Positions 1 to 64,000 of a stretch of DNA of 64,000 bases are shown piece by piece. The first letter of the stretch is position 1, and each line of letters opens with the position of its first letter. The stretch spans positions 37,381-101,380 of the forward strand of contig NZ_JASFYE010000005.1 in NCBI RefSeq assembly GCF_030055425.1. The letters run 5' to 3'. The DNA comes from Methanothermobacter sp. (lineage in GTDB: Archaea; Methanobacteriota; Methanobacteria; Methanobacteriales; Methanothermobacteraceae). The translations under genes were made by a program, and so were the position numbers. The notes under the pieces are model-generated. The model had not been told where the DNA came from. It saw only the letters and a program-made list of their open reading frames with translations, and did no database searches.

Positions 1-177
1 CTAACCCTTATACTTCTTCTCAAATCTTCAAAAAAAGGAAAAAGCAGACCCTAACCCTTATACTTCTTCTCAAATCTTCAAAAAAAGGAAAAAGCAGACC
101 CTAACCCTTATACTTCTTCTCAAATCTTCAAAAAAAGGAAAAAGCAGACCCTAACCCTTATACTTCTTCTCAAATCT
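1..177. repeat. 50-bp tandem repeat made from the 3' end of the ATP-cone gene
   Basis: Three identical 50-bp units lie at 1-50, 51-100 and 101-150. A partial fourth copy at 151-177 is the real end of the neighbouring minus-strand gene. Each unit carries the last nine codons including the stop of that gene plus 23 bp of its downstream flank. Read on the minus strand, that flank contains T-runs of five and seven, like an archaeal transcription terminator. The gene therefore runs into at least three terminator copies in series. The array reaches base 1, so the copy number may be higher. Confidence 0.9.
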
Positions 178-423
178 CCTCCAGGACCTTGCAATGTAGG
201 GTTCACATTTATCAAGCTCGGTTAAAAGGCACATCCTTATGGTATCAGTTTTGATCTCCTCCTCACCCTTTATCTTCTCTGTAACTGTCTGGTAGACCTT
301 CTCAATGATCTCCCTCTTCTCCTCAGGACTGTAACCTGCATCAATGGCAGCCTTCTCAAGTGAGGCCCGTATCTTTGATGGGTCATAGGCCTCCCTTGAG
401 CCCCTCCTCTTTATCACATTCAT
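151..423 (-). CDS. Small stand-alone ATP-cone domain protein
   Basis: The 90-residue protein is almost entirely an ATP-cone, the nucleotide-binding domain otherwise found at the N-terminus of ribonucleotide reductases and in NrdR. Visible signs are the opening VIKRRGSREAYDPSKI followed by the usual helices. No zinc ribbon or reductase domain is attached, so it is neither NrdR nor a reductase fragment. I chose the ATG at 423 because GGGTGAT sits four bases upstream; an in-frame start at 450 would add nine residues. Its 3' end is repeated three times downstream. A nucleotide-sensing partner for another protein is plausible but only inferred. Confidence 0.75.
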   Translation of the reverse strand: MNVIKRRGSREAYDPSKIRASLEKAAIDAGYSPEEKREIIEKVYQTVTEKIKGEEEIKTDTIRMCLLTELDKCEPYIARSWRRFEKKYKG

Positions 424-553
424 AATGATCACCCTGTATATTATGTTCATCTTTCAATAAAATTTTTTCCAGTAAAAAAAGGAAGGACCCCATAAAAGCT
501 TATTCAGAACAGATTACATAAAAATACTGGTATTCAAAACACATGGTGCTGGA

Positions 554-3193
554 ATGACTCCCTGGAAGAGAATATCTGAAATGGATGTGGAAGGGGCACT
601 TGATGAACTTGGAACATCACCCGGGGGCCTCAAAGAGGCAGAGGCCAGGGATAGGCTTGAGATCCATGGCCCCAATGAGATCGAATTCAAAAAACCACAC
701 CCCATATTCCGGTTTATGAAGCAGTTTCAGAGCCTCCTGGTATATGTACTTCTCACCGTCGCCATATTCACGGCATTCATAGGAGAATGGATTGACACCG
801 CTGTAATCACAGGAGTTGTGGTCCTTAACGCCATCATCGGCTTCATACAGGAGGGGAAGGCCTCTGAGGCCATCGAGTCACTTCAGAAGTTCACTGAATC
901 ATACTCCACTGTAATCAGGGAAGGAAGGGAAATGAGGATCCCCTCAGGACTCCTAGTTCCAGGTGATATAACCGTGCTGGGAGCCGGTGAAAGGGTGCCT
1001 GCAGATATAAGGTTAATCGAATCAAAGAACCTCCATGTGGATGAATCTGCCCTCACAGGTGAATCCGTCCCTGTTGAAAAGGACCCCTCCACGCTCAGAG
1101 AGGAGGATATCCTCAGGGGCGAATTCAGAAACATCCTCTTCAGCGGAACCCTGATAACAGAGGGTAGGGCTCTTGGTGCTGTGATTTCAACTGGAAGGGA
1201 AACAGAGCTCGGCAGGATAGCAGAGAGGGTGAAGGAAGTTGACGTTAAAACACCACTCCTTGAGAAGATCGATGAATTCTCAAGGACAATAACACTGGCT
1301 GTTGTGTCACTTGCAGCCTTCAATTTCATTGCTGCAATCCTCTTTGGATACGATGCGGTACTATCATTCCTTGCATCAACATCCCTTGCGGTTGCTGCAA
1401 TCCCCGAGGGTCTGCCAGCAGTACTCACCGTAACCCTCGCACTTGCAGTGAGGACCATGGCAGAGAGGAATGCCATAGTGAGAAACCTCCCCTCAGTGGA
1501 GACACTTGGAAGTGTCACCGTGATATGCTCCGACAAGACAGGGACACTCACCAGGAATGAGATGACAGTAAAATCCATATACGCGGGGGAGGTCAGCTAT
1601 GAGGTCGAGGGGGTGGGCTACAGTGAGGATGGTTACATAACACTCAATGGTTCCAGAATCAAAGAGCCCCCCGAGCCACTCCTCAGGATACTTAAATGCG
1701 GCCTCAACTGCAACAACGCATCAGTTGCTGATGAAAGGATCCATGGTGACCCCACAGAGGCGGCACTGGTCGTGGCGGCCCACAAGGGAGGTGTAAGGGA
1801 GAGAGCTAGAAGGGTCGATGAGGTGCCCTTTGACTCCACCAGGAAGTACATGGCTGTCCTCACAGAGGATGGCTTAATACAGGCAAAGGGGTCCCCTGAG
1901 AGGATAATAGGTATGTGCAGCCATGAACTAACAGAAAGCGGATTGAAGCCCCTTGAAAAAGATGAACTGAAGGATAGGATACATGAAATGGCATCAGAGG
2001 GTATGAGGGTCCTTGCATTTGCAGAAAAAAGGCATTCAGGTACAGAAATCCATGATGAGGACCTCACAGACATGACCCTCCTGGGATTCCAGGGCATGAT
2101 TGACCCCCCCAGACCCGAGGCCATTGAGGCCGTTGGGAAATGCAAATCCGCAGGTATAAGGATCATCATGATAACAGGGGACCATGCTGCCACCGCAGGG
2201 GCTGTTGCAGCTGAACTCGGAATAGAAACCAGCAGGGTACTCACAGGGCCCGAATTATCATCAATGGAGACCCATGAAATCACAAAATCCCTGGATGACT
2301 GCAACGTCTTTGCAAGGGTGACCCCTGATCACAAGTACACAATAACAGAGATACTGAGGGAGAACGGTGAGATCGTGGCAATGACAGGTGATGGGGTGAA
2401 TGATGCCCCGGCACTTAAAATGGCTGACATAGGCGTTGCAATGGGTAGCGGAACAGAGGTTGCAAGGGAATCAGCTGATATGGTCCTTGCAGATGATAAC
2501 TTCGCCACCATCGTTGCGGCTGTAAGTGAGGGGAGGAACGTCTATGAGAGGATAAGGAGGATAATATACTATGTCCTCCCAACAAGCGGGGGCCAGGCCC
2601 TCATAATACTCCTCTCATTCCTCCTCGCACCGGTAAGCCCCACCTTCAGCGCCAGCCTGCCGCTTCTCCCCCTCCAGATACTGTGGATAAACATGTTTGA
2701 TGGTGTCTTCCTCGCCCTCCCCCTGGTTGCAGAGGCCTCAGACGAATCTGTCCTTGAAAAACCACCAAGGGACCCCGGGACTGGAATAGTGGACTACACC
2801 TTCATAAGGAAGGTTGGCCTGGTATCCGCTGCAATGGCCATCTCAGGACTCGCTGTGTTCTATATAGGGGTCTCACGGGGACTTGATGTTACCGTGGCAA
2901 GGACCGTGACCTTCACCACGGTGATTCTTGTACATGTCTTCTATCTCCTCACAGCAAGGTCACTGGATAAATCCGTCCTCAGGATTCCCCCGGCTAACAG
3001 GTGGGTGGCGACCGGTATAATCATAACCGTGACAGTTACCCTTTTCATAGTGTACGTCCCGGGCCTTGAGGTCATATTCAGGACCTCCCCATTTCCATCT
3101 GAGTGGTGGGGGATAATAATACCATTCTCACTCACAGGCCTCCTCTCAATAGAGGCCGAGAAGTACATCATGGGGAGGTTAAAGCATGAATGA
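554..3193 (+). CDS. P-type cation-transporting ATPase (type II, calcium-pump-like)
   Basis: This 879-residue membrane pump should couple ATP hydrolysis to cation transport. The N-terminal cation-ATPase domain is followed by the actuator motif TGES (168-171), PEGLP in the fourth membrane segment (284-288), the phosphorylated aspartate in DKTGTLT (D327), a KGSPERI nucleotide-binding motif and TGDGVNDAPALK of the hinge. Six C-terminal membrane segments follow. Length and order match the SERCA/PMCA-like group. The sixth segment reads NMFDG, so Ca2+ or Mn2+ is likelier than Cu or Zn, but the ion cannot be fixed from sequence. The ATG is preceded by a GGTG-rich stretch. The stop overlaps the next gene by 8 bp, suggesting co-transcription. 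Confidence 0.93.
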   Translation: MTPWKRISEMDVEGALDELGTSPGGLKEAEARDRLEIHGPNEIEFKKPHPIFRFMKQFQSLLVYVLLTVAIFTAFIGEWIDTAVITGVVVLNAIIGFIQEGKASEAIESLQKFTESYSTVIREGREMRIPSGLLVPGDITVLGAGERVPADIRLIESKNLHVDESALTGESVPVEKDPSTLREEDILRGEFRNILFSGTLITEGRALGAVISTGRETELGRIAERVKEVDVKTPLLEKIDEFSRTITLAVVSLAAFNFIAAILFGYDAVLSFLASTSLAVAAIPEGLPAVLTVTLALAVRTMAERNAIVRNLPSVETLGSVTVICSDKTGTLTRNEMTVKSIYAGEVSYEVEGVGYSEDGYITLNGSRIKEPPEPLLRILKCGLNCNNASVADERIHGDPTEAALVVAAHKGGVRERARRVDEVPFDSTRKYMAVLTEDGLIQAKGSPERIIGMCSHELTESGLKPLEKDELKDRIHEMASEGMRVLAFAEKRHSGTEIHDEDLTDMTLLGFQGMIDPPRPEAIEAVGKCKSAGIRIIMITGDHAATAGAVAAELGIETSRVLTGPELSSMETHEITKSLDDCNVFARVTPDHKYTITEILRENGEIVAMTGDGVNDAPALKMADIGVAMGSGTEVARESADMVLADDNFATIVAAVSEGRNVYERIRRIIYYVLPTSGGQALIILLSFLLAPVSPTFSASLPLLPLQILWINMFDGVFLALPLVAEASDESVLEKPPRDPGTGIVDYTFIRKVGLVSAAMAISGLAVFYIGVSRGLDVTVARTVTFTTVILVHVFYLLTARSLDKSVLRIPPANRWVATGIIITVTVTLFIVYVPGLEVIFRTSPFPSEWWGIIIPFSLTGLLSIEAEKYIMGRLKHE

Positions 3194-3893
3194 GTGCAGA
3201 GAGAACGGTTCATGGAAGAGGAAACTGCTTACGTCAATGAGGATATTCCTGGTGGTTATGGGCCTGATAATAGTGGTCTTCGGGGCCGGGGGCACAAAGG
3301 TCTTCGGCCTCATGACGCTCCTTGCGGTGGTCGTGGTGTACCTCCCGGCCCTCAGGCACCCTGATGGCCTCAGCGTCATCCCGGTTGAGATAGAGATCCT
3401 CTTCCTCACAGTGGTTGCACTGGAGTATATACTGGGCAATACCTTTGGCCTCTACGGGAGAATAGCCTACTATGACAAGTTCATGCACTTCACAGTCCCC
3501 TTCATAGTGGCCCTAATCGGTATGATGCTCCTCTACACAGCCTACGTCTACGGGAAGATAAGAACCAGTCTCTTCATAATGGCGTTTCTCATAATATTCG
3601 TGACGCTGGGCATAGGTGCCCTCCTTGAACTGGTTGAGTACGGCTACGACCACCACCTTTACAGGCACATAGAGCACTTCCTCCCCACTGGCCCCACCCA
3701 GGGCTCACCTGTCATGGATCCGCTTACCGACACAATGATGGACCTCCTCACAGATCTCATAGGCGGTATCTTCGGGGCTGTGACAGGTATAATACTCATA
3801 AAAAGGGCTGAGGAGAAAAACTACTGCCTTGACTGGGTTGATGAGATAGCAAGGTTCGAGGGGATAGATGAAGAGGAGGAAAAGATGGAATAG
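3186..3893 (+). CDS. DUF2238/YjdF-like integral membrane protein
   Basis: This 235-residue protein has about six hydrophobic segments. It shows conserved polar motifs inside the membrane region: YDKFMH, a glutamate pair in LLELVEY, and DTMMDLLTDLIGG. Those motifs resemble the DUF2238 (YjdF) family, whose function is not established. Its start overlaps the end of the P-type ATPase gene by 8 bp, so translation is probably coupled; a link to ion homeostasis is inference from that. The tail is charged and acidic and should be cytoplasmic. It is convergent with the next gene, with only 28 bp between the stops. Confidence 0.65.
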   Translation: MNECRENGSWKRKLLTSMRIFLVVMGLIIVVFGAGGTKVFGLMTLLAVVVVYLPALRHPDGLSVIPVEIEILFLTVVALEYILGNTFGLYGRIAYYDKFMHFTVPFIVALIGMMLLYTAYVYGKIRTSLFIMAFLIIFVTLGIGALLELVEYGYDHHLYRHIEHFLPTGPTQGSPVMDPLTDTMMDLLTDLIGGIFGAVTGIILIKRAEEKNYCLDWVDEIARFEGIDEEEEKME

Positions 3894-3921
3894 ATCTCCA
3901 GTATTTCTAACTTAAAAAGTA

Positions 3922-4203
3922 TCAGATGGGCTTCAGTATGTCCCTGTTAAGCTCAAATGACGCTGCAAGGATGAATGCCATCATAACAGGGAGAAGGCAG
4001 ATCTTAACCACCTCAAGCTCCATGAGGGGTATGAACTCCTTTATGAACCTCACAGCCACTATGATGGCACCACTTACAAGTCCCATGGACACGAATCCCC
4101 ACACACCTGAGGCGAACCTTGTAAGGGTGTAGTTCCTCACAGAAACCGCCGCTGCAAGGGTTATGAATATCAGGGCCGCTGCCTTGAGGAGTATTATTAT
4201 CAT
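3922..4203 (-). CDS. Small membrane protein, second gene of a pair
   Basis: The 93-residue protein has three hydrophobic stretches separated by short charged loops and no recognised catalytic motif. It overlaps the upstream gene by four bases (ATGA), so the two are translationally coupled and may form a heteromeric membrane unit. The same arrangement of two small multi-pass proteins in overlapping frames recurs at 11480-12117, on the other side of the kinase and helicase genes. Function unknown. Confidence 0.65.
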   Translation of the reverse strand: MIIILLKAAALIFITLAAAVSVRNYTLTRFASGVWGFVSMGLVSGAIIVAVRFIKEFIPLMELEVVKICLLPVMMAFILAASFELNRDILKPI

Positions 4204-4484
4204 GTCTCAGCCTCCAGTTTTCTGTTGGACCTCAGTGAGGCATAGAGGAACATTGCCGCTGAGAGCATGATGAAGACCCACTCAATGGTTCTCATAAGAT
4301 CAAAGGCCATTATCTCCCTCATGAAACCGAACACAGTTGATATGAATAGCAGAGAAACTGCTATGGTCATGGGGATCCATCTACCATCACAAGCAGAGAC
4401 CCTCAACATGTAGATGAGGCTCAGACCTGTTATAAGTGTGGATATGAACTGGGCCACCTGGAATTCACGTCCATAGGGGATCAT
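4200..4484 (-). CDS. Small membrane protein, first gene of a pair
   Basis: The 94-residue protein has three hydrophobic segments and a basic end (RSNRKLEAET). Composition and topology recall the N-terminal membrane parts of archaeal sensor proteins, but no sensor domain is present. It overlaps the following gene by four bases. The histidine kinase gene upstream ends about 100 bp away, separated by the duplicated segment at 4526-4614, so run-on transcription from the kinase is possible. Function unknown. Confidence 0.65.
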   Translation of the reverse strand: MIPYGREFQVAQFISTLITGLSLIYMLRVSACDGRWIPMTIAVSLLFISTVFGFMREIMAFDLMRTIEWVFIMLSAAMFLYASLRSNRKLEAET

Positions 4485-4525
4485 ACTATCACCATGTACA
4501 TATATGTCTGGACATTTTAGTCCTT

Positions 4526-4614
4526 TCCATCACAGTTCAGGAACCTCTATCAGGAAACGTTATCCCTCTCCCAATCCATCACAGTTCAGGAACCTCTATC
4601 AGGAAACGTTATCC
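4526..4614. repeat. 49-bp-period tandem duplication of the 3' end of the kinase gene
   Basis: A 40-bp sequence occurs at 4526-4565 and again, identically, at 4575-4614. The second copy covers the last codons and stop of the minus-strand kinase gene; the first lies in its 3' flank. The unit is therefore a tandem copy of a gene end with a 49-bp period, like the 50-bp array at the start of the window. Confidence 0.92.
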
Positions 4615-6553
4615 TGAAAACAGCCCCTCCCTCATTGAAGGTTTCAAGTTCACCGTCAAGCTGGCCAACAAGGGCCCTCACGAGGGTCATCCCCAGTGAA
4701 TCCGATGAACCTGAACTGAAATCCTCTGGAAGACCCTGGCCTGTATCCCTGTAATCCAGGAGGTACACCCCACCCTCAAGGTTAAAGCTGATTATAATTC
4801 TCCCCTCACCATCAGGGAAGGCGTACTTTACTGAATTTGTGATAAGTTCACTGATTATGAGGGCCACAGGGACCGCCAGCTCAATATCGAGGCTCACATC
4901 ATCCACTCTGATGTCTGATACGATACCCGAGGCCCCGTAGGTTGAGAGGAGTTCAGTTACAAGGCGTGAGATGTAGTTCCTCATGTTTATCTCTGAGAGG
5001 GTCTCTGACTGGTAGAGGTTCTCGTGTATCATGGCCATGGACTTTATACGGGTCTGACTCTCCTCAAATATCCTGAGGTCCTCAGCGTCCCTTATGTAGG
5101 GCTTCTGCAGGTTCAGGAGGCTCGATATTATCTGCAGGTTATTCTTTACACGGTGGTGTATCTCCCTTATAAGTGTCTCCCTCTCCCTGAGGGCAGATAT
5201 CAGTGATTCCTCATATCGCCTTGCCTCTGTAACATCCCTCACAAGCACAGCCCCGAGCCCTGGCATGATACTGAACCTGGAGATCTGAACAACCCTATCA
5301 CCCTCTATGAGGAACTCATCGTTTCCACGGGCCTCGAGGATCACCTCAGAGCATATATCAGGCATCTTTCTTCCCAGAGCGTCATCCCTTCCAGTGGATG
5401 TTATCTCCTCGAGTGCCCGGTTCCAGTAGATGACAGTATCTGATTCATCGGTTATTGCTATGCCATCTGATATGTTATCTGCAACTCCCCTGAACCTCAT
5501 CTCGCTCTCACGGAGCCTCTCTGTGGCCCTCCTCTGGAGGCTTATATCGGTTGCAATGAATACGAACCCAATGGGCTCCCTGAAGCGCCCCCTTATTGGT
5601 GATGCTGTGAGGAGAACGTCAGCTGTCCTTCCGTCCGCTGAGATTATCCTGGTCTCCATCTCAGATGAACTGAAACCCGAGACCACCTCCCTCAGCACCT
5701 CCCTGTCGGAGGGGTCAAAAAGATCCCAGAATGGTTTACCCCTCAGGTCTTCGGAGCTGTAGGAGAGCTTCTCATGGACGCTCCTCCCGCAGCTTGTAAC
5801 CCTCCCCTCAAGGTCCGTTATTATGAGGAAGTTGGGCATCACATCAGATATGCTCCTTGCAGCTATGGCAGGTGAGAGTTCCGGAAAGTCGTACCTCCAG
5901 ACACCATAGGCCATGAAAAGCAGTCCAATGGAGAGCATGGTCTGGGTGAACTCAGGGAAGACCAGCCCCATAAGATCCCTGAAGATGAAGTCAGTTGTGA
6001 AGCTCACAATAAGAGGCACAAAAAGGCCCATGAATATGTAAAGGGACTCCCTCTTCCTGTATCCCTCAGATCTAAGGTAGTCCCTGAGGGTGATGGCTGC
6101 CGCTGTCAGTGTCACGGTAACCGTCCATAACGAGAAGAGTGCAAAGACCATGGGGGGTTCCGGGAGGGCGTAGGTCCAGCCATAATATGTGAGTATCGGA
6201 CCTGAAATGAAGAGGTCACTTAGAAGCCCCGTTAATATGAATATAACCGCCGGTGCATAGATTACTGCAATTGCAGGTTTACCCACCCTTTTTCCAGTGT
6301 AGGTTAGGGCTGTGTGGAGGAGAATTGCAGGTATAATGGGCCAGAGGAGACTCAGCCTGAGCCATATTATGGCATCCCCCGGTGCTGACACTGTCCGGTA
6401 GACGAACTCGGTGAAGGCCATGAATGATACAGCAACACCAACGTTGGATACAAGAAGATTGAGGTTATTGCGGGGGTTCCTGTAGTAAATGAATACTGAT
6501 GTGTAGAATGCAATCACAGATGCAAGGAGGGATATGATTGAGTAGGGGTTCAT
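4586..6553 (-). CDS. Membrane sensor histidine kinase with 7TM, PAS and HisKA_2 domains
   Basis: The 655-residue protein is a two-component sensor. Residues 1 to about 215 form seven or so hydrophobic segments of the histidine-kinase 7TM type. Two PAS domains follow (about 230-350 and 355-450), then a phosphoacceptor helix with REIHHRVKNNLQ, typical of HisKA_2-type kinases, and a HATPase domain with NSVKYAF (N box) and DTGQGLP (G1). The start ATG at 6553 follows GGAGGCGT; an ATG 12 bp upstream is possible. No receiver gene lies next to it, so its partner is unknown. The 3' end is tandemly duplicated. Confidence 0.88.
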   Translation of the reverse strand: MNPYSIISLLASVIAFYTSVFIYYRNPRNNLNLLVSNVGVAVSFMAFTEFVYRTVSAPGDAIIWLRLSLLWPIIPAILLHTALTYTGKRVGKPAIAVIYAPAVIFILTGLLSDLFISGPILTYYGWTYALPEPPMVFALFSLWTVTVTLTAAAITLRDYLRSEGYRKRESLYIFMGLFVPLIVSFTTDFIFRDLMGLVFPEFTQTMLSIGLLFMAYGVWRYDFPELSPAIAARSISDVMPNFLIITDLEGRVTSCGRSVHEKLSYSSEDLRGKPFWDLFDPSDREVLREVVSGFSSSEMETRIISADGRTADVLLTASPIRGRFREPIGFVFIATDISLQRRATERLRESEMRFRGVADNISDGIAITDESDTVIYWNRALEEITSTGRDDALGRKMPDICSEVILEARGNDEFLIEGDRVVQISRFSIMPGLGAVLVRDVTEARRYEESLISALRERETLIREIHHRVKNNLQIISSLLNLQKPYIRDAEDLRIFEESQTRIKSMAMIHENLYQSETLSEINMRNYISRLVTELLSTYGASGIVSDIRVDDVSLDIELAVPVALIISELITNSVKYAFPDGEGRIIISFNLEGGVYLLDYRDTGQGLPEDFSSGSSDSLGMTLVRALVGQLDGELETFNEGGAVFRITFPDRGS

Positions 6554-6595
6554 ACACGCCTCCATGCGAATCTAAATGGGTATGACGTTCTTAAA

Positions 6596-9500
6596 TCACC
6601 CTGACCTGATGGTATCATCCTCAACCACCACCTCACCCCTCCGGGCCATCTCCTCTATGACCTTTCTGATACCTGTGGCAGTCTTCCTGCTGGTATTTTT
6701 GAAGCCAAACATCCTTGAGACCCGTGTTACAACCTCATCCATCTCTGAGGTGGACCTCAGGGCTATCCTCACAGCCTCCTCGATCTCCATTGGAGATATG
6801 AGTGAGATGTCAACCCTGCCAGTCCTCCTCCTCACCGTGACCGGCATGGACTCTGTGAGGAGCAGGAAGTCGCCGCTTCGCTTGATGTTACCGTTGTTCT
6901 CTGCCATCTCAATTGCAGAGTTTATTATGCTCCTGACCCTCCTTCCTGCCCTTCTAAGTCCACATGACTCCCTTATACGCCTTACAACCTCCTCGACGTG
7001 CACAGGACCCTCCATTGATACTATCTCACTCACAACGGATGATATCACAGGTGTAGGGTTTTTGTAGAGGTCGTCTGGTTTTCTTAACTTATCGGTGCTG
7101 TACTCAACGTAACTGGCAACAGCCTCTCCCATGGATTCATCTGGAAGATCCACTGGTTCTGCTGCATCCTGCTCTTCTATGGTGGACTCAGATGAACCCT
7201 CATCAACCTCAGGGGGTTCAGGTTCATCAACCTCCACCTGACCCTCCACCTCGATCCCCTCATGTAGCTCCCTGGATTCCCTGGTCTTCTCAACTATCTC
7301 AGAGAGCCCATCTGCAACCTTCCTCTGTGTCTCATCCCTGTTGCGGTACCAGTCCGAGGACCAGAGGTGGATGATGTTCCAGCCCAGGTTCCTGAGGATC
7401 TCCTCCCTGAGCCTGTCACGATCCCTTGCAACCTCCGCCCTGCTGTACATCTCACCATCGGTGAGGATCCCTGCAATGTACCTGCCAGGGTCATCCGGGT
7501 CCTTAACCGCGAAGTCAACCCTGAAACCTGCACACCCCACACCCCGGTCAACCTCGAATCCCTGGTCAACCAGGAACTCGTATACAGAATCCTCAAAGAG
7601 GCCCTGTGAATTACTGGCGGAATCTGAATCAAGCACACCTGTCTCGGCGTACCTGAGGAACCTCTTAAGTGCCCTGACACCGAAGGGCGTCCCCGGCCCT
7701 GTTTTAAGGTCCGATGCCCTGAAGTTGGTGAACACCACACACTTCTCACGGGCCCTGGTGATGAGGACGTTAAGCCTCCTCTCACCCCCCTCCTGGTTCA
7801 GAGGCCCGAAGTTGAGGGACATCCTTCCGTTCTCATCAAAGCCGTAGCCCACACTGATGAAGATAACGTCCCTCTCATCCCCCTGTATGGTTTCAAGGTT
7901 CTTTATGAAGAATGGCTCATCGGTCTCCTGGTTTATGAGCCGCTCAAGTTCAGGGTTCTCCCGAAGCCTCTCCTCCAGTGCCTCGAGGATGGCGTTCATC
8001 TGGGCAACAGAGAACGTGCCCACACCAAGGCTCCTTGATGTGCCGTACCTCATGAAGTGCTCCTCTATGGCCTCAACAACAGCGGCGGCCTCAAGGGGGT
8101 TGGATGAGGTTCTTCCACGTTCATATACCGTGTCTGGAAGGTACCTGAGGTGGAGTCCCAGTTCCTCATCCTCCCTCGACGGTGAAGGGTACACCAGGAG
8201 CCTGTTGTCATAGAACTCCTGGTTCGAAACCGCGATGAGGGACTCGTGCCGGCTCCTGTAGTGCCACCTGAGCATCCTGACAGGGAAGCTCCTCTTGCAG
8301 AGGTGGAGTATGCTCTCAATGTCAGCCGCAGTGGCCACATCCTCAGAGTCCTCCTCTGATGTGAGCATCTGGTCAAAGAAACTTGTTGGTGGGAGCTGGT
8401 TGGTGTCACCCATCACCACAGCGGTCCTGGCCCTGAGGAATGCCCCCAGGGCGTCCTCTGGTTTAACCTGTGATGCCTCGTCGAATATCACCACATCGAA
8501 CTGGAGTTCGCTGCTCCTTGGGTCCAGGTACTGGGCAATGGAGAGGGGACTCATCATGAAGCAGGGCTTTATCCTCTTTATAACGCCACCTGCAAGTTTA
8601 AGGAGTTTCCTGAGGGGCATGTGCCCCCTCTTACGTGTGAATTCACCGCTGAGGATGCTCTCCTCAGAGTCTGGAGCCGCCCCACCAAAGACCGTGGGCA
8701 TGTTACTGTTGAGCTGATGTATTAGCCTCTTCCTGTTGAGCTCGATTATCCTGGAGTCAAGCTCCCTGAACTCCCTTATCCTGGCCTCATGCAGGTCACC
8801 AATGAAGGTGTAAAGGGATGGTATCTCCCTGAAGGCCCTCTCAAGGAGCGCATCTGCAAGGTTACCCTCCATGGCAGGCCTTATATCCTCCATGCTGATT
8901 ATCCCTGACTCTATGAGTGGTATGAATGCTGCACCACGGGTCTTCATGCAGAGCCTCTTTTTCTCGAGGTACTGGGACCAGAGGGGGAGGAGGTTGAGGG
9001 CCTCCCTCCAGGACTTAACCCTTGACCTCCAGGCCCGGAACGGGACCTCCTCCGGTGCTGAGTTGAATATGACATGGGCATGGGTGTTTATCCTTGTCTG
9101 GAGCTTTGAGAGTTTATCCTCGAGTTCACTGTGGATTTCAAGGATTTCATGGAATTCAGAGAGAAGTTTATCACCGTCAAGGCCATCAGAGATGCACTCC
9201 AGGGTCCTCTCTGATATGAGGCCCTCACTGTGGAGGTCCCTGAACCTCACTATCCACTCTGCGGTGGCCCTCAGGTCCTGGATGGATGGGTTTTCCGGGT
9301 TCCACATTGAACCGAAGAACCTCCCGGCCACCCCACTGTACCTTTCAAGTTCCCCCCTGAGGCTCATGACATCAATCAGGTTCTCAAGGTCCTCCACAAC
9401 CTCATAGTCATTTTCAGGGGCCCTTCCAACGTAGAGGGCTTCTATCTCATTCCTTACCTTCCTGTACCTCCCGCTCAGGAACTTTATCCTGCTGGACGAC

Positions 9501-11386
9501 TCCTTGAGGTACTCCCTGAGGAGTGCCTCCAGATCCACGCTGTGGACAGATTCATGGAACCTGTCGAGTATCTCCCTCCTGCGGGTGTAGGCCTCAAGTT
9601 TATCAAGGAGGGTGAAGGCATCGGCCCTGTAGCGGTCCCAGATCTCTGATTCAAGGACACCAAGGTCGAAGGGGCGTGACTCTGCAACCACAGAGACAAC
9701 CTCACCGAGCCTCTCAAGGTCCCCTGTCGTCTTAACAGGCTTGAAGCCGTACCTCTCCTGGAATTCCCTGAGTGCGGCCAGAAGTCTATCGGTAACCTTC
9801 ATCACCGACTCCAGGAGGACCTCCAGTTCCCTCACATCGGAGGGCAGCATCATCCCCGGGTCGGTGCCTGACCAGGGGTTCTCATGGAGGGGTGGGAGGA
9901 GCTCGGCCAGCTTCGCAAGGTTCCTCAGTTCCACCAGGGCCTCGTCCCACTCATCGGGGGTTATGGTCTCAGGTGAGGGTATCCTGACAAATGGCAGCTC
10001 ACCACTGAAGTACCTCTCTGAATTCTCCTTCATCCCGAATAACTGGAATGGTGAGAGCTGTATGCTGTAGAGCGGCTCATGGAGGGCCCTCCTGTACTCG
10101 TTGAGCTCATCGCGCAGCTTCTCCACCCTCCTGAACTCCCTCTCAGCGTCTGGCCTCTCTGCCTCGGCCTCCATGAGTGTTGACTCCAGCTCATTGAGTA
10201 CGTCCTTCTTCCGGGCCTTATGGGAGTGGAGTTCAAGGCAGAACCTCCCGAGGCCTATGGAGTCAAGCCTGCTCTTCACAACCTCAAGGGCGGCCATCTT
10301 CTCACTAACAAAGAGCACGGTCTTTCCTGCGGCCATGAGCTCGGCTATCAGGTTCACTATGGTCTGGGACTTCCCTGTCCCCGGGGGCCCCTCAACCACA
10401 AGGTTCTTACCAGCCTTCACATCCTCTATAACCGCGATCTGGGATGAGTCGGCGTCAACCACGTGGTAGAGGTCCTCGTAGGGGATGCTGTCTATGTCCA
10501 CCTCCCCATCGTCCTCATCTATTTCGATGGAGAAGAGGGCCCTGAGGAGTGGGCGTTCAACTATCTCATCCCAGTTTGAGTAGGATGCCGGGTCAAGGTC
10601 CATGTACATGAGGAACTTGGTGAATGAGAAGAAACCCAGCTGGACCTCATCGGTGACCCCCCAGCCATCCATGGATTTCACCGCATCCTCAACCCTTCTG
10701 AGGTACTCTGAGATCCCTGACGAAGTCTGGGGCATCCTGAACTCGGGTAGTTCGATTCCCTCCTCCCTGAGCCTGGCCTGGAGTGACATGTTGGTTATGA
10801 TCTCGCTGCCATCCCAGCGGAGTGAGAATGATGAGCCGGCCCTGCGCCTCTCAAGGACCACAGGTACAAGTATCAGGGGGGCCCTCCTTATGTCAGGCTC
10901 ATCCGCGGCCATCCACTCAAGGAACCCCAGGGCAAGGTATAGTATGTTATAGCCCTGCTCCTGGATCATCGTCCTGGCCCTCTGGTTGATGTAGAAGAGC
11001 CTCCTCTGGAGTTCAGATTCTGTGAGGTCAGTCAGGAGGATGTTCTCATCATCGGGTTTAAGGCCCTCCGGTTCATGGCCGGGGTCAATCTCCCCTTCAC
11101 CTTCAGGGTCCTCAATGTCATTAAAGGTATCCACTTCACCTTCAGGGTCCTCCATTTCGTTACCGGGGTCAGTCTCCTCTTCAGGTTCCCTCCTGGGGGC
11201 CAGTTTCATCTTACCCCCATTCAGGACAAGGTAGGTGTATATGTATTCAGGGTCGTGGTTCACAACCTCAACCGTCCTTGACCTTGGCCTGAAGTTCAGG
11301 AGCTGGTTTCGCATTGTGAGGTCAAGGAGTTTCTCCCTCAGGTTCTCAAATTCCCTCTCGATGATCTTCCTTGCAGATTTATCCAT
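6596..11386 (-). CDS. Giant superfamily 1 helicase with DUF4011, Vsr-like nuclease and DUF3320 domains
   Basis: The 1596-residue protein looks like the COG1112 (Upf1-like) group found in many defence islands. The start (LREKLLDLTMRNQLLNF) is the DUF4011 signature. Walker A GPPGTGKS lies at 333-340, helicase motif II is VIFDEASQ, and motif III is GDTNQLPPTS. After the second RecA domain comes a Vsr/DUF559-like restriction fold (FRVDFAV, then HLWSSDWYRN). The C-terminus resembles DUF3320, and an acidic, proline- and serine-rich linker precedes it. Residues 67-106 are an acidic insert with a 13-residue repeat. It probably unwinds and cuts nucleic acid; whether in defence or repair is not shown. 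It stands alone, between membrane-protein genes and the kinase. Confidence 0.85.
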   Translation of the reverse strand: MDKSARKIIEREFENLREKLLDLTMRNQLLNFRPRSRTVEVVNHDPEYIYTYLVLNGGKMKLAPRREPEEETDPGNEMEDPEGEVDTFNDIEDPEGEGEIDPGHEPEGLKPDDENILLTDLTESELQRRLFYINQRARTMIQEQGYNILYLALGFLEWMAADEPDIRRAPLILVPVVLERRRAGSSFSLRWDGSEIITNMSLQARLREEGIELPEFRMPQTSSGISEYLRRVEDAVKSMDGWGVTDEVQLGFFSFTKFLMYMDLDPASYSNWDEIVERPLLRALFSIEIDEDDGEVDIDSIPYEDLYHVVDADSSQIAVIEDVKAGKNLVVEGPPGTGKSQTIVNLIAELMAAGKTVLFVSEKMAALEVVKSRLDSIGLGRFCLELHSHKARKKDVLNELESTLMEAEAERPDAEREFRRVEKLRDELNEYRRALHEPLYSIQLSPFQLFGMKENSERYFSGELPFVRIPSPETITPDEWDEALVELRNLAKLAELLPPLHENPWSGTDPGMMLPSDVRELEVLLESVMKVTDRLLAALREFQERYGFKPVKTTGDLERLGEVVSVVAESRPFDLGVLESEIWDRYRADAFTLLDKLEAYTRRREILDRFHESVHSVDLEALLREYLKESSSRIKFLSGRYRKVRNEIEALYVGRAPENDYEVVEDLENLIDVMSLRGELERYSGVAGRFFGSMWNPENPSIQDLRATAEWIVRFRDLHSEGLISERTLECISDGLDGDKLLSEFHEILEIHSELEDKLSKLQTRINTHAHVIFNSAPEEVPFRAWRSRVKSWREALNLLPLWSQYLEKKRLCMKTRGAAFIPLIESGIISMEDIRPAMEGNLADALLERAFREIPSLYTFIGDLHEARIREFRELDSRIIELNRKRLIHQLNSNMPTVFGGAAPDSEESILSGEFTRKRGHMPLRKLLKLAGGVIKRIKPCFMMSPLSIAQYLDPRSSELQFDVVIFDEASQVKPEDALGAFLRARTAVVMGDTNQLPPTSFFDQMLTSEEDSEDVATAADIESILHLCKRSFPVRMLRWHYRSRHESLIAVSNQEFYDNRLLVYPSPSREDEELGLHLRYLPDTVYERGRTSSNPLEAAAVVEAIEEHFMRYGTSRSLGVGTFSVAQMNAILEALEERLRENPELERLINQETDEPFFIKNLETIQGDERDVIFISVGYGFDENGRMSLNFGPLNQEGGERRLNVLITRAREKCVVFTNFRASDLKTGPGTPFGVRALKRFLRYAETGVLDSDSASNSQGLFEDSVYEFLVDQGFEVDRGVGCAGFRVDFAVKDPDDPGRYIAGILTDGEMYSRAEVARDRDRLREEILRNLGWNIIHLWSSDWYRNRDETQRKVADGLSEIVEKTRESRELHEGIEVEGQVEVDEPEPPEVDEGSSESTIEEQDAAEPVDLPDESMGEAVASYVEYSTDKLRKPDDLYKNPTPVISSVVSEIVSMEGPVHVEEVVRRIRESCGLRRAGRRVRSIINSAIEMAENNGNIKRSGDFLLLTESMPVTVRRRTGRVDISLISPMEIEEAVRIALRSTSEMDEVVTRVSRMFGFKNTSRKTATGIRKVIEEMARRGEVVVEDDTIRSG
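11095..11170. repeat. In-frame 39-bp repeat coding an acidic linker
   Basis: Two imperfect copies with a 39-bp period (13 codons) begin at 11095 and 11134 inside the DUF4011 helicase gene. They encode two consecutive acidic segments, each containing EDPEGE. The frame is kept, so the duplication lengthens a flexible linker after the N-terminal helices. Confidence 0.75.
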
Positions 11387-11479
11387 TCAGATTCTCCCTC
11401 AACAGTTATATCCTGCATCGAAAGCAGCAGGCCCTCCATTAGATTCTATTATAAAGATCATTAGCTGTTTCTGCATCCA

Positions 11480-11806
11480 TCAGATCTTCTTCTCATGGGG
11501 CGTTGTGGTGGCGGCAACCCTGTAGAAGACATAGACAAGGACGATGTCAACCACCCATATGATGGCGGCTATTATCTCATCATTCCAGGGTATCGGGTGG
11601 AAGAGGTCAATGAGGTCCATCACCCTCGTGGCCGAGAACAGTATCATTGAAACAGCGAATACCCTCAGGAGGAGTGTGGTCTCATTGATGTTGGAGAAGA
11701 GCATCCCAAGGGCCGCCTCACCGTATCTCAGGTTGTTGAGGAGTATCCTCGCTGCAAAGTACAGGGTCAGGATGGGTGGTATCATGATGAGCCAGCCAGG
11801 GACCAT
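11480..11806 (-). CDS. Small membrane protein, second gene of a pair
   Basis: The 108-residue protein has three hydrophobic segments and ends in a charged HEKKI tail. Its ATG shares one base with the stop of the upstream gene (TGATG), so translation is coupled. With its partner it mirrors the pair at 3922-4484: two short multi-pass proteins in the same order and orientation. No motif suggests an enzyme. Confidence 0.62.
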   Translation of the reverse strand: MVPGWLIMIPPILTLYFAARILLNNLRYGEAALGMLFSNINETTLLLRVFAVSMILFSATRVMDLIDLFHPIPWNDEIIAAIIWVVDIVLVYVFYRVAATTTPHEKKI

Positions 11807-12117
11807 CAGGCATCACCCCCCATGACCGAGGACAGGAAACCCACGACTACAAGCAGGAAGAGGGCGTTCAGGTTCAGCAGACCCTCAACCACGAACTCTG
11901 ACTGTCCCCCCACGAATGTGAGTCCCACGAGTACCGTGAAGATGGATGATATGAATATGGATGCAGCTATAATCCTGGACTCCCGCCTCTTGAGGAAGAG
12001 CATGGAGACAGCAAGTTCCCTGGACCTCAGCTCCGAGATTATCCTGAGGCATGAGACTATTATCATGACCCCCAGGATGAGCCCCGCCACGCGGTTTACA
12101 AGAATCAGGATATCCAT
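11806..12117 (-). CDS. Small membrane protein, first gene of a pair
   Basis: The 103-residue protein has an N-terminal membrane helix, a basic middle (RSRELAVSMLFLKRRESR) and two further hydrophobic stretches. The ATG follows GGTGGTG at a good distance, and an AT-rich TATA-like stretch lies near 12150 in the gap to the next gene, so a promoter probably sits there. It overlaps the next gene by one base. Function unknown. Confidence 0.62.
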   Translation of the reverse strand: MDILILVNRVAGLILGVMIIVSCLRIISELRSRELAVSMLFLKRRESRIIAASIFISSIFTVLVGLTFVGGQSEFVVEGLLNLNALFLLVVVGFLSSVMGGDA

Positions 12118-12203
12118 CTAAAACACCACCAGATACTATGTTAAAGGGAATATTTATTTATTGGGTTTTTCACCTCCAGAATCCCCATCTGCACCATAAC
12201 CGT

Positions 12204-13118
12204 TCAATCAGTGGACCCGGAGTTGATGTGTGAGAGCAGGAGGGCCATGTTGATTATATCCTCCCTGTTGTGCTCCACCACAGGTACAAGGGGCCCCGGG
12301 TTGCCGGTTGAAAGGTAGGTGTGGTAGTAGTCGGGTACATAAGCCCCTGGAATGTCAAGGTCCCTCTCCACCCCCAGGATGTGGCTCTCGACCGTGCAGA
12401 GTTTGCAGTCAGGTAGACTCTTACCCCAGAGGCGCCTTGACACATGGTAGAGGTCAATGTGGCACTGCTCCAGCCGGTTACTCAGGTTATGGAACTCTGA
12501 CCTCCTCCTTATGTATGGGATGTCGAAGCTTGCCCCGTTGAATGTTACAAGAACCGAGTCAGATGGGATGTGCCGGAATATCTCAAGGACGGCGGCCTCC
12601 ATGGAGGGTTCAGGGGCGAGGCGCTGCCTCACATGGATCTTACCATCCTCAATCCATGCCATACCTGTGAGTATCACAGGTTCCCCTGAAAGCCCAAGGG
12701 TCTCAATGTCAAGGAAGGTGAACGCCCCACCATCAAGGCGTCCCAGAGCACAGAGCACCCTTTCATCGGATGCTGAGGCGTTGAGGTAACACCTCAGACT
12801 GTACACATCCCCTGACTGGATCATGGAAAGGACCCTGGAGGCCTCATACCGGTACCTTTCATGGTCAAGGAGGTCGGGAACCGTGAGGTACCCCTCAGAC
12901 TTCAGCCTCTCCTCGGTGACCGGCCCAACGCCCCTGAGGAGTTTGAGGTCAGAGAGGATGTTATCCGCTGATTCGCGCACCCTGAACTTCACCCTCCTGG
13001 TGAAGGATACCTCAAGTGCCTCTGATCCAGCCACGGTCACCCTGGATGCCCCGATGGCCTCATCCAGTTCCATGCCCTCATATTGCCTCATGAGGTTCCA
13101 TTTGAGTTTCTCAAACAT
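12204..13118 (-). CDS. mrfB: MrfB/YprB-like DEDD exonuclease (RNase H fold)
   Basis: The 304-residue protein carries the four acidic positions expected of a DEDD exonuclease: FLDIETLGLS (D and E), TFNGASFDIPYI (D) and HNREDIINMALLL (D). A helix-hairpin-helix-like stretch (LRGVGPVTEERLKSEG) near residues 60-80 probably binds DNA. Bacterial MrfB (YprB) is a metal-dependent exonuclease that works with the helicase MrfA in mitomycin C repair, and here the two genes are adjacent in the same order. I chose the ATG at 13118 because GGGGGA precedes it; an upstream TTG at 13136 would overlap the helicase gene by four bases. Unlike the bacterial protein, no TPR is visible here. Confidence 0.75.
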   Translation of the reverse strand: MFEKLKWNLMRQYEGMELDEAIGASRVTVAGSEALEVSFTRRVKFRVRESADNILSDLKLLRGVGPVTEERLKSEGYLTVPDLLDHERYRYEASRVLSMIQSGDVYSLRCYLNASASDERVLCALGRLDGGAFTFLDIETLGLSGEPVILTGMAWIEDGKIHVRQRLAPEPSMEAAVLEIFRHIPSDSVLVTFNGASFDIPYIRRRSEFHNLSNRLEQCHIDLYHVSRRLWGKSLPDCKLCTVESHILGVERDLDIPGAYVPDYYHTYLSTGNPGPLVPVVEHNREDIINMALLLSHINSGSTD

Positions 13119-13132
13119 CCAGTATCCCCCAT

Positions 13133-15610
13133 TCAATGCATTCCATTCCTGGCCCTCTCATGGAAGTAATCTGCCATCTCAGCCTCCCCCTGCTCCCTGA
13201 GGATGGCCCCCATGAGGTAGCATGCACCAGCATTTTCTGGTTCCTCCTCGAGGATCTCATGCAGCTTCAGCTTGGCATCAGATAGCCTGCCCTCACTGCA
13301 GAGGAGTTCAACCTCCTCAAGGACGCCGGGGGCCTCCTCACTGCTTTCCTCCTCGGCAACCCCCGAGACCCTCCCCATGAGGTGTTGGAGTATCATCACT
13401 GTGGCGTCCCTGTGGAGGGGTGAATTGTCGTTGCCGCATTTTGGTGAGTAGATACATGACGGGCACCCGTCACTGCAGCCGCAGGATGAGACAAGTTCAA
13501 GTGTCGACCTGAGGAGGTCCTCGAAGACCTCAACACCCTTCTCAGCAAGTCCGATACCCCCCTCAAAGCCGTCGTAGATGAACACCGTTGCCTCCTGTGT
13601 GTCCTGGTGCCATGGGGTTGACAGTCCCCCTATATCCATCCTGTCGCAGAGTACATGGAGTGGGAAAAGTGCTATGAGCGCGTGTTCAACCCCGTGGAGT
13701 CCTCCCTCGAATGTTTCATCATCCCCGTACCTCCCTTCAACCCTCTCCCTGAGGGTTTCGGGTAGCGTGAACCAGAGTGCCCTGGTCCTGAACCTAATGG
13801 GTGGAAGTTCAAGGTCCCTCTTACCCAGGACCTTACTGTAGTTCATGACCCTGTAACCGGTGTAGTGCTCTGTAACCTCAACCTCCCCGAAGTTGACCTC
13901 AAGGCTTCCCACACGCCGTCTTCTGAGTTTCCTGATCACCTTGAGATCTGTCTCCCTGAGGACCGATGTATGGTACTCCACGTCCCTTCTCTCAACGGTT
14001 ATCCTCCTATTTTCCAGATCAAAGTCCCGTACGATGTAGGTGTTGCCGTGGTTCATAAGCACAGCGCCCTCATGGGCCTCCCTGTATGCCTGGGACCGGC
14101 TCATGGTCTCAAGTGTCCGGCCCTCACATATCACCGTGAAGGTATCTGATGAGATATCATCCAGGCCATACCTGAACTGGGGGTCGGTGCTGCACACCAG
14201 TCCCTCATGTGAGATTTCAAGTTCCCCCTCGTCCAGCATCTCCCCTGCCACCGCCATGCTGAAGTCGTGGTCCAGGAAGTCGTCGAGGGTGAGGGGTAAC
14301 TCTGATGCCGCGCAGGCAGTATGGTTCCTGAGTATGAACCTGTTTTCAGGGTTGATTATGGCGTTCTCATGGGGCCTCTCGAAGATGAATGAGGGGTTCT
14401 TCATGATGTACTGGTCCAGGGGGTTCTCGAATGCCACCAGTATCACAAGGGAGTCATTCCTGTTCCTCCCTGCCCTTCCTGCCTGCTGCCAGGTGGATAT
14501 CATGGTTCCCGGGTACCCTGATATTATGACGGCGTCCAGTGACCCGATATCTATACCAAGCTCCAGGGCATTGGTGGTGGTGACTCCCAGAAGGCTACCA
14601 TCCCTGAGTCCTGACTCTATCATCCGCCTCTGATCTGCAAGGTACCCTGCCCTGTAGGATGTCACACGGTCAATGAGCTTCCTGTTTTCCCTGTCAAGCT
14701 GTTCCCGGGTCCACCGGGTTACAAGTTCAGCCATCTTCCTTGAGACGGTGAAGCAGAGGGTCTGAACACCCCTCAGAACAAGGTAGGTGAGTATGGATGA
14801 GGTTTCAAGGTGCGCCGATGGGTCCCCCCTCTTGCTGTAGGGGTTGTAGAGTACGAAGTGCCTGGGGCCGGAGGGTGACGTGTCCCGTGAGATAACATGG
14901 AAATCCAGGCCAGTCAGTTTACCTGAGAACTCCTCAGGGTTGGCCAGGGTTGCGCTTGCAAGGATGAACCGGGGATCTGAACCGTAATGCCTGCAGATCC
15001 TCCTTAGCCTCCTCATGAGGAGCGCCACACTTGATCCAAAGACACCCCGGTACTGGTGGGCCTCATCTATCACCACATACCTTAGGTTACTGTAGAACCT
15101 CCTCCACTGGTGGTGCCATGGAAGTATACGGTGGAGCTGGTGTGGATTGGTGAGGACCGCCCGTGAGTTCCCACGTATCCATGGCCTCATATCCCTGGGG
15201 GTGTCACCATCGTAGGTTGCCGGGTTCAGTGTGATTCCAAGCTCAGATTCCAGGTGCCTCAGAACCTTCAGCTGGTCCCTTGAGAGTGCCTTGGCAGGGT
15301 AGATGTAGAGGGCCGTTGCACTCCCATCAAGGGTTAGGGTCTCCATTATGGGGAGGTTGAAGGCCAGTGTCTTCCCTGAGGCCGTCGGGGTTGTTATGAG
15401 GATGTTTTTCCCCTCTCTTATGGCCTCGAGGGCCTCTGCCTGGTGGCGGTAGAGTCTGATGCCGTGCCCTTCAAGGTACTCCCTGATATTCTCAGGGAGG
15501 TCGGTGACCTCAGAGTATTCAGCGCGCCTTGCGGGGACCGTCTCAACGTGTTCCACTGCATCCCTGAAGCGCCAGTCCCTGGTGAACCTCTCAAGCACCC
15601 TTTTAACCAT
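13133..15610 (-). CDS. mrfA: MrfA/Hrq1-like DEAD/DEAH helicase with DUF1998 and a C-terminal TPR
   Basis: The 825-residue protein has an N-terminal SF2 helicase core: TPTASGKT (Walker A), VIDEAHQYRG (motif II), ASATLAN (motif III) and QQAGRAGRNR (motif VI). The DUF1998-type region has a four-cysteine cluster (CGCSDGCPSC, later KCGN). These features match MrfA/YprA and Hrq1, helicases acting on DNA lesions. The last 60 or so residues look like a TPR pair (LKLHEILEEEPENAGACYLMG); in bacteria the TPR is on the nuclease partner. No Shine-Dalgarno precedes the ATG. A TATA-like sequence about 27 bp upstream suggests a leaderless transcript, and that element exists in three copies. Confidence 0.82.
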   Translation of the reverse strand: MVKRVLERFTRDWRFRDAVEHVETVPARRAEYSEVTDLPENIREYLEGHGIRLYRHQAEALEAIREGKNILITTPTASGKTLAFNLPIMETLTLDGSATALYIYPAKALSRDQLKVLRHLESELGITLNPATYDGDTPRDMRPWIRGNSRAVLTNPHQLHRILPWHHQWRRFYSNLRYVVIDEAHQYRGVFGSSVALLMRRLRRICRHYGSDPRFILASATLANPEEFSGKLTGLDFHVISRDTSPSGPRHFVLYNPYSKRGDPSAHLETSSILTYLVLRGVQTLCFTVSRKMAELVTRWTREQLDRENRKLIDRVTSYRAGYLADQRRMIESGLRDGSLLGVTTTNALELGIDIGSLDAVIISGYPGTMISTWQQAGRAGRNRNDSLVILVAFENPLDQYIMKNPSFIFERPHENAIINPENRFILRNHTACAASELPLTLDDFLDHDFSMAVAGEMLDEGELEISHEGLVCSTDPQFRYGLDDISSDTFTVICEGRTLETMSRSQAYREAHEGAVLMNHGNTYIVRDFDLENRRITVERRDVEYHTSVLRETDLKVIRKLRRRRVGSLEVNFGEVEVTEHYTGYRVMNYSKVLGKRDLELPPIRFRTRALWFTLPETLRERVEGRYGDDETFEGGLHGVEHALIALFPLHVLCDRMDIGGLSTPWHQDTQEATVFIYDGFEGGIGLAEKGVEVFEDLLRSTLELVSSCGCSDGCPSCIYSPKCGNDNSPLHRDATVMILQHLMGRVSGVAEEESSEEAPGVLEEVELLCSEGRLSDAKLKLHEILEEEPENAGACYLMGAILREQGEAEMADYFHERARNGMH

Positions 15611-15625
15611 GTTAATAGAATTGGG

Positions 15626-15791
15626 GGACGATACTATTAAATGTTTTTTTCAGATCAACTCAGCCGCCTAAATTCTATTTTGGGGGCTGACCGGGACGAT
15701 ACTATTAAATGTTTTTTTCAGATCTCAGAATATCCGCCAATATTTGAGTCAGAATCAAGAGACCAGATACTATTAAATGTTTTTTCAGATC
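15626..15791. repeat. Three copies of a promoter-like repeat upstream of the MrfA-like gene
   Basis: Copies lie at 15626-15656, 15694-15724 and 15766-15791 (the last shorter, with one T fewer). On the minus strand each reads as an A-rich stretch followed by ATTTAATAGTAT, which looks like a BRE plus TATA box. The copy nearest the gene places its TATA about 27 bp from the helicase ATG, the spacing of a leaderless archaeal transcript. The other two would be duplicated promoters or operator sites. Spacers are 37 and 41 bp. Confidence 0.8.
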
Positions 15792-15814
15792 ATGGCCCCT
15801 TCCCTAATGATTCA

Positions 15815-15838
15815 AAATTAATATATACATGTAAAGTC
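15815..15838 (+). promoter_or_regulatory. TATA-type promoter of the nuclease lipoprotein gene
   Basis: AATATATAC at 15820-15828 after an A/T-rich lead is a good archaeal TATA box. Transcription would begin near 15850. That gives a leader of about 20 bases with the Shine-Dalgarno site GGAAGTG at 15860-15866, and it excludes in-frame starts upstream of the box, such as the ATG at 15641. Confidence 0.6.
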
Positions 15839-15871
15839 ATACTGTTTAACAGTGAAGAGGGAAGTGTTAAT

Positions 15872-16363
15872 ATTAAGAGAGTGATTGTGATTATCCTTGC
15901 ACTTGCCGTTCTTGCGGTGGCGGGCTGTGTCTCAGAGGAATCAGAATACCAGAACCAGGACCTCAGCAATTACTCGGATGTGAGTCCAGAGGATTATATC
16001 ACCTCAGATACTGGTAATGCCTCAGGGACTCCTGAGTATGATGCCAGTGGTGTCTGCACCTACGTTGTTGATGGGGACACCATCGATGTTTCAGGCACAG
16101 GGAGGATACGCCTTGTGGGTGTCAACACCCCTGAGAGGGGGGAGCCAGGCTACAGGGAGGCGAAGGACTTCATGAAATCCATGTGCCTCTCAAGGACCGT
16201 GCAGCTCGACATAGACGATGCAAAAAGACAAGATAAATACGGTAGGGTCCTTGCCGTGGTCTACGTTGACGGAGTCAACATAAACAGGGAACTCCTCAGA
16301 AGGGGATATGCGGAGGTCATGTACATTCCACCATCAGAGTTCAACCCATATGAGTGGACCTGA
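15872..16363 (+). CDS. Secreted thermonuclease-like (SNase) lipoprotein
   Basis: The product is about 163 residues: a lipoprotein signal (KRVIVIILALAVLAVAGC, with the lipobox cysteine), a short linker and one staphylococcal-nuclease domain. Catalytic positions are visible as IRLVGVNTPE (arginine), the acidic stretch after it, and KYGRVLAV (second arginine). It should cut nucleic acids outside the cell while tethered to the membrane. The start is unusual: no ATG, GTG or TTG fits. An ATT at 15872 lies five bases after GGAAGTG and gives a normal Lys-Arg signal peptide. A GTG at 15881 is the main alternative. Confidence 0.8.
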   Translation: MKRVIVIILALAVLAVAGCVSEESEYQNQDLSNYSDVSPEDYITSDTGNASGTPEYDASGVCTYVVDGDTIDVSGTGRIRLVGVNTPERGEPGYREAKDFMKSMCLSRTVQLDIDDAKRQDKYGRVLAVVYVDGVNINRELLRRGYAEVMYIPPSEFNPYEWT

Positions 16364-16410
16364 AATATAAGACCTGAATATATATTATAAACAATTAAGG
16401 GGGTGATAAA

Positions 16411-16656
16411 ATGGGGGAATTCAAACTCGAAGTTCTTAAGACCATAGGTACACTGATAACAACTGCATTCGGCCTAATAGCTGCTCTTGCCTGGAACGAG
16501 GCCATAAAGGTACTCATAACACAGTTCTTCAAGGCGGGCAATGAACTCACAGGACTATTTGTCTATGCACTCGTTGTTACCATCCTTGCAGTCATTGCAA
16601 CCATCCTAATTGCAAGGAGACTTGCTCATTACGGGATAGAACTGCGTGACGAGTAA
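16411..16656 (+). CDS. DUF5654-like two-helix membrane protein
   Basis: The 81-residue protein starts after a strong GGGGTGAT site. A first helix (TIGTLITTAFGLIAALAWNEAI) and a second (LFVYALVVTILAVIATILIA) are separated by a short polar loop, with a charged tail. The pattern, including the conserved AWNEAI stretch, fits the DUF5654 family of small archaeal membrane proteins with unknown role. It is the last gene of normal base composition before the AT-rich island. Confidence 0.7.
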   Translation: MGEFKLEVLKTIGTLITTAFGLIAALAWNEAIKVLITQFFKAGNELTGLFVYALVVTILAVIATILIARRLAHYGIELRDE

Positions 16657-16659
16657 AAA

Positions 16660-18534
16660 TCAAGAACTGTCCCAAGAATCGATTATCTTTTTCTTAAATT
16701 TTTGAAGTTCATCGTCACTAACTACTTTTCCATTTATAAGTAAGTATCCCTTTAAAGTTCTAAGAATGAAAGACACTATTGCATGCCCTATCATATCCCC
16801 CTTAAGGCCATATGGTGGCTTAGCAAGAAATATTAAATCCTTTTCATTTATTGCGCCCCTTTTGGATACTCTTTCTATAGCCACCTCAATCATAGTTTTT
16901 ACTGGATGGTAGATATTTTCCATGAAGCGAAGATTATCATCGACAATCCAGTTTCCATTGGAATCACGTAATAGATAAGATAAATAAGATATAATACCTT
17001 TTTTAGTCTTTGATTTGAATTCATTGAGATTTTCAGAAAGAAGAAATATTTCCGAGATTTTTGGATAATTTCCATTCTTCCATAAGTTTCTATTCTTACG
17101 TATATTAGTAATATTTTCAGGACCTAAAGGGAAAATTCTTCTTGAGAAATCATTGTTTATCATTTCACTAATATGCAAAAGTTTGTTACAATAGCCTGAT
17201 TCACCATTAATATGCCAAAAAAAGCCAGAATGCAACATATCAATAATCCATAGGGAAACTATTTGATTCGCTTTTTCGTGATATTCTTCATTTAATGTAA
17301 ATCCACGTGTTTTGTTATTGAGAAACAATTCAAATTCTTTAAAATGTTCACAGGGCACTATAGAAACTAGATTTTTATAATTAAATAACTGTTTCGCTTT
17401 ATCATTCAATAATATTACATCTTCCTTATTTATAGATAAAAAGAGGGCTATATTTATGTTCTGGTTGTTGAATTTAAAATTTTGTAGCTGTTTCTCTATC
17501 AAGGCAATATCTTTGAAATCTACAAGAATTAAATTAACATCACGATTTGTTGATTTCTTGAAAAGATTTTTAAATTCTGTTTTATCTCTAAAAATGGCAG
17601 AAGGTCTTTTATACATATTTTTTATTAATTTTTCTCTGATTTCTGTTTCATATTTTCCAAGTCTTATTTTTTCGTGGCTTTTGAGGGACTTCAAGTAACA
17701 TTTAAGTATATTTTTTGATTCTAGATCTCTAAGTTCAACAAAATCTTCATTGAAATTAGAGATAATTTCAAGTTCCTCTAACATCTTTAAGTGATTTATT
17801 AAATTCTTTTTTGATATTCCAAATAACTTATATGGCCCTCCAGGGCAGTTTTTATCATAGATTTCTTCAAAGGAAATTCTAGAGGTTTCAAGATATTCCG
17901 CTAATTTATAAATGCTATATACAACCATATATGGCTCAATATTAACAGTTTTTCTGATTATATGCCGAACAGAATTACCCTTCATTTCAATAGAAACTAG
18001 TTTTCTTAATCTTGAATGTCTAAAAAGGTTAAATAAAGCGCTTACAGCATTCATTGCTGATTTTTTTCCTAAATTTTCATTTTCCAGAATCAGATTTAAA
18101 ACGTCATTTTTTGTTACCTTTACATTAAATTGTATGAAATCACAGAAAAAATTGACAATAGGAGATCCATAATATAGGTTTACCCATAAAACAAAAAAAG
18201 TAAAATCTGGATTCAAGAAATAAATTTCTAATAAATCCTGAGATAAATCTTTTAAGCTTAATAAATTAGCGTCTAGAAGCCAGTTAATTACTGCTTTTAT
18301 TTGAATGGGGCCAAGGTTACTCTCAGATTTTATCCAATCTTCACCATAAATCAGATAATCGATGAGCCATTCTTCCCTTAAGCCAAATGTAGAATACTTG
18401 TCAAATCCTTTTTTAAGCATGATATCACTGATAACTACTTTTTTTGTTGCTTCATTGACCATATAATATGGAACAACGAAAGTATTTAAAAGTAGAAAAT
18501 TTAATTTATCTATATAACATTTTTCTCCCTTCAT
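16660..18534 (-). CDS. DUF4007-like protein of the defence-type island
   Basis: The 624-residue protein is unassigned. Its first 160 residues resemble DUF4007: a GLREEWLIDYL region, then NLGPIQIKAVINWLLDANLL, then an FNVKVTKNDVLNLI stretch and a helix before NLFRHSRL. DUF4007 proteins are known as neighbours of DNA phosphorothioation genes, which fits a modification-linked role. The middle has a winged-helix-like part (about 215-275), and the C-terminal half has no recognised catalytic motif. It is divergent from the LAGLIDADG/RHH gene with only 30 bp between the starts. No Shine-Dalgarno precedes the ATG, so it may be leaderless. Confidence 0.5.
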   Translation of the reverse strand: MKGEKCYIDKLNFLLLNTFVVPYYMVNEATKKVVISDIMLKKGFDKYSTFGLREEWLIDYLIYGEDWIKSESNLGPIQIKAVINWLLDANLLSLKDLSQDLLEIYFLNPDFTFFVLWVNLYYGSPIVNFFCDFIQFNVKVTKNDVLNLILENENLGKKSAMNAVSALFNLFRHSRLRKLVSIEMKGNSVRHIIRKTVNIEPYMVVYSIYKLAEYLETSRISFEEIYDKNCPGGPYKLFGISKKNLINHLKMLEELEIISNFNEDFVELRDLESKNILKCYLKSLKSHEKIRLGKYETEIREKLIKNMYKRPSAIFRDKTEFKNLFKKSTNRDVNLILVDFKDIALIEKQLQNFKFNNQNINIALFLSINKEDVILLNDKAKQLFNYKNLVSIVPCEHFKEFELFLNNKTRGFTLNEEYHEKANQIVSLWIIDMLHSGFFWHINGESGYCNKLLHISEMINNDFSRRIFPLGPENITNIRKNRNLWKNGNYPKISEIFLLSENLNEFKSKTKKGIISYLSYLLRDSNGNWIVDDNLRFMENIYHPVKTMIEVAIERVSKRGAINEKDLIFLAKPPYGLKGDMIGHAIVSFILRTLKGYLLINGKVVSDDELQKFKKKIIDSWDSS

Positions 18535-18564
18535 TTATAACGTTATTACTAATATGGTGATTTC

Positions 18565-19665
18565 ATGCAAAGATTGGAATTCAAAAAAGACGCCATATTT
18601 TTACCTTATCTCGCAGGATACTTTGATGCAAGAGGTTCATTCATTGTTGACAAATATAATAACATTATAATGAATTTTTATGGAGATGAAAAATTCTTAG
18701 AAGAGCTTAATTCTCTTTTTGGCGTTGGTACTGTTACCTTAATGCCAAATGCTACTTGGAAGATTATGAACAACGATATTTCTGTCATTTTAGATCAGCT
18801 GATATCCTATATAATAATAAAAAAGGACCAAGCATTACAAGTAAGTAACACTATAAAAGATAAAGAGTTCTGTTTTGTTATAAAAGAACCTCCTGAGGAA
18901 ATAAATTTTTTTGATTATGTTAAAGAGGAATGGTTTTATCTATACCTTCTAGGCTATTTTGATGGTTCCTCCCGCTGGAATTTAAAGGAATATAAGAAAT
19001 CAAATGAATATTATCTTCAGATTAGCCTTATATCCGAATATGAAGACTTGGTTGTACTTCTATCTGAGGTTTTTAATTTAGGTTATATAATCCCCTACAA
19101 TGATAAGTTTAAATTCATAGCTATGTTCCAAGATTCACTTGAATTAATCGATAAGTTAGAACCTTTCTTGCTAAATAAAAGATCTGAATTAGAAATGGCA
19201 CTAAAATTCAAAAAACTTCTTTATTTAGGCAAATACGAAGAAATAGAGAAGTTTATGGATGAATTTAAGTCAGAAAAACAAAATTTATCGAGTAATACAA
19301 CAAGGATAATTAATGTGTGTGAAAAGTTATTTAGAAAGGTTCAGTCTAAAACTAAATACCTCGAAATAAGTAAATCAAAATTCTGTCAGGAAGCCATCTA
19401 CTATTCCTATGACAACTTAGACTTGTTTAAAAGCACCGGAGATTTGTGTGAGGGTAAAAAAAAGGAATTTCAGATAGCAATCAACATAAACAACCACCTT
19501 GAGGAAAAAATAAATGTTTTATCTAATTTTGATGAGTCTAAAAGTTCTGCAATAAGAAGAGCTATAACGTTCTATTTAAATGATTTAGACTCTGAAAATG
19601 AGGTTAATGAGTTAAATGAAGATATTGATCCATTTGATTTACTTGATCAATTAAAAAAACAATAG
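18565..19665 (+). CDS. Dead double LAGLIDADG protein fused to two ribbon-helix-helix domains
   Basis: The 366-residue protein contains two LAGLIDADG-type motifs: LAGYFDARGS (16-25) and LLGYFDGSS (127-135). In homing endonucleases the acidic residue just before the final glycine is catalytic; here it is arginine in the first motif and serine in the second, so cleavage should be lost. Two segments near the end, about 243-284 and 299-340, each fit a ribbon-helix-helix (CopG-like) DNA-binding fold: a short strand, then two helices (FQIAININ..., SKSSAIRRAITFYL). A DNA-binding regulator made from a former endonuclease is the simplest reading. The ATG follows GGTGAT. Confidence 0.7.
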   Translation: MQRLEFKKDAIFLPYLAGYFDARGSFIVDKYNNIIMNFYGDEKFLEELNSLFGVGTVTLMPNATWKIMNNDISVILDQLISYIIIKKDQALQVSNTIKDKEFCFVIKEPPEEINFFDYVKEEWFYLYLLGYFDGSSRWNLKEYKKSNEYYLQISLISEYEDLVVLLSEVFNLGYIIPYNDKFKFIAMFQDSLELIDKLEPFLLNKRSELEMALKFKKLLYLGKYEEIEKFMDEFKSEKQNLSSNTTRIINVCEKLFRKVQSKTKYLEISKSKFCQEAIYYSYDNLDLFKSTGDLCEGKKKEFQIAININNHLEEKINVLSNFDESKSSAIRRAITFYLNDLDSENEVNELNEDIDPFDLLDQLKKQ

Positions 19666-19675
19666 GAGGACTCTA

Positions 19676-20176
19676 TTGGCTCCCCCCAAACTTCCAGCTT
19701 CAAAAAAATGGAGAGAATCTCTAGAAAGAGATTTTGGATTTACCTACATTTCATCTAGAAAAAAATTACCTGATCCTGATAGTGTCATATGGACTACCTC
19801 CTGCTCAAAAACAAAAAAGACGCAGAGATTAGGGATGCCTAGGGACTTTTACAATGGACGTTATCACAATCGATTTTATGAGTATGTCGAGAATAATAAC
19901 CTCACATACGGCATACTTTCTGATAAATATGGTATTCATATGTTTGATGAAAAATTAGGATACTACGACATACATCCACAGGAATTAACACTAGAAAAAA
20001 AGGAAGAACTTGGAAAATTTATCAATAGAAAAGCAAAAAGATATGGGTTTGACGAAATTATTTTTTATTACCCAAGCCCGCTAATGTCCAAACCTTACTT
20101 TGAAATTTTATGGTTCTCGAATCTAAAGGTGTATTATATGAGTAAATTTAATTTAACTAGGGAAATAGAACCCTAG
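19676..20176 (+). CDS. YaaA/DUF6884-like small protein, possible base-modification partner
   Basis: The 166-residue protein has a TTG start five bases after GGAGGA. The motif TTSCSKTKK, then PRDFYNGRY, YGILSDKYGIH and a YYDI pair resemble the YaaA/DUF6884 fold, where the serine/cysteine/lysine stretch and ARxLYxG-like segment are typical. Related domains occur in the archaeosine-making enzyme ArcS and near 7-deazaguanine DNA genes. Beside a DpdA-like enzyme, a role in finishing a modified base is plausible but inferred. It follows the LAGLIDADG/RHH gene by 10 bp and overlaps the convergent ATPase gene by 24 bp at the 3' ends. Confidence 0.55.
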   Translation: MAPPKLPASKKWRESLERDFGFTYISSRKKLPDPDSVIWTTSCSKTKKTQRLGMPRDFYNGRYHNRFYEYVENNNLTYGILSDKYGIHMFDEKLGYYDIHPQELTLEKKEELGKFINRKAKRYGFDEIIFYYPSPLMSKPYFEILWFSNLKVYYMSKFNLTREIEP

Positions 20177-23100
20177 TTTGATATAACCTTTCTTAATGAG
20201 CCCATCCTGAGCTTTCTTAAAGTCTATATTTTCTTTTAGCGCTCTTTTTTTAAGTTTCTCATAATCAATAATTCCAGCTTCACTCATAGAGTTTATAGCC
20301 TTTAAAAGGCCCAATTCATCAGGACTGAGATATTCTTTCATTTGATATTCAAATTCTTTCTTAATTTTTAATTTTAAAACATCTATTTGTGAAGCTGAAA
20401 CTTCTTGCTCAGTTATATCATTTTTTAGTTTTGACCCGAACTCTTTTATTAAATCCTCAAGAGCCGCTCTCGAATCATCACTAATTCTAACCCGGTAAAG
20501 AACATTTTCATATTCCTTAATAAATTCTAACTGTTGTTTCCTGTAATTCCTCCAAATTTCTTTTATGGGCTTGTTAACATCATAGTTCAAGTCCTGATTC
20601 AAATTATCCACTAGTTCAAGCCAATTTCCATGTTCCTTTTGATAATCTCTTAAGTCTTGCAAATTTAGATCCTTGTAATTCTCTTTAACAGAATTAAATT
20701 TCTCTTTATATTTATTTAATTCGTTTTTTTCTAATTTACCATCGTCGAATATTTTATCAGAGATATCTAATATTTCCTGAGTATGGCTAATTGTATCCAA
20801 TAGCATCTTTTCCTTATTCATCAAGTCATTTAGGTAGTTTAATAACCTGTCGACCTTTTCTAACTTATCTCTTAGTTCTTTAATCCTTTCTTTTATTCGA
20901 TCCCTTAGTTTTCTCAAAGAAATGGGAGATATTTTCTTTTCAGACACATTTATGCTAATCGACTTTATCTCTTCAAAAAATTCTGTTGTTAATTTTAATT
21001 TTGGGTCAATCTGAATACTTTTTAGTTTACTATCGACTTTATTTCTTCTTTTTTTAAGTTCATCAATATCCAAATCTTTTAAAAGTGAGTATGGCCTTCT
21101 AGAATCGAATTCTAATTCCTTTTGTTTAATTTTATAGAACTTTAGGTTATAATAATATGCTGTTGATGGAGATTTATCAAATTTAAAGTGATCAAAATCG
21201 TCAAGATTTGAAATTGCATTTTCTAATTCTTCCTTTGTGCAGGAACTTTCGTATAGTTTTTTTATTCCTTCAAAATCATTTAACATGTTGGTATATTCCT
21301 TAATACTTTTAACTCCACCATCAATTTTTAATTTCAGTATATTTTCACAATCCTTAGAGATTGTCTCAAGGGATCTTTCAAACTCATTTTTTATCTTTTT
21401 AATTTCATTAAAAGATTCTTTACTTTTTCTGGCTGCGCCTTCAAAAAAGGTTTTTAAACACCGTTGGTTTTTACCGCAAGAAAATATTTCCGTTAAAAGT
21501 TTTTTACATATGAAAATTTTTGTTGAAACTGCTTCTTTATAATCTGGGTGTCCATAATATTCTTTTATAAAATCAGAATTTTCATTAACGAAACTCGTAA
21601 ACTCATCTAACATGATAAGTTTATGACCCTTCTTTTTGGTCATGAAAATATGTCCAAAGAGTTTGTATAACTCTTTTCTTTCAAGCTCTTTATTAAATTT
21701 ATCTAAATATTTCAAAATCTCTTTGTATTCCTCTTCTATGTTTGTAATTTCTATTTCATCTCTATTTCTCTTTATTTTATTTTTATATTCTAAAATATTC
21801 AGAAATAGATCAGAAAAAATGTTTTTACTTTTTGATTTGAGTATAAAATAAAGATTGAGGTCGTTCTCTTTAATTTTGCCTTCCTTCTTGATTATTTCAT
21901 ATATTCTCCTTTCAACAGGATGTTCAATGACTTTATATTTACCATCTAATTCTTCTAAAAAGCCATGTTCACGTAACTCAATGGATATTTTCTTGACATC
22001 CTCTGGGGAATCTTCAAGGTCGCTTCTAATAAAACCTTTCTTAGTTCCATAAAGTTTAAATTTTAATATGCCATTCAAATTTTTCTCTAAAACTTCATTT
22101 GCAGATAGTGGTTCATTAATATAATTTAAATATAATTTAAGCGTATCAGCAAATTTACTTAAGTTTTCGGTTGCTACTTGATCTACAACTAATCCCTTTT
22201 TCTTCTGGATTTTAAGCCATTCTCTAATATTTTCTTGAAGCTTAAGATCATCAAAAATATTTTTAAATTCTATATTAAGTAATGACTTGTCAACAGATTT
22301 ATTGCGTGACTCGTATGCACAAAGAAGCCGTTTAGTTAATGTTTGATGAAGATGGATATCTATAAGTTGAGATGTCCCTTTTTTACCTAATCCCTCCAAT
22401 TCAAGGCGTTCGCGAGCTCTTTGTGTAAACTCTCCATTATATACTAAGAGACAGCCATGAATACTAAAATCATTTTTTAGAGTTTCTGAAATTTCTTTAA
22501 TATGAGTTTCTTTAATGTCTCCTTGCACAAATTTAGTTAATAATCTAATATCAACTTCTAGATCAGGATCATGTAACTTTAAAATCACTTCGTTTTCTCT
22601 CAATTCCGAACCTGTAACATCAACTTTCTTGTAGGTAACCTTAAGTTTTTTATAAGTTTCAAGTCCTTCAATAAATGCACTTTCGATATTGTTTTTATAT
22701 TCCTCTGCAAGGTTTAATGAGATTCTCCTCCAAATTGATAATCTTTCTTCTTTCTTGAGAATATATCCTAAGAACCTTGGAATAGGCGTAGGATACAAGA
22801 TTTCTACAAAGGTATTTGAAATTATGTAATATCGCTCACTTTCATCCACCATGTCCCTGAAAAGTGCCTCTATCTCATTTAAATAATCTTCACTTACCTC
22901 ATTCTTGAATAGTTCTTTAAGACTTTCTGACGTAGTTGGAATAAATATTCTCGTATTTAAAGCATCTGAATTGCCCTCAAAAAATGTTATAGAATCTTCG
23001 AATTGATCCAGTGGTTCTGAGTAATCACCTATCTGAAGAACCTCTTTTTGCAGAATGTCATCGGTTTTTATATAATCACTCAACTTTTCTTTTATATCTT

Positions 23101-24376
23101 CAAAACTTAGATGTTCTTTGAGCGGAAATACAGGTATAATAGCGTTATCGATACCATGTTCATTTTCTACCTTCTCATTGATGATACGAATAAATTTATA
23201 TACGCTGGCTTCTTCGGTATCGATGAATTTAGATAAATCTCCTATGGAGATAGGCCTCATATAAGCTATTAAAATGTTAAATAGATTTATTAAAGATTTT
23301 ATTTTATCTTTGGACACTTCTGATGTATCTTTAAGATATCTTAAGATATTTTTATAATTTTCCACATCAACACAAAGTGTTTGGGCTCCAAAAACGTATA
23401 TTCTAGTCTCTTGTAAAAAATCAATAAAGTGGTCATATTCAACTACTTCGAAAAAGTCTTCATCATAGTTCGCAAATTTAGTAAAAAGTTCAATAAACAA
23501 CTTCTTCAAGTTACCCAAATTTCCCAGGCTTAGTCTATGAAGAGTATCAAATATTCCACTATCTCCCAGCGGATAAGGAGTTGGTTCTGATCTATCGTAC
23601 AATCTTTTAATAAGATTTCTCAAAAATTCTATGGATTCCTGCTTTCTTATAGTGCTTAATTCTACCTCATCAACTCTCCTTTCATACCCGCCCGCAATTA
23701 AACTTAGTTCTTCATCTGTTTCGAGCCTATATTTAGCATCAGGTGTTAATGAGATAAATAAATGTACAGAACCTGAAAAATCACCATTAACATCTATTTT
23801 TTTATAACTGCCATTAATAAGCTCTTTAATACCTGAAATCATGCTTTTAAGAGTCTCAGGAGTATTTAAAAGCTCTTCAAATTCGTCTATGAATATAAAT
23901 ATCCTTTGAGATCCATTGTAATCTCCCAAGATGAAGTCAAGTGCATCCTCAAGATAGTCCTCTGGAAATTCGTAACTTTTAATTGATGGTAAACCAATTT
24001 CATTTTCAGCGTTTACGCCCTCAAATATTGTGGAAAGTATTCTTACAGATGAAAGAGAGCTTCTTTCAATAACATCGATCATTTCTTTGGTCTTTAAAAT
24101 ATTAGAAAGAGTTGATGCAGACACAAAGAAGGCCATATGACCTTTTTCTTCTAGTTCTTTTCTAATAAAGCCATTATAAAGCTCAGTTTTTCCCTGACCC
24201 CATTCTCCTATAATATTACAAGCGTTAAGACCTTTTGAAACTTCACACCTTTTTATATAATCTCTTAGCTTGTTTATAACATGTTTTCTACTTTCTATTT
24301 CCTCAAAACTTGTTCCATTTTCCTCTTTTGAAACCCAAGAAGTTAAATTTTCTTTTTTGTATATCTGAGTTTTCAT
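20153..24376 (-). CDS. 1407-residue P-loop ATPase with long helical C-terminal region
   Basis: The N-terminus is an AAA+/STAND-like ATPase: Walker A GEWGQGKTE at about 57-65 and Walker B FIFIDEFEELL at about 160-170. Winged-helix-like segments and a long, charged, mostly helical region (about 850-1250) with coiled-coil character follow, ending in a helical domain. Size and layout recall ATPases of BREX (BrxC/PglY) and the ATPase of Dpd clusters, but I cannot assign a family. The ATG at 24376 follows GGGTGAT by three bases; a start at 24406 would overlap herA. It is the fourth gene of the dpdA-nurA-herA run and probably powers or senses for the system. Confidence 0.7.
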   Translation of the reverse strand: MKTQIYKKENLTSWVSKEENGTSFEEIESRKHVINKLRDYIKRCEVSKGLNACNIIGEWGQGKTELYNGFIRKELEEKGHMAFFVSASTLSNILKTKEMIDVIERSSLSSVRILSTIFEGVNAENEIGLPSIKSYEFPEDYLEDALDFILGDYNGSQRIFIFIDEFEELLNTPETLKSMISGIKELINGSYKKIDVNGDFSGSVHLFISLTPDAKYRLETDEELSLIAGGYERRVDEVELSTIRKQESIEFLRNLIKRLYDRSEPTPYPLGDSGIFDTLHRLSLGNLGNLKKLFIELFTKFANYDEDFFEVVEYDHFIDFLQETRIYVFGAQTLCVDVENYKNILRYLKDTSEVSKDKIKSLINLFNILIAYMRPISIGDLSKFIDTEEASVYKFIRIINEKVENEHGIDNAIIPVFPLKEHLSFEDIKEKLSDYIKTDDILQKEVLQIGDYSEPLDQFEDSITFFEGNSDALNTRIFIPTTSESLKELFKNEVSEDYLNEIEALFRDMVDESERYYIISNTFVEILYPTPIPRFLGYILKKEERLSIWRRISLNLAEEYKNNIESAFIEGLETYKKLKVTYKKVDVTGSELRENEVILKLHDPDLEVDIRLLTKFVQGDIKETHIKEISETLKNDFSIHGCLLVYNGEFTQRARERLELEGLGKKGTSQLIDIHLHQTLTKRLLCAYESRNKSVDKSLLNIEFKNIFDDLKLQENIREWLKIQKKKGLVVDQVATENLSKFADTLKLYLNYINEPLSANEVLEKNLNGILKFKLYGTKKGFIRSDLEDSPEDVKKISIELREHGFLEELDGKYKVIEHPVERRIYEIIKKEGKIKENDLNLYFILKSKSKNIFSDLFLNILEYKNKIKRNRDEIEITNIEEEYKEILKYLDKFNKELERKELYKLFGHIFMTKKKGHKLIMLDEFTSFVNENSDFIKEYYGHPDYKEAVSTKIFICKKLLTEIFSCGKNQRCLKTFFEGAARKSKESFNEIKKIKNEFERSLETISKDCENILKLKIDGGVKSIKEYTNMLNDFEGIKKLYESSCTKEELENAISNLDDFDHFKFDKSPSTAYYYNLKFYKIKQKELEFDSRRPYSLLKDLDIDELKKRRNKVDSKLKSIQIDPKLKLTTEFFEEIKSISINVSEKKISPISLRKLRDRIKERIKELRDKLEKVDRLLNYLNDLMNKEKMLLDTISHTQEILDISDKIFDDGKLEKNELNKYKEKFNSVKENYKDLNLQDLRDYQKEHGNWLELVDNLNQDLNYDVNKPIKEIWRNYRKQQLEFIKEYENVLYRVRISDDSRAALEDLIKEFGSKLKNDITEQEVSASQIDVLKLKIKKEFEYQMKEYLSPDELGLLKAINSMSEAGIIDYEKLKKRALKENIDFKKAQDGLIKKGYIKLGFYFPS

Positions 24377-24389
24377 AAGATCACCCATA

Positions 24390-26069
24390 TTACTCAAATC
24401 CTTCACGTAGTCTTTTTAGAGTTGAAACAACATCAGTTGTACCCATAGGATGTGGAACTATTCTATCACTCTTAGGAATTTTGATCATCATTGGAAATGG
24501 TAATTTGTTCATCTGACCTGTTACTATCATATGGCCCTGAGTTAGACGTGTTAAGCGATTTTCAAGTGAAGAAGGGAGACCTCCAGTGGCTGTTCTAACA
24601 TAAGAAACATCATCAGGAGAAATTCTATGTATAAAAAATGTGTTGCACATAGACAAAACTATTTTATCAATAAATGAAGGTCTTTGAGTTACAATGCATA
24701 GTGACAATCCAAATTTTCTACCCTGAGTTGCAATTAAAGATAACTTATTCTTAGCTAAGCTAGAGCTTATAGGATAACTCCTATCTGGAATAAAGTTTTG
24801 AGCTTCCTCTATTAAGAAAATTAAATATCTTGTCCTGTTTTCAATTTTGTATTTTGAGAATTTGTTAAAAAGCAAATTAGCCAGATATGTCATTACAAGC
24901 TGTTTTACTCGAATATCAACACCAGTAGCCCCCTCCTCAGAAAAATCAATTATTGCAATCCCGCCGTTTTCTGTAATGTCATCAATAAAATCATCTCTGG
25001 TTAATTCTGATTCAGATTTCGCTGATAATATCCCATAATTATATTCTATTTCCCTGAATTTTTCGAATGCTCTTTCAATAGCAGGTTTAGTAGCAGAGGC
25101 TATTCTTTTGTTATCAAAGTTTCTTAATTGTCTTATTAATTCTTCATAGCTATCATCATCAACAAAGAAATCATGTAGTGACTCATAACCTAAGTTTTCT
25201 TTTATATACTCGAATAGAGTTACTATTCCATTTACTTGAAGTTCTGCACCATCTAAACTTCCTTTATAATACATTACAATTGTTTCAGCCATTTCTTTAA
25301 CTGAAAGACGGTCTAAATCAATACCAATGACAGGTTCTCCAACTAATTCCTGGTTTTCGTTTGCTATGTGAGGAAATACAAATCTTTTAACCCATCCCAC
25401 AGGACTTATTCCGGGATCTACATCCCCATAATCATATTTTTTAAAATATTTATCATACTCCAGGTAATCTCCATTTGCATCTATGATCATCATAGGAAAT
25501 GAAACAGCACGACTTTCACTTGCTTTAATACCCATAAACTTCTCAATCAATACCCCCGTACTAAAAGATTTTCCACTACCTGTTGTACCGAATACTGCCA
25601 TGTGCATTGGGACTTTCTCAATATCTAAAGGTATTGGTGCCTTTTTGTAACCAAATAGTGTTCCAAACCATATATAACCAGGTTCATCCCTTGAAATGCC
25701 AAATATATCTTCATAGTGCTCTTCAAGATCTATCTTTAAAACTTCATCCCCTGGTTTTGGAGGATAATTGACTTCAGTGTTAGGAAGTTGAATTAAAAGA
25801 TCCAATTCACATATCTCATACTTGCGGGCGATGTTATCTGGAATAGGCAGACCTTTACGACGTGCCTCAGACCAAGGATCATCTTCAGTATAATAAGCGT
25901 TAAATGGAACTATTTTAGCTACTCGTGCAAGGATCTTACTGCCCATTTTTGTAGCAACTAAAACCAGCATCCCCTCATAAATATTTCCTGACTCAGAACT
26001 CTCCAATAGTTGAAATTTAGCAGTCTTTGTTGTTGCACCGCTTAAAACAATACCAATTTTGTCTTTAAT
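24390..26069 (-). CDS. herA: HerA-type hexameric ATPase/translocase
   Basis: HerA proteins form hexamers that pump DNA and stimulate the NurA nuclease at DNA ends. The 559-residue protein starts with the HAS-barrel (IGIVLSGATT) and has Walker A FGTTGSGKS at about 160-168 and Walker B LIFLIEEAQNF at about 415-425. A late VTQRPS motif completes the family signature. Archaeal herA usually sits next to nurA, as here. The reading frame needs a start upstream of the TTG at 26006, because the barrel strand is coded there. An ATT at 26067-26069, four bases after GGGGTGAT, is the only candidate with a good ribosome site. GC content is low, so this is an island copy, probably not the housekeeping herA. 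Confidence 0.85.
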   Translation of the reverse strand: MKDKIGIVLSGATTKTAKFQLLESSESGNIYEGMLVLVATKMGSKILARVAKIVPFNAYYTEDDPWSEARRKGLPIPDNIARKYEICELDLLIQLPNTEVNYPPKPGDEVLKIDLEEHYEDIFGISRDEPGYIWFGTLFGYKKAPIPLDIEKVPMHMAVFGTTGSGKSFSTGVLIEKFMGIKASESRAVSFPMMIIDANGDYLEYDKYFKKYDYGDVDPGISPVGWVKRFVFPHIANENQELVGEPVIGIDLDRLSVKEMAETIVMYYKGSLDGAELQVNGIVTLFEYIKENLGYESLHDFFVDDDSYEELIRQLRNFDNKRIASATKPAIERAFEKFREIEYNYGILSAKSESELTRDDFIDDITENGGIAIIDFSEEGATGVDIRVKQLVMTYLANLLFNKFSKYKIENRTRYLIFLIEEAQNFIPDRSYPISSSLAKNKLSLIATQGRKFGLSLCIVTQRPSFIDKIVLSMCNTFFIHRISPDDVSYVRTATGGLPSSLENRLTRLTQGHMIVTGQMNKLPFPMMIKIPKSDRIVPHPMGTTDVVSTLKRLREGFE

Positions 26070-26074
26070 TTAAA

Positions 26075-27181
26075 TCACCCCATGTTATTCATTATAATCA
26101 TGTCCTCAATGTTACCTGTTGCATGTGTTCTTGCAAGAATCTCTTCGTAAATAACCTGCGCAGCACCCCCCCTTATTTTACACTTTTCGTGGGCAATCTC
26201 AATAGGTACCGGTATATTCTGGCCTGGAAATGTCCACTCATATGACGCAGTAACTGCCCGTTGCACTCTCAAGTTAACATCACCTTTATCATACTTCATT
26301 GGAATATCAAGCCGGATAATTTCTGAAGAAAAATCTTTCTGGAAGAAAACAGAAAATATTCTGATACCATAATTAGAATATCTTCTACTTATTTCATCCT
26401 TTAATTCAAGAGGATGTGTGAAAAGAACATCGTCATAATTGTTATCAAGCCGGTATGCAGTGAAAAAGTAAGCAAAAAGGTTTTTATCTACTGAGAAATT
26501 TTTGAGTAACTTATTTCTCTCTAATTTTAAAATCCTTTCATATTCCCTTAGGAAATGGGAATCAATACATTTTTTAACACATCCTACTAAAAAAGACTGG
26601 GATGTAGCTTTTTTTATTGCATCACATCTGTATTCAACATAGTTTTCATCAATATAACCTGGTGGATCTACAACTGGCCCGTCAATAAATACAATTGATT
26701 CTGTGTTCTTTGTATTCCAATCTTCTAAAGCCTTGGTTTCCCCTAACAGCATTCTTCTTGAAGCTTCACCATCAATAGATTTGTGTTTATTCTCATCAAT
26801 TTCCTCTATTCCTGCAGCATAAACATCAACAACAGGTTCATCAGATAATCCTTTTTCAAAAAGTATCCTCACAATTGAATAAGGAGCGTACCATTTAGAA
26901 CCAATAGGCCCTACACTATAAAAACTGCCATCGATACCAACGCTGCACCATTCTCTAAACTGACCATAATCTTTAAGGTCATCGATAGTAAAAATGATTT
27001 TTTTTAGAGAAGATAAGTCTTTAAATATCTTTTTTGATTGTTCCTTTATCAAACGAAAAGTTTCACCTATTTTAGACCCCTTTTCATTGGCACTTTCAAT
27101 TAAATTTATTAAAACTTCTCCATCGGTTTCATTGAATTCTATTCTTTTTTTTATTTCATCTATATCCATTATATACACCAT
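26075..27181 (-). CDS. nurA: NurA-type nuclease
   Basis: NurA is a 5'-3' nuclease that works inside a HerA-NurA complex to resect DNA ends. The 368-residue protein shows the expected acidic sites in VGIDGSFY (D84) and VFIDGPVV (D167), a lysine in the VGCVKKC segment and a late histidine in IAHEKCKIRGGA (H331). The gene overlaps the stop of the DpdA-like gene (TAATG) and is followed directly by herA, an operon order that supports the assignment. An alternative ATG at 27169 has GGTGT upstream and would shorten it by four residues. In this island the pair is likelier to act on foreign DNA than in general repair, but that is inference. Confidence 0.85.
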   Translation of the reverse strand: MVYIMDIDEIKKRIEFNETDGEVLINLIESANEKGSKIGETFRLIKEQSKKIFKDLSSLKKIIFTIDDLKDYGQFREWCSVGIDGSFYSVGPIGSKWYAPYSIVRILFEKGLSDEPVVDVYAAGIEEIDENKHKSIDGEASRRMLLGETKALEDWNTKNTESIVFIDGPVVDPPGYIDENYVEYRCDAIKKATSQSFLVGCVKKCIDSHFLREYERILKLERNKLLKNFSVDKNLFAYFFTAYRLDNNYDDVLFTHPLELKDEISRRYSNYGIRIFSVFFQKDFSSEIIRLDIPMKYDKGDVNLRVQRAVTASYEWTFPGQNIPVPIEIAHEKCKIRGGAAQVIYEEILARTHATGNIEDMIIMNNMG

Positions 27182-28320
27182 TACCCCAGTTTCTGATGAA
27201 CCACTTCCTGAAGAGCGTAATTAAAATGTTTTGAAAAAAATCCTTTTTTTAATCTTTCATTGCAGAAATCAAAACAACTGCCATCCAATAATTTCTCATA
27301 ATACAAATCCCTTTCCCTCATAAAAACCCAAGCATTATGTATTGCTCTGCTCTTAAAATCAGAATCTAATACTTCTATTTTCTCTTTTAAAGATTTGTAT
27401 CTACAAATTGGACATTCACAAAGATCTAAAAGTTTTTTGTCATCTTTACTTAAAGAAGGCCTTCCATTGTTCTTATTAAGAGGATATCTATCACCTACCC
27501 CTGGCAGCTGAATACAGCCATAGGCCGCTTTTAATCTCCAGCCCATTGAGTCAAGGGAATCAACACCTAAGGAGTACATCAGATGCATGGATTTCGCGCT
27601 GCCAATACCAAAAACATGCAATAAAGAATCTGGGAATTCCTTCCTTACCATTCTTACCGAGTCTATTATGAAGTTAACACTATTTTTAAATTTTTTACTC
27701 CCCCTACATTTAAAAATCAAAGGAACTATACTGCCCAATCCAATAATAGGAGGATTCTCATGAATCTTCTTTATGTCATTACAACTATTTCTAAGATCCT
27801 CTAAAGAATAACCATGAACAACGGGTATTAACGGAATTTTACCATTTTTTAACATTAAATCAGAATTTTGAAGAGTTTTCATCCACCTATCCTTATTCTT
27901 CATCTCATTTTCCAAGGGATTGAGTGGATGATCAAGCACAACACCTAGATCTGGCTTGGACATTTCATAAAGTTCAAGTATGTCTTCTGGATCAACTTCT
28001 AAACTATCCTTTTTCTGAAAGGAGAATCCTCCAGAGTCCATTATCACTAAACCGTCGAAGCCCAGATATTTGTGGATCCCTTTTTCGCATATTTCTTCGT
28101 ATACTCTTCGATTTCTAATAATTTCATACGCACTAACCATGATGGTCTCAATATCAAAATGATTCCATATATGTGGCTGAGCTGAGGGAAGGTGCCCTAG
28201 CCATAATAAAGGTGTATAAACTGATTTTTTGTTAATTTTTAACTTTGCAGATCTTACAAGAGGAAATGTATCATCAACATAATGATCTTTAAAGGAAACC
28301 TTACTACTCCACAAGCTCAC
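27181..28320 (-). CDS. dpdA: DpdA-like TGT-family enzyme, probably for 7-deazaguanine insertion into DNA
   Basis: The 379-residue protein belongs to the tRNA-guanine transglycosylase superfamily. Visible are MDSGGFSF (general-base aspartate D95), PVVHG, a GLGS segment, GVDSLDS (nucleophile region, D254/D257) and a zinc site CxCxxC (301-306) plus H328. It lacks the PUA-containing tail of the archaeal tRNA enzyme ArcTGT and is shorter. DpdA proteins of this family swap guanine for a preQ0-type base in DNA, and methanogens already make preQ0 for archaeosine. With NurA and HerA downstream in one operon, DNA rather than tRNA is the likely substrate. Start GTG follows GGGTGAT. First gene of the run. 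Confidence 0.7.
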   Translation of the reverse strand: MSLWSSKVSFKDHYVDDTFPLVRSAKLKINKKSVYTPLLWLGHLPSAQPHIWNHFDIETIMVSAYEIIRNRRVYEEICEKGIHKYLGFDGLVIMDSGGFSFQKKDSLEVDPEDILELYEMSKPDLGVVLDHPLNPLENEMKNKDRWMKTLQNSDLMLKNGKIPLIPVVHGYSLEDLRNSCNDIKKIHENPPIIGLGSIVPLIFKCRGSKKFKNSVNFIIDSVRMVRKEFPDSLLHVFGIGSAKSMHLMYSLGVDSLDSMGWRLKAAYGCIQLPGVGDRYPLNKNNGRPSLSKDDKKLLDLCECPICRYKSLKEKIEVLDSDFKSRAIHNAWVFMRERDLYYEKLLDGSCFDFCNERLKKGFFSKHFNYALQEVVHQKLG

Positions 28321-28509
28321 CTAATCACCCGCGCTTGATATGATAAATTATTACTGTAATGAATACATTGAGTTAGTAATACTCCTCTATATCTTCTATA
28401 ATCTTTACTATTAAATGATAACCATTAACAAAAAATAAAAAAGTTAAATAATAGCTACAAAGATAAATATCGTGTTACGAAAAATAACCATGATAAAAAT
28501 AAATTAATA
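28321..28509. promoter_or_regulatory. Upstream region of the dpdA-nurA-herA-ATPase operon
   Basis: This 189-bp AT-rich gap separates the island operon from the end of the Roadblock gene. It should hold the operon promoter on the minus strand; an AATAATTTATCA-like TATA stretch lies about 27 bp before the GTG. Near 28371-28381 the minus strand reads TATTACTAA, a 9-mer also present at 18544-18552 before the LAGLIDADG/RHH gene. No open reading frame or structured RNA is seen. Confidence 0.45.
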
Positions 28510-28863
28510 TTATCCGAGAAGGTCACTTAACCTCTCGGCGCTCCTCTTCATCTCTATCCTGATCATTCCCAGGTTCACATCCACATCGGTTATCACGACG
28601 AGGATCCCCTCACCGGCATCGATCATGAGGGTCTTACCACGTTTACCCTCAATCATGACCTGCTCGAGGGGCTCATGCTTTATCTCCTCGGCCGACCTCT
28701 CGGCTGTACCGAACACCGCTGAGGCCATTGCACCCACGAGTTCCGCGTCGATGTCACCTGAAACCTCACTCTCTATTATGAGACCGTCCTTTCCAACAAC
28801 AAGGGATCCGTTAACACCGTTCACCCTTCCAAGGTCCTTGAGTATCCTCTCTATCAACTTCAA
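28510..28863 (-). CDS. Roadblock/LC7-domain protein
   Basis: The 117-residue protein is a single Roadblock/LC7 domain, the fold of MglB that binds small GTPases in bacteria and archaea. The start has the usual helix, then [12 protein letters not shown] and a later [19 protein letters not shown] strand pair. Many archaea carry such proteins in pairs with small GTPases; no GTPase gene is nearby here. The start is TTG at 28863 or 28857, with AGGGGG just upstream. It lies a few bases after the Hmd-related gene and is probably co-transcribed with it. Confidence 0.8.
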
Positions 28864-28868
28864 ACCCC

Positions 28869-29894
28869 CTATTCAAACATCTTCCTCATGCACCTTCTTA
28901 TTGTACCCTCAGCTGCACGGTCCCCCATGACGGTTTTGAGTTCACCTGTGAGGGCCTGGGCAGCCACAAGGTCCGTGTGTTTAACCTCTGCGCCCTCGAT
29001 CCATTTCATGACATCATCGTTGAGCTGGGAGATCTTCCTGAGGGCTGCGTCCAGTTCCTCCTGTTCATCAAGGAGGTGCATTGACCTTGCGCTTTTCACC
29101 AGGAGTTCAGGGTTCATGGCCCTGGCCATTCCATCAACACCTGATGTCTCAACCAGGGATGCCATGGTCTGGAGTGTCATGAGTATCTGCTTCTCAACCA
29201 TCTCCTCAGGGGCCTTTATTATCTGGGTACCCACATAGTAGTAGTCCAGGACACCTGCAAGTGCCACCGCAGTGACCAGGGAGCCCATATCTGCAACTGC
29301 TGAGGTCACATCCGCCGGGACCACGTAGGCTGTCTTACCAGTGCTCTCTGCGAGTTCAGCACACCTTGATATCTGTTCATCTGTTGCAATATCAAGTTCC
29401 GCTGTGGGCCTTCCACCTATAACGTAGTGTTCGTGCTGCGGTGTCCCTGGCACAGCCGCAGGGTGCATTGAGGACACACCTATATCTGTTCTGTCCATTT
29501 TTAATTCCTTTTCGAGGACGTAGTACAGCACCACAGGTGATACCGTACAGGTGTTGGCTATAACTGCCCCCTCTGGTAGCTCAGGGAGTATCTCCCTGAC
29601 TATATTTATGGTTCCCTTTCCGAAGGGTGTGAAGAGCACTGCAACATCGGCTTCAGCTGCGGCCTCCTTATCGTTATCTGTGACAGTTACACCTGCTTCC
29701 TCAACAAGGTTCCAGTGTTCATCTTCCAGTACATCCCTTACAGGTTCCGCAAGTGTAACCTCGTGTCCGGCCTGTGCGAATTCCATGGCCATTCTGCTTC
29801 CGCCGTATGGAGCCTCCCCGCCGTACTTTTCAGGGAGGTTCAGTTCCTCAGTATATAATTTCTGATTACCAGCACCGTAAACTGTCACCTTCAT
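28869..29894 (-). CDS. Hmd-related protein (H2-forming methylene-H4MPT dehydrogenase paralogue)
   Basis: Hmd is the iron-only hydrogenase of methanogens that makes methylene-tetrahydromethanopterin from H2. This 341-residue protein belongs to a related sister family. Its N-terminal Rossmann part starts [10 protein letters not shown]. The segment ANTCTVSP keeps the cysteine (about C116) that binds iron in Hmd, and [10 protein letters not shown] is also recognisable from Hmd. The region around Hmd His14 is not conserved, so hydrogenase activity is doubtful. It may bind or carry the iron-guanylylpyridinol cofactor. ATG at 29894 follows GAGTGAT. The Roadblock gene follows. Confidence 0.75.
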
Positions 29895-29989
29895 TGTTAT
29901 CACTCTTTCATGTGAAAGTCTCCAGAAGAAAAAATAGGTTATAGAAAATCACCCTATTAAAGTTTTTCCATGAATGGGGGATAATATCA

Positions 29990-30042
29990 TGTTATTACTT
30001 ATTCAGGACATTGATATTCTGTTATTACTTATTCGAAACATT
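29990..30042. repeat. 30-bp direct repeat in the gap before the potassium channel
   Basis: Two tandem copies with a 30-bp period begin at 29990 and 30020. Each contains TGTTATTACTTATTC and ends near ACATT. They lie between the divergent Hmd-related and channel genes, upstream of the channel TATA box. They could be operator sites. Confidence 0.75.
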
Positions 30043-30082
30043 AAATGGAGTTTTAATCTGAAAGATTTCATTTTTCATGCCT

Positions 30083-30096
30083 GAAAGGTTATAAAT
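30083..30096 (+). promoter_or_regulatory. BRE/TATA promoter of the channel gene
   Basis: The plus strand reads GAAAGG followed by TTATAAAT at 30089-30096, a good archaeal BRE plus TATA box. Transcription should begin near 30120, giving a leader of about 30 bases before the GTG at 30152. Confidence 0.65.
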
Positions 30097-30151
30097 AATC
30101 CACGATATAGAAGTAGTATCCAGTTCATGCTTTCCTCAAGGGGGTTCCAAA

Positions 30152-30913
30152 GTGAAAGATCTTCAGAAAGGTTTCAGGGTACTGTCTGAGATTATCATCC
30201 TTGTTCTCCTTGGACTTGACGGGCTGTCACTCATTATCAGCACATTTCTTCCCCTCCAGCCCGTGACATTCTCAAGGATAGTCCTCCTGGACCTCCTCAC
30301 AAGCATCACGGTTGTGGCAGCCTACATACTTCAGCCAGGAGTCCGCGACAGGTGGAATATTCCCGTTGTGATGGTGCCCTTCTACTTCATCGGCGTGAAC
30401 ATCCTGGGGGTGAACCCTGATTCTGTCATACTTGCAGTTCTGAACCTCATAAAGGTTGTGGGGCTCTTCATTGCATTCAGGGACCTTGCAGGGTCTGTTG
30501 GGGAGTTCATAAGGACCAGCCGCCTGGGCTATGGTCTGGGACTCTTTGTATCTGTGCTTTTCGTATTCACAATCGTATTCTACCTGGTTGAGAGTCCGGT
30601 GAATCCCCTTGTGAGGACATATGAGGACTCATTATGGTACGTCCTCCAGACCATCACAACGGTGGGCTACGGTGATATAATACCTGTAACAGCCCCTGGA
30701 AGGCTGACCGGTGTGGTCATAATGATCAGTGCCATTGCATCCACAAGCCTCATAACCGCGTCCGCTACATCCACACTCCTTGAGACCCTCAGGAAGGAGC
30801 AGGAGAGGATAGACTCCACACGGAGGGATGAGTTCAGGATGCTACGTGATAAGCTGGATGAACTGGAAATGAAACTTGAGAGAATAGAGGACATGCTGGA
30901 AAAACGTAGATGA
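30152..30913 (+). CDS. Potassium channel with coiled-coil C-terminus
   Basis: The 253-residue protein has about four N-terminal hydrophobic segments, then an outer helix, a pore loop with the selectivity filter TTVGYGD and an inner helix. After the pore comes a charged, heptad-like helix (residues about 215-253, rich in K/R/E/L) that should form a tetrameric coiled coil. It is not MthK: no RCK domain is present. The fold is like a six-helix voltage-gated-type channel, but a clear row of S4 arginines is not obvious, so gating is uncertain. GTG start after an AAGGGGG site. Confidence 0.85.
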   Translation: MKDLQKGFRVLSEIIILVLLGLDGLSLIISTFLPLQPVTFSRIVLLDLLTSITVVAAYILQPGVRDRWNIPVVMVPFYFIGVNILGVNPDSVILAVLNLIKVVGLFIAFRDLAGSVGEFIRTSRLGYGLGLFVSVLFVFTIVFYLVESPVNPLVRTYEDSLWYVLQTITTVGYGDIIPVTAPGRLTGVVIMISAIASTSLITASATSTLLETLRKEQERIDSTRRDEFRMLRDKLDELEMKLERIEDMLEKRR

Positions 30914-30920
30914 AGTCTAA

Positions 30921-31577
30921 CTAACCCTTCACAGCTGTCCCTGTGGCTGTCACAGCGAGAACCTCCCCACCGAGGTCCCTGAGCACCGTAACCTCAACAT
31001 CAATGTCAACCACCCCCACAGCCCCCATGGCCTCAGCATCACTCAGCATGCGCTCAACAGCCAGCCTTCGAAGTTCTGTGATTTCATCGGGTTTACCAAC
31101 AGCCTCCCCTGCGGCTATACCAAGCACTTCACCTCCACCATCATAGCCAAGGGGTATGGTCCCGTTCTTGGGTACCAGAAGGTCACCCACACCCTTACCT
31201 GCGAGTCCAAGGAGGTATGTTATGATTGCCGCGAGGAGGAAGTTCACTGCTGTGGGGAAGGCCGCCTGGAAGGCAAGCATCAGACCCCCAACCGTGAACA
31301 CATTCCACTCGATGGGTTCAGCCGGGAAGAACCATCCATAGATGTTCACAGCGAAAAAGACCAGTATTGCGCTTACAGCACCCGTGCTTGCCCCGTACCT
31401 CCTCCCAGCAATGTAGGATTCAACAAATCCTGCCAGGAGGGGGGATACTATGTACATGATGTTGAAGCCGAATATCACAAGCTGGAACCTGACAGAGAGG
31501 ATGGCTGATAGGAGGCCCGCTGCAAGGCCCGCTGCAACCGCAATAACGGCCCACCTGTACCTCCCCAATGGCAACAC
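30921..31577 (-). CDS. Membrane protein with a YbjQ-like C-terminal domain
   Basis: The 218-residue protein has four or five hydrophobic N-terminal segments (to about 130) and a soluble C-terminal domain like YbjQ/UPF0145: LSDAEAMGAVGVVDIDVEVTVL then LAVTATGTAV. The neighbouring gene encodes the same kind of domain on its own, so the two probably arose by duplication or work together. The GTG start follows GAGGAGTGA, which lies at the end of the upstream gene, so the two form an operon. Function unknown. Confidence 0.68.
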   Translation of the reverse strand: MLPLGRYRWAVIAVAAGLAAGLLSAILSVRFQLVIFGFNIMYIVSPLLAGFVESYIAGRRYGASTGAVSAILVFFAVNIYGWFFPAEPIEWNVFTVGGLMLAFQAAFPTAVNFLLAAIITYLLGLAGKGVGDLLVPKNGTIPLGYDGGGEVLGIAAGEAVGKPDEITELRRLAVERMLSDAEAMGAVGVVDIDVEVTVLRDLGGEVLAVTATGTAVKG

Positions 31578-31583
31578 CCCGGT

Positions 31584-31910
31584 TCACTCCTCAAGGGACA
31601 CCGCTGTCCCTGTGGCGGATACGAGGATGGTGTTACCCATTGTACCCCCAAGGTTGTGGTAGTCGATCCTCACACCTATAATTGCGTCAGCCCCCAGCTT
31701 CCCGGCGGCCTCCCTCATGGAGGACAGGGCCAGTTCCCTTGCCCTTGCAAGTTCCCTCTCATAGGCCGATGTCCTGCCACCAACCACGTCCCTAACACCT
31801 GAGAAGAGGTCCTTGTATATGTTGGCCCCTATGAGCGCATCCCCGGTCACGATACCATGGTACCTGCCTATCACCTTACCCTCAACGGTATTCGACGTTA
31901 CCATGAGCAT
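31584..31910 (-). CDS. YbjQ/UPF0145-family protein
   Basis: The 108-residue protein carries the typical pentameric YbjQ features: [29 protein letters not shown], then [14 protein letters not shown] and a final [10 protein letters not shown] strand. YbjQ proteins have been called heavy-metal-binding by annotation; the role is not established. I chose the ATG at 31910 because GGTG lies seven bases upstream; another ATG is two codons further on. The membrane-linked paralogue follows. A 59-bp-period direct repeat lies at its 5' end. Confidence 0.8.
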
Positions 31911-31921
31911 AACTAACACCA

Positions 31922-31996
31922 CACTCTAACCATATCCTGTTCGTAGTCTCATATGCGAATAGCCCCTCATCAATAACACCCACTCTAACTATATCC
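31922..31996. repeat. 59-bp-period direct repeat upstream of the YbjQ gene
   Basis: The 16-bp sequence CACTCTAACCATATCC at 31922-31937 recurs at 31981-31996 with one change. Similarity continues a few bases leftwards in both copies. The first copy lies directly upstream of the YbjQ start, and the second is in the 130-bp gap to the lipoprotein gene. It may carry a duplicated promoter or regulator site. Confidence 0.65.
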
Positions 31997-32040
31997 ATAA
32001 TGGGATACATAGTTAACTATACAGATAAAGGGGGGTTGAT

Positions 32041-32592
32041 ATGAGGGAATACTTTTTTCTGCTCCTAATCGCTGTGGCCGTTGCGGTCTCAGGCTGTACC
32101 GTCACAACCGAGGGCAACAATACGGTCCCGGACGTTCCATATAAGACGTACTCTGATAGTGAGATATCATTCAGGTACCCTGCGAACTGGACCTCAGAGA
32201 ACCTGACTGTTGCAAGTCCAAACAGCATCGCAGCGGTCGCTGACCCATCAGGGGTGGATGATGCTGGTAACCTTGAGACCCTGGTCATCATACAGAGCAT
32301 ACCGCTGCCAGCAGGGAGGACCCTGAAGGACGTCTATGATGAAACCTACCGGGCCTTTTCAGGTGAGCCAGGTTACAGGCTGATCTCCGAGAGGACCCTC
32401 ACCGTTGACGGTGTAACCGCATATGAGAACATACACACCATCAACGTGGATGGGGTGACGAAACAGGAACGTGTAACCTGGGTTGAGAAGAACGGGAGGA
32501 TCTACGTCATACTCTGCGGAACAACGCCTGAGAGGTTCGAGTCTGAAAAGAGGAACTTTGACCTTATCACCTACTCCTTCCAGGTGAAGTGA
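32041..32592 (+). CDS. PsbP-like lipoprotein
   Basis: The 183-residue protein begins with a lipoprotein signal (FFLLLIAVAVAVSGC) and continues as a PsbP/DUF1795-like domain: SEISFRYPANWT at its start, a VTWVEKNGRIYVILC strand pair, and ITYSFQVK as the closing helix. Such domains are common on archaeal surfaces and their ligands are not known. A GGGGG stretch precedes the ATG. The next gene is a shorter paralogue, and the junction is partly duplicated. Confidence 0.78.
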   Translation: MREYFFLLLIAVAVAVSGCTVTTEGNNTVPDVPYKTYSDSEISFRYPANWTSENLTVASPNSIAAVADPSGVDDAGNLETLVIIQSIPLPAGRTLKDVYDETYRAFSGEPGYRLISERTLTVDGVTAYENIHTINVDGVTKQERVTWVEKNGRIYVILCGTTPERFESEKRNFDLITYSFQVK

Positions 32593-32663
32593 TGAGGCCA
32601 ATTCCCATTCTTTTATGACCTCCACGTTTGGGGTGAAGTGATGAGGCTAATTCCCATTCTTTT
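32583..32663. repeat. 49-bp-period duplication across the junction of two PsbP-like genes
   Basis: A 32-bp sequence at 32583-32614 recurs at 32632-32663 with one mismatch. Each copy holds the last codons of the first gene plus the ribosome site and first codons of the second. As a result a nine-codon mini-frame (ATG at 32593, ending TGA at 32619) imitates the start of the second gene before it. Confidence 0.88.
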
Positions 32664-33102
32664 TCTGGTTCTCGTATCTGTATCATGCTGCACAGCAGGC
32701 TACAGGGTCTTTGAGAACCATGAGATTATATTCCACTACCCCGCATCCTGGAGGCAGGTCTCCTTCATCCACCCACCATATGAGGTGGAGCGGGGCTATG
32801 AGTATGCCATCACCGTTGCAGAGCCCGGCGGGGAACTCAGGACCATGGTCATGGTTGAAAAGCTGAAGGCTGACTACAGGTTCCCTGTACCGGATAATCT
32901 CACAGGCGAAAGGAAGGTCACAGTGAATGGCTACCGTGGTCTTGAGTTCATTTACCCTGAAAATAGGAGCATTGTGAGGACGACAATAATTGTCACCCCC
33001 AGGGGGAGGTATGCCGTGATATGCAGGGCAGATAGGGGTGACTTTGAAATGGAGAAGGAAAACTTCGACCTTGTAACATACTCATTCAGGGTGAAGCCGT
33101 GA
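32641..33102 (+). CDS. PsbP-like exported protein, paralogue of the preceding gene
   Basis: The 153-residue protein has a signal peptide with a cysteine-rich end (LVSVSCCTAG) and the same domain signs as its neighbour: HEIIFHYPASWR, YRGLEFIYP and a closing LVTYSFRVK. The two therefore arose by gene duplication. The ATG at 32641 matches the start in the duplicated segment; a GTG one codon earlier is possible. It is convergent with the UvrD-type helicase gene, with three bases between the stops. Confidence 0.75.
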   Translation: MRLIPILFLVLVSVSCCTAGYRVFENHEIIFHYPASWRQVSFIHPPYEVERGYEYAITVAEPGGELRTMVMVEKLKADYRFPVPDNLTGERKVTVNGYRGLEFIYPENRSIVRTTIIVTPRGRYAVICRADRGDFEMEKENFDLVTYSFRVKP

Positions 33103-33105
33103 AAA

Positions 33106-35862
33106 CTAAAGGGTCCCATAGAGCCCTGATACATGTTCACATATGGAGTGGAAGGTGCACCACCTGCAGAAATCGTTCTTCCTTGCAGGGAATTCCTCCC
33201 TCCTCACCCTGCCTGCAACCTCGATGAGAACCGCTTCAACATCATCCAGTGGCTCTATCCCATGCCACTCTGAATCCTCAAAGGTGTAGGCAAGGAAGCC
33301 ATCAAAGTCCTCTTCAAGGGCGTGTCTGTAGAGTCCAAGCTGAAGAGAAATATCAGTCGCCTCTATACCCTCCCCTGTCATTGCCTTGAAGTCAACGAGT
33401 TCCAGTCCACCATTGGAATTTTCTATGATGAGGTCTGTCTGACCTGTCAGCATGAAGCCATCCCTCATTATACTGAAGGGTTTCTCTGCAGAGATTATCC
33501 TGGCTGCACGGGACCTTATATCCTCAATGTAGCGTTTCAGTTTGGATTTGAAGGCATCAAATGCCTCCCGGCTTAAATTCAGATCCCTGAGGTTCTCTGA
33601 TGCCAGCTCGTGTATGTAGCCATCGGTTATGGCCTCACCCCTCATGAGGCGCCTGTTTATCCTCCTGAGACACTCATGGACCGCCATCCCATAGAGCTGG
33701 TTCATGGTTGAGGGGACATCGAAGCCGTACTCATAGAGCATCATGTACCTGAATGGGCATGTGAGGTAGGTGTTGAGTTCTGTGAAGCTCATCCTGAAGG
33801 TCTCCATGGATTCAATATCCTCCACCTCACAGGTGTTCTTTATGACCTCTATCCTGGCATATTCAGGGTCTATCCTCCCCAGTTTATCACTTGTTATCCT
33901 TGAAGCTGATAGGAGGTCCTCTATGAATGGCGAATACCCCAGTCTCCCCCGGTGGTTCTCTGTCGCAGAAATTATGAGCATGTCCTGGGCCCTTGTCATT
34001 CCCACATAGAATAGCCGTCTCTCCTCAAGTACATCACCCCTTCCAGTACTCTTTCTGAGTTCATCAGGGATGCTGAGGTCCCCCCTTTCATCTCTATTCT
34101 TCCTGGGTAGCTTGCCATTGAACACGGAACAGATTATGACAACGGGAAACTCAAGGCCCTTTGCCCTGTGCATGGTCATGACATTGACCGAGTACGGGTT
34201 GTCAAGGAGGATCTGGTCGTACTTCTTAACGCTTCCATTCATTGCCATCCTCACAAACTCCATGAGACCCTCCACGGTGGGCTCTGATGATACCCGCTCA
34301 TAGTCCTTGATTATTGAACTGAACCTTGCAAGGTTGTAGAGTTTCTCCCTTGACTCATCATCACCCCTCTCAAGGAGCCTGTGGGGGTACCTGCTGATCT
34401 CAAGGATCTCATAGTACCTCTCAAGGACGCCTAGTTCACTGTCTATGAGTCTGTTGAGGGCAACGAGTTTTTCAATATCATCTGGATCAGTGAATCCTGC
34501 CTCCCTGAATTCTTCGTGGTTTCTGAGTGACCTGAAGCCCTCATCACCCATATTTTTGATTATCTCAATGCTTTCACCGGTGAGGTCCATGAATTCACTC
34601 TCAAAGTGTTCAGTGTTTTCATTGCTCAGTCTGATTATCCTCCGCCTTATGTTCCTTGTGTGGTGGAGGAGCTGTATGATATAGAGTATCTCCTCCCTGT
34701 CAAAGAATCCGCCCTCACCGTAGACGTTGAAGGGTATGTCCTCCCTTCTGAGTTCATTCATTATCTCAACTGCATCGTGTTTAACACTCCTGAAGAGGAG
34801 TGTCACGTACCCCTGGTGGGGGATCACATTGTGATCCACGAGGGCCCTTATTATGCTGACTATGTTTCCTGGTTCATCCTGGTGGGTGGGGTTGTCCAGG
34901 ATAAAGACCCTGTTTTTTGAGTTCCTCACCGGCCTTATGGTCTTGGGGTAGTCCCTGTAATCCTCCATGAACCTCTGGGTGATGTCCACTATGCTGGGGA
35001 CCGAGCGGAAGTTCCTCTCAAGCATCACAACCTCTGCATCGTACTTGTCCTCGAAGCCCAGGAAGTTCTCTGGTGTGGACCCCCTGAACCCGTATATGCT
35101 CTGGTCCTCATCCCCAACTGCGAATATGTTTTTCTCTTCACCTGCAAGGAGCTCCAGGAACCTCTCCTGTATGGGGTTGGTGTCCTGGTACTCGTCAACC
35201 ATGAGGAACCTGTACCTTGATCTGAGGTCCTGGAGGACCCCCCCATCATTTTCAAGAAGTTTCACCACCTGCCACTGCATCCCTGAGAAGTCCAGGACCC
35301 TCTTTTCCTCCATGAGTTTGAGGTACTTACCATATGCCTCTGCAGCGACGACATCTGTCTTTTTTGAACCATTGGTGCGGTGGTATTCCAGCAGGGCCTC
35401 CGGTTCAATCATGTTCTCCTGGCATTCGCTGAAGAAGGCCTGGAGTTTGGGGAAGCGTTCCCTGGGGGTGTGCTCCAATCCGAGTTCTTCCCTGTGGTCG
35501 TAGATGAACATGAGCTGTTTCTCCTCATCCAGGACATGGAAGTGGGAACCCATGGGGTGGTGGTCCGGGTACATGCGGAGTATGCGGTTGCAGAATGAGT
35601 GTATGGTGGATATCTGCATCTCCTCTGCCCGTGATCCCACACGGCCCAGTATCCTCTCCTTCAGCTCATCGGCAGCCTTCTTTGTGAAGGTTATCACCAC
35701 GAGGCTTCCTGGGTCAACCCCCCTTTTCTCCATGAGGTTGGCCACCCTCTCAACTATGATCCTTGTCTTCCCGGCCCCTGGCCCTGCAACAACCAGCATT
35801 GGGCCTGTGAAGTGTTCCACGGCCCTGCGCTGTTCATCTGTGAGCTGAATCTCCCCTCCCAT
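33106..35862 (-). CDS. UvrD/Rep-type helicase fused to a RecB-family nuclease
   Basis: The 918-residue protein has an SF1A helicase core: VVAGPGAGKTR (Walker A), FLMVDEYQDTN (motif II), GDEDQSIYGFRG and VMTMHRAKGLEFPVV (motif V). The C-terminal part is a PD-(D/E)XK nuclease with an iron-sulfur pattern: SFTELNTYLTCPF, then LVDFKAM, then FCRWCTFHSIC. That order fits AddB/Cas4-like RecB nuclease domains. It should unwind and cut DNA ends in repair or degradation. Start ATG follows GGTGGT. No partner subunit is beside it, so it may act alone. Confidence 0.88.
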   Translation of the reverse strand: MGGEIQLTDEQRRAVEHFTGPMLVVAGPGAGKTRIIVERVANLMEKRGVDPGSLVVITFTKKAADELKERILGRVGSRAEEMQISTIHSFCNRILRMYPDHHPMGSHFHVLDEEKQLMFIYDHREELGLEHTPRERFPKLQAFFSECQENMIEPEALLEYHRTNGSKKTDVVAAEAYGKYLKLMEEKRVLDFSGMQWQVVKLLENDGGVLQDLRSRYRFLMVDEYQDTNPIQERFLELLAGEEKNIFAVGDEDQSIYGFRGSTPENFLGFEDKYDAEVVMLERNFRSVPSIVDITQRFMEDYRDYPKTIRPVRNSKNRVFILDNPTHQDEPGNIVSIIRALVDHNVIPHQGYVTLLFRSVKHDAVEIMNELRREDIPFNVYGEGGFFDREEILYIIQLLHHTRNIRRRIIRLSNENTEHFESEFMDLTGESIEIIKNMGDEGFRSLRNHEEFREAGFTDPDDIEKLVALNRLIDSELGVLERYYEILEISRYPHRLLERGDDESREKLYNLARFSSIIKDYERVSSEPTVEGLMEFVRMAMNGSVKKYDQILLDNPYSVNVMTMHRAKGLEFPVVIICSVFNGKLPRKNRDERGDLSIPDELRKSTGRGDVLEERRLFYVGMTRAQDMLIISATENHRGRLGYSPFIEDLLSASRITSDKLGRIDPEYARIEVIKNTCEVEDIESMETFRMSFTELNTYLTCPFRYMMLYEYGFDVPSTMNQLYGMAVHECLRRINRRLMRGEAITDGYIHELASENLRDLNLSREAFDAFKSKLKRYIEDIRSRAARIISAEKPFSIMRDGFMLTGQTDLIIENSNGGLELVDFKAMTGEGIEATDISLQLGLYRHALEEDFDGFLAYTFEDSEWHGIEPLDDVEAVLIEVAGRVRREEFPARKNDFCRWCTFHSICEHVSGLYGTL

Positions 35863-35950
35863 TCACTGCACCACCTCAATGTTATTTCTATGGTATCCCT
35901 TTACTTTTATAGTTTTTCTGTTGAATAAGGCCGTATTACAAATTTAATTT

Positions 35951-36018
35951 AATTTAATTAAAGAAAATTTTAAATATTTAATTTTTCAAGTAAATCTGAT
36001 AAAAATTAAAAGGAGGTG
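35951..36018 (+). promoter_or_regulatory. Promoter and leader of the first CobN-like gene
   Basis: ATTAAAG at 35957 is followed by TTTTAAATATTT (35968-35979, TATA) and later by a strong ribosome site GGAGGTG at 36012-36018. The same order, with almost the same spacing (55 against 56 bp from ATTAAAG to GGAGGTG) and much identity between, stands before the second CobN-like gene. The pair should be co-regulated. Confidence 0.7.
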
Positions 36019-36022
36019 AAAA

Positions 36023-39000
36023 ATGACTGGAAGAGAATACATTACACTGATGCTATTCCTTGTGATCTTAGCACTGACAGCGCCTGTATCGGCAGCCAAC
36101 AGTACAGACGGTGGAAACCAGAGCGATATACACTTTCTCGTGATAACATGGCCCACAGAGGCAGGGCAGCTAGTCCAGCCCATGCACGAGATAAGCAGCA
36201 GATACCCTGAGGTGAAATTCAAAGCCAGGAGCACAACACAGGTTTCCGAGAACGTGAGTGAGATCCCTGAACTCGTGGAATGGGCCCACGTAATTTACCT
36301 CAGTAACATACAGCCAGGGATAGTCACAGATACCCTTGTAAACCTGAAATCCCAGGGAAAACTCGATGGTAAGGTGATAGCGTCCTATCCAAGCCCCTAC
36401 TTCTCAATTCCAGTGGTTAGGCTCTCAAACTTCGCCGGTGTGAGGTTTGTGAATGCCAATGGAACAGCACTGACTGACATGGAGATACAGCAGATATTCT
36501 CAAGCATATCATACCCCCCGATGGGGAAGACATCCATGCAGATGGTTGACATGCTCAAGGCCCAGTACCCTGCAATGGCAGATTACCTTGAAGTCAAAAA
36601 GTATTATGTTCCAGATACCGCTTCACCTGAAAACAGGGCACGGATGCTTGAATACATACTTGCAAAGAGTTTCCCTGGCAGATTCAACTGCACGGCACCA
36701 ACCACGGTGCCACAGTTTGGCCTATACCGTAACGGAAGACTCTACAGTAACTTCACAGAATACGCGTCCCTCTACCTGAGACCCGGAAGGAGAACAGTGG
36801 GAATAACCGCCTGGAGCGCGCTCACCTTTGAAAGGGGTGACCTCCGACATATAGATGCAATGATAGAGGCCCTTGAGGTCCAGGGACTCAATGTGCTTCC
36901 GCTTATCTCCCAGTCAAACATGGGTAACGGTATGTACGAATTTGCAGGTATAAGGAGCTACTTCATTGACCAGGCAACCAACATGTCAAGGGTCGATGCC
37001 ATCATCAGCCTGACATGGCTGGTTGGTGGTGAGACCAGCAAGGCAATGGTTAACAGCCTCATAAACACCCACGGGATACTCCTAGTACCGGCGTTCATAT
37101 ATGGCTCAGATGTGAACACCTGGGAAATAGAAACATCGGGTCTGGGTATAAACACAAATGTGATCGCCCTCAAGGAGACCCAGGGACAGATAATGCCCGT
37201 GGTGATGGGTGCAACATGCCGTGTAACCGACACCCTCACGGGAATTGCCGTTGACCTCACAGAGCCCATTACAGAAAGGGTGGAGCGACTTGCATCCAGG
37301 ATAGCGGCATGGAGCCGCCTCAGGGTACTTGCAAACAGTGATAAGAGGGTTGCGCTCATCTACTACAACTACCCACCCGGAAAACAGGGAATCGCAGGTG
37401 CGGATTCACTAAACGGCCCTGAATCAATAATGGAGATCCTCCGGATCCTGAATGCCAGCGGATACAGGGTTGATGTGCCTGCAGGTACCGGGGCACTCCT
37501 TGACCTCATGCTCAGCGGCGGGATAAACGTGGGTACATGGGCCCCCGGCGAACTTGAGAAACTTGCAGAGCATGCAGTGCTCTACCCTGTGAATGAATTC
37601 ATGGACTGGTACCGGAATCTCCCTGAGGTTACAAGGCTTCAGATGGAGCAGGGACCCATGGGCTATATGGAGGCCATCTGCAGGAAGGTCTACAATCTCA
37701 ATCCAGCGCGGGTAACCGCGGATTTAAGGGCGACATCAGCAAGGATCCTCAGCGAATGGTACAGGGAACTCAGGTCCACCCTGGAGTCCATGAACATAAC
37801 ACAGAAGCAGAACGCACTGAGATACCTTGATGAGGCCCACGCGGCACTTCAGAGTATACTGAACCATGAAAACCGCTGGGCTGACTTCCAGAGGGCGAAG
37901 ACATCATTCCTGAATCTCAGGATACCCGGACTGTGTGGATGGGGCGCCCCTCCAGGCAATGTGATGACTGTTACACGAAACGGCACCAGGTACTTCGTGC
38001 TCCCTGTTATAAAACTCGGGAACATCTACCTGGCTGCCCAGCCACAGAGGGGCTATGAAAACGCTGATTTCCTCTATCACAGCACTGTTATACCGCCACA
38101 CTATCAGTACCTTGCATTCTACTCCTACCTTCAGGGGCGTGCTGATGCAGCGGTCTACCTGGGAAGGCATGGAACCTATGAGTGGCTGCCAGGGAAGGAC
38201 GCCGGACTTTCAGGGGCCGATTTCCCTGAAATCTGCACAGGGAACATACCATCAATCTACCTCTACACCATGGATGGTGTGGGTGAGGCCCTCCATGCCA
38301 AGAGGCGCGGCCTTGCAGTTATCATAAGCCACCTGGTACAGCCCCTTGCAGCGACAGTCCTTGATGATGACATGATGGCACTCAAGACACTGACAGAGAG
38401 GTACATGCAGGAGAGGAACAGCGCACTTATCCCGCAGATGGTGGAACTTGCATCCCGCCTGCATCTGGAATCCGTGGTGAACTTCAGCGAATCACCCGAG
38501 AAACTTGCAGAGGGTATACACGACTACATCATCCATCTGCAGTCCTCCATCACACCACTGGGGCTCCATGTATTTGGACGTGACTGGACACCTGAGATGG
38601 TGAGGGCACTTGTACTCTCAATGGCATCAAGGATCACAGCGGTGCCTGCTGGAGGCAACAGGTTTATAACACCGGAGGAAGCCCTCAGAAACATAACAGG
38701 CGCGGTGGATCTTATCATTGAAACCGTGCGGAGTGGTGGTAATGTCACAGAGGCCCTCAGGGAAAGGTGTGGCAGGGTCCTATCGGCATTTGAGGAGGCC
38801 GCCGCGGTGAAGGTGGCATCATTCGCCGCCAGTATCATTGAAAGCCCTGCCAGGGAGCGTTCAATGCTTCTCAGGGCACTCAATGGACTCTACATTCCCC
38901 CATCCCTGGGTAACGACCCCATAAGGACCCCTGAGGCCCTTCCGACGGGTGGTAACCTCTATGGCCTTGACCCCCAGAAGCTGCCCTACTGGGACGCCTA

Positions 39001-40723
39001 CCTTAAGGCATTGGACCTTGTGAGGGATGCGCTCGCAGCCTACAACGGGACCCCTGAGGAACTGGGTGTGGTGCTCTGGGCAACCGAGACCCAGAGGGAT
39101 AACGGTGCCACCATTGCCTTCATAATGAGGCTTCTTGGTGTTGAACCGGTCTATGCACAGCAGGCCCAGAGGAGCGGCAACGTCCTGGGTGTGAGGGCAG
39201 TTCCACTATCAGAGCTTGGCAGGCCCAGAATCGACGTCCTCATTACCATATCAGGTATACTCAGGGAGACCTTCCCCCAGTGCGCGGTTCTCATTGACAG
39301 GTCCGTGAGGGTGGCGCTTGCAGCGTCATACACAACACTTGCAGGGGAGATTTCAAGGAAACCTGAACCAATGAGGTCCCGACTCAGGGAGGCCCTGGAT
39401 GCTGCTCTTGAAACAGTGAGGGTTGCAGGTCTCTTTGTGCCAGGGGACGATCCCCTTGAGATGAACTTCATAGCACTGCACTGGCTCAGCGACACAGAGG
39501 CTCTTCTTTCGAAGAACTTTGGAGCTTCCGAGGCGGGTAGGATGGCTGTGAGCAGGATATTCGGTCCTCCACCTGGCGAGTGGGGGTCATCAGGTGTTAG
39601 AACAGGTGCACAGCTCTCAGATACCTGGAGTGACAGACTGGAACTCGGCGACGCCTTCATCTCAGACATGAAGTACTCCTACCGGGAGGACGACTGGGGA
39701 TCCATCAACACAGAGATCTTCACAAGGAGGCTGAGGGACATCGACGGGGTTTACCATTCACGTTCAGATACAAAACACGGAGTCCTGGACCTGGACCATA
39801 ACTACGAGTTCCTTGGCGGTTTCAGCCTTGCTGTTGAGAGGGTGAAAGGAAGGAGACCTGAACTCTTCATACTGAACCAGGTGAACCCGGCAAAACCAGG
39901 CATCGACACGCTCTCAGAGTTCATCCTCAGGGACCTGCACAGCAAGTTCTTCAACAGGGAATGGATCAGTGCCATGATGCGGGAGGGCTATGCCGGCGCC
40001 AGTTACATATCAGGTAACTTCTTTGAGAACCTCTGGGGCTGGAAGGTGACAGTACCAGACGCTGTGACTGATTCCATGTGGAACGAAGCAGTGAATATCT
40101 ATATAAGGGACAGATATGGTCTCGGAGTCAGGGAATGGCTTTCAACAGGGAAGAATGCATATGCACTCATCAGTATAACAGGCACACTCCTAAACGCCGC
40201 CCGGAGGGGCTACTGGAATGCCGACAGGGAGACCCTGAGGATGCTGGCAGATATCTACGTGAGGACAACCAGTGAGTACGGTGTTGCATGCTGTCATCAC
40301 ACATGCGGTAACATCCAGCTCAACAGCTGGATACTGAAGCTCTCCTCACTGAATTCCGCTGAACTCAGGACCTTCCTTGAGAAATTCAGGTACGCCACAG
40401 GGGCTGCCATTCAGGTGGAAGGAGATCCCGCGCCTGATGTTACACCGGGCAGGCCCGGGGGATCAGAGAACCCATCCACACCTGGGGGATCAGAGGGACA
40501 TATCAGCCCTGGTAGGAGCGTATCTGCGGTTTCAGAGGAGGCTTCAGCAAAATCTCAGAATACGCCTTCAGAGACCGGTAAAGAATCTGGTAAGGCATAC
40601 GAGGTCGCAGCATCAAGTAACAGCAACTCCGGATCCACTGAAACTCCACTCTACGCCATACTGGGTATAGTTTCAATTGTCGCACTCCTTGGAGCCGGTT
40701 ACCTTAAGGGTACCGGGAGGTAG
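36023..40723 (+). CDS. Exported, membrane-anchored CobN-like chelatase-family protein (first copy)
   Basis: The 1566-residue protein has a signal peptide (LMLFLVILALTAPVSAA), a full CobN/BchH-like region and a Ser/Gly/Pro-rich stalk ending in one membrane helix (LYAILGIVSIVALLGAGYL). The family motif HGTYEWLPGKDAGLS is near residue 715. A CCHHTCGN motif near 1425 may bind metal. Cytoplasmic CobN inserts cobalt using ATP from partner subunits. On the outside no ATP or partners exist, so binding or uptake of a tetrapyrrole or metal is likelier. Repeated NGT/NIT sites suggest glycosylation. It shares its leader with the second copy. Confidence 0.82.
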   Translation: MTGREYITLMLFLVILALTAPVSAANSTDGGNQSDIHFLVITWPTEAGQLVQPMHEISSRYPEVKFKARSTTQVSENVSEIPELVEWAHVIYLSNIQPGIVTDTLVNLKSQGKLDGKVIASYPSPYFSIPVVRLSNFAGVRFVNANGTALTDMEIQQIFSSISYPPMGKTSMQMVDMLKAQYPAMADYLEVKKYYVPDTASPENRARMLEYILAKSFPGRFNCTAPTTVPQFGLYRNGRLYSNFTEYASLYLRPGRRTVGITAWSALTFERGDLRHIDAMIEALEVQGLNVLPLISQSNMGNGMYEFAGIRSYFIDQATNMSRVDAIISLTWLVGGETSKAMVNSLINTHGILLVPAFIYGSDVNTWEIETSGLGINTNVIALKETQGQIMPVVMGATCRVTDTLTGIAVDLTEPITERVERLASRIAAWSRLRVLANSDKRVALIYYNYPPGKQGIAGADSLNGPESIMEILRILNASGYRVDVPAGTGALLDLMLSGGINVGTWAPGELEKLAEHAVLYPVNEFMDWYRNLPEVTRLQMEQGPMGYMEAICRKVYNLNPARVTADLRATSARILSEWYRELRSTLESMNITQKQNALRYLDEAHAALQSILNHENRWADFQRAKTSFLNLRIPGLCGWGAPPGNVMTVTRNGTRYFVLPVIKLGNIYLAAQPQRGYENADFLYHSTVIPPHYQYLAFYSYLQGRADAAVYLGRHGTYEWLPGKDAGLSGADFPEICTGNIPSIYLYTMDGVGEALHAKRRGLAVIISHLVQPLAATVLDDDMMALKTLTERYMQERNSALIPQMVELASRLHLESVVNFSESPEKLAEGIHDYIIHLQSSITPLGLHVFGRDWTPEMVRALVLSMASRITAVPAGGNRFITPEEALRNITGAVDLIIETVRSGGNVTEALRERCGRVLSAFEEAAAVKVASFAASIIESPARERSMLLRALNGLYIPPSLGNDPIRTPEALPTGGNLYGLDPQKLPYWDAYLKALDLVRDALAAYNGTPEELGVVLWATETQRDNGATIAFIMRLLGVEPVYAQQAQRSGNVLGVRAVPLSELGRPRIDVLITISGILRETFPQCAVLIDRSVRVALAASYTTLAGEISRKPEPMRSRLREALDAALETVRVAGLFVPGDDPLEMNFIALHWLSDTEALLSKNFGASEAGRMAVSRIFGPPPGEWGSSGVRTGAQLSDTWSDRLELGDAFISDMKYSYREDDWGSINTEIFTRRLRDIDGVYHSRSDTKHGVLDLDHNYEFLGGFSLAVERVKGRRPELFILNQVNPAKPGIDTLSEFILRDLHSKFFNREWISAMMREGYAGASYISGNFFENLWGWKVTVPDAVTDSMWNEAVNIYIRDRYGLGVREWLSTGKNAYALISITGTLLNAARRGYWNADRETLRMLADIYVRTTSEYGVACCHHTCGNIQLNSWILKLSSLNSAELRTFLEKFRYATGAAIQVEGDPAPDVTPGRPGGSENPSTPGGSEGHISPGRSVSAVSEEASAKSQNTPSETGKESGKAYEVAASSNSNSGSTETPLYAILGIVSIVALLGAGYLKGTGR

Positions 40724-40732
40724 CTGCGACAT

Positions 40733-40749
40733 CCCCATTTTATTTTTTT
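40733..40749 (+). terminator. T-rich terminator after the first CobN-like gene
   Basis: CCCCATTTTA followed by seven T lies nine bases after the stop. The same CCCCATTTTATTTTTTT pattern follows the second CobN-like gene and the DUF4064-like gene, so it seems a standard terminator of this genome. Confidence 0.6.
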
Positions 40750-40828
40750 AGAATCCCGGGAGAATTCTGTTATACATTTTAATCATAGGATTAATAAATG
40801 AACTATTTTCATCAACTTCACCACAACC

Positions 40829-40853
40829 TTTATATTCAATAAAATACATATAC
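40829..40853 (+). promoter_or_regulatory. Promoter motif shared with the ARPP-1 gene (copy 1)
   Basis: TTTATATTCAATAAAATACATATAC is almost identical to 41969-41993, with only three differing bases in 25. It looks like a TATA box joined to an operator. The following gene starts at 40939 after a long leader. Confidence 0.6.
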
Positions 40854-40938
40854 ACTGCTACATATATGATTGTTTTATTCAGGATATTTGTGTATAGGGA
40901 GGCTCAGTGACCTCCCTCTCTCTTCTAGAGGTGGTATG

Positions 40939-41778
40939 TTGGACATATTTGAAGGCATGAAATATAATGAGGCTGCAGAGAGAATCCTGAAATCAGGATA
41001 CACCGGCCTTGAGGGCTGGGAGGAGTTCCTGAAATACCATCCTTCCCTCCTGAACACCCCACTGGGGCGTAAAACCGCCGAGGATATCCGGATAAAATAC
41101 TTCACCGAGTGGACGTCCCACATACGTTTAAGGGACATTATCCTCTTTGAGGCCTTCCAGGAGACCCGTGAAGACCCTGGGGAACACGATACAGAGGAGC
41201 TGAAGATGGAAATGAAATCCCGCTACCCCCACTTCTTTGACCTCACAGATAAACCATTTGAGATTAGGAAGGTTGTGGAGGCCACGCTGAACGACCTTGA
41301 CGACCCCCAGAGCGGCTGGATGAAGACCTCCCTGAAGAAACTGCTGGAGTCAAGCCTGGGGGTTACAGGCAACCTGAGGTCAAGTCCATCGGCGGTATCC
41401 CACGGTATTCTGTCCATCATATCAGGGTACCTTGAGGGGGCAGAGGATAAGAGGGGATTCATCCTGGGACTCTTCAACTGGGAGTACGACATCTTCACCC
41501 CCACAGTGATAATGGATGATGAGAGGGACGTGGATGCCCTTGAATACCAGGAGACCCTGAGCTCATTCATATCAAACGCAAGGAAATGCCTCAAACTTTC
41601 AAGATCACTTGTGAAAATCCTTGATACCGCCTCACCACAGTTTCAGGTGCTTGCAGAGCTCTTCAGGGTTTCCATGTCCCTAACACCTGAGTCGACACTG
41701 GCATGGCTCCAGAGGGTCTGTGAGACCTACGATGTACCTGTTGAGGACCTGAGGGCCGCCCTCATGGACAACAGCTGA
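40939..41778 (+). CDS. Unknown 279-residue helical protein between the two CobN-like genes
   Basis: I do not recognise this protein. It is soluble, charged and mostly helical, with no signal peptide or catalytic motif; a basic helix (ARKCLKLSRSLVKIL) occurs near residue 220. I chose TTG at 40939 because GAGGTG lies five bases before it; an ATG one codon upstream is almost against that site. Its promoter motif matches that of the ARPP-1 gene downstream. Placement between two surface CobN-like genes suggests a role in the same metal or tetrapyrrole process, which is only inference. Confidence 0.55.
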   Translation: MDIFEGMKYNEAAERILKSGYTGLEGWEEFLKYHPSLLNTPLGRKTAEDIRIKYFTEWTSHIRLRDIILFEAFQETREDPGEHDTEELKMEMKSRYPHFFDLTDKPFEIRKVVEATLNDLDDPQSGWMKTSLKKLLESSLGVTGNLRSSPSAVSHGILSIISGYLEGAEDKRGFILGLFNWEYDIFTPTVIMDDERDVDALEYQETLSSFISNARKCLKLSRSLVKILDTASPQFQVLAELFRVSMSLTPESTLAWLQRVCETYDVPVEDLRAALMDNS

Positions 41779-42045
41779 TATATCCCCATAATACCTCTAA
41801 TTTTTTATTAAATGCTTACAGGCTCTCAGAGAAGGAAACCAGGATCACAGCGTGCCCCTGTAAACACTTCAAATCTTTCAGAATATCGCATTTTAAATGC
41901 AATTCTTTCATTAAACAGATATTTCACCCATATTTGAATAAAATATTTTCAATTATTCAGTAAAAATATTTATATTCAATAATTTACATATACATAACTA
42001 GAGCCAGAGTGAATTATCTGGCTGTTAACATTGAGAGGTGATGTT
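41779..42045. other. 267-bp AT-rich gap before the ARPP-1 gene
   Basis: The gap holds no credible gene. A T-rich end follows the previous stop, and its right part has several runs of TTCAAT and TTTGAATA-like sequence plus the shared promoter motif at 41969-41993. Those repeats could form a binding site for a regulator. Confidence 0.5.
41969..41993 (+). promoter_or_regulatory. Promoter motif shared with the 279-residue gene (copy 2)
   Basis: This 25-bp motif matches 40829-40853 at all but three positions. Transcription would begin near 42000, giving a leader of about 45 bases before the TTG at 42046. Confidence 0.6.
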
Positions 42046-43131
42046 TTGAATGAGATAGTCAAGAGCTGTCTTGATAGCCTGGAGTTCCTCAAACCCCAGG
42101 TTTCAGGTCAGATGGAGGTCATCCCGGTGAGGGCGCCTGAGGGGAGCCAGAACTACCTTACACTGAGAGATGCCATGAGCAAGGACCTCATAAGTATAGG
42201 TGAGGTGGACGAATATGGCTCAGTACCCACGGTACTTGCAGTTAACCGGGCTGATGAACCCGTACTCATAATTGACGGGGAGGAACTGGAGGGTGCCAAG
42301 CAGAACCGTGTGGCCAACGTCACAGTTCTGTTGCCTGAGAAGTCAGAAACCATGATACCTGTAAGCTGCGTGGAGCAGGGCAGATGGTCCTACACCTCAA
42401 AGGAGTTCAGGGACCCTGAAAGGGTGGCTGCACTCAACGTAAGGGTTACCAAGACAAGGACCGTGACAGAGAACCTTGAGAACATTGGTAGAAGCGCTGA
42501 AATAGATGATGCCCCTGAGGATGAGCATGTCATACGTGACACCTTTGAGGATATCAGGGAGATCAATATCAGGAACCAGGAAGAGTTACTGCAGGCGTAC
42601 TGCTCACGCCAGAGCAGCGTATGGGATGAGGTTAACAGGCTCCACAGGAGGGCCGGCTCAACCTCAAAAACAGGTGCAATGGCAGATGCCTACAGAAAGA
42701 AGAGAAAGACACTGGAGGAATTCAAAAAACCATTCAAACCGCTTAAAGATCAGAACGGAGTGCTTGTTGCAATCAACGGTAGAATTGCAGGATTTGAACT
42801 TGTATCAAGAAGTTCAGCCTACAGGAAACTCCATGATAAGATCATAAAGAGCTATGCAATCGAGGCCATGCTCCATGATGATGTAAAATACGACCCTGTG
42901 GACCCCGATGGCTTCATTGAGAGGATCATGAACGCAGAAGAACACCGTTACCCATCCCCCGGCTACGGGATAGACCACAGGTACACTGCAGAGGGTCTTG
43001 TGGGCTCGACCCTGACACATGCAGGTGAGGTCATACACTCTGTGTTCTTCAACCTCCAGGAGGATAGCGGGGGTATCAGAGGTTACAGGGAGAGGGCTGA
43101 GACCATGAGGAGAAACAGCCACCACGTTTAA
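42046..43131 (+). CDS. ARPP-1 (DUF6569) domain protein
   Basis: The 361-residue protein shows the ARPP-1 pattern: YLTLRDAMS, PVLIIDGEELEGAKQNR, then VTVLLPEKSETMIPVSCVEQGRW and a later DQNGVLVAINGRIAGFEL stretch. ARPP-1 is known from bioinformatics of ADP-ribosyl-glycohydrolase and phosphatase neighbourhoods and has no proven reaction. A TTG at 42046 lies three bases after GAGGTGAT. Its promoter motif equals that of the upstream 279-residue gene. Next to surface CobN-like proteins it may take part in stress signalling or metal response, by inference only. Confidence 0.72.
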   Translation: MNEIVKSCLDSLEFLKPQVSGQMEVIPVRAPEGSQNYLTLRDAMSKDLISIGEVDEYGSVPTVLAVNRADEPVLIIDGEELEGAKQNRVANVTVLLPEKSETMIPVSCVEQGRWSYTSKEFRDPERVAALNVRVTKTRTVTENLENIGRSAEIDDAPEDEHVIRDTFEDIREINIRNQEELLQAYCSRQSSVWDEVNRLHRRAGSTSKTGAMADAYRKKRKTLEEFKKPFKPLKDQNGVLVAINGRIAGFELVSRSSAYRKLHDKIIKSYAIEAMLHDDVKYDPVDPDGFIERIMNAEEHRYPSPGYGIDHRYTAEGLVGSTLTHAGEVIHSVFFNLQEDSGGIRGYRERAETMRRNSHHV

Positions 43132-43134
43132 CTC

Positions 43135-43221
43135 CAATCACCTCTTTTATTATCAGTGAATAGTAAAAAATCCCCGCCAAATAACCTGAAAACCCCATCA
43201 ACTTCTTTTATTATCAGCAAA
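43135..43221. repeat. 61-bp-period duplication of the ARPP-1 gene terminator region
   Basis: A 26-bp sequence at 43135-43160 recurs imperfectly at 43196-43221. Both copies contain TCTTTTATTATCAG. The first directly follows the stop, so this looks like a doubled terminator. Confidence 0.65.
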
Positions 43222-43273
43222 GGCATTTAATCGGACCATATGAATAAACATATTTAAAATTTGTTTTAAAATA

Positions 43274-43336
43274 ATTAAAGTTAATTTTAAATATCGCCTC
43301 CCTTAAAGTAAACCTGAATAAAATTAAAGGGAGGTG
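43274..43336 (+). promoter_or_regulatory. Promoter, leader and ribosome site of the second CobN-like gene
   Basis: ATTAAAG at 43274, TTTTAAATAT at 43284-43293 (TATA) and GGAGGTG at 43330-43336 reproduce the layout before the first CobN-like gene. The ribosome site fixes the start at 43342, where the codon is ATT. Confidence 0.7.
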
Positions 43337-43341
43337 AAAAT

Positions 43342-46300
43342 ATTAAAAGATTCATCACAGTAATGGCAGTAATACTCGCAGTTACACTGACAGGGACAGC
43401 CAGCGCAGCGGAGGTTTCAGGACATATAAAGGAGATCTACAATGAAACATCAGGAGGATACACCACACTCCAGGATGCACTGCCGGTGAAGAATGCAAGC
43501 ATCACCGTGATATACAATGGTTCGGTTATCAATGAAACACGAACAGCGGCAGACGGATCCTACAGGGTTACATTCAGTGACACATTCCCTGTTGAGGTGA
43601 GGATAAGCTACCACACCTACCGGCCGGTAACATACACCGTGACCTCAAGCCAAACACTGAACCACACATTCATGCCGGATATAGCCATCATAAGCTCAGT
43701 CCCTGAGAAGGGACGCATACTGAAGTCAATGGGTAACAGGAGGATAATCTACCATGACATGTGGGACCCATCCTCAGCGACCAGTGACTGGATTATGGAG
43801 CACGTGAACTTCGCCTACCTGGACATGGCAATGCCCGGGACAGGCTGGGGCGACTCCTGGTATCCATACCTCCTGAGGAGTCCCGCGAACCAGAGAAACA
43901 TGATAGCAGCTGCCTTCGGTTACCCAACAGACACAGACACTGACCCCTACGGTGGAACAGGTCTGAACCTCCTCGGCGGAACACCAGGAAATGACACACC
44001 GGACACAGTGGAGAATACCTACATTGCAAGCTACTACGCCCTTGCATCAGGAGGGGCAGCCAGGGAGAACCTGGAGAACATGATAAAGTACATCCAGTAC
44101 CTCCTCGGTGAGACCACCTTCAACCCGGTTGAGAACAATCAGGGGCCGGTCATGGCAGCCCCTGACTGGGGACTCTACCACCCTGACCTTGGAGTCATGA
44201 GTGTGGTTGCAGAAAGATCCAGAATAAAGGCCTGGATAGAGGGCAACCCTGGTCTCATACCACCATATGACAGCCTCAGATGGATAGACCAGAACTTCTC
44301 GGCATGGGCGGAAGACCAGAGGGCAGATATCTACAGACAGTTCGAGAACTGGTACACAGCAAACAAAAACATGACAGGACCATTCATCGTCGTTGTAAGC
44401 TACAATCCATCACCGACCGTGGACGCAATAATACGCCAGGCAGAGAAACAGGGAAGGGCCATATTCAACCTCTACCAGGGCGCCACAAACCCTGCTGTGA
44501 GTTCACTCCTTGAGGAACTCGCCCTTGGTGTTAACGGTAAGGGGCCCCTCACAAGGAGGATAAACGCGGTGATATCCCTCTACTCCTGGTCACTCAACTA
44601 CGCCAACCTGCCATCAGGTGGGGCGCTTGCAGAGTTTGAGAGGATAAACATCCCTGTGATCAAGGGGGTGCAGCTCTACAGCAACTCAAGCCTCACAAAC
44701 CCGCTGGGTGCCCAGTACGAATGGACATGGCAGGTCACGATACCCGGGTTCGAGGGTGTCTTCTCACCCATCGTTGTATCCTACACCGACGCATCATGGA
44801 ATGAGGTTGTGGTTCATCAGGGTGTGGAGAAGATCGTCAAACTGGCCGATGGATGGGCAAGGCTCAGGGAACTCAGCAATTCAGATAAGAAAATCGCGGT
44901 GATACTCTACAGCTACCCACCAGGCAAGGATGGGTTCACGGCATCATACCTGGACGTCTTCAGGAGCCTCCACGACCTCCTGGTGAAGCTCAACGAGACA
45001 GGCTACAGGGTTGAAAGGATACCCGATGTGGAGGAGCTCTACAGGATAGTCTCAGAGTTCGGTAACAAGGGTACCTGGGCACAGCCACTCCTTGAGAGGT
45101 ACGTGAGTGAGCACAGGGCAGAACTGCAGGCCAGCGGGCAGCTCCTTGATGTGCAGAAATACCTGGAATGGTTCAGCAAACTCCCTGAAAAACTCAGGTC
45201 AGAGGTCATATCAAAATGGGGGGCCGCACCAGGCAAGATAATGACGGTGAACGGAAGCATTGTGATACCCGGTATAATGCTGGGGAACATCTTCGTGACG
45301 GTCCAGCCGGCACGTGGATGGGACGAGGTCACAGACTACCACAACCCATACCTGCCGCCACACCACCAGTACATAGCCTTCTACAGGTGGATGGAGAACG
45401 TCTTCGGGGCAAATGCAATGATACACCTTGGAACCCACGGGACACTGGAGTTCCTCCCTGGAAGGATGATAGGGCTCATGGAGGATGACTGGCCATTCCA
45501 GCTCACAGGGATACCAAACATCTACCCCTACATAGTCTCAAATCCAGGGGAGGGCATGGTTGCAAAGGACCGGAGCGGGGCACTCATAATCGACCACATG
45601 ACCCCTGCAATGGTCGAGAGCGGACTGTACGGTAAACTCATTGAGATACATGACCTCATCCACCAGTACGAGAACGCCCTGAAGGTTGGTAACAGCCAGA
45701 TACTCCCTGCCATTGAGTCCCAGATCAGATCCAGAGCCTCAGAGATGGGCTTCAACATGTCAGGCAACTTCACAGATGCCCTGGAGAGGCTCCACCTCAG
45801 TCTCCATGAGATAGAATCAGACATAATCCCCCTGGGACTTCACAGCCTGGGAAGGGTGCTTGAGGGTGAGGAGCTGGTTGAGGAGGTTCTCACCATAGCA
45901 TCATCAAGGTCAGAGTTCCTGGAGAACATCAGAAAAACCCTCTACCCCTCAAAGCCAGTCTACACTGAAATGCTTAAGGACCCCCTGAGATACAGCGACG
46001 AGATAGCCTCGGTCAAGAACCTTGCACGGACATGGATCAGGAACATCATAAACGGCACTGCCCCTGCAGGTATAAACGGCACCGACCTTGAATTCATCAA
46101 TGAGACAATCAGAAAGATACGTGGAAACACCGAATGGCAGAGCCTGCTTTCAGCCCTTGGAGGTGGATTTGTGAGGCCAGGCCTTGCAGGTGACCCTGCA
46201 TGGTGTGATGTGCTTCCAACAGGCGCCAACTTCTACGCCACCAACCCCAAGAAGATGCCGACAAGGGCCGCCTGGGAGACCGCAAAGAAAATCACAGACA

Positions 46301-47823
46301 CCCTCCTTGCAGAGTACTACATGAAGCACGGAAAATTCCCTGAACTCATCGGAATGGTGATGTGGGGTACCGAGCTTCTGAGGACCGATGGGGTTGCCAT
46401 TGCAGAGTTCATGTACCTCCTCGGGGTTAAGCCCCAGTGGAACACCAACGGTGACGTCAAACCTGAACCTGTCCTCATGGACGCATCAGAACTCAGGATC
46501 ACAGTGAACGGCGTTGAGATACCAAGGCCGCGCATCGACGTATTTGTAACTGCCGTCACAGGTAACCAGCTCTGGATAGACCTCATGAACGCCGCTGTTA
46601 AGATGGCTGCAGAGGCAAATGACACCGAAAACTATGTTAAGAGGCACTACAGTGAATGCGGCTCACTGGACCGTGTCTTTGGACTCAGGGGGCTCGTGCT
46701 TGAGGGTACAGGGGTATCAGATATGACACCGGCAACCTCAAGGTGGAATACCAGCGCTGAACTTGCAGATGTCTACCTCTCAAGGGTCTCCTATGCCTGG
46801 AGGTCAACCCCCGGGGGAGTGGATATACAGCAGAGCAGGGGCACCTTCCAGTACCTCCTGGGTAGGGTGAACCTTGTTACACAGAACCTGGACAGCACCT
46901 GGAGGCTCATTGACACAGACGACTACTATGACTGGTTCGGTGGAATGGTCCTTGCATCACGCCACCTCGGCGGCAACCCTGACACCGCACTGGTGGATAT
47001 ACGGAACAGGAACACGGTCACAGTGAGGACCGTTGCAGAGGAGATTGAACTTGAGGTGAGATCCCAGCTCCTCAACCCGCGCTACATGGACTCACTCCTC
47101 AGCTCACCAAGCGGCTGGCTGGAATACGCCTCAAGGTACAAGAATGTGTTCGGTGTGGCCGTCACAACCGGTGCTGTGAGCAATGAACTGTGGAACCAGC
47201 TTGCTGTGAACCTCCTCAGTGACAGGTTCAGGGCATCAGGGGACTATGAGGCTGTTGCAACCCAGTCAATGATTGCCTGGGTCCTTGAGGCTGCAAGGCG
47301 GAACATCTGGAATGCGGACAAGGCTGTCCTTCGGGACCTTGCAAACCGCTACATTGAACTTGCCGGGCAGTATGGTGTGGTGTGCTGCCACCATACCTGT
47401 GCAAACATAGTCTTCAATAACTGGGTTGTTAAGGTCTCCTCGGTCAACCAGGCGTCCCTCAAAAGGTTTGCCTCTGCCCTTGCAGCTGCAACAGGCGCAT
47501 CAGTCAATTTACCGCAGGGAGGAGGTTCAGGGAATCCAGGCCATTCAGGTTCAGACAGTAATGGTGAAAGTGCCGGGATGACAGGACAGAGACCCTCAGG
47601 TTCATCAGGTGAATCATACACAGGATCATCAGGTTCAACGGCTGAAAGTCAGAGCCCAGCTACCCCTGATGAAACAGGAAAGGGTGCTGAATCAGGTAAA
47701 GCCTATGAGGTTTCAGCATCAACCCAGAGTGGTTCATCAGAAAGCCAGGTGCCGCTTTACGCACTTCTAGGTGTTGTGGCCCTTGTGTTCCTGGTGGGAT
47801 TCGGTTACTGGAGGGGCAGATAA
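43342..47823 (+). CDS. Exported, membrane-anchored CobN-like chelatase-family protein (second copy)
   Basis: The 1493-residue protein has a signal peptide, a carboxypeptidase-regulatory-like beta domain (about 30-120), a full CobN/BchH-like region and a Ser/Gly-rich stalk before one C-terminal membrane helix. HGTLEFLPGRMIGL lies near residue 697 and CCHHTCAN near 1350. The end repeats SGKAYEV, also found in the first copy. As in that copy, an outside location rules out the usual ATP-driven cobalt insertion, so a surface tetrapyrrole or metal receptor is the better guess. GGAGGTG is five bases from an ATT, giving a proper Lys-Arg signal peptide; the first ATG in frame is 26 bases from the site and would cut it. 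Confidence 0.82.
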   Translation: MKRFITVMAVILAVTLTGTASAAEVSGHIKEIYNETSGGYTTLQDALPVKNASITVIYNGSVINETRTAADGSYRVTFSDTFPVEVRISYHTYRPVTYTVTSSQTLNHTFMPDIAIISSVPEKGRILKSMGNRRIIYHDMWDPSSATSDWIMEHVNFAYLDMAMPGTGWGDSWYPYLLRSPANQRNMIAAAFGYPTDTDTDPYGGTGLNLLGGTPGNDTPDTVENTYIASYYALASGGAARENLENMIKYIQYLLGETTFNPVENNQGPVMAAPDWGLYHPDLGVMSVVAERSRIKAWIEGNPGLIPPYDSLRWIDQNFSAWAEDQRADIYRQFENWYTANKNMTGPFIVVVSYNPSPTVDAIIRQAEKQGRAIFNLYQGATNPAVSSLLEELALGVNGKGPLTRRINAVISLYSWSLNYANLPSGGALAEFERINIPVIKGVQLYSNSSLTNPLGAQYEWTWQVTIPGFEGVFSPIVVSYTDASWNEVVVHQGVEKIVKLADGWARLRELSNSDKKIAVILYSYPPGKDGFTASYLDVFRSLHDLLVKLNETGYRVERIPDVEELYRIVSEFGNKGTWAQPLLERYVSEHRAELQASGQLLDVQKYLEWFSKLPEKLRSEVISKWGAAPGKIMTVNGSIVIPGIMLGNIFVTVQPARGWDEVTDYHNPYLPPHHQYIAFYRWMENVFGANAMIHLGTHGTLEFLPGRMIGLMEDDWPFQLTGIPNIYPYIVSNPGEGMVAKDRSGALIIDHMTPAMVESGLYGKLIEIHDLIHQYENALKVGNSQILPAIESQIRSRASEMGFNMSGNFTDALERLHLSLHEIESDIIPLGLHSLGRVLEGEELVEEVLTIASSRSEFLENIRKTLYPSKPVYTEMLKDPLRYSDEIASVKNLARTWIRNIINGTAPAGINGTDLEFINETIRKIRGNTEWQSLLSALGGGFVRPGLAGDPAWCDVLPTGANFYATNPKKMPTRAAWETAKKITDTLLAEYYMKHGKFPELIGMVMWGTELLRTDGVAIAEFMYLLGVKPQWNTNGDVKPEPVLMDASELRITVNGVEIPRPRIDVFVTAVTGNQLWIDLMNAAVKMAAEANDTENYVKRHYSECGSLDRVFGLRGLVLEGTGVSDMTPATSRWNTSAELADVYLSRVSYAWRSTPGGVDIQQSRGTFQYLLGRVNLVTQNLDSTWRLIDTDDYYDWFGGMVLASRHLGGNPDTALVDIRNRNTVTVRTVAEEIELEVRSQLLNPRYMDSLLSSPSGWLEYASRYKNVFGVAVTTGAVSNELWNQLAVNLLSDRFRASGDYEAVATQSMIAWVLEAARRNIWNADKAVLRDLANRYIELAGQYGVVCCHHTCANIVFNNWVVKVSSVNQASLKRFASALAAATGASVNLPQGGGSGNPGHSGSDSNGESAGMTGQRPSGSSGESYTGSSGSTAESQSPATPDETGKGAESGKAYEVSASTQSGSSESQVPLYALLGVVALVFLVGFGYWRGR

Positions 47824-47843
47824 CCCCATTTTATTTTTTTTTT
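47824..47843 (+). terminator. T-rich terminator after the second CobN-like gene
   Basis: CCCCATTTTA followed by ten T begins one base after the stop. It matches the terminators at 40733 and 50967. Confidence 0.6.
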
Positions 47844-47855
47844 ATTGAATGAAAA

Positions 47856-48722
47856 CTAGATACACCCCGTCTGATTCTCAAGTTCAACAATGACCCTTCT
47901 AAGGAGATCTGAGCCGAGACTCCATCTATTTCCATGAAGCTCAATGAGGCCCCTGAGTTCAAGTTCCTCAAGTTCACTGCTGCTGGCAGGTATTTCATCC
48001 CCTCCAAGGGGACCGTCCTTTAAAAGACTCAGTATATTCTTTTCCCTCAGGGTCAGGCGGTTAAGTTCAGCGATCCATGGAAAGGCTATCTGCTGAAACT
48101 TTGCCTTGAAGTTCTCCTCAAGGAGCGCGGGACCATATATGATTCCATCTGATAGCACATTCAGGAAGCTGTCAATGAATAGGGGCATGCCCCCTGTGAC
48201 CTCATGGATATATTCTATTCCAGCCCTGACAGCCCTGACAGCCGGTGCCCTGAACCTTATGTACCTTTCTGTGTCTCTTTCTGTGAGGGGTGGCACCTCA
48301 ACAACAGCCGCCCTGGGTAGTTCCTTCTGAATATCCCTGATAAGTCCTGCACTGTACCTCACCGCCACAGCACACCTCATGCAGTGCATCTGTGACATCT
48401 TCCATGCATCTGTAATGGATGACTTCTCAGGGGGCATGCTGTCAAGGAGTATATTCCACTCCATGGTTCTTGCAAGAACTGTTATCCTCCTGAAGTCAGG
48501 TATACCCTCATGGGACCTCCTGATATCGGTGCACCTCATATCAATGAAGGTCGTCCTGTTGGAGTTTTCCTCCTGGATTCTCCTGAGAATAGCAGTTTTC
48601 CCTGAGCCCATCTTACCCGTCACAACCACAAATCCGGGGTCATTGAGGGCCTCATTAATTCTTCTTATCTCCTTTTCTCTTCCAAAAAAATCTTTTGTCC
48701 TGTTTAAAGAGATTATTGGCAT
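47856..48722 (-). CDS. Archaeal STAND-type ATPase, short form
   Basis: The 288-residue protein fits the archaeal ATPase family: FFGREKEI near the start, GKMGSGKTAI (Walker A), and a C-terminal winged helix (LREKNILSLLK...). Family members are often 350-400 residues and have a DE-type Walker B; here only ILLDSMP offers an aspartate, and the region after it is short, so it may have lost part of the ATPase core. The ATG at 48722 is preferred; a GTG three codons upstream is possible. It sits about 50 bp from the CARF-HTH gene, same strand, perhaps the same transcript. Confidence 0.65.
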   Translation of the reverse strand: MPIISLNRTKDFFGREKEIRRINEALNDPGFVVVTGKMGSGKTAILRRIQEENSNRTTFIDMRCTDIRRSHEGIPDFRRITVLARTMEWNILLDSMPPEKSSITDAWKMSQMHCMRCAVAVRYSAGLIRDIQKELPRAAVVEVPPLTERDTERYIRFRAPAVRAVRAGIEYIHEVTGGMPLFIDSFLNVLSDGIIYGPALLEENFKAKFQQIAFPWIAELNRLTLREKNILSLLKDGPLGGDEIPASSSELEELELRGLIELHGNRWSLGSDLLRRVIVELENQTGCI

Positions 48723-48771
48723 TGAGGACACTTTAGTTCCTTATAGGTTAAGATGTGTCCATGAAAATTAT

Positions 48772-49365
48772 TTAGAGCACTGCAAGTTCGCCTGCAGAGG
48801 TTATTTCAAGCCTTTCACGGTCTATGAACCCCATGTCACGGAGTTCCCTTATGTGGTTGTAGGTCATCCCCCTGCTTATACCTATCTTGACTGCAAGGTT
48901 CTTAACCGATGTTTCACCGGCCTTGAGTTCCTCAAGGACCTGTTTCTTGGTCTTGGAGATCCCGAAGCTAAGTATTGGGAGGTCTATGAGTTCACTGTCC
49001 TCCTCAGTCACGTACACTATGCGCTGAACATCGTGGTTCCTGGCATAGCAGCCAAAGAGTGCACCGAGTGCCTGGGTCTTCCTGCCCCCGCTTATGTTAA
49101 CCACCACGCGCCTTCCGTTGGCCCTTTCCTCATCTATGATCTCAACCATGTCCTTTGCAATGGTGACAACATCATAAAGGCTTGTCTCAAATGTCGTTAT
49201 CTCAACGAAGTTGCCCAGGGTGTCTCTGAGGACCTGTTCGACCTGTTCCTTCTCCCTTGGCGCCTTATCCTCCTTGAGCAGTACAACCTTCTTTGGTGAG
49301 AACTGTGTTATGCAGAACATCACCGGCTCAATGGAGTATATTGTGGATATCAGCGTTGTATCCAT
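48772..49365 (-). CDS. CARF-HTH regulator, Csa3-like, without a CRISPR locus nearby
   Basis: The 197-residue protein has a CARF-like Rossmann domain (about 1-125; [15 protein letters not shown] is the ligand-binding loop) and a C-terminal winged helix ([22 protein letters not shown]...). Csa3 proteins of this layout control CRISPR genes in response to cyclic oligoadenylate. No cas gene, repeat array or cyclic-oligoadenylate synthase is in the window, so its targets are unknown. ATG at 49365 follows GTGAT; the in-frame GTG at 49374 is an alternative. Confidence 0.75.
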
Positions 49366-49801
49366 TATTATCACGTCCCTTAAGTTTTCCTATCCCAAAG
49401 ATTTGTTCAGGGAAAACAATTCCTTGCATATGGTGTTATCTTATTCTGATCATTCTATATATATTTTCCTCTATACAGATTGACATTCAGAAATGACTCT
49501 TTTTTATTCTGAATCCTGAGATATCTTGTAAGGTGTCAGTTAAAAGAGGGATATCCCACCTTACATTACACCGAATTTGCTCATACCATTCAGATGATGG
49601 GTGCTTTATGATGATTGCGCCATCATATGTCATTAGGTATAATGAAGTTAATGGGTGAATGCAGAGAATTCATGATGAAAAATTGTACCACAATCCTTAA
49701 AAAAATTTATTAATGTAAATGAAAAACATTAACATTTAAATATAATAAGGTACTGATTAAGTAATTGTCCTAATTGACATTTTAGAGATGGTGTTGCCCA
49801 T
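49366..49801. other. 436-bp intergenic region between divergent genes, with an operator-like inverted repeat
   Basis: This is the longest non-coding stretch in the window. On the left, TATATATA near 49457 probably serves the minus-strand CARF gene. On the right, an inverted repeat at 49710-49721 and 49727-49738 (10 of 12 positions pair, 5-base loop) overlaps the start of a TATA box (about 49734-49744) for the DUF2085 gene. It could be a repressor site. No gene or known RNA is recognised in the middle. Confidence 0.5.
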
Positions 49802-50128
49802 ATGAAACTGAAGTATCTGTGCCACAGAAAACCAGAGAGAACATTTTCAGTAAGAGGCCACTATTTTCCTGTATGTTCAAGGTGTACCGGCATATATACA
49901 GGTGCATTTGCATACTTCATATACGCATACCTCACAGTGATTGAATATGATACCACCATGATAATAGCGGCGTTACTTATGATGGTACCAACATTTCTAG
50001 ATGGATTCACACAGCTACTTGGTTACAGGGAAAGCAACAATCTTCTGCGATTTTCAACAGGTCTTGCAGCCGGTGTGGGGCTGGGTATACTCACAAAGGC
50101 ACTGAAGTACTTCATACTCCATCTCTGA
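49802..50128 (+). CDS. DUF2085-like membrane protein
   Basis: The 108-residue protein starts with a cysteine-rich part (LCHRKPERTF, then PVCSRCTGIYTG), the DUF2085 signature, and has about three hydrophobic segments. The conserved cysteines and histidine may bind a metal. The family is widespread in methanogens and has no assigned role. It heads a run of five same-strand envelope genes up to 52240. Confidence 0.75.
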   Translation: MKLKYLCHRKPERTFSVRGHYFPVCSRCTGIYTGAFAYFIYAYLTVIEYDTTMIIAALLMMVPTFLDGFTQLLGYRESNNLLRFSTGLAAGVGLGILTKALKYFILHL

Positions 50129-50159
50129 ACAATTCTGGATCAAAAAAGAGGTTGATAAA

Positions 50160-50636
50160 ATGAGCTGGTGGGATGAACAGAGTTCAGCAACCAGGGCAGG
50201 TGTTATCATCGGGGCACTGTGTCTTGGTTTTATACTTGTTGTTGCAATAGGCGGGATGATGTCGCCAGATAACACCGCTACTGAAGCATCCAGTGCAGAA
50301 AAATCAAACACACAGGCCCAATCTGAAATCAGGGTTGAGGATATTGAAGTCGTCTCAGAGGGCTATGGAAGTTACTCTGTGAAGGGAAAGATCACGCCAC
50401 TCAAGGACTTCTCCTACCTTGAGATGCACCTTAAGTGGTATGACTCAGAGGGAAATCTGCTTTACGACAATCCACTCGCATGGAACATCAATGATGCGAA
50501 ATCGGGTCAGCCAGTTAAATTCAGCACCATTGATTTCATTGACTCAGGAACCCCCGTGAAGGTGGAGCTGCTGATATTCACTGACCTGGTGGCTGACGAT
50601 GACTCGGCCATATACAGAACAACCCTGAATGTCTGA
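50160..50636 (+). CDS. Membrane-anchored beta-sandwich protein (FxLYD-like)
   Basis: The 158-residue protein has one N-terminal membrane helix (AGVIIGALCLGFILVVAIGG), a polar linker and an extracellular domain with FSYLEMHLKWYDSEGNLLYDN, similar to FxLYD-type domains. Ligand unknown. The ATG follows GAGGTTGAT. The next gene starts 15 bp downstream with its own GGAGGTG, so an operon is likely. Confidence 0.6.
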   Translation: MSWWDEQSSATRAGVIIGALCLGFILVVAIGGMMSPDNTATEASSAEKSNTQAQSEIRVEDIEVVSEGYGSYSVKGKITPLKDFSYLEMHLKWYDSEGNLLYDNPLAWNINDAKSGQPVKFSTIDFIDSGTPVKVELLIFTDLVADDDSAIYRTTLNV

Positions 50637-50651
50637 TGGAGGTGAATTGTA

Positions 50652-50966
50652 ATGAGTGATGCTGTAGAAACATCAAGGACACTTGAACTTGTGCTTGGAA
50701 TAATTGGGGCAATCTTCGGTTTGCTTGGAGGTCTTTTTGCCATTGTACTTTCGGTTTTCGGCTCTGAACTCCTCTATCTGGGTATCAGTGCAATACTGGC
50801 CTCAATTGTGGGGATCATAGGATCAGTATATGTGAGGAACAACCCCAGAAGGGGCGGTGTGATCCTAATAGTCAGTGCTATCTGGCTTCTTATAAGCATA
50901 TCTGCCTATGCAATCCCTGGAACAGTTTTCCTTGGTATCGCAGGCATTCTCGGGCTGATAAGATAG
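50652..50966 (+). CDS. DUF4064-like four-helix membrane protein
   Basis: The 104-residue protein has four hydrophobic helices with the glycine-rich pattern of DUF4064 (LELVLGIIGAIFGLLGG, then VGIIGSVYVRNNPRRGG). GGAGGTG is close upstream. The CCCCATTTTATTTT terminator follows the stop. Function unknown. Confidence 0.65.
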   Translation: MSDAVETSRTLELVLGIIGAIFGLLGGLFAIVLSVFGSELLYLGISAILASIVGIIGSVYVRNNPRRGGVILIVSAIWLLISISAYAIPGTVFLGIAGILGLIR

Positions 50967-50984
50967 CCCCCATTTTATTTTTTT
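50967..50984 (+). terminator. T-rich terminator after the DUF4064-like gene
   Basis: CCCCCATTTTA followed by seven T begins at the stop and matches those after the two CobN-like genes. The next gene keeps its own ribosome site at 50989-50995. Confidence 0.55.
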
Positions 50985-51000
50985 AACTGGAGGTGTGCAT

Positions 51001-51684
51001 TTGAAAAGGTGCTCAAACTGTGGATCAGAAAACAGGAGAAATGCTGTCTTCTGTTCCAGCTGCGGGTTTAAACTCAATTCCGGGAGGAGTAACAGCTGGT
51101 GGAAAAAGCAGAGCCAGACATCAAAGGTCCTAATAGCGATTACAATCCCATTTGTCTTGATTATTGCCCTTGCGATTGCAGCAACCGTATTTACCGATTA
51201 CAGTACTGAATCCAGTTATGATAGTGTAGATGCAACTGAAGGGTCAGCGTTAACAGAATCATACCTCAATAAGTTCAAGGGCAGTGGAATCTCATTCAGT
51301 TACCCCAAGACATGGATTATTTACACACTAGAAGATAGGAGCTCAGATGCCGTCGTTGATCTCAAATCTTATGATATGGGTATAAACTCCATCATGACCG
51401 TCTATAAAAAACCTTACACCCTTGATGCTGAAGCACTAAGGGACATCTGGCTTGAGGTATGCTATGAAAAAGGGGACACCGTGGAATATGTGAAGGAAAT
51501 CAAGGTTGATGGCAACAGGGCATATGCCATAAAATCATTTTATTATTCAAATGGATGCGGAGAGCATGAGTACATTGTATTCACAGACGGCGCATATGAA
51601 TACTCCCTGCTTTTCACATCTGATGACATCTCAATTATACAGGATGATATAGACACAATTATAAGGAGTTTCAGGGTTGAGTGA
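51001..51684 (+). CDS. Zinc-ribbon membrane protein with a PsbP-like outer domain
   Basis: The 227-residue protein starts with a zinc ribbon (CSNCGSEN...CSSCG), has one membrane helix (VLIAITIPFVLIIALAIAATVF) and ends with a PsbP-like domain (SGISFSYPKTWI, then a closing IIRSFRVE). It is thus the third PsbP-like protein of the window. TTG at 51001 is five bases after GGAGGTG; a GTG two codons upstream lies inside that site. Zinc ribbon inside and PsbP domain outside suggest a link between inner and outer signals, by inference. Confidence 0.72.
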   Translation: MKRCSNCGSENRRNAVFCSSCGFKLNSGRSNSWWKKQSQTSKVLIAITIPFVLIIALAIAATVFTDYSTESSYDSVDATEGSALTESYLNKFKGSGISFSYPKTWIIYTLEDRSSDAVVDLKSYDMGINSIMTVYKKPYTLDAEALRDIWLEVCYEKGDTVEYVKEIKVDGNRAYAIKSFYYSNGCGEHEYIVFTDGAYEYSLLFTSDDISIIQDDIDTIIRSFRVE

Positions 51685-52240
51685 TATGGATCCCGACAGG
51701 ATGATTCCGGTTATTGTAGCGGTTATGGTGGCTCTTCTGTTGACAGCCGGTGCACTGCAGTTACTTAAGGGCAGCGGTGTTCCAGAAGATAAAATTGAAA
51801 CGGCAACAGTTGAAAAAACCTCAGACGGATACCAGCTGAACCTTCAGGCTGTCCTTGAACTTGCAGAGATGGACTCGGGTAACGGGACAGTAGAATACAG
51901 GGGATTCAACTTCACAGGCCCCCAGTTACTCTACATCTTTGCAAGGGGGGTTGTGATGCTGGAACTCAATGAGACAGGAAAGATCCATGTGGGTGAATAC
52001 AGTGGCCCTGAGGACCCCTATGGGTTCATGGATACAGTTACACTTACAAGGAGCGAATACACCGACATGGCGGAGCGCACATACACCTGGATGGACGCCA
52101 ATGGCAGAAGCCCCAACCATGTTGGTATCTATGTTGAGGGATCCCCCGACATAACCCCATCTCTTGCAAGGAAGATCTTCAGACAGGTTCTGGTTGAATA
52201 CAGGAGGACAGGAACTCTACCAGAAGTTATAAATGTCTGA
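51677..52240 (+). CDS. Membrane-anchored protein with a pseudomurein-binding-repeat-like region
   Basis: The 187-residue protein has an N-terminal membrane helix (MIPVIVAVMVALLLTAGALQLL) and a soluble part with two stretches like pseudomurein-binding repeats: FTGPQLLYIFARGVVMLE and DMAERTYTWMDANGRSPNHVGI. Such repeats tether proteins to the methanobacterial cell wall. TTG at 51677 is nine bases after AGGAG; an ATG at 51686 is the alternative. It overlaps the previous stop by eight bases. No enzyme domain is visible. Confidence 0.6.
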   Translation: MSDMDPDRMIPVIVAVMVALLLTAGALQLLKGSGVPEDKIETATVEKTSDGYQLNLQAVLELAEMDSGNGTVEYRGFNFTGPQLLYIFARGVVMLELNETGKIHVGEYSGPEDPYGFMDTVTLTRSEYTDMAERTYTWMDANGRSPNHVGIYVEGSPDITPSLARKIFRQVLVEYRRTGTLPEVINV

Positions 52241-52336
52241 ATAAACTTTTCTTTTTACAGGAACCCAATTAGTTGAATGATCAGACCTTTATCCTTAAAC
52301 CATTAAATGGGAATATTGTACTAATGGAAGTTCAGT

Positions 52337-53023
52337 ATGCAGAGAAAATTGATCCTATCACTCATAATCACAGGAGCCTTAATCACGGTTTACCTGCTGA
52401 ACCCCTCCCTCCACAGCACAGATAGGAACAAAGCTGTTGTCCTCGGTTCAGATAAGATGGGCACAGTTGAGAAACTTGGACCCTACGGGAACAGGGACTC
52501 AGAGGTGAAAATAGCCTACATAACAGGGGTCCACCCCCTTGAGAGGGACTCCCACAGGGCATTGCTGCAGGTCCTTGAGGAGAACCAGGATAAACTGAGG
52601 TACACGTACTTCGTATACCGGGTCAACGTTACATTTAACCCTGAGGACTACGAAAAGGGGAGGATGGCAGGACAGCTCCTTGCACGAAGATACGTGGTCC
52701 CCGATGTATCCAGGGGCAACTACAGCCTAACAGTTGATGTGCACTCCAACAGGGGCAACTATGGTATGAGGAGGTTCGTTTTCACTCCCCTCCCCCATGA
52801 GCAAAGCAGGGTGATAGCCCTGAACCTTGCATCCAGGATCAGCTGGTTATCCTACTACTTCCCTGAGTCACAGACAAGCCCCGCCTATGTAACGGAACCC
52901 ATAATTCAGGGGGGAACACCCGCCATACTGTATGAGAACTACATGTATCAGGACTACTCAAAAACCCTGGAACATGCCAGGGAGTTTGTAATAACCCTTG
53001 ACTCCACTGAAATTCCCTTATAA
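52337..53023 (+). CDS. Exported protein with M14/AstE-type zinc-ligand pattern
   Basis: The 228-residue protein has a signal-anchor helix at 4-24. TGVHPLERDSH offers HxxE (H66, E69), and LTVDVHSNRG offers a second histidine (H136), the ligand layout of M14 carboxypeptidases and succinylglutamate-desuccinylase-like amidohydrolases. The family cannot be fixed further. An exported peptidase or amidase near cell-wall-binding genes might trim pseudomurein peptides; that is inference. The 96-bp gap upstream has AT-rich promoter-like sequence. Confidence 0.55.
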   Translation: MQRKLILSLIITGALITVYLLNPSLHSTDRNKAVVLGSDKMGTVEKLGPYGNRDSEVKIAYITGVHPLERDSHRALLQVLEENQDKLRYTYFVYRVNVTFNPEDYEKGRMAGQLLARRYVVPDVSRGNYSLTVDVHSNRGNYGMRRFVFTPLPHEQSRVIALNLASRISWLSYYFPESQTSPAYVTEPIIQGGTPAILYENYMYQDYSKTLEHAREFVITLDSTEIPL

Positions 53024-53149
53024 ACCCTAAAAGAGATCATCCACAACCATTGCCAGAGAAACCCTGAAAAAACGGGAGATCGGCATGAATGGATGACAAA
53101 ACCGAGAAATTAATATACTCTTTTTTACATATATTACACTGTGGTTCTG

Positions 53150-53332
53150 ATGATACACTACAGAATGGATCAGCCAGATAGGGTGAGGTGCAGTGTCTGC
53201 GGTGGAGTTGCAGATGAGGTGGAGGAGACATACCCTGAATCAGGGAACTTCATCCTGGTGATCTACAGGTGCCGCGACTGCGGCCATCTAGAGAAACGCC
53301 AGTACGGTAAACCAGTGAAGATTATTGATTGA
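53150..53332 (+). CDS. Small zinc-ribbon protein
   Basis: The 60-residue protein is one zinc ribbon: CSVCGG and CRDCGH, 30 or so residues apart, ending in a basic strand. It may bind nucleic acid or a partner protein. The start is uncertain: ATG at 53150, a GTG at 53141 or an ATG at 53165. The next gene starts ten bases after its stop. Confidence 0.65.
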   Translation: MIHYRMDQPDRVRCSVCGGVADEVEETYPESGNFILVIYRCRDCGHLEKRQYGKPVKIID

Positions 53333-53341
53333 GGTGATCTT

Positions 53342-54031
53342 GTGGTTGATGTATGCGCTGCGAATGGATATGATGAGGTATCAGAAAAACTGAAGACCCT
53401 CCTCGGACTTGAAAAGTCCCCGGTGGCTATAAAACTCGTTCTAAGGGAGGATGACCTTCCTGAGGGCGTTGAAAAAATAGATAAACCTGCAAGGCACTGT
53501 GAAATGGTCCAGATGGCCGCTGCAGGAAAATCCTTCTATGCAACGGCGGAGGCCCAGGCATGCAAGGGTGGTGCAGATGCCCTCGGGATAGATGAGGCAC
53601 CAGAGAAGGTCAAAACAGGGGAGTTCTACTACAACCTTGGCCGCTTTGCAAGCTTTGCATCCGCCAAGAGAACCTTTGATGAGATACCATCAGTTGACCT
53701 CAGGTTCTACGCCGCAGTATACGCGCCCCTTGAGGATGCGACCTTTGACCCTGACGTCATAGTCATCATCTGCAACCCTGCCCAGGCAATGAAGATCTCC
53801 CAGGCCCTTGTCTACACCCTGGGTGGCCGCGTTGAGGCAGACTTCTCAGGTATACAGTCACTATGTGCAGACGCAGTTGCAGGCCCCTACATGAGGAAGA
53901 GGGCAAACATAACCATGGGGTGCAGCGGTTCAAGGCAGTACGCCGGTGTAAGGGACGACGAACTCATCGTGGGGCTCAACGGCGAAAACATAGGGTGTGT
54001 TGTCAATGCCCTTGAGGCCATAAGCCAGTAG
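53342..54031 (+). CDS. DUF169-family protein
   Basis: The 229-residue protein starts with a GTG three bases after GAGGTGAT. It fits DUF169, a cysteine-containing family frequent in methanogens: LLGLEKSPVAIKLV, CEMVQMAA, AQACKGGADALGI, VIVIICNPAQAMKISQAL and MGCSGSRQY. Function not established; the conserved cysteines suggest metal or redox chemistry. It is followed by a small coiled-coil gene. Confidence 0.8.
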   Translation: MVDVCAANGYDEVSEKLKTLLGLEKSPVAIKLVLREDDLPEGVEKIDKPARHCEMVQMAAAGKSFYATAEAQACKGGADALGIDEAPEKVKTGEFYYNLGRFASFASAKRTFDEIPSVDLRFYAAVYAPLEDATFDPDVIVIICNPAQAMKISQALVYTLGGRVEADFSGIQSLCADAVAGPYMRKRANITMGCSGSRQYAGVRDDELIVGLNGENIGCVVNALEAISQ

Positions 54032-54062
54032 GTTCAATCCATAAAACCGTGGGGTGATGATT

Positions 54063-54272
54063 GTGGTTGAGACAAAGACCTTCAGGATCCTTGAGGATGT
54101 TGCTGACCTCGAGGAGAAGATAAGGAAGTATGAGAGTGAGGCAGACCAGGAACTTGTTATAAACTGGATCTATGACACCCTTGAGATCCTCAGGAGTGTG
54201 GGTAAGCTCCTCGAGGAGATTGAGGATAGACTGGATCTTCTTGAAGAGGAGACCGAGGAAAAAGAATTCTAG
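54063..54272 (+). CDS. Small acidic coiled-coil protein
   Basis: The 69-residue protein is almost all helix with a heptad-like leucine/isoleucine pattern and a glutamate-rich end. GTG at 54063 is four bases after GGGGTGAT; earlier starts at 54054 or 54057 fall within that site. Function unknown; it follows the DUF169 gene by 31 bp. Confidence 0.6.
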   Translation: MVETKTFRILEDVADLEEKIRKYESEADQELVINWIYDTLEILRSVGKLLEEIEDRLDLLEEETEEKEF

Positions 54273-54322
54273 TTGCATGGTCTCCTATTTTCTTTTAAAC
54301 GCAGAGTAGACCCTGATCCAAA

Positions 54323-54970
54323 TTATTCCCCTTTAAATCCAAAATAGTCCCTTATTCTGAGGTAATCACTGTAGTGGTTTATATTCACAAGTTCAATGGG
54401 TTCTGACGCCTCAACACCGTACAGCCTGATGCCATCATCCACCATCAAACGGAGCAGAGGATTTATATTTCCATCACCCATTGAAAGGTACCTTTTAAGG
54501 AGCTCTGAGCTCGCTGCAAGGGGCATCCCGAGGCCCTCGGCGCTATCAAGCCAGCCACTCCTTCCCCTTGCAAGTATCGAAACCGTCTCAGGGTCAGCAT
54601 GTTCACTGATCCTCCTCATGGTCCCGGGGGATACTGCAGGCTGATCTCCGGCAATGCAGAGTATGATTTCGCCAGAAGCAGATAGAACACCATTGAGGAG
54701 TGACGCCGAGAGTGGAACATCAGGAGGATCATTCCTCACGATCTCCACATCCATACCTGCTATCGCAGCCTCCACCTCCCCTGAATGGTGGCCTGTTACG
54801 ACGATGCACTCATCCACACGCGCCCTGAGCACGGAATCCAGAGTTTTCTCTATTACAGTAACTGAGTCGATGGGGAGCAGTAATTTGTGGACCGGCTCAA
54901 GGCCGAGTTCCTGCATGTCCCTGAACATACGGCTACCCCTCCCTGCCGCTGTAACAACAGCTGAGATCAA
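54323..54970 (-). CDS. MobA-like nucleotidyltransferase of the pseudomurein-type cluster
   Basis: The 215-residue protein shows the nucleotidyltransferase start AVVTAAGRGSRMF, a later LPIDSVTVIEK region and ILCIAGDQPAV, where the aspartate binds the metal. It should transfer a nucleotide to a sugar or other phosphate. Located last in the Mur-ligase operon, a role in activating a cell-wall precursor is plausible. TTG at 54970 is five bases after GGGTGGT and avoids the 70-bp overlap that a longer frame would have with the VanW-like gene. Confidence 0.72.
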   Translation of the reverse strand: MISAVVTAAGRGSRMFRDMQELGLEPVHKLLLPIDSVTVIEKTLDSVLRARVDECIVVTGHHSGEVEAAIAGMDVEIVRNDPPDVPLSASLLNGVLSASGEIILCIAGDQPAVSPGTMRRISEHADPETVSILARGRSGWLDSAEGLGMPLAASSELLKRYLSMGDGNINPLLRLMVDDGIRLYGVEASEPIELVNINHYSDYLRIRDYFGFKGE

Positions 54971-54980
54971 GTCCACCACC

Positions 54981-56150
54981 CTATGCCGGTTCAAGCCTGT
55001 AGATTCTGGCGTATATGGTTGTACCTGCACCTGAACCCGTCGTCCACATCTCAATGAGTACCGGGTACCTTCCTGTGTTTCTGACCTTTATCCCGGTTGC
55101 CGGGTTGAAGCCGAATAGAACCGCATGGAACTCCCAGGTCATTCCCCTGGGGAGTGGCATCCCTGCGTCAGTGACAACAGCCCTGAGGGCCCTTGCAGGT
55201 GGACATGACCCGTGGGACGCGTATCCTCCGGGGGCCTTGGGGTCCCTTGATGCTGTGAACCTGACTGTCTCCTTACCTGAACCCTCACTTCCCGGTGGAA
55301 TCACCGTGCCATTCCATGCCGCCGCGAATGCCCTTGCATTGAAGGCCCTCTTGTTATCATCGTACTGGGGGTATGAGCCCAGATAGCTCACTGCAGTTGA
55401 TACCTGGACCTTCCTGTAGCCCCCCGTGTACACCACGACAGGCGACCCTGAGGGGTAGTTCTCCATGTACTCAAGAACTTCTTCACCGAAGAGTTCCTCT
55501 ATCCTCGCTGGTGGAACAGGGAGCCTGCCGTCGCTGAAGTTGGATAGCTGGTAGTCCAGGACTATCTCGTCACCCTCATCAGCCCTTCTGAACCACCTCT
55601 TTATCCTGTTAACGGATTTGTACCTGTGGGGGACGGTGCTGTTGCTTATACTATCTGCCGGGACAAATTTAACCTTCCTTCCGTTCTCAATGATATCCAT
55701 ACCATTCTTTCTCTTCACCCCATAGGTGTAGGGTGTCTTGTAGGCCCAGAGGAAGACCGGTGGCTCCTGGACCACCAGTTTATTCCCTGAAACCCTCAGT
55801 ACCCCAGGACCGTCCACAGTGGATCTTCCTGAGGGGTCCATCCCGGAGGTCATCTCGGATATCGGGACATGCACAGCCCCTGTGAGGACCGCCTGGAGGA
55901 GGTTCCCGGGGTCCATGTAGTTGAATTCATCAAGGATGTAGTCCGGGTGGAGTATGAGAGGGACGCTCCTCACCCTGGACTCGTCGATGACATCCTGGCC
56001 CTTCAGTACCGTGCTTCCAGGCTCAAGGGCAGCTATCTCCACCGGGTGCTGGGGTTCAACACTTCCCTCGATGTATGCACCTGATGCTGTTATGATGGCT
56101 GCCACAATAACCAGTAAAATGATGTGCTTACCTGATATAATCCTCTGCAT
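54981..56150 (-). CDS. VanW-like exported protein in the Mur-ligase cluster
   Basis: The 389-residue protein has an N-terminal membrane helix and a C-terminal VanW-like region: STAVSYLGSY, RAFNARAFAAAWNGTVIPPG, ASHGSCPPARALRAVVTDAG (in place of the usual GGGVCQ segment) and a closing KVRNTGRYPVLIEMW. The N-terminal half resembles the peptidoglycan-binding-like domain that precedes VanW in bacteria. VanW/YoaR proteins are cell-wall linked but poorly understood. ATG at 56150 overlaps the fused Mur-ligase gene by 23 bases, so the two are translationally coupled. Confidence 0.65.
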   Translation of the reverse strand: MQRIISGKHIILLVIVAAIITASGAYIEGSVEPQHPVEIAALEPGSTVLKGQDVIDESRVRSVPLILHPDYILDEFNYMDPGNLLQAVLTGAVHVPISEMTSGMDPSGRSTVDGPGVLRVSGNKLVVQEPPVFLWAYKTPYTYGVKRKNGMDIIENGRKVKFVPADSISNSTVPHRYKSVNRIKRWFRRADEGDEIVLDYQLSNFSDGRLPVPPARIEELFGEEVLEYMENYPSGSPVVVYTGGYRKVQVSTAVSYLGSYPQYDDNKRAFNARAFAAAWNGTVIPPGSEGSGKETVRFTASRDPKAPGGYASHGSCPPARALRAVVTDAGMPLPRGMTWEFHAVLFGFNPATGIKVRNTGRYPVLIEMWTTGSGAGTTIYARIYRLEPA

Positions 56151-59124
56151 ATCTGAATCCCCCCTCACCGATTATGAGTACGGTGTCATCTGGTTCTGCA
56201 ATTTCAAGGGCCTTACTGACGGCCTCTTCAACCTGTTCACGGCTCGCTCCAAGGGTTCCAGCACCAGCACGTTTTCTGCTGGATTCTATATGGACCACCC
56301 TCTTACCCAGGATACTGGAGGCTCTCCTTGCAGCATAGGAGGCCGGTATAACTGTGTCCGCATCCTTCAGGAGCGATGCGATTTCCAGATCACCATCTAT
56401 TCCGCTCTCAGATGCCACGGTGTTTACGACTATCAGCCTTCCATCGGTACCCTTAAGTTCCTGCATCACCGCCCTCACACCGGCCGGGTTGTGGGCGTAG
56501 TCAAGTATGACCCGTGGTGAGTCCATCAGCTTCTGGAACCTTCCCCTCACACCACCGAATGACTCAATTCCCCTCACTATATCATCCAAGTCCACGCCAA
56601 GTGCCCATGCGGCGGCAGCGGCTGCCAGTGCATTGTAGACATTGAAGATCCCTGGTGCCCTGAGTTTCACGTCCCTCATCTCGGAGCCTATCACGAGTTT
56701 GAAGCCGGTGGCTGATGCATCAATGGCCATGACCTCAGGCTGGGGTCTCCGGTAGCCGCAGACACACTGATAGTCCCCCAGGTGCCCCATGGTTCTGCGC
56801 GTATATTTGAGGTTGTTGCCACATTTGGGGCATTCCCTCCCCTCTGGCATCACTGTGGCAGAGTCCATACTCTGGATACCGTAGAGCACCGCTCTCTCCT
56901 CCCTCAGTCCCTCTGCGAATGATGCGACTATGGGGTCATCGGCGTTGAGTACCATGACCTCTGCTGTATCAAGGATCTCCCTCTTGCATTCAATGTAATC
57001 AGAGAACCTCCTTCCACCTGAAAGGTGGTCCCTTGATATGTTGGTTATGACGCCCACTGAGACCCCTGAGAGAAGGGCTGACTGCCTTATCTCACCCCTC
57101 CTCCCGAATGTCCCTATCTCAACCACCGCCACATCCCCCGGGAGTCTTGCCTGTAGGGCCGGCACCAGTTCGGTGTTGCCCTGTATGTTGAGGTGGTGCT
57201 CTGGCACAGTCTTTCCGGCAGCTCTCATTATGGATTTGAGAATACCTGTGGTGGTGGTCTTTCCATTGGTCCCCGTGACCCCCACCACGGGTTTCTCAAC
57301 AGGGCACATGTTCAGGACGTCCTCAACGCCTATCACATCAGCGTCAAGTCCACTGATAAGGTCAAGAACCTTCCTGTTATTCTCGAGGGCTGGTGTGATG
57401 GCTATGGTGCCTGCGCGCCTGAGGACCTCCATGCTGTGACCCCCCAGGTCAAGTTCTATTCCCTCCTCCCTGAAGACCTCCTCGAGGGGTGTACTTTCCT
57501 TGAGATCCGAGACAATTACCCGGTAACCCCTGGCCCTGAGGTTCCTTGCCATGAGGCTTCCCACATTTCCGCAGCCTCCAAGGACAACTGTGAAGTCCCT
57601 CATTGACTCTATGGCCCTCTCAATATCATTCCTCACATTATCATAGGCGTTGACAACCCCGGGACCCATGTGGAGTACCGTATCCCCCTTTTCTGCGATT
57701 TCAAGGGCCATCCTTATGCTATCATATACGCTCTCAGTCTTTATGGTTTTATCCCTGCCGGCACCCCTCTCTACCTCAGAGGCCGCTTCCATGTCAATCT
57801 TACCTGTTGTCTCATTCCTGGCACTCACAATCAGTACATCGGCTCTTTCACCCAGTATCTGGCCTATCCTGTACTTGTCCCTCACTGTGAGGGTGTCGGG
57901 GTTGTCCAGGCTTATTATCAGTCTCCCCTTAAATTCAATGCCCTCAAAGAGTTTCTCCATACTCTCAGGGTTGTGGGCTGCGTCCATGTACACAGGCACA
58001 CCATCAACCATGTCTATGAATTCAAATCTACCCTTTATACCCCTGAAGTCCTCTAATGAATTTTTGATATCCTCAATGTCAAATCCGAGTACCAGTGCAA
58101 CGGTTATGGCTGCAAGGGCGTTCTCCACGTTGAAGAGACCAGGTACCCTGAGCTTTATCCTCTCGGTGAGGGGCCCGATATGGACCACCCCATCATGTTC
58201 CTCACAGTTTAAAGATCCGCAGGTGCTGCAGCGGGCAGTCGGTATCTCTGAGACCTTCAGGGTGAACTCCGAGCCATCGAGACCCATGAGTTCTATGTCT
58301 GTTGCGCTGACCTGGGGTTCTGCCGAGCCACCGAAGGTTCTATCCATGAATTCAACTGTTCTCCCATTTCCCAGACCATAGACAACACTTTTAACCTCAA
58401 GGTCATCCAGGAGCCCTGCGATGACCGGGTCATCTCCACAGAGTACCAGAACACCCCCGGGGGCTATGAGGTTCTTTATTGAGAAGTTTCTCTCAATGTA
58501 TTCATCGTAGTCCCTGAACTCATCCATGTGGTCGGGTGTGAGGTTTGTCACAACACCAGCCACTATTTCAAGGCCATCAGCCATCCTTATGGTCCCATGT
58601 GGGAGTTCAAACACGGCCATGTCCCTGTTTCTCACATCACCATTCACCACAAGTTCAACAAGGCCCTCAATGACCAGTGAGTCCTGGATCGATGAGAATG
58701 ACACCGTCCTGTGGTGTGATGAGAGTATGTGGTCTATCATGTTGGTGGTTGTTGTCTTTCCGTCTGTACCTGCAACTCCCACCATGGGGATGCCTATGAG
58801 CTGGTTCAGGGCCCTCCCTATGTCTGATGTTGTTATGTGAATAAGATCCTTCTCCACCCTCCCCAGCATCTCACGTACCGGTGCATCATGGGGTATGCTG
58901 GGTGATATGAAGACGGCGTCGGCCCAGAGCATGTCCTCAATCCTGTGACCCCCGAACCTGAACCTTACACCCTCCTTTTTCATCTCATCTATTCTCTTTC
59001 TGGCCTTGGGGGGTAGTTCATCCAGTTCCCTGACGTCATTTACAAGCACACTGTTTTCAAGGTGTCTCAGCAATCTTGCGGCGGGTCTACCCGCGTTTCC
59101 AGCTCCAAGCACAAGCACGTTCAT
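56128..59124 (-). CDS. Two Mur-ligase modules fused in one protein
   Basis: The 998-residue protein contains two complete Mur-ligase-like units. The first has a Rossmann start (NVLVLGAGNAGRPAA), ATP-binding VAGTDGKTTTTN near residue 120 and a small CSTCGSLNC zinc-type insert. The second starts near 490 (VVLGGCGNVGSLM), has VTGTNGKTTTTG and a CPKCGN...CVCGYR zinc ribbon as in MurT. Pseudomurein ligases are Mur-like and add amino acids to UDP-linked precursors. In the studied enzymes each is a separate protein of about 480 residues. I chose the ATG at 59124, where the Rossmann strand starts. Confidence 0.8.
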   Translation of the reverse strand: MNVLVLGAGNAGRPAARLLRHLENSVLVNDVRELDELPPKARKRIDEMKKEGVRFRFGGHRIEDMLWADAVFISPSIPHDAPVREMLGRVEKDLIHITTSDIGRALNQLIGIPMVGVAGTDGKTTTTNMIDHILSSHHRTVSFSSIQDSLVIEGLVELVVNGDVRNRDMAVFELPHGTIRMADGLEIVAGVVTNLTPDHMDEFRDYDEYIERNFSIKNLIAPGGVLVLCGDDPVIAGLLDDLEVKSVVYGLGNGRTVEFMDRTFGGSAEPQVSATDIELMGLDGSEFTLKVSEIPTARCSTCGSLNCEEHDGVVHIGPLTERIKLRVPGLFNVENALAAITVALVLGFDIEDIKNSLEDFRGIKGRFEFIDMVDGVPVYMDAAHNPESMEKLFEGIEFKGRLIISLDNPDTLTVRDKYRIGQILGERADVLIVSARNETTGKIDMEAASEVERGAGRDKTIKTESVYDSIRMALEIAEKGDTVLHMGPGVVNAYDNVRNDIERAIESMRDFTVVLGGCGNVGSLMARNLRARGYRVIVSDLKESTPLEEVFREEGIELDLGGHSMEVLRRAGTIAITPALENNRKVLDLISGLDADVIGVEDVLNMCPVEKPVVGVTGTNGKTTTTGILKSIMRAAGKTVPEHHLNIQGNTELVPALQARLPGDVAVVEIGTFGRRGEIRQSALLSGVSVGVITNISRDHLSGGRRFSDYIECKREILDTAEVMVLNADDPIVASFAEGLREERAVLYGIQSMDSATVMPEGRECPKCGNNLKYTRRTMGHLGDYQCVCGYRRPQPEVMAIDASATGFKLVIGSEMRDVKLRAPGIFNVYNALAAAAAAWALGVDLDDIVRGIESFGGVRGRFQKLMDSPRVILDYAHNPAGVRAVMQELKGTDGRLIVVNTVASESGIDGDLEIASLLKDADTVIPASYAARRASSILGKRVVHIESSRKRAGAGTLGASREQVEEAVSKALEIAEPDDTVLIIGEGGFRYAEDYIR

Positions 59125-59290
59125 GTTCCTGATCAATTTATGCACCCATGGATCTGTTTTAGGTTAAAAGTATGCATGGTCATGAAGTAATGGTTATTAT
59201 CAATCCAGGATTTTCCCGGATGCTAAAGAATATGCGGTCCAGTTATTATTATGGGTTATTCATATATACCACTTACGCAGGTGATGCTGT

Positions 59291-60502
59291 TCATTCACAG
59301 GAGGAGATCTCCTCGAGTTTTTCCTGGACCCTGATTATCCTGTCCTGACCGTTTCCACCCACGAAGACTCTCCTGTATTTCCTGGAAAACTCAAGGACCA
59401 TCCCGGGGATTTCATCAGGGTCATCAACCGTTATGACCTCTGATGGGATTTCAAGACCCTCGAGGTATTCCAGTACCATGTCAACCGTGTCCTCAAGGCC
59501 CGGGAATATCACAAGGACCTCAGGGGGTGACTCTGCAACCTCATCAAGGATATGGAGGCGCCACTCCTCTGTCCTCCTGGGTGTCCCGATGAACATGACA
59601 TCGAAGTCTGATTCTGAGAGTACTGCCCTCAGGGCATGGGGGTTGTCGGTTTTACCTGCAACAACAGATGCCCCGTTGATGATGAAGGACCTTATACGAC
59701 CCCTCACAGGCTCGAAACCGGCAAGTCCCTCCCTTATGATATCCTCTGGAACCCCAAGATACCTGAGGGCCTCTGATGCGGCCCCTGCGTTCAGTCTGTT
59801 GAATCCACCCTCAACCCTCAGGGGCCCGGTGTACTCACTGTAGGTCCTGAGAAGCCGGGGGGCCTCCCTGAGTTCTCTGTCTGATTCACTGGGGCTTATC
59901 ACAGCATCCCTTCCCTTCAGGAATTCTGCCATCGTCCTCCTGTAATTCTCCATTGACCCGTGGAAGTCCATGTGGTCCTCGCCAAGGTTTGTGAGGACCA
60001 CGAGGTCAATGTCAAAGCACTCTGATGCGAATTCCAGGGTCATATCGCAGACCTCCACCACAAGGTAGTCGAATTCCTCCTCAGATGCCCTTAAAAAGAG
60101 TTCTGTGTAACCCTCAAATCCTCCGCCAGCATTTCCGCCAAGAAGCACCCTTTCACCTGCACATTCAAGTACATGTGCTATCATCGTGGCTGTTGTGGTC
60201 TTTCCATTGGTCCCTGTGACCACGATGGTTTTTGGCTTCCTGTGGCCCTCAAGGACCCTGCAGAGGAGTTTATCCCTGAACCGCTCCATGAATTCAGTTT
60301 TTATCATTGATGGGCTGATTACAACCGCATCCGCAGCCTCTATCTTTTCCGTGTCATGAAAGCCAAGGTCAAGGTCAACTCCCTCAGGTTTTGCAGGGAT
60401 TTCGCGCCGTATATCACTTGCATATACGCTGTGACCCCTTCTCTTCAGTGACTCAACTGCCCTTAAACCCTCAGCTCCAAGTCCCAGCACCGCAACCCTC
60501 AT
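59291..60502 (-). CDS. Mur-ligase-family protein (MurD/MurC-like)
   Basis: The 403-residue protein starts with a Rossmann strand (MRVAVLGLGAEG), has the ATP-binding VTGTNGKTTTAT near residue 95 and the NLGEDHMDFHG motif. It is short of a full bacterial MurD by about 40 residues, mainly in the last domain. With the fused ligase downstream it makes three Mur-type modules in one operon. Its substrate is unknown. The ATG follows GGTGAA; the small membrane gene ends 20 bp upstream. Confidence 0.78.
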   Translation of the reverse strand: MRVAVLGLGAEGLRAVESLKRRGHSVYASDIRREIPAKPEGVDLDLGFHDTEKIEAADAVVISPSMIKTEFMERFRDKLLCRVLEGHRKPKTIVVTGTNGKTTTATMIAHVLECAGERVLLGGNAGGGFEGYTELFLRASEEEFDYLVVEVCDMTLEFASECFDIDLVVLTNLGEDHMDFHGSMENYRRTMAEFLKGRDAVISPSESDRELREAPRLLRTYSEYTGPLRVEGGFNRLNAGAASEALRYLGVPEDIIREGLAGFEPVRGRIRSFIINGASVVAGKTDNPHALRAVLSESDFDVMFIGTPRRTEEWRLHILDEVAESPPEVLVIFPGLEDTVDMVLEYLEGLEIPSEVITVDDPDEIPGMVLEFSRKYRRVFVGGNGQDRIIRVQEKLEEISSCE

Positions 60503-60522
60503 TGATTCACCGATATTAACTG

Positions 60523-60765
60523 TTAATCTTCTCCTGAATCCTCATCATCAGAAACCCCGTATTCCTCCTTGAGCTGGGCTATTATATCCTCGTTCTTTGA
60601 CACCTCTGGCCTGAGAGGTTTTTCCCCTTCCTCCCTTGACCTCTTACGTTTACCTATAAATACAATCAGCAGGATGATCGCTGCAATCGCAAGGGTCACA
60701 GCCACCGCAGTTAATATAACCTCCATGCTCACAGGAGGAGTTTCAGAAGCTGCCCCGGGTCCCAT
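60523..60765 (-). CDS. Small membrane protein at the head of the Mur-ligase cluster
   Basis: The 80-residue protein has a short outer N-terminus, one membrane helix (ILTAVAVTLAIAAIILLIVFIG), a basic cluster (KRKRSREE) and an acidic cytoplasmic tail. The ATG is five bases after GAGGTG. It may anchor a cytoplasmic complex at the membrane, by inference. It is divergent from the pilin-like gene, with 47 bp between the starts. Confidence 0.6.
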   Translation of the reverse strand: MGPGAASETPPVSMEVILTAVAVTLAIAAIILLIVFIGKRKRSREEGEKPLRPEVSKNEDIIAQLKEEYGVSDDEDSGED

Positions 60766-60779
60766 TACCACACCTCAGT

Positions 60780-60790
60780 TTTATATAAAT
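60780..60790 (+). promoter_or_regulatory. TATA box of the pilin-like gene, leaderless
   Basis: TTTATATAAAT lies about 27 bp upstream of the ATG at 60813, the distance between TATA box and transcription start in archaea. No Shine-Dalgarno is present, so the transcript is probably leaderless. Confidence 0.6.
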
Positions 60791-60812
60791 AATCATACAA
60801 TATATATCTTAC

Positions 60813-61376
60813 ATGATAATGAAGGATAGAGGTGGACAGGGGGGTGCAGAGTACATACTTCTTTTTGCAGCCATCATAATAATCGCGGTTGCAGCCCTCT
60901 ACATATACAGCTCCTACTTCAAAATCCAGGGAAACGAGACAGTTGATGTGAAGCTCACAATAACCAATATCGGCCCATCAAAAAGCGTCTTTATCTATGA
61001 GGCCAATAACACCACTGGTGGCGGAAGCCGGCACATCATATCGGGGGACCCTGGAAACTACTTCTTCCTCCTCCAGCCAGGTTCAAGCAGGACCTTCAAC
61101 CTTGGCCGGATGAGTGCCGGCACCAGCTTCACGGTTGAGGGTGGTGTCGGTGACCCCCGAAGAGGTGCGGATGACCTCAGGGGCATAGGTCAGATGGGGA
61201 GGTGGACACTGAACATAGGAAACCAGACCTACTCCTGGACCATAAGAGGACCCTTCGACTATCGTAAGAACCCAACTGGAAGTGTCCTCATGTCATTCTC
61301 CATAGCTGGGGGTGGAGGCTCACCCTTCAGGTTCACCGCAGACCAGGCCCAGGTGCGGGGTAACGTATCAAGGTAG
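60813..61376 (+). CDS. Archaeal pilin-like protein with class III signal peptide
   Basis: The 187-residue protein starts with a short basic leader and GGQGGAEYILLFAAIIIIAVAAL, the class III (DUF361/EppA-type) processing signal: glutamine, then small residues, then EY before the hydrophobic helix. Archaeal type IV pilins have this form, and the helix stays as the assembly core. The rest is a beta-rich outer domain with NTT/NVS sites. No pilus ATPase or other pilin gene is nearby. A second in-frame ATG lies at 60819. Confidence 0.75.
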   Translation: MIMKDRGGQGGAEYILLFAAIIIIAVAALYIYSSYFKIQGNETVDVKLTITNIGPSKSVFIYEANNTTGGGSRHIISGDPGNYFFLLQPGSSRTFNLGRMSAGTSFTVEGGVGDPRRGADDLRGIGQMGRWTLNIGNQTYSWTIRGPFDYRKNPTGSVLMSFSIAGGGGSPFRFTADQAQVRGNVSR

Positions 61377-61385
61377 GTGAAATGG

Positions 61386-61877
61386 ATGGGAAGATATAAG
61401 AAGGCCACCTTCGGTGCCGGATGCTTCTGGGGAGTTGAGGATGCCTTCAGGAGGGTCAGGGGTGTCGTATCCACCCGTGTGGGGTACATGGGGGGCCACT
61501 TGGAAAACCCCACCTATGAGGATGTCTGCACCGGACTTACAGGGCACGCCGAGGTTGTTGAGGTCACCTTTGACCCTGACCTTGTAAGTTACAGTGACCT
61601 CCTCGATGTCTTCTGGAGCATCCATGACCCCACCAGCCTCAACAGGCAGGGGCCGGACGTGGGTGAGCAGTACCGTTCAGTGATATTCTACCATGACGAT
61701 GAGCAGAGGAGGCTTGCAGTGGAGTCAAGGAGAAAGCTTGAGGAGTCCGGGAGGTTCAGCGGGAGGATAGTAACAGCCATTGAACCGGCAGGGACCTTCT
61801 ATGAGGCCGAGGACTACCACCAGCAGTACCTTGAGAAGAACAGGAAGGGGAGATGTTACCTGAGGAGGCTCCTCTGA
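61386..61877 (+). CDS. msrA: Peptide methionine-S-sulfoxide reductase MsrA
   Basis: MsrA reduces methionine-S-sulfoxide in proteins and protects against oxidation. The 163-residue protein has the catalytic GAGCFWGVE motif (cysteine near residue 13) and the later [19 protein letters not shown] region of the family. The ATG at 61386 is five bases after TAGGTGA; a GTG at 61377 is possible. Its length is typical for the archaeal enzyme. It lies 51 bp before the 2-oxoacid oxidoreductase genes. Confidence 0.93.
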
Positions 61878-61928
61878 TGGCAGTGCCATGAAAGAGAATT
61901 TAAAAATTGGAAATGGGGTGATGTTTAA

Positions 61929-63602
61929 ATGAAGGAGGTAAGGGATGATGTTGCACTGGTCCTCTGCGGTGAGGCAGGGCAGGGGATACAGACTGTTGAG
62001 GCACTCCTTATAAGGGCCTTCAGTGCCGCAGGGTACCATATATTCTCATCCAAGGAGTACATGTCCCGTGTACGTGGAGGTGAAAACTCAACGCTGATAA
62101 GGGTTTCATCAGGGCCTGTAAGGGCCTTTGTGGACCGTATCGATGTCCTCTTTGCCCTGAGCCCGGGGGCGGTGGACCACCTTAGGGAGAGAATCAACGG
62201 GACACTGATTATTGCAGATGAGAGCTTCGGGGAGGAAGATGCGGTGGGCCTGCCCATACTGGAGGAGGCTGAGAAACTGGGTGGGCGGATATTCGCCAAT
62301 GTTGTGGCTGCAGGTGTCGCTGCCAGTCTCTTCAGGGTCAAAGAGAATGTCTTCGATGATGCCGTAAGGTCACTCTTTGAGCGCAAGGGAGCAGAGATCC
62401 TCAATGCAGACCTGAGGGCTGGCAGAAAGGGGTATGAACTTGGTGAGGAACTAAAAGACCGCCTGAAAGTCTCTGTTGAACCTGACCCCTCTGTCAGAAA
62501 ACACGTAATTCTTAACGGTACTGAGGCCGTGGGCCTCGGGTGTATAGCCGGTGGGTGCCGGTTCATGTCATCCTACCCAATGACCCCTTCAAGTCCCCTC
62601 CAGATATTCATCGCAGAGAATGCCGATGAATTTGACATGGTATTTGAGCAGGCTGAGGATGAGATTGCGGCCATAAACATGTGCCTTGGGGCGTCATATG
62701 CAGGTGCCAGGTCACTTGTTGCAACCTCGGGGAGTGGATTTGCCCTCATGGAGGAGGCTGTGGGCCTTGCAGGGATGATAGAGACCCCTGTGGTGATATA
62801 CATTGGTCAAAGGCCGGGGCCTGCGGTTGGTCTCCCAACGAGGACTGCCCAGGAGGACCTGAACCTGGCCCTCTACTCGGGACCGGGGGAGTTTGCAAGG
62901 GCCATATTCGCCCCTGGAAAACTTGAGGATGCCGCTGAAATAGCGGCCCATGCATTCAACCTTGCAGACAGGTACCAGATACCTGTCTTCATACTCTCAG
63001 ACCAGTACCTGGCAGACCTCTACTACAACCTCCCGGCACCTGAAATCGGTGTGGAGCCGGAGTATCATATCATCGAGACGGATGCCAGCTACAGGAGGTT
63101 CAGCTTCACAGAGGACGGTATCTCCCCCCGCGGTATTCCCGGCTATGGAGAGGGACTTGTGCGTGTTGATTCAGATGAACATGACGAGGACGGCTTCATA
63201 ACAGAGGACCTCAACGTAAGAAGGAGGATGGTTGAGAAGAGGAATCTGCGCCTTGAAATGCTCAGGGATGATGCCCTTCCACCTGAGGTTTGGGGTGACG
63301 ACTCCAGTGCAGTGATATGCTGGGGTTCCACCTACTGGCCTGTGAGGGAGGCCATTGAGTCATCTGATGCCGAGGTCACCATGGTGCACTTCAGCCAGGT
63401 CTACCCCCTGGCACCTGATACCCGTGAGCTTCTCGAGTCATTTGATGTGACAGCTGCCATTGAGAACAACTACAGGGGACAGTTTGCTGATCTCCTTAAA
63501 CTTGAGGCCGGCTTTGAGGTTGGCCATCGTCTCAACAGGTACAATGGTATGCCCTTCAGTGTTGAGGAGATAAGGAAATTCATAGGGGAGGTTTTTGAAT
63601 GA
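61929..63602 (+). CDS. 2-oxoacid:ferredoxin oxidoreductase, fused gamma-alpha subunit
   Basis: The 557-residue protein combines a gamma domain (about 1-185; [17 protein letters not shown] start and [11 protein letters not shown] motif) with an alpha subunit (about 190-557; [15 protein letters not shown], then [15 protein letters not shown]). Such fused enzymes oxidise a 2-oxoacid with coenzyme A and pass electrons to ferredoxin. Other methanogen paralogues keep these as separate genes. The substrate (2-oxoglutarate or a branched 2-oxoacid) cannot be told. The ATG follows GGGGTGATGT. The beta gene overlaps the stop by three bases. Confidence 0.88.
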
Positions 63603-64000
63603 AACCCGAGGACTATGACCTTGATGTGGATGTGGCGTGGTGCCCTGGTTGCGGTAACTTTTCGATTCTCCGGGCCCTCAAGATGGCCCTTGCAGAGCTT
63701 GATATACCACCTGAGAGGCTGGTGCTCGTCTCAGGTATAGGTCAGGCAGGCAAGCTCCCCCAGTACCTGAAGTGTAACTACTTCAACGGCCTTCATGGGA
63801 GGTCCCTCCCGGCTGCTGTGGCAGTAAAGGCTGTGAACCCTGAACTCACAGTTATCGATGTGAGCGGTGATGGCTGCATGTACGGTGAGGGCGGCAACCA
63901 CTTCATCCACAACATAAGGCGGAACCCTGATATAACAAACATCGTCCATAACAACATGGTCTATGGTCTCACAAAGGGGCAGGCATCCCCCACCAGTCAG
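63599..64000 (+). CDS. 2-oxoacid:ferredoxin oxidoreductase beta subunit, cut by the window end
   Basis: The first 134 codons are present. WCPGCGNF holds a cysteine pair for the iron-sulfur cluster, and [18 protein letters not shown] is the thiamine-diphosphate- and magnesium-binding site. Its ATG overlaps the stop of the fused gamma-alpha gene (ATGA), so the two are translationally coupled. The gene continues beyond base 64000. Confidence 0.88.

What the first reader, a model, noticed from the sequence alone, without database searches (positions are those of the whole stretch)
16660..28509. AT-rich island pairs a DpdA-like DNA-base enzyme with NurA-HerA: candidate new defence system
Seen: one minus-strand run codes a DpdA-like TGT enzyme (27181-28320), NurA, HerA and a 1407-residue ATPase, facing a YaaA/DUF6884-like gene, a DUF4007-like gene and an RHH/dead-LAGLIDADG protein. 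Composition is foreign to both flanks. Known: DpdA puts 7-deazaguanine into DNA in bacterial Dpd systems; HerA-NurA resects DNA ends and HerA-type pairs appear in phage defence. Inferred: self DNA is marked by a preQ0-derived base and unmarked DNA is resected by NurA-HerA. No dpdB, dpdC or classical Dpd helicases are present, so this is not the known Dpd layout.
Basis: partly seen in the sequence, partly recalled or inferred. Interest (0 to 1): 0.92.

Follow-up and report, generated by a model that had tools for sequence, protein, structure and literature searches.

The report
Archaeal DNA-marking and HerA-NurA defence cassette
A gene cassette found in scattered members of three archaeal phyla joins enzymes that probably write a chemically altered guanine into DNA with a DNA motor and nuclease that could destroy unmarked invader DNA, and Sulfolobus virus STSV1 carries only the marking half, as if to disguise itself.

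Summary
The island is real: 16657-28480 is 31% GC against 51-52% in the flanks. The minus-strand operon TGT-NurA-HerA-ATPase, convergent with a DUF6884 gene, recurs in another family of the order at 37-67% identity. A HerA-profile search of Thermoproteota and Asgard genomes found NurA-HerA pairs, mostly with a large ATPase, and a TGT beside six of the 20 loci fetched. In five of these a stand-alone DUF5591 gene, the catalytic domain of archaeosine synthase ArcS, accompanies the TGT; the window has DUF6884, the domain of DpdC. The cassette TGTs group apart from DpdA and ArcTGT (89/91), together with one plasmid TGT and Sulfolobus virus STSV1. STSV1 carries only TGT plus DUF5591, the modification half. 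Most likely TGT inserts preQ0 into host DNA, DUF6884 or DUF5591 tailors it, and HerA-NurA with the ATPase attacks unmarked DNA. DUF4007 and the dead LAGLIDADG gene are not core: the G009 cassette lacks both. Closest known systems are bacterial Dpd and the 2026 BREX-Related Capture (BRC) prediction; defining parts of both are absent. No DNA modification or defence has been shown experimentally.

The parts
27181..28320 (-). Short TGT, 379 aa, lacking the C-terminal tRNA-binding extension of ArcTGT; first gene of the operon. Predicted preQ0 (7-deazaguanine) transglycosylase acting on DNA.
   Evidence: Pfam TGT 4e-18. Catalytic Asp95 (DSGGF) and Asp257 (DSLDS) and Zn ligands Cys303, Cys306, His328 invariant across six divergent TGTs. 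Tree: own clade with other NurA-HerA-linked TGTs.
26075..27181 (-). NurA-family nuclease, 368 aa; overlaps the TGT gene by 1 nt
   Evidence: Pfam NurA 5e-9. Motifs GIDGSF, FIDGP, RLDIP and AHEKCKI kept in close relatives, in part in distant ones. A second NurA, beside its own HerA-like ORF, lies elsewhere in the genome at C5:108846.
24390..26069 (-). HerA-type hexameric DNA translocase (538 aa from TTG 26006; conserved reading extends to ATT 26069)
   Evidence: DUF87 3e-24. Walker A GTTGSGKS and IEEAQN motifs; 67% identical to G009. Start discussed.
20153..24406 (-). Large AAA/STAND-like ATPase, 1411-1417 aa (GEWGQGKTE Walker A, FIFIDEFEE Walker B, C-terminal winged-helix-like end); overlaps HerA
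   Evidence: AAA_22 1e-4. Homologues next to NurA-HerA in Thermoproteota and Asgard loci. Profile match to the ATPase of the L116-type cassettes, 99%, 4e-18.
19676..20176 (+). DUF6884 domain protein, 166 aa (CSKTK = CxxxK motif, LSDKYG = LSAxxG-like motif); predicted DpdC-type tailoring enzyme of the 7-deazaguanine base; convergent with and overlapping the ATPase 3' end
   Evidence: PF21818 32.5 bits, cut-off 30. Same convergent position in G009. DUF6884 next to or fused to a TGT in 15 of 18 TGT loci.
18565..19665 (+). LAGLIDADG fold with both catalytic acids replaced (LAGYFDARG, LLGYFDGSS), plus RHH-like C-terminus; optional DNA-binding gene, not core
   Evidence: LAGLIDADG_1 22.9 bits against 23.1. 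Found only in G000 and G004 of 152 genomes; absent from the G009 cassette.
16660..18420 (-). DUF4007/BrxP-C-like protein with a BrxC-like C-terminal region; hotspot gene, not core
   Evidence: PADLOC BrxP 4e-41, BrxC 9e-30. Homologues at the same chromosomal spot in other genus members that lack the TGT cassette; absent from the G009 cassette.
16657..28480 (.). AT-rich island in a variable defence hotspot between the SNase/DUF5654 genes and the Roadblock/Hmd-like genes
   Evidence: GC 0.311 against 0.52/0.505. Right breakpoint about 28480-28517 by comparison with six siblings that carry other cargo.

Best explanation
A modification-and-restriction type antiviral cassette of archaea. (1) The TGT swaps guanine in host DNA for preQ0, made by the host's own archaeosine pathway. 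(2) A small tailoring enzyme finishes the base: here DUF6884, likely a nitrile-to-amide step as in DpdC; in other phyla DUF5591, likely an ArcS-like lysine-adduct or archaeosine step. (3) The large ATPase and HerA load on DNA and read its status, and the HerA hexamer feeds unmarked DNA to NurA for degradation. Shown here: gene content, intact catalytic motifs, conserved linkage in three phyla, exchange of the tailoring domain, and a virus carrying only the modification half. Inferred: that DNA is the substrate, the identity of the final base, that the mark is protective, and the roles of HerA-NurA and the ATPase.
For: The operon TGT-NurA-HerA-ATPase with convergent DUF6884 is conserved in G009 of another family at 52/46/67/37/56% identity in a different neighbourhood. 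A HerA-profile search found 25 relatives in 626 Thermoproteota and Asgard genomes. Of the 20 loci fetched, a NurA-family gene lies beside or near HerA in most, and a short TGT is next door in six: L111, L116, L120, L121, L124, L126. DUF5591 accompanies the TGT in five of these six, with the ArcS motif PCxxxKP(Y) kept; L124 is cut at its contig end. Nine cassette TGTs form one group at 89/91, apart from DpdA and ArcTGT. DUF6884 is adjacent or fused to a TGT in 15 of 18 TGT loci, five of them fusions, in both orders. DUF6884 proteins at other TGT loci match PADLOC DpdC models, 3.6e-13, and PMC11888242 names DUF6884 as the dpdC domain. STSV1 ORF18 is a cassette-type TGT and ORF19 is DUF5591, 6.8e-51, without NurA or HerA in the 4.5 kb read. 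ArcS needs only a preQ0 nucleoside in vitro (PMC11298593), and a phage with ArcS has dG+, dPreQ0 and dADG in its DNA (PMC6884629). The host has QueC, an ArcTGT, an ArcS-domain protein and a second NurA/HerA pair besides the island's.
Against: No chemistry or phenotype is available. The window's DUF6884 is too divergent to be hit by PADLOC DpdC models, and a profile of the other DpdC-type sequences reaches it only weakly: E 0.006 with the broad set, 8 with the strict set. TGT is present in only 9 of the 23 HerA-family loci examined, and its presence maps as six changes on the HerA tree, so NurA-HerA-ATPase can exist without it. Some TGT-linked examples (L116, L120, L121) lack the CxCxxC zinc motif and have weak NurA motifs. 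A missing PUA domain does not exclude tRNA: PMC11298593 cites work on ArcTGT in which PUA was not required. No DpdB-like protein was found.
Confidence: 0.62

Rival explanations
1. tRNA modification or repair: TGT plus DUF6884/DUF5591 alter or restore tRNA, and the nuclease genes are separate neighbours.
For: TGT and ArcS are tRNA enzymes in archaea; the best NCBIfam score is the archaeosine TGT model. PUA is not strictly needed by ArcTGT (reference in PMC11298593).
Against: The genome already has a full ArcTGT and an ArcS-domain protein. The cassette TGT is not in the ArcTGT clade. The TGT gene overlaps the NurA gene and the linkage recurs in three phyla. A DNA virus carries the pair.
Confidence: 0.12
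2. Reverse polarity: the NurA-HerA-ATPase complex attacks DNA that carries 7-deazaguanine, and the TGT marks or excises bases on invader DNA as an effector.
For: Viruses and phages do carry 7-deazaguanine genes (PMC6884629). NurA-HerA-ATPase loci without a TGT exist.
Against: A host expressing TGT and tailoring enzyme would mark itself. A virus would not be expected to keep a mark that triggers attack.
Confidence: 0.13
3. DNA end-resection or repair module with the TGT as passenger.
For: HerA-NurA resects DNA ends in archaea (PMC12977600 abstract).
Against: A second NurA beside its own HerA-like ORF lies elsewhere in the genome. The cassette is rare, 3 of 152 genomes of the phylum, AT-rich, and sits in a hotspot where siblings carry other cargo.
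Confidence: 0.08
4. A member of the published BREX-Related Capture (BRC) systems.
For: Shares TGT, HerA, a large ATPase and, locally, a DUF4007 protein (PMC12839542).
Against: No PglZ, DUF6079 or GNAT domain hit in the island proteins; NurA instead; DUF4007 missing from the G009 cassette. The HerA and TGT of a BRC-like plasmid locus, L023, are only about 25% identical.
Confidence: 0.05

Closest known systems
Bacterial Dpd systems (dpdA-K; 7-deazaguanine in DNA)
   Same: TGT-family enzyme plus a DUF6884 (DpdC-type) domain in one island; presumed preQ0-derived DNA mark with a restriction half.
   Different: TGT outside the NF041059 DpdA clade; no DpdB, and no DpdD-K hit; effector half is NurA-HerA plus one large ATPase; in other phyla DUF5591 takes the DpdC place.
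BREX-Related Capture (BRC) systems, PMC12839542
   Same: HerA/FtsK translocase, large ATPase, TGT in a subset, DUF4007-like protein nearby; predicted composite of capture and Dpd parts.
   Different: BRC is built on PglZ and DUF6079, with GNAT; here NurA is the nuclease and a tailoring enzyme (DUF6884 or DUF5591) is present. The paper's text never mentions NurA.
HerA-NurA end-resection pair of archaea
   Same: Same two families with intact motifs.
   Different: Separate HerA family; the host has a second pair elsewhere; operon includes TGT, ATPase and tailoring gene.
Phage/virus 7-deazaguanine DNA modification (DpdA/DpdA2 with ArcS, Gat-QueC, QueF-L), PMC6884629
   Same: TGT plus ArcS-type domain (STSV1 ORF18-19) that presumably marks viral DNA.
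   Different: Viral sets have no NurA-HerA; here the pair is tied to a nuclease in a cellular genome.

Membership tests
Dpd system | DpdA of the curated family (NF041059, cut-off 200 bits) | tested here: not met
   50.3 bits; outside the DpdA clade
Dpd system | DpdB (DGQHR/ParB-like) and DpdD-K restriction genes | tested here: not met
   No such hit among the seven island proteins in Pfam, NCBIfam or PADLOC
Dpd system | DpdC-type (DUF6884) domain | tested here: met
   PF21818 above cut-off in G000, G004 and G009; PADLOC DpdC models do not hit it
Dpd system | dPreQ0 or dADG in DNA | not testable with these tools
   Needs mass spectrometry
BRC system | PglZ effector | tested here: not met
   No PglZ hit in any island protein
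BRC system | DUF6079 BrxC-like ATPase | tested here: not met
   Window ATPase: AAA_22 only; no DUF6079 or BrxC hit. The related 1020-aa ATPase of L121 has a weak BrxC_BrxD P-loop match, 5e-4
BRC system | HerA/FtsK translocase | tested here: met
   DUF87 3e-24
BRC system | DUF4007 | tested here: inconclusive
   Present in the window by PADLOC BrxP 4e-41 but absent beside the G009 cassette
HerA-NurA nuclease pair | HerA (DUF87) and NurA domains adjacent, active-site motifs kept | tested here: met
Type 4 BREX (phosphorothioate) | PAPS reductase with BrxC and PglZ | tested here: not met
   Only the DUF4007 end of BrxP matches, profile positions 515-756 of 779

The most novel reading that the evidence does not exclude
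A widespread archaeal DNA modification-restriction system in which a distinct TGT clade and an exchangeable tailoring enzyme (DpdC-type DUF6884 or ArcS-type DUF5591) write different 7-deazaguanine marks, including archaeosine or a lysine adduct, into cellular DNA, and a HerA-NurA-ATPase complex destroys unmarked DNA; viruses such as STSV1 have acquired the marking half as counter-defence.
Probability: 0.5. Interest if true: 0.92.

Novelty: new variant of a known kind. Interest (0 to 1): 0.8.

Why it matters
I found no report of 7-deazaguanine in cellular DNA of archaea in the papers I searched. If right, this cassette would be a modification-restriction system in archaea that borrows the archaeosine pathway, would give extra HerA-NurA pairs an immune role, and would predict that different tailoring domains give different DNA bases. 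STSV1 offers a direct test: its DNA should carry the same base as a host with the DUF5591 version.

Tried and rejected
AlphaFold of the DUF6884 protein (pLDDT 57.6) and of the ATPase N-terminus (45.9) was too poor to use; the PDB fold search with the first gave nothing significant. Direct hhalign of window DUF6884 to E. coli YaaA was not significant; the link to YaaA rests on PMC11701544. Solved-structure searches with NurA, ATPase and DUF6884 found nothing meaningful. Three viral-contig scans and one of two genome-contig scans found no relative; the second gave only distant TGTs, L053 and L054. NurA has no plasmid match. I considered DUF4007 and the LAGLIDADG/RHH gene as core and rejected this because G009 lacks both and DUF4007 occurs at the same spot without the cassette. 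I looked for another modification enzyme beside TGT-less NurA-HerA loci and found ordinary neighbours. An empty site could not be reconstructed: all six siblings examined carry other cargo. No direct repeats of 10 nt or more were found at the island ends.
Full report
Observation. The window lies in a 1.67-Mb archaeal genome of the Methanobacteriales. The stretch 16657-28480 has 31.1% GC against 52.0% and 50.5% on either side, and is the lowest of all 11.8-kb windows scanned. On the minus strand lie a TGT (27181-28320), NurA (26075-27181), HerA (24390-26006, probably from 26069) and a 1411-1417-aa ATPase (20153-24406), with overlapping or closely spaced genes. A DUF6884 gene (19676-20176, plus strand) converges on the ATPase and overlaps it by 24 nt. 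A dead LAGLIDADG/RHH gene and a DUF4007 gene complete the island.

The cassette recurs. One sibling, G004, carries the same island at 95-99% protein identity. A genome of another family, G009, carries TGT, NurA, HerA and ATPase at 52, 46, 67 and 37% identity in the same order, with DUF6884 (56%) again convergent with the ATPase. That copy sits beside McrBC-like genes and has no DUF4007 or LAGLIDADG gene nearby, so the core is five genes. In the whole phylum only 3 of 152 genomes have the ATPase.

Wider spread. A HerA profile searched in 398 genomes of the phylum of a Bathyarchaeota locus (Thermoproteota) and 228 of the phylum of a Lokiarchaeota locus (Asgard) gave 19 and 6 genomes with E <= 1e-50. 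I fetched 20 loci and annotated them with my own profiles. Large ATPases homologous to the window's lie beside HerA in L109, L110, L111, L122-L126, with NurA in all of these except L125. L116-L121 carry a 960-1020-aa ATPase at that place, which matches the window ATPase family profile to profile (99%, 4e-18). A short TGT is next door in six loci: L111, L116, L120, L121, L124, L126.

The tailoring enzyme changes. In L116, L120 and L121 the gene between TGT and HerA is DUF5591, the catalytic domain of archaeosine synthase; Pfam gives 9e-17 in L121, and the other two align closely and match my DUF5591 profile. The TGT of L111 and of L126 has a nearby DUF5591 gene too (6e-12 and 3e-9). These small proteins keep the ArcS motif PCxxxKP(Y). 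In the window, G004 and G009 DUF6884 takes this role. DUF6884 is named as the dpdC domain in PMC11888242. Pfam describes it as a distant YaaA relative with CxxxK and LSAxxG motifs and a probable active site (PMC11701544). Across 18 TGT loci I examined, 15 have DUF6884 adjacent or fused, with fusions in both domain orders in haloarchaea and cyanobacteria. These loci were gathered by TGT similarity and several are close relatives, so they are not 15 independent events. The DUF6884 proteins of other TGT loci match PADLOC DpdC models; the window's does not. That the window's DUF6884 does DpdC chemistry is therefore an inference from family and context.

TGT ancestry. In a 36-sequence tree the nine NurA-HerA-linked TGTs form one group (89/91) that also takes in an Aulosira plasmid TGT and Sulfolobus virus STSV1. 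Curated DpdA (100/100) and the ArcTGT and haloarchaeal lineages lie outside it. The Aulosira plasmid carries, near its TGT, a DUF6884 protein, a weak HerA-like protein and SbcD/SbcC-like genes. This suggests that a TGT plus tailoring module has been coupled to different end-processing nucleases. Several branches are long, so deep branching order is unsure.

Virus. STSV1 ORF18 is a TGT nested with those of L116, L120 and L121, and the next gene, ORF19, is DUF5591 (6.8e-51) with the full motif; no NurA or HerA lies in the 4.5 kb read. PMC6884629 had already counted two Bicaudaviridae among viruses with 7-deazaguanine genes, and measured dG+, dPreQ0 and dADG in the DNA of a phage with ArcS. A virus carrying only the modification half is what a protective mark predicts.

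Setting. The island occupies a variable spot between SNase/DUF5654 genes and Roadblock/Hmd-like genes. In the six siblings examined the spot holds other cargo, which by eye and by profile includes McrBC-like, BREX4-like and DrmB-like genes and a DUF4007 protein. G002 keeps a decayed fragment of the DUF6884 gene there. The genome also has an ArcTGT, an ArcS-domain protein, QueC and a second NurA next to a HerA-like ORF.

Mechanism. The best reading is that TGT inserts preQ0 into DNA, DUF6884 or DUF5591 converts it, and the ATPase-HerA-NurA group degrades DNA without the mark. Steps shown are gene content, motif integrity, linkage, clade structure and domain exchange. Substrate, final base, direction of discrimination and the effector role are inferred.

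Comparison. Dpd: the curated DpdA test is not met and DpdB and DpdD-K are absent, though a DpdC-type domain is present. BRC (PMC12839542): PglZ and DUF6079 are absent, NurA is present instead, and that paper's text does not mention NurA. It works like both but is a member of neither. I searched open-access full text only, so a description in a subscription journal could have been missed.

Noticed in passing
L084 1950-3291 (Sulfolobus virus STSV1 ORF18-ORF19): The virus carries a cassette-type TGT followed directly by a DUF5591 (ArcS catalytic domain) gene: the modification half without the nuclease half.
   Followed up: yes
L020 3562-15038 (Aulosira laxa plasmid6): TGT close to the window's clade, on a cyanobacterial plasmid with DUF6884, a weak HerA-like protein and SbcD/SbcC-like genes: possibly a bacterial counterpart with another nuclease.
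   Followed up: partly
L047-L052, same chromosomal spot in six sibling genomes: Defence hotspot: the siblings carry McrBC-like, BREX4-like and DrmB-like genes and a DUF4007 protein in place of the TGT cassette; most of these identifications are by eye.
   Followed up: partly
L052 9803-9980 (G002): Decayed fragment of the DUF6884 gene, in more than one frame, beside the Roadblock gene: trace of a lost cassette.
   Followed up: partly
window 26006-26083: The HerA reading frame is conserved upstream of its TTG to ATT 26069, but an upstream GTG is followed two codons later by TAA, in both G000 and G004; a rare ATT start is likely.
   Followed up: partly
window 15626-15790: Three near-identical direct repeats (about 25-35 nt, core atactattaaatgttttttcagatc) between the helicase and SNase genes, just outside the island.
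   Followed up: no
L055, L056, L058, L059, L021, L022 (haloarchaeal plasmids): Two TGT paralogues per locus, one of them fused to or beside DUF6884, with a small BREX-type ATPase and in most loci queuosine-pathway or transporter genes: a Dpd-like archaeal plasmid system.
   Followed up: partly
L111 9057-9821: A 255-aa protein between TGT and DUF5591 that looks by eye like a PCNA sliding clamp; Pfam gave no hit.
   Followed up: no
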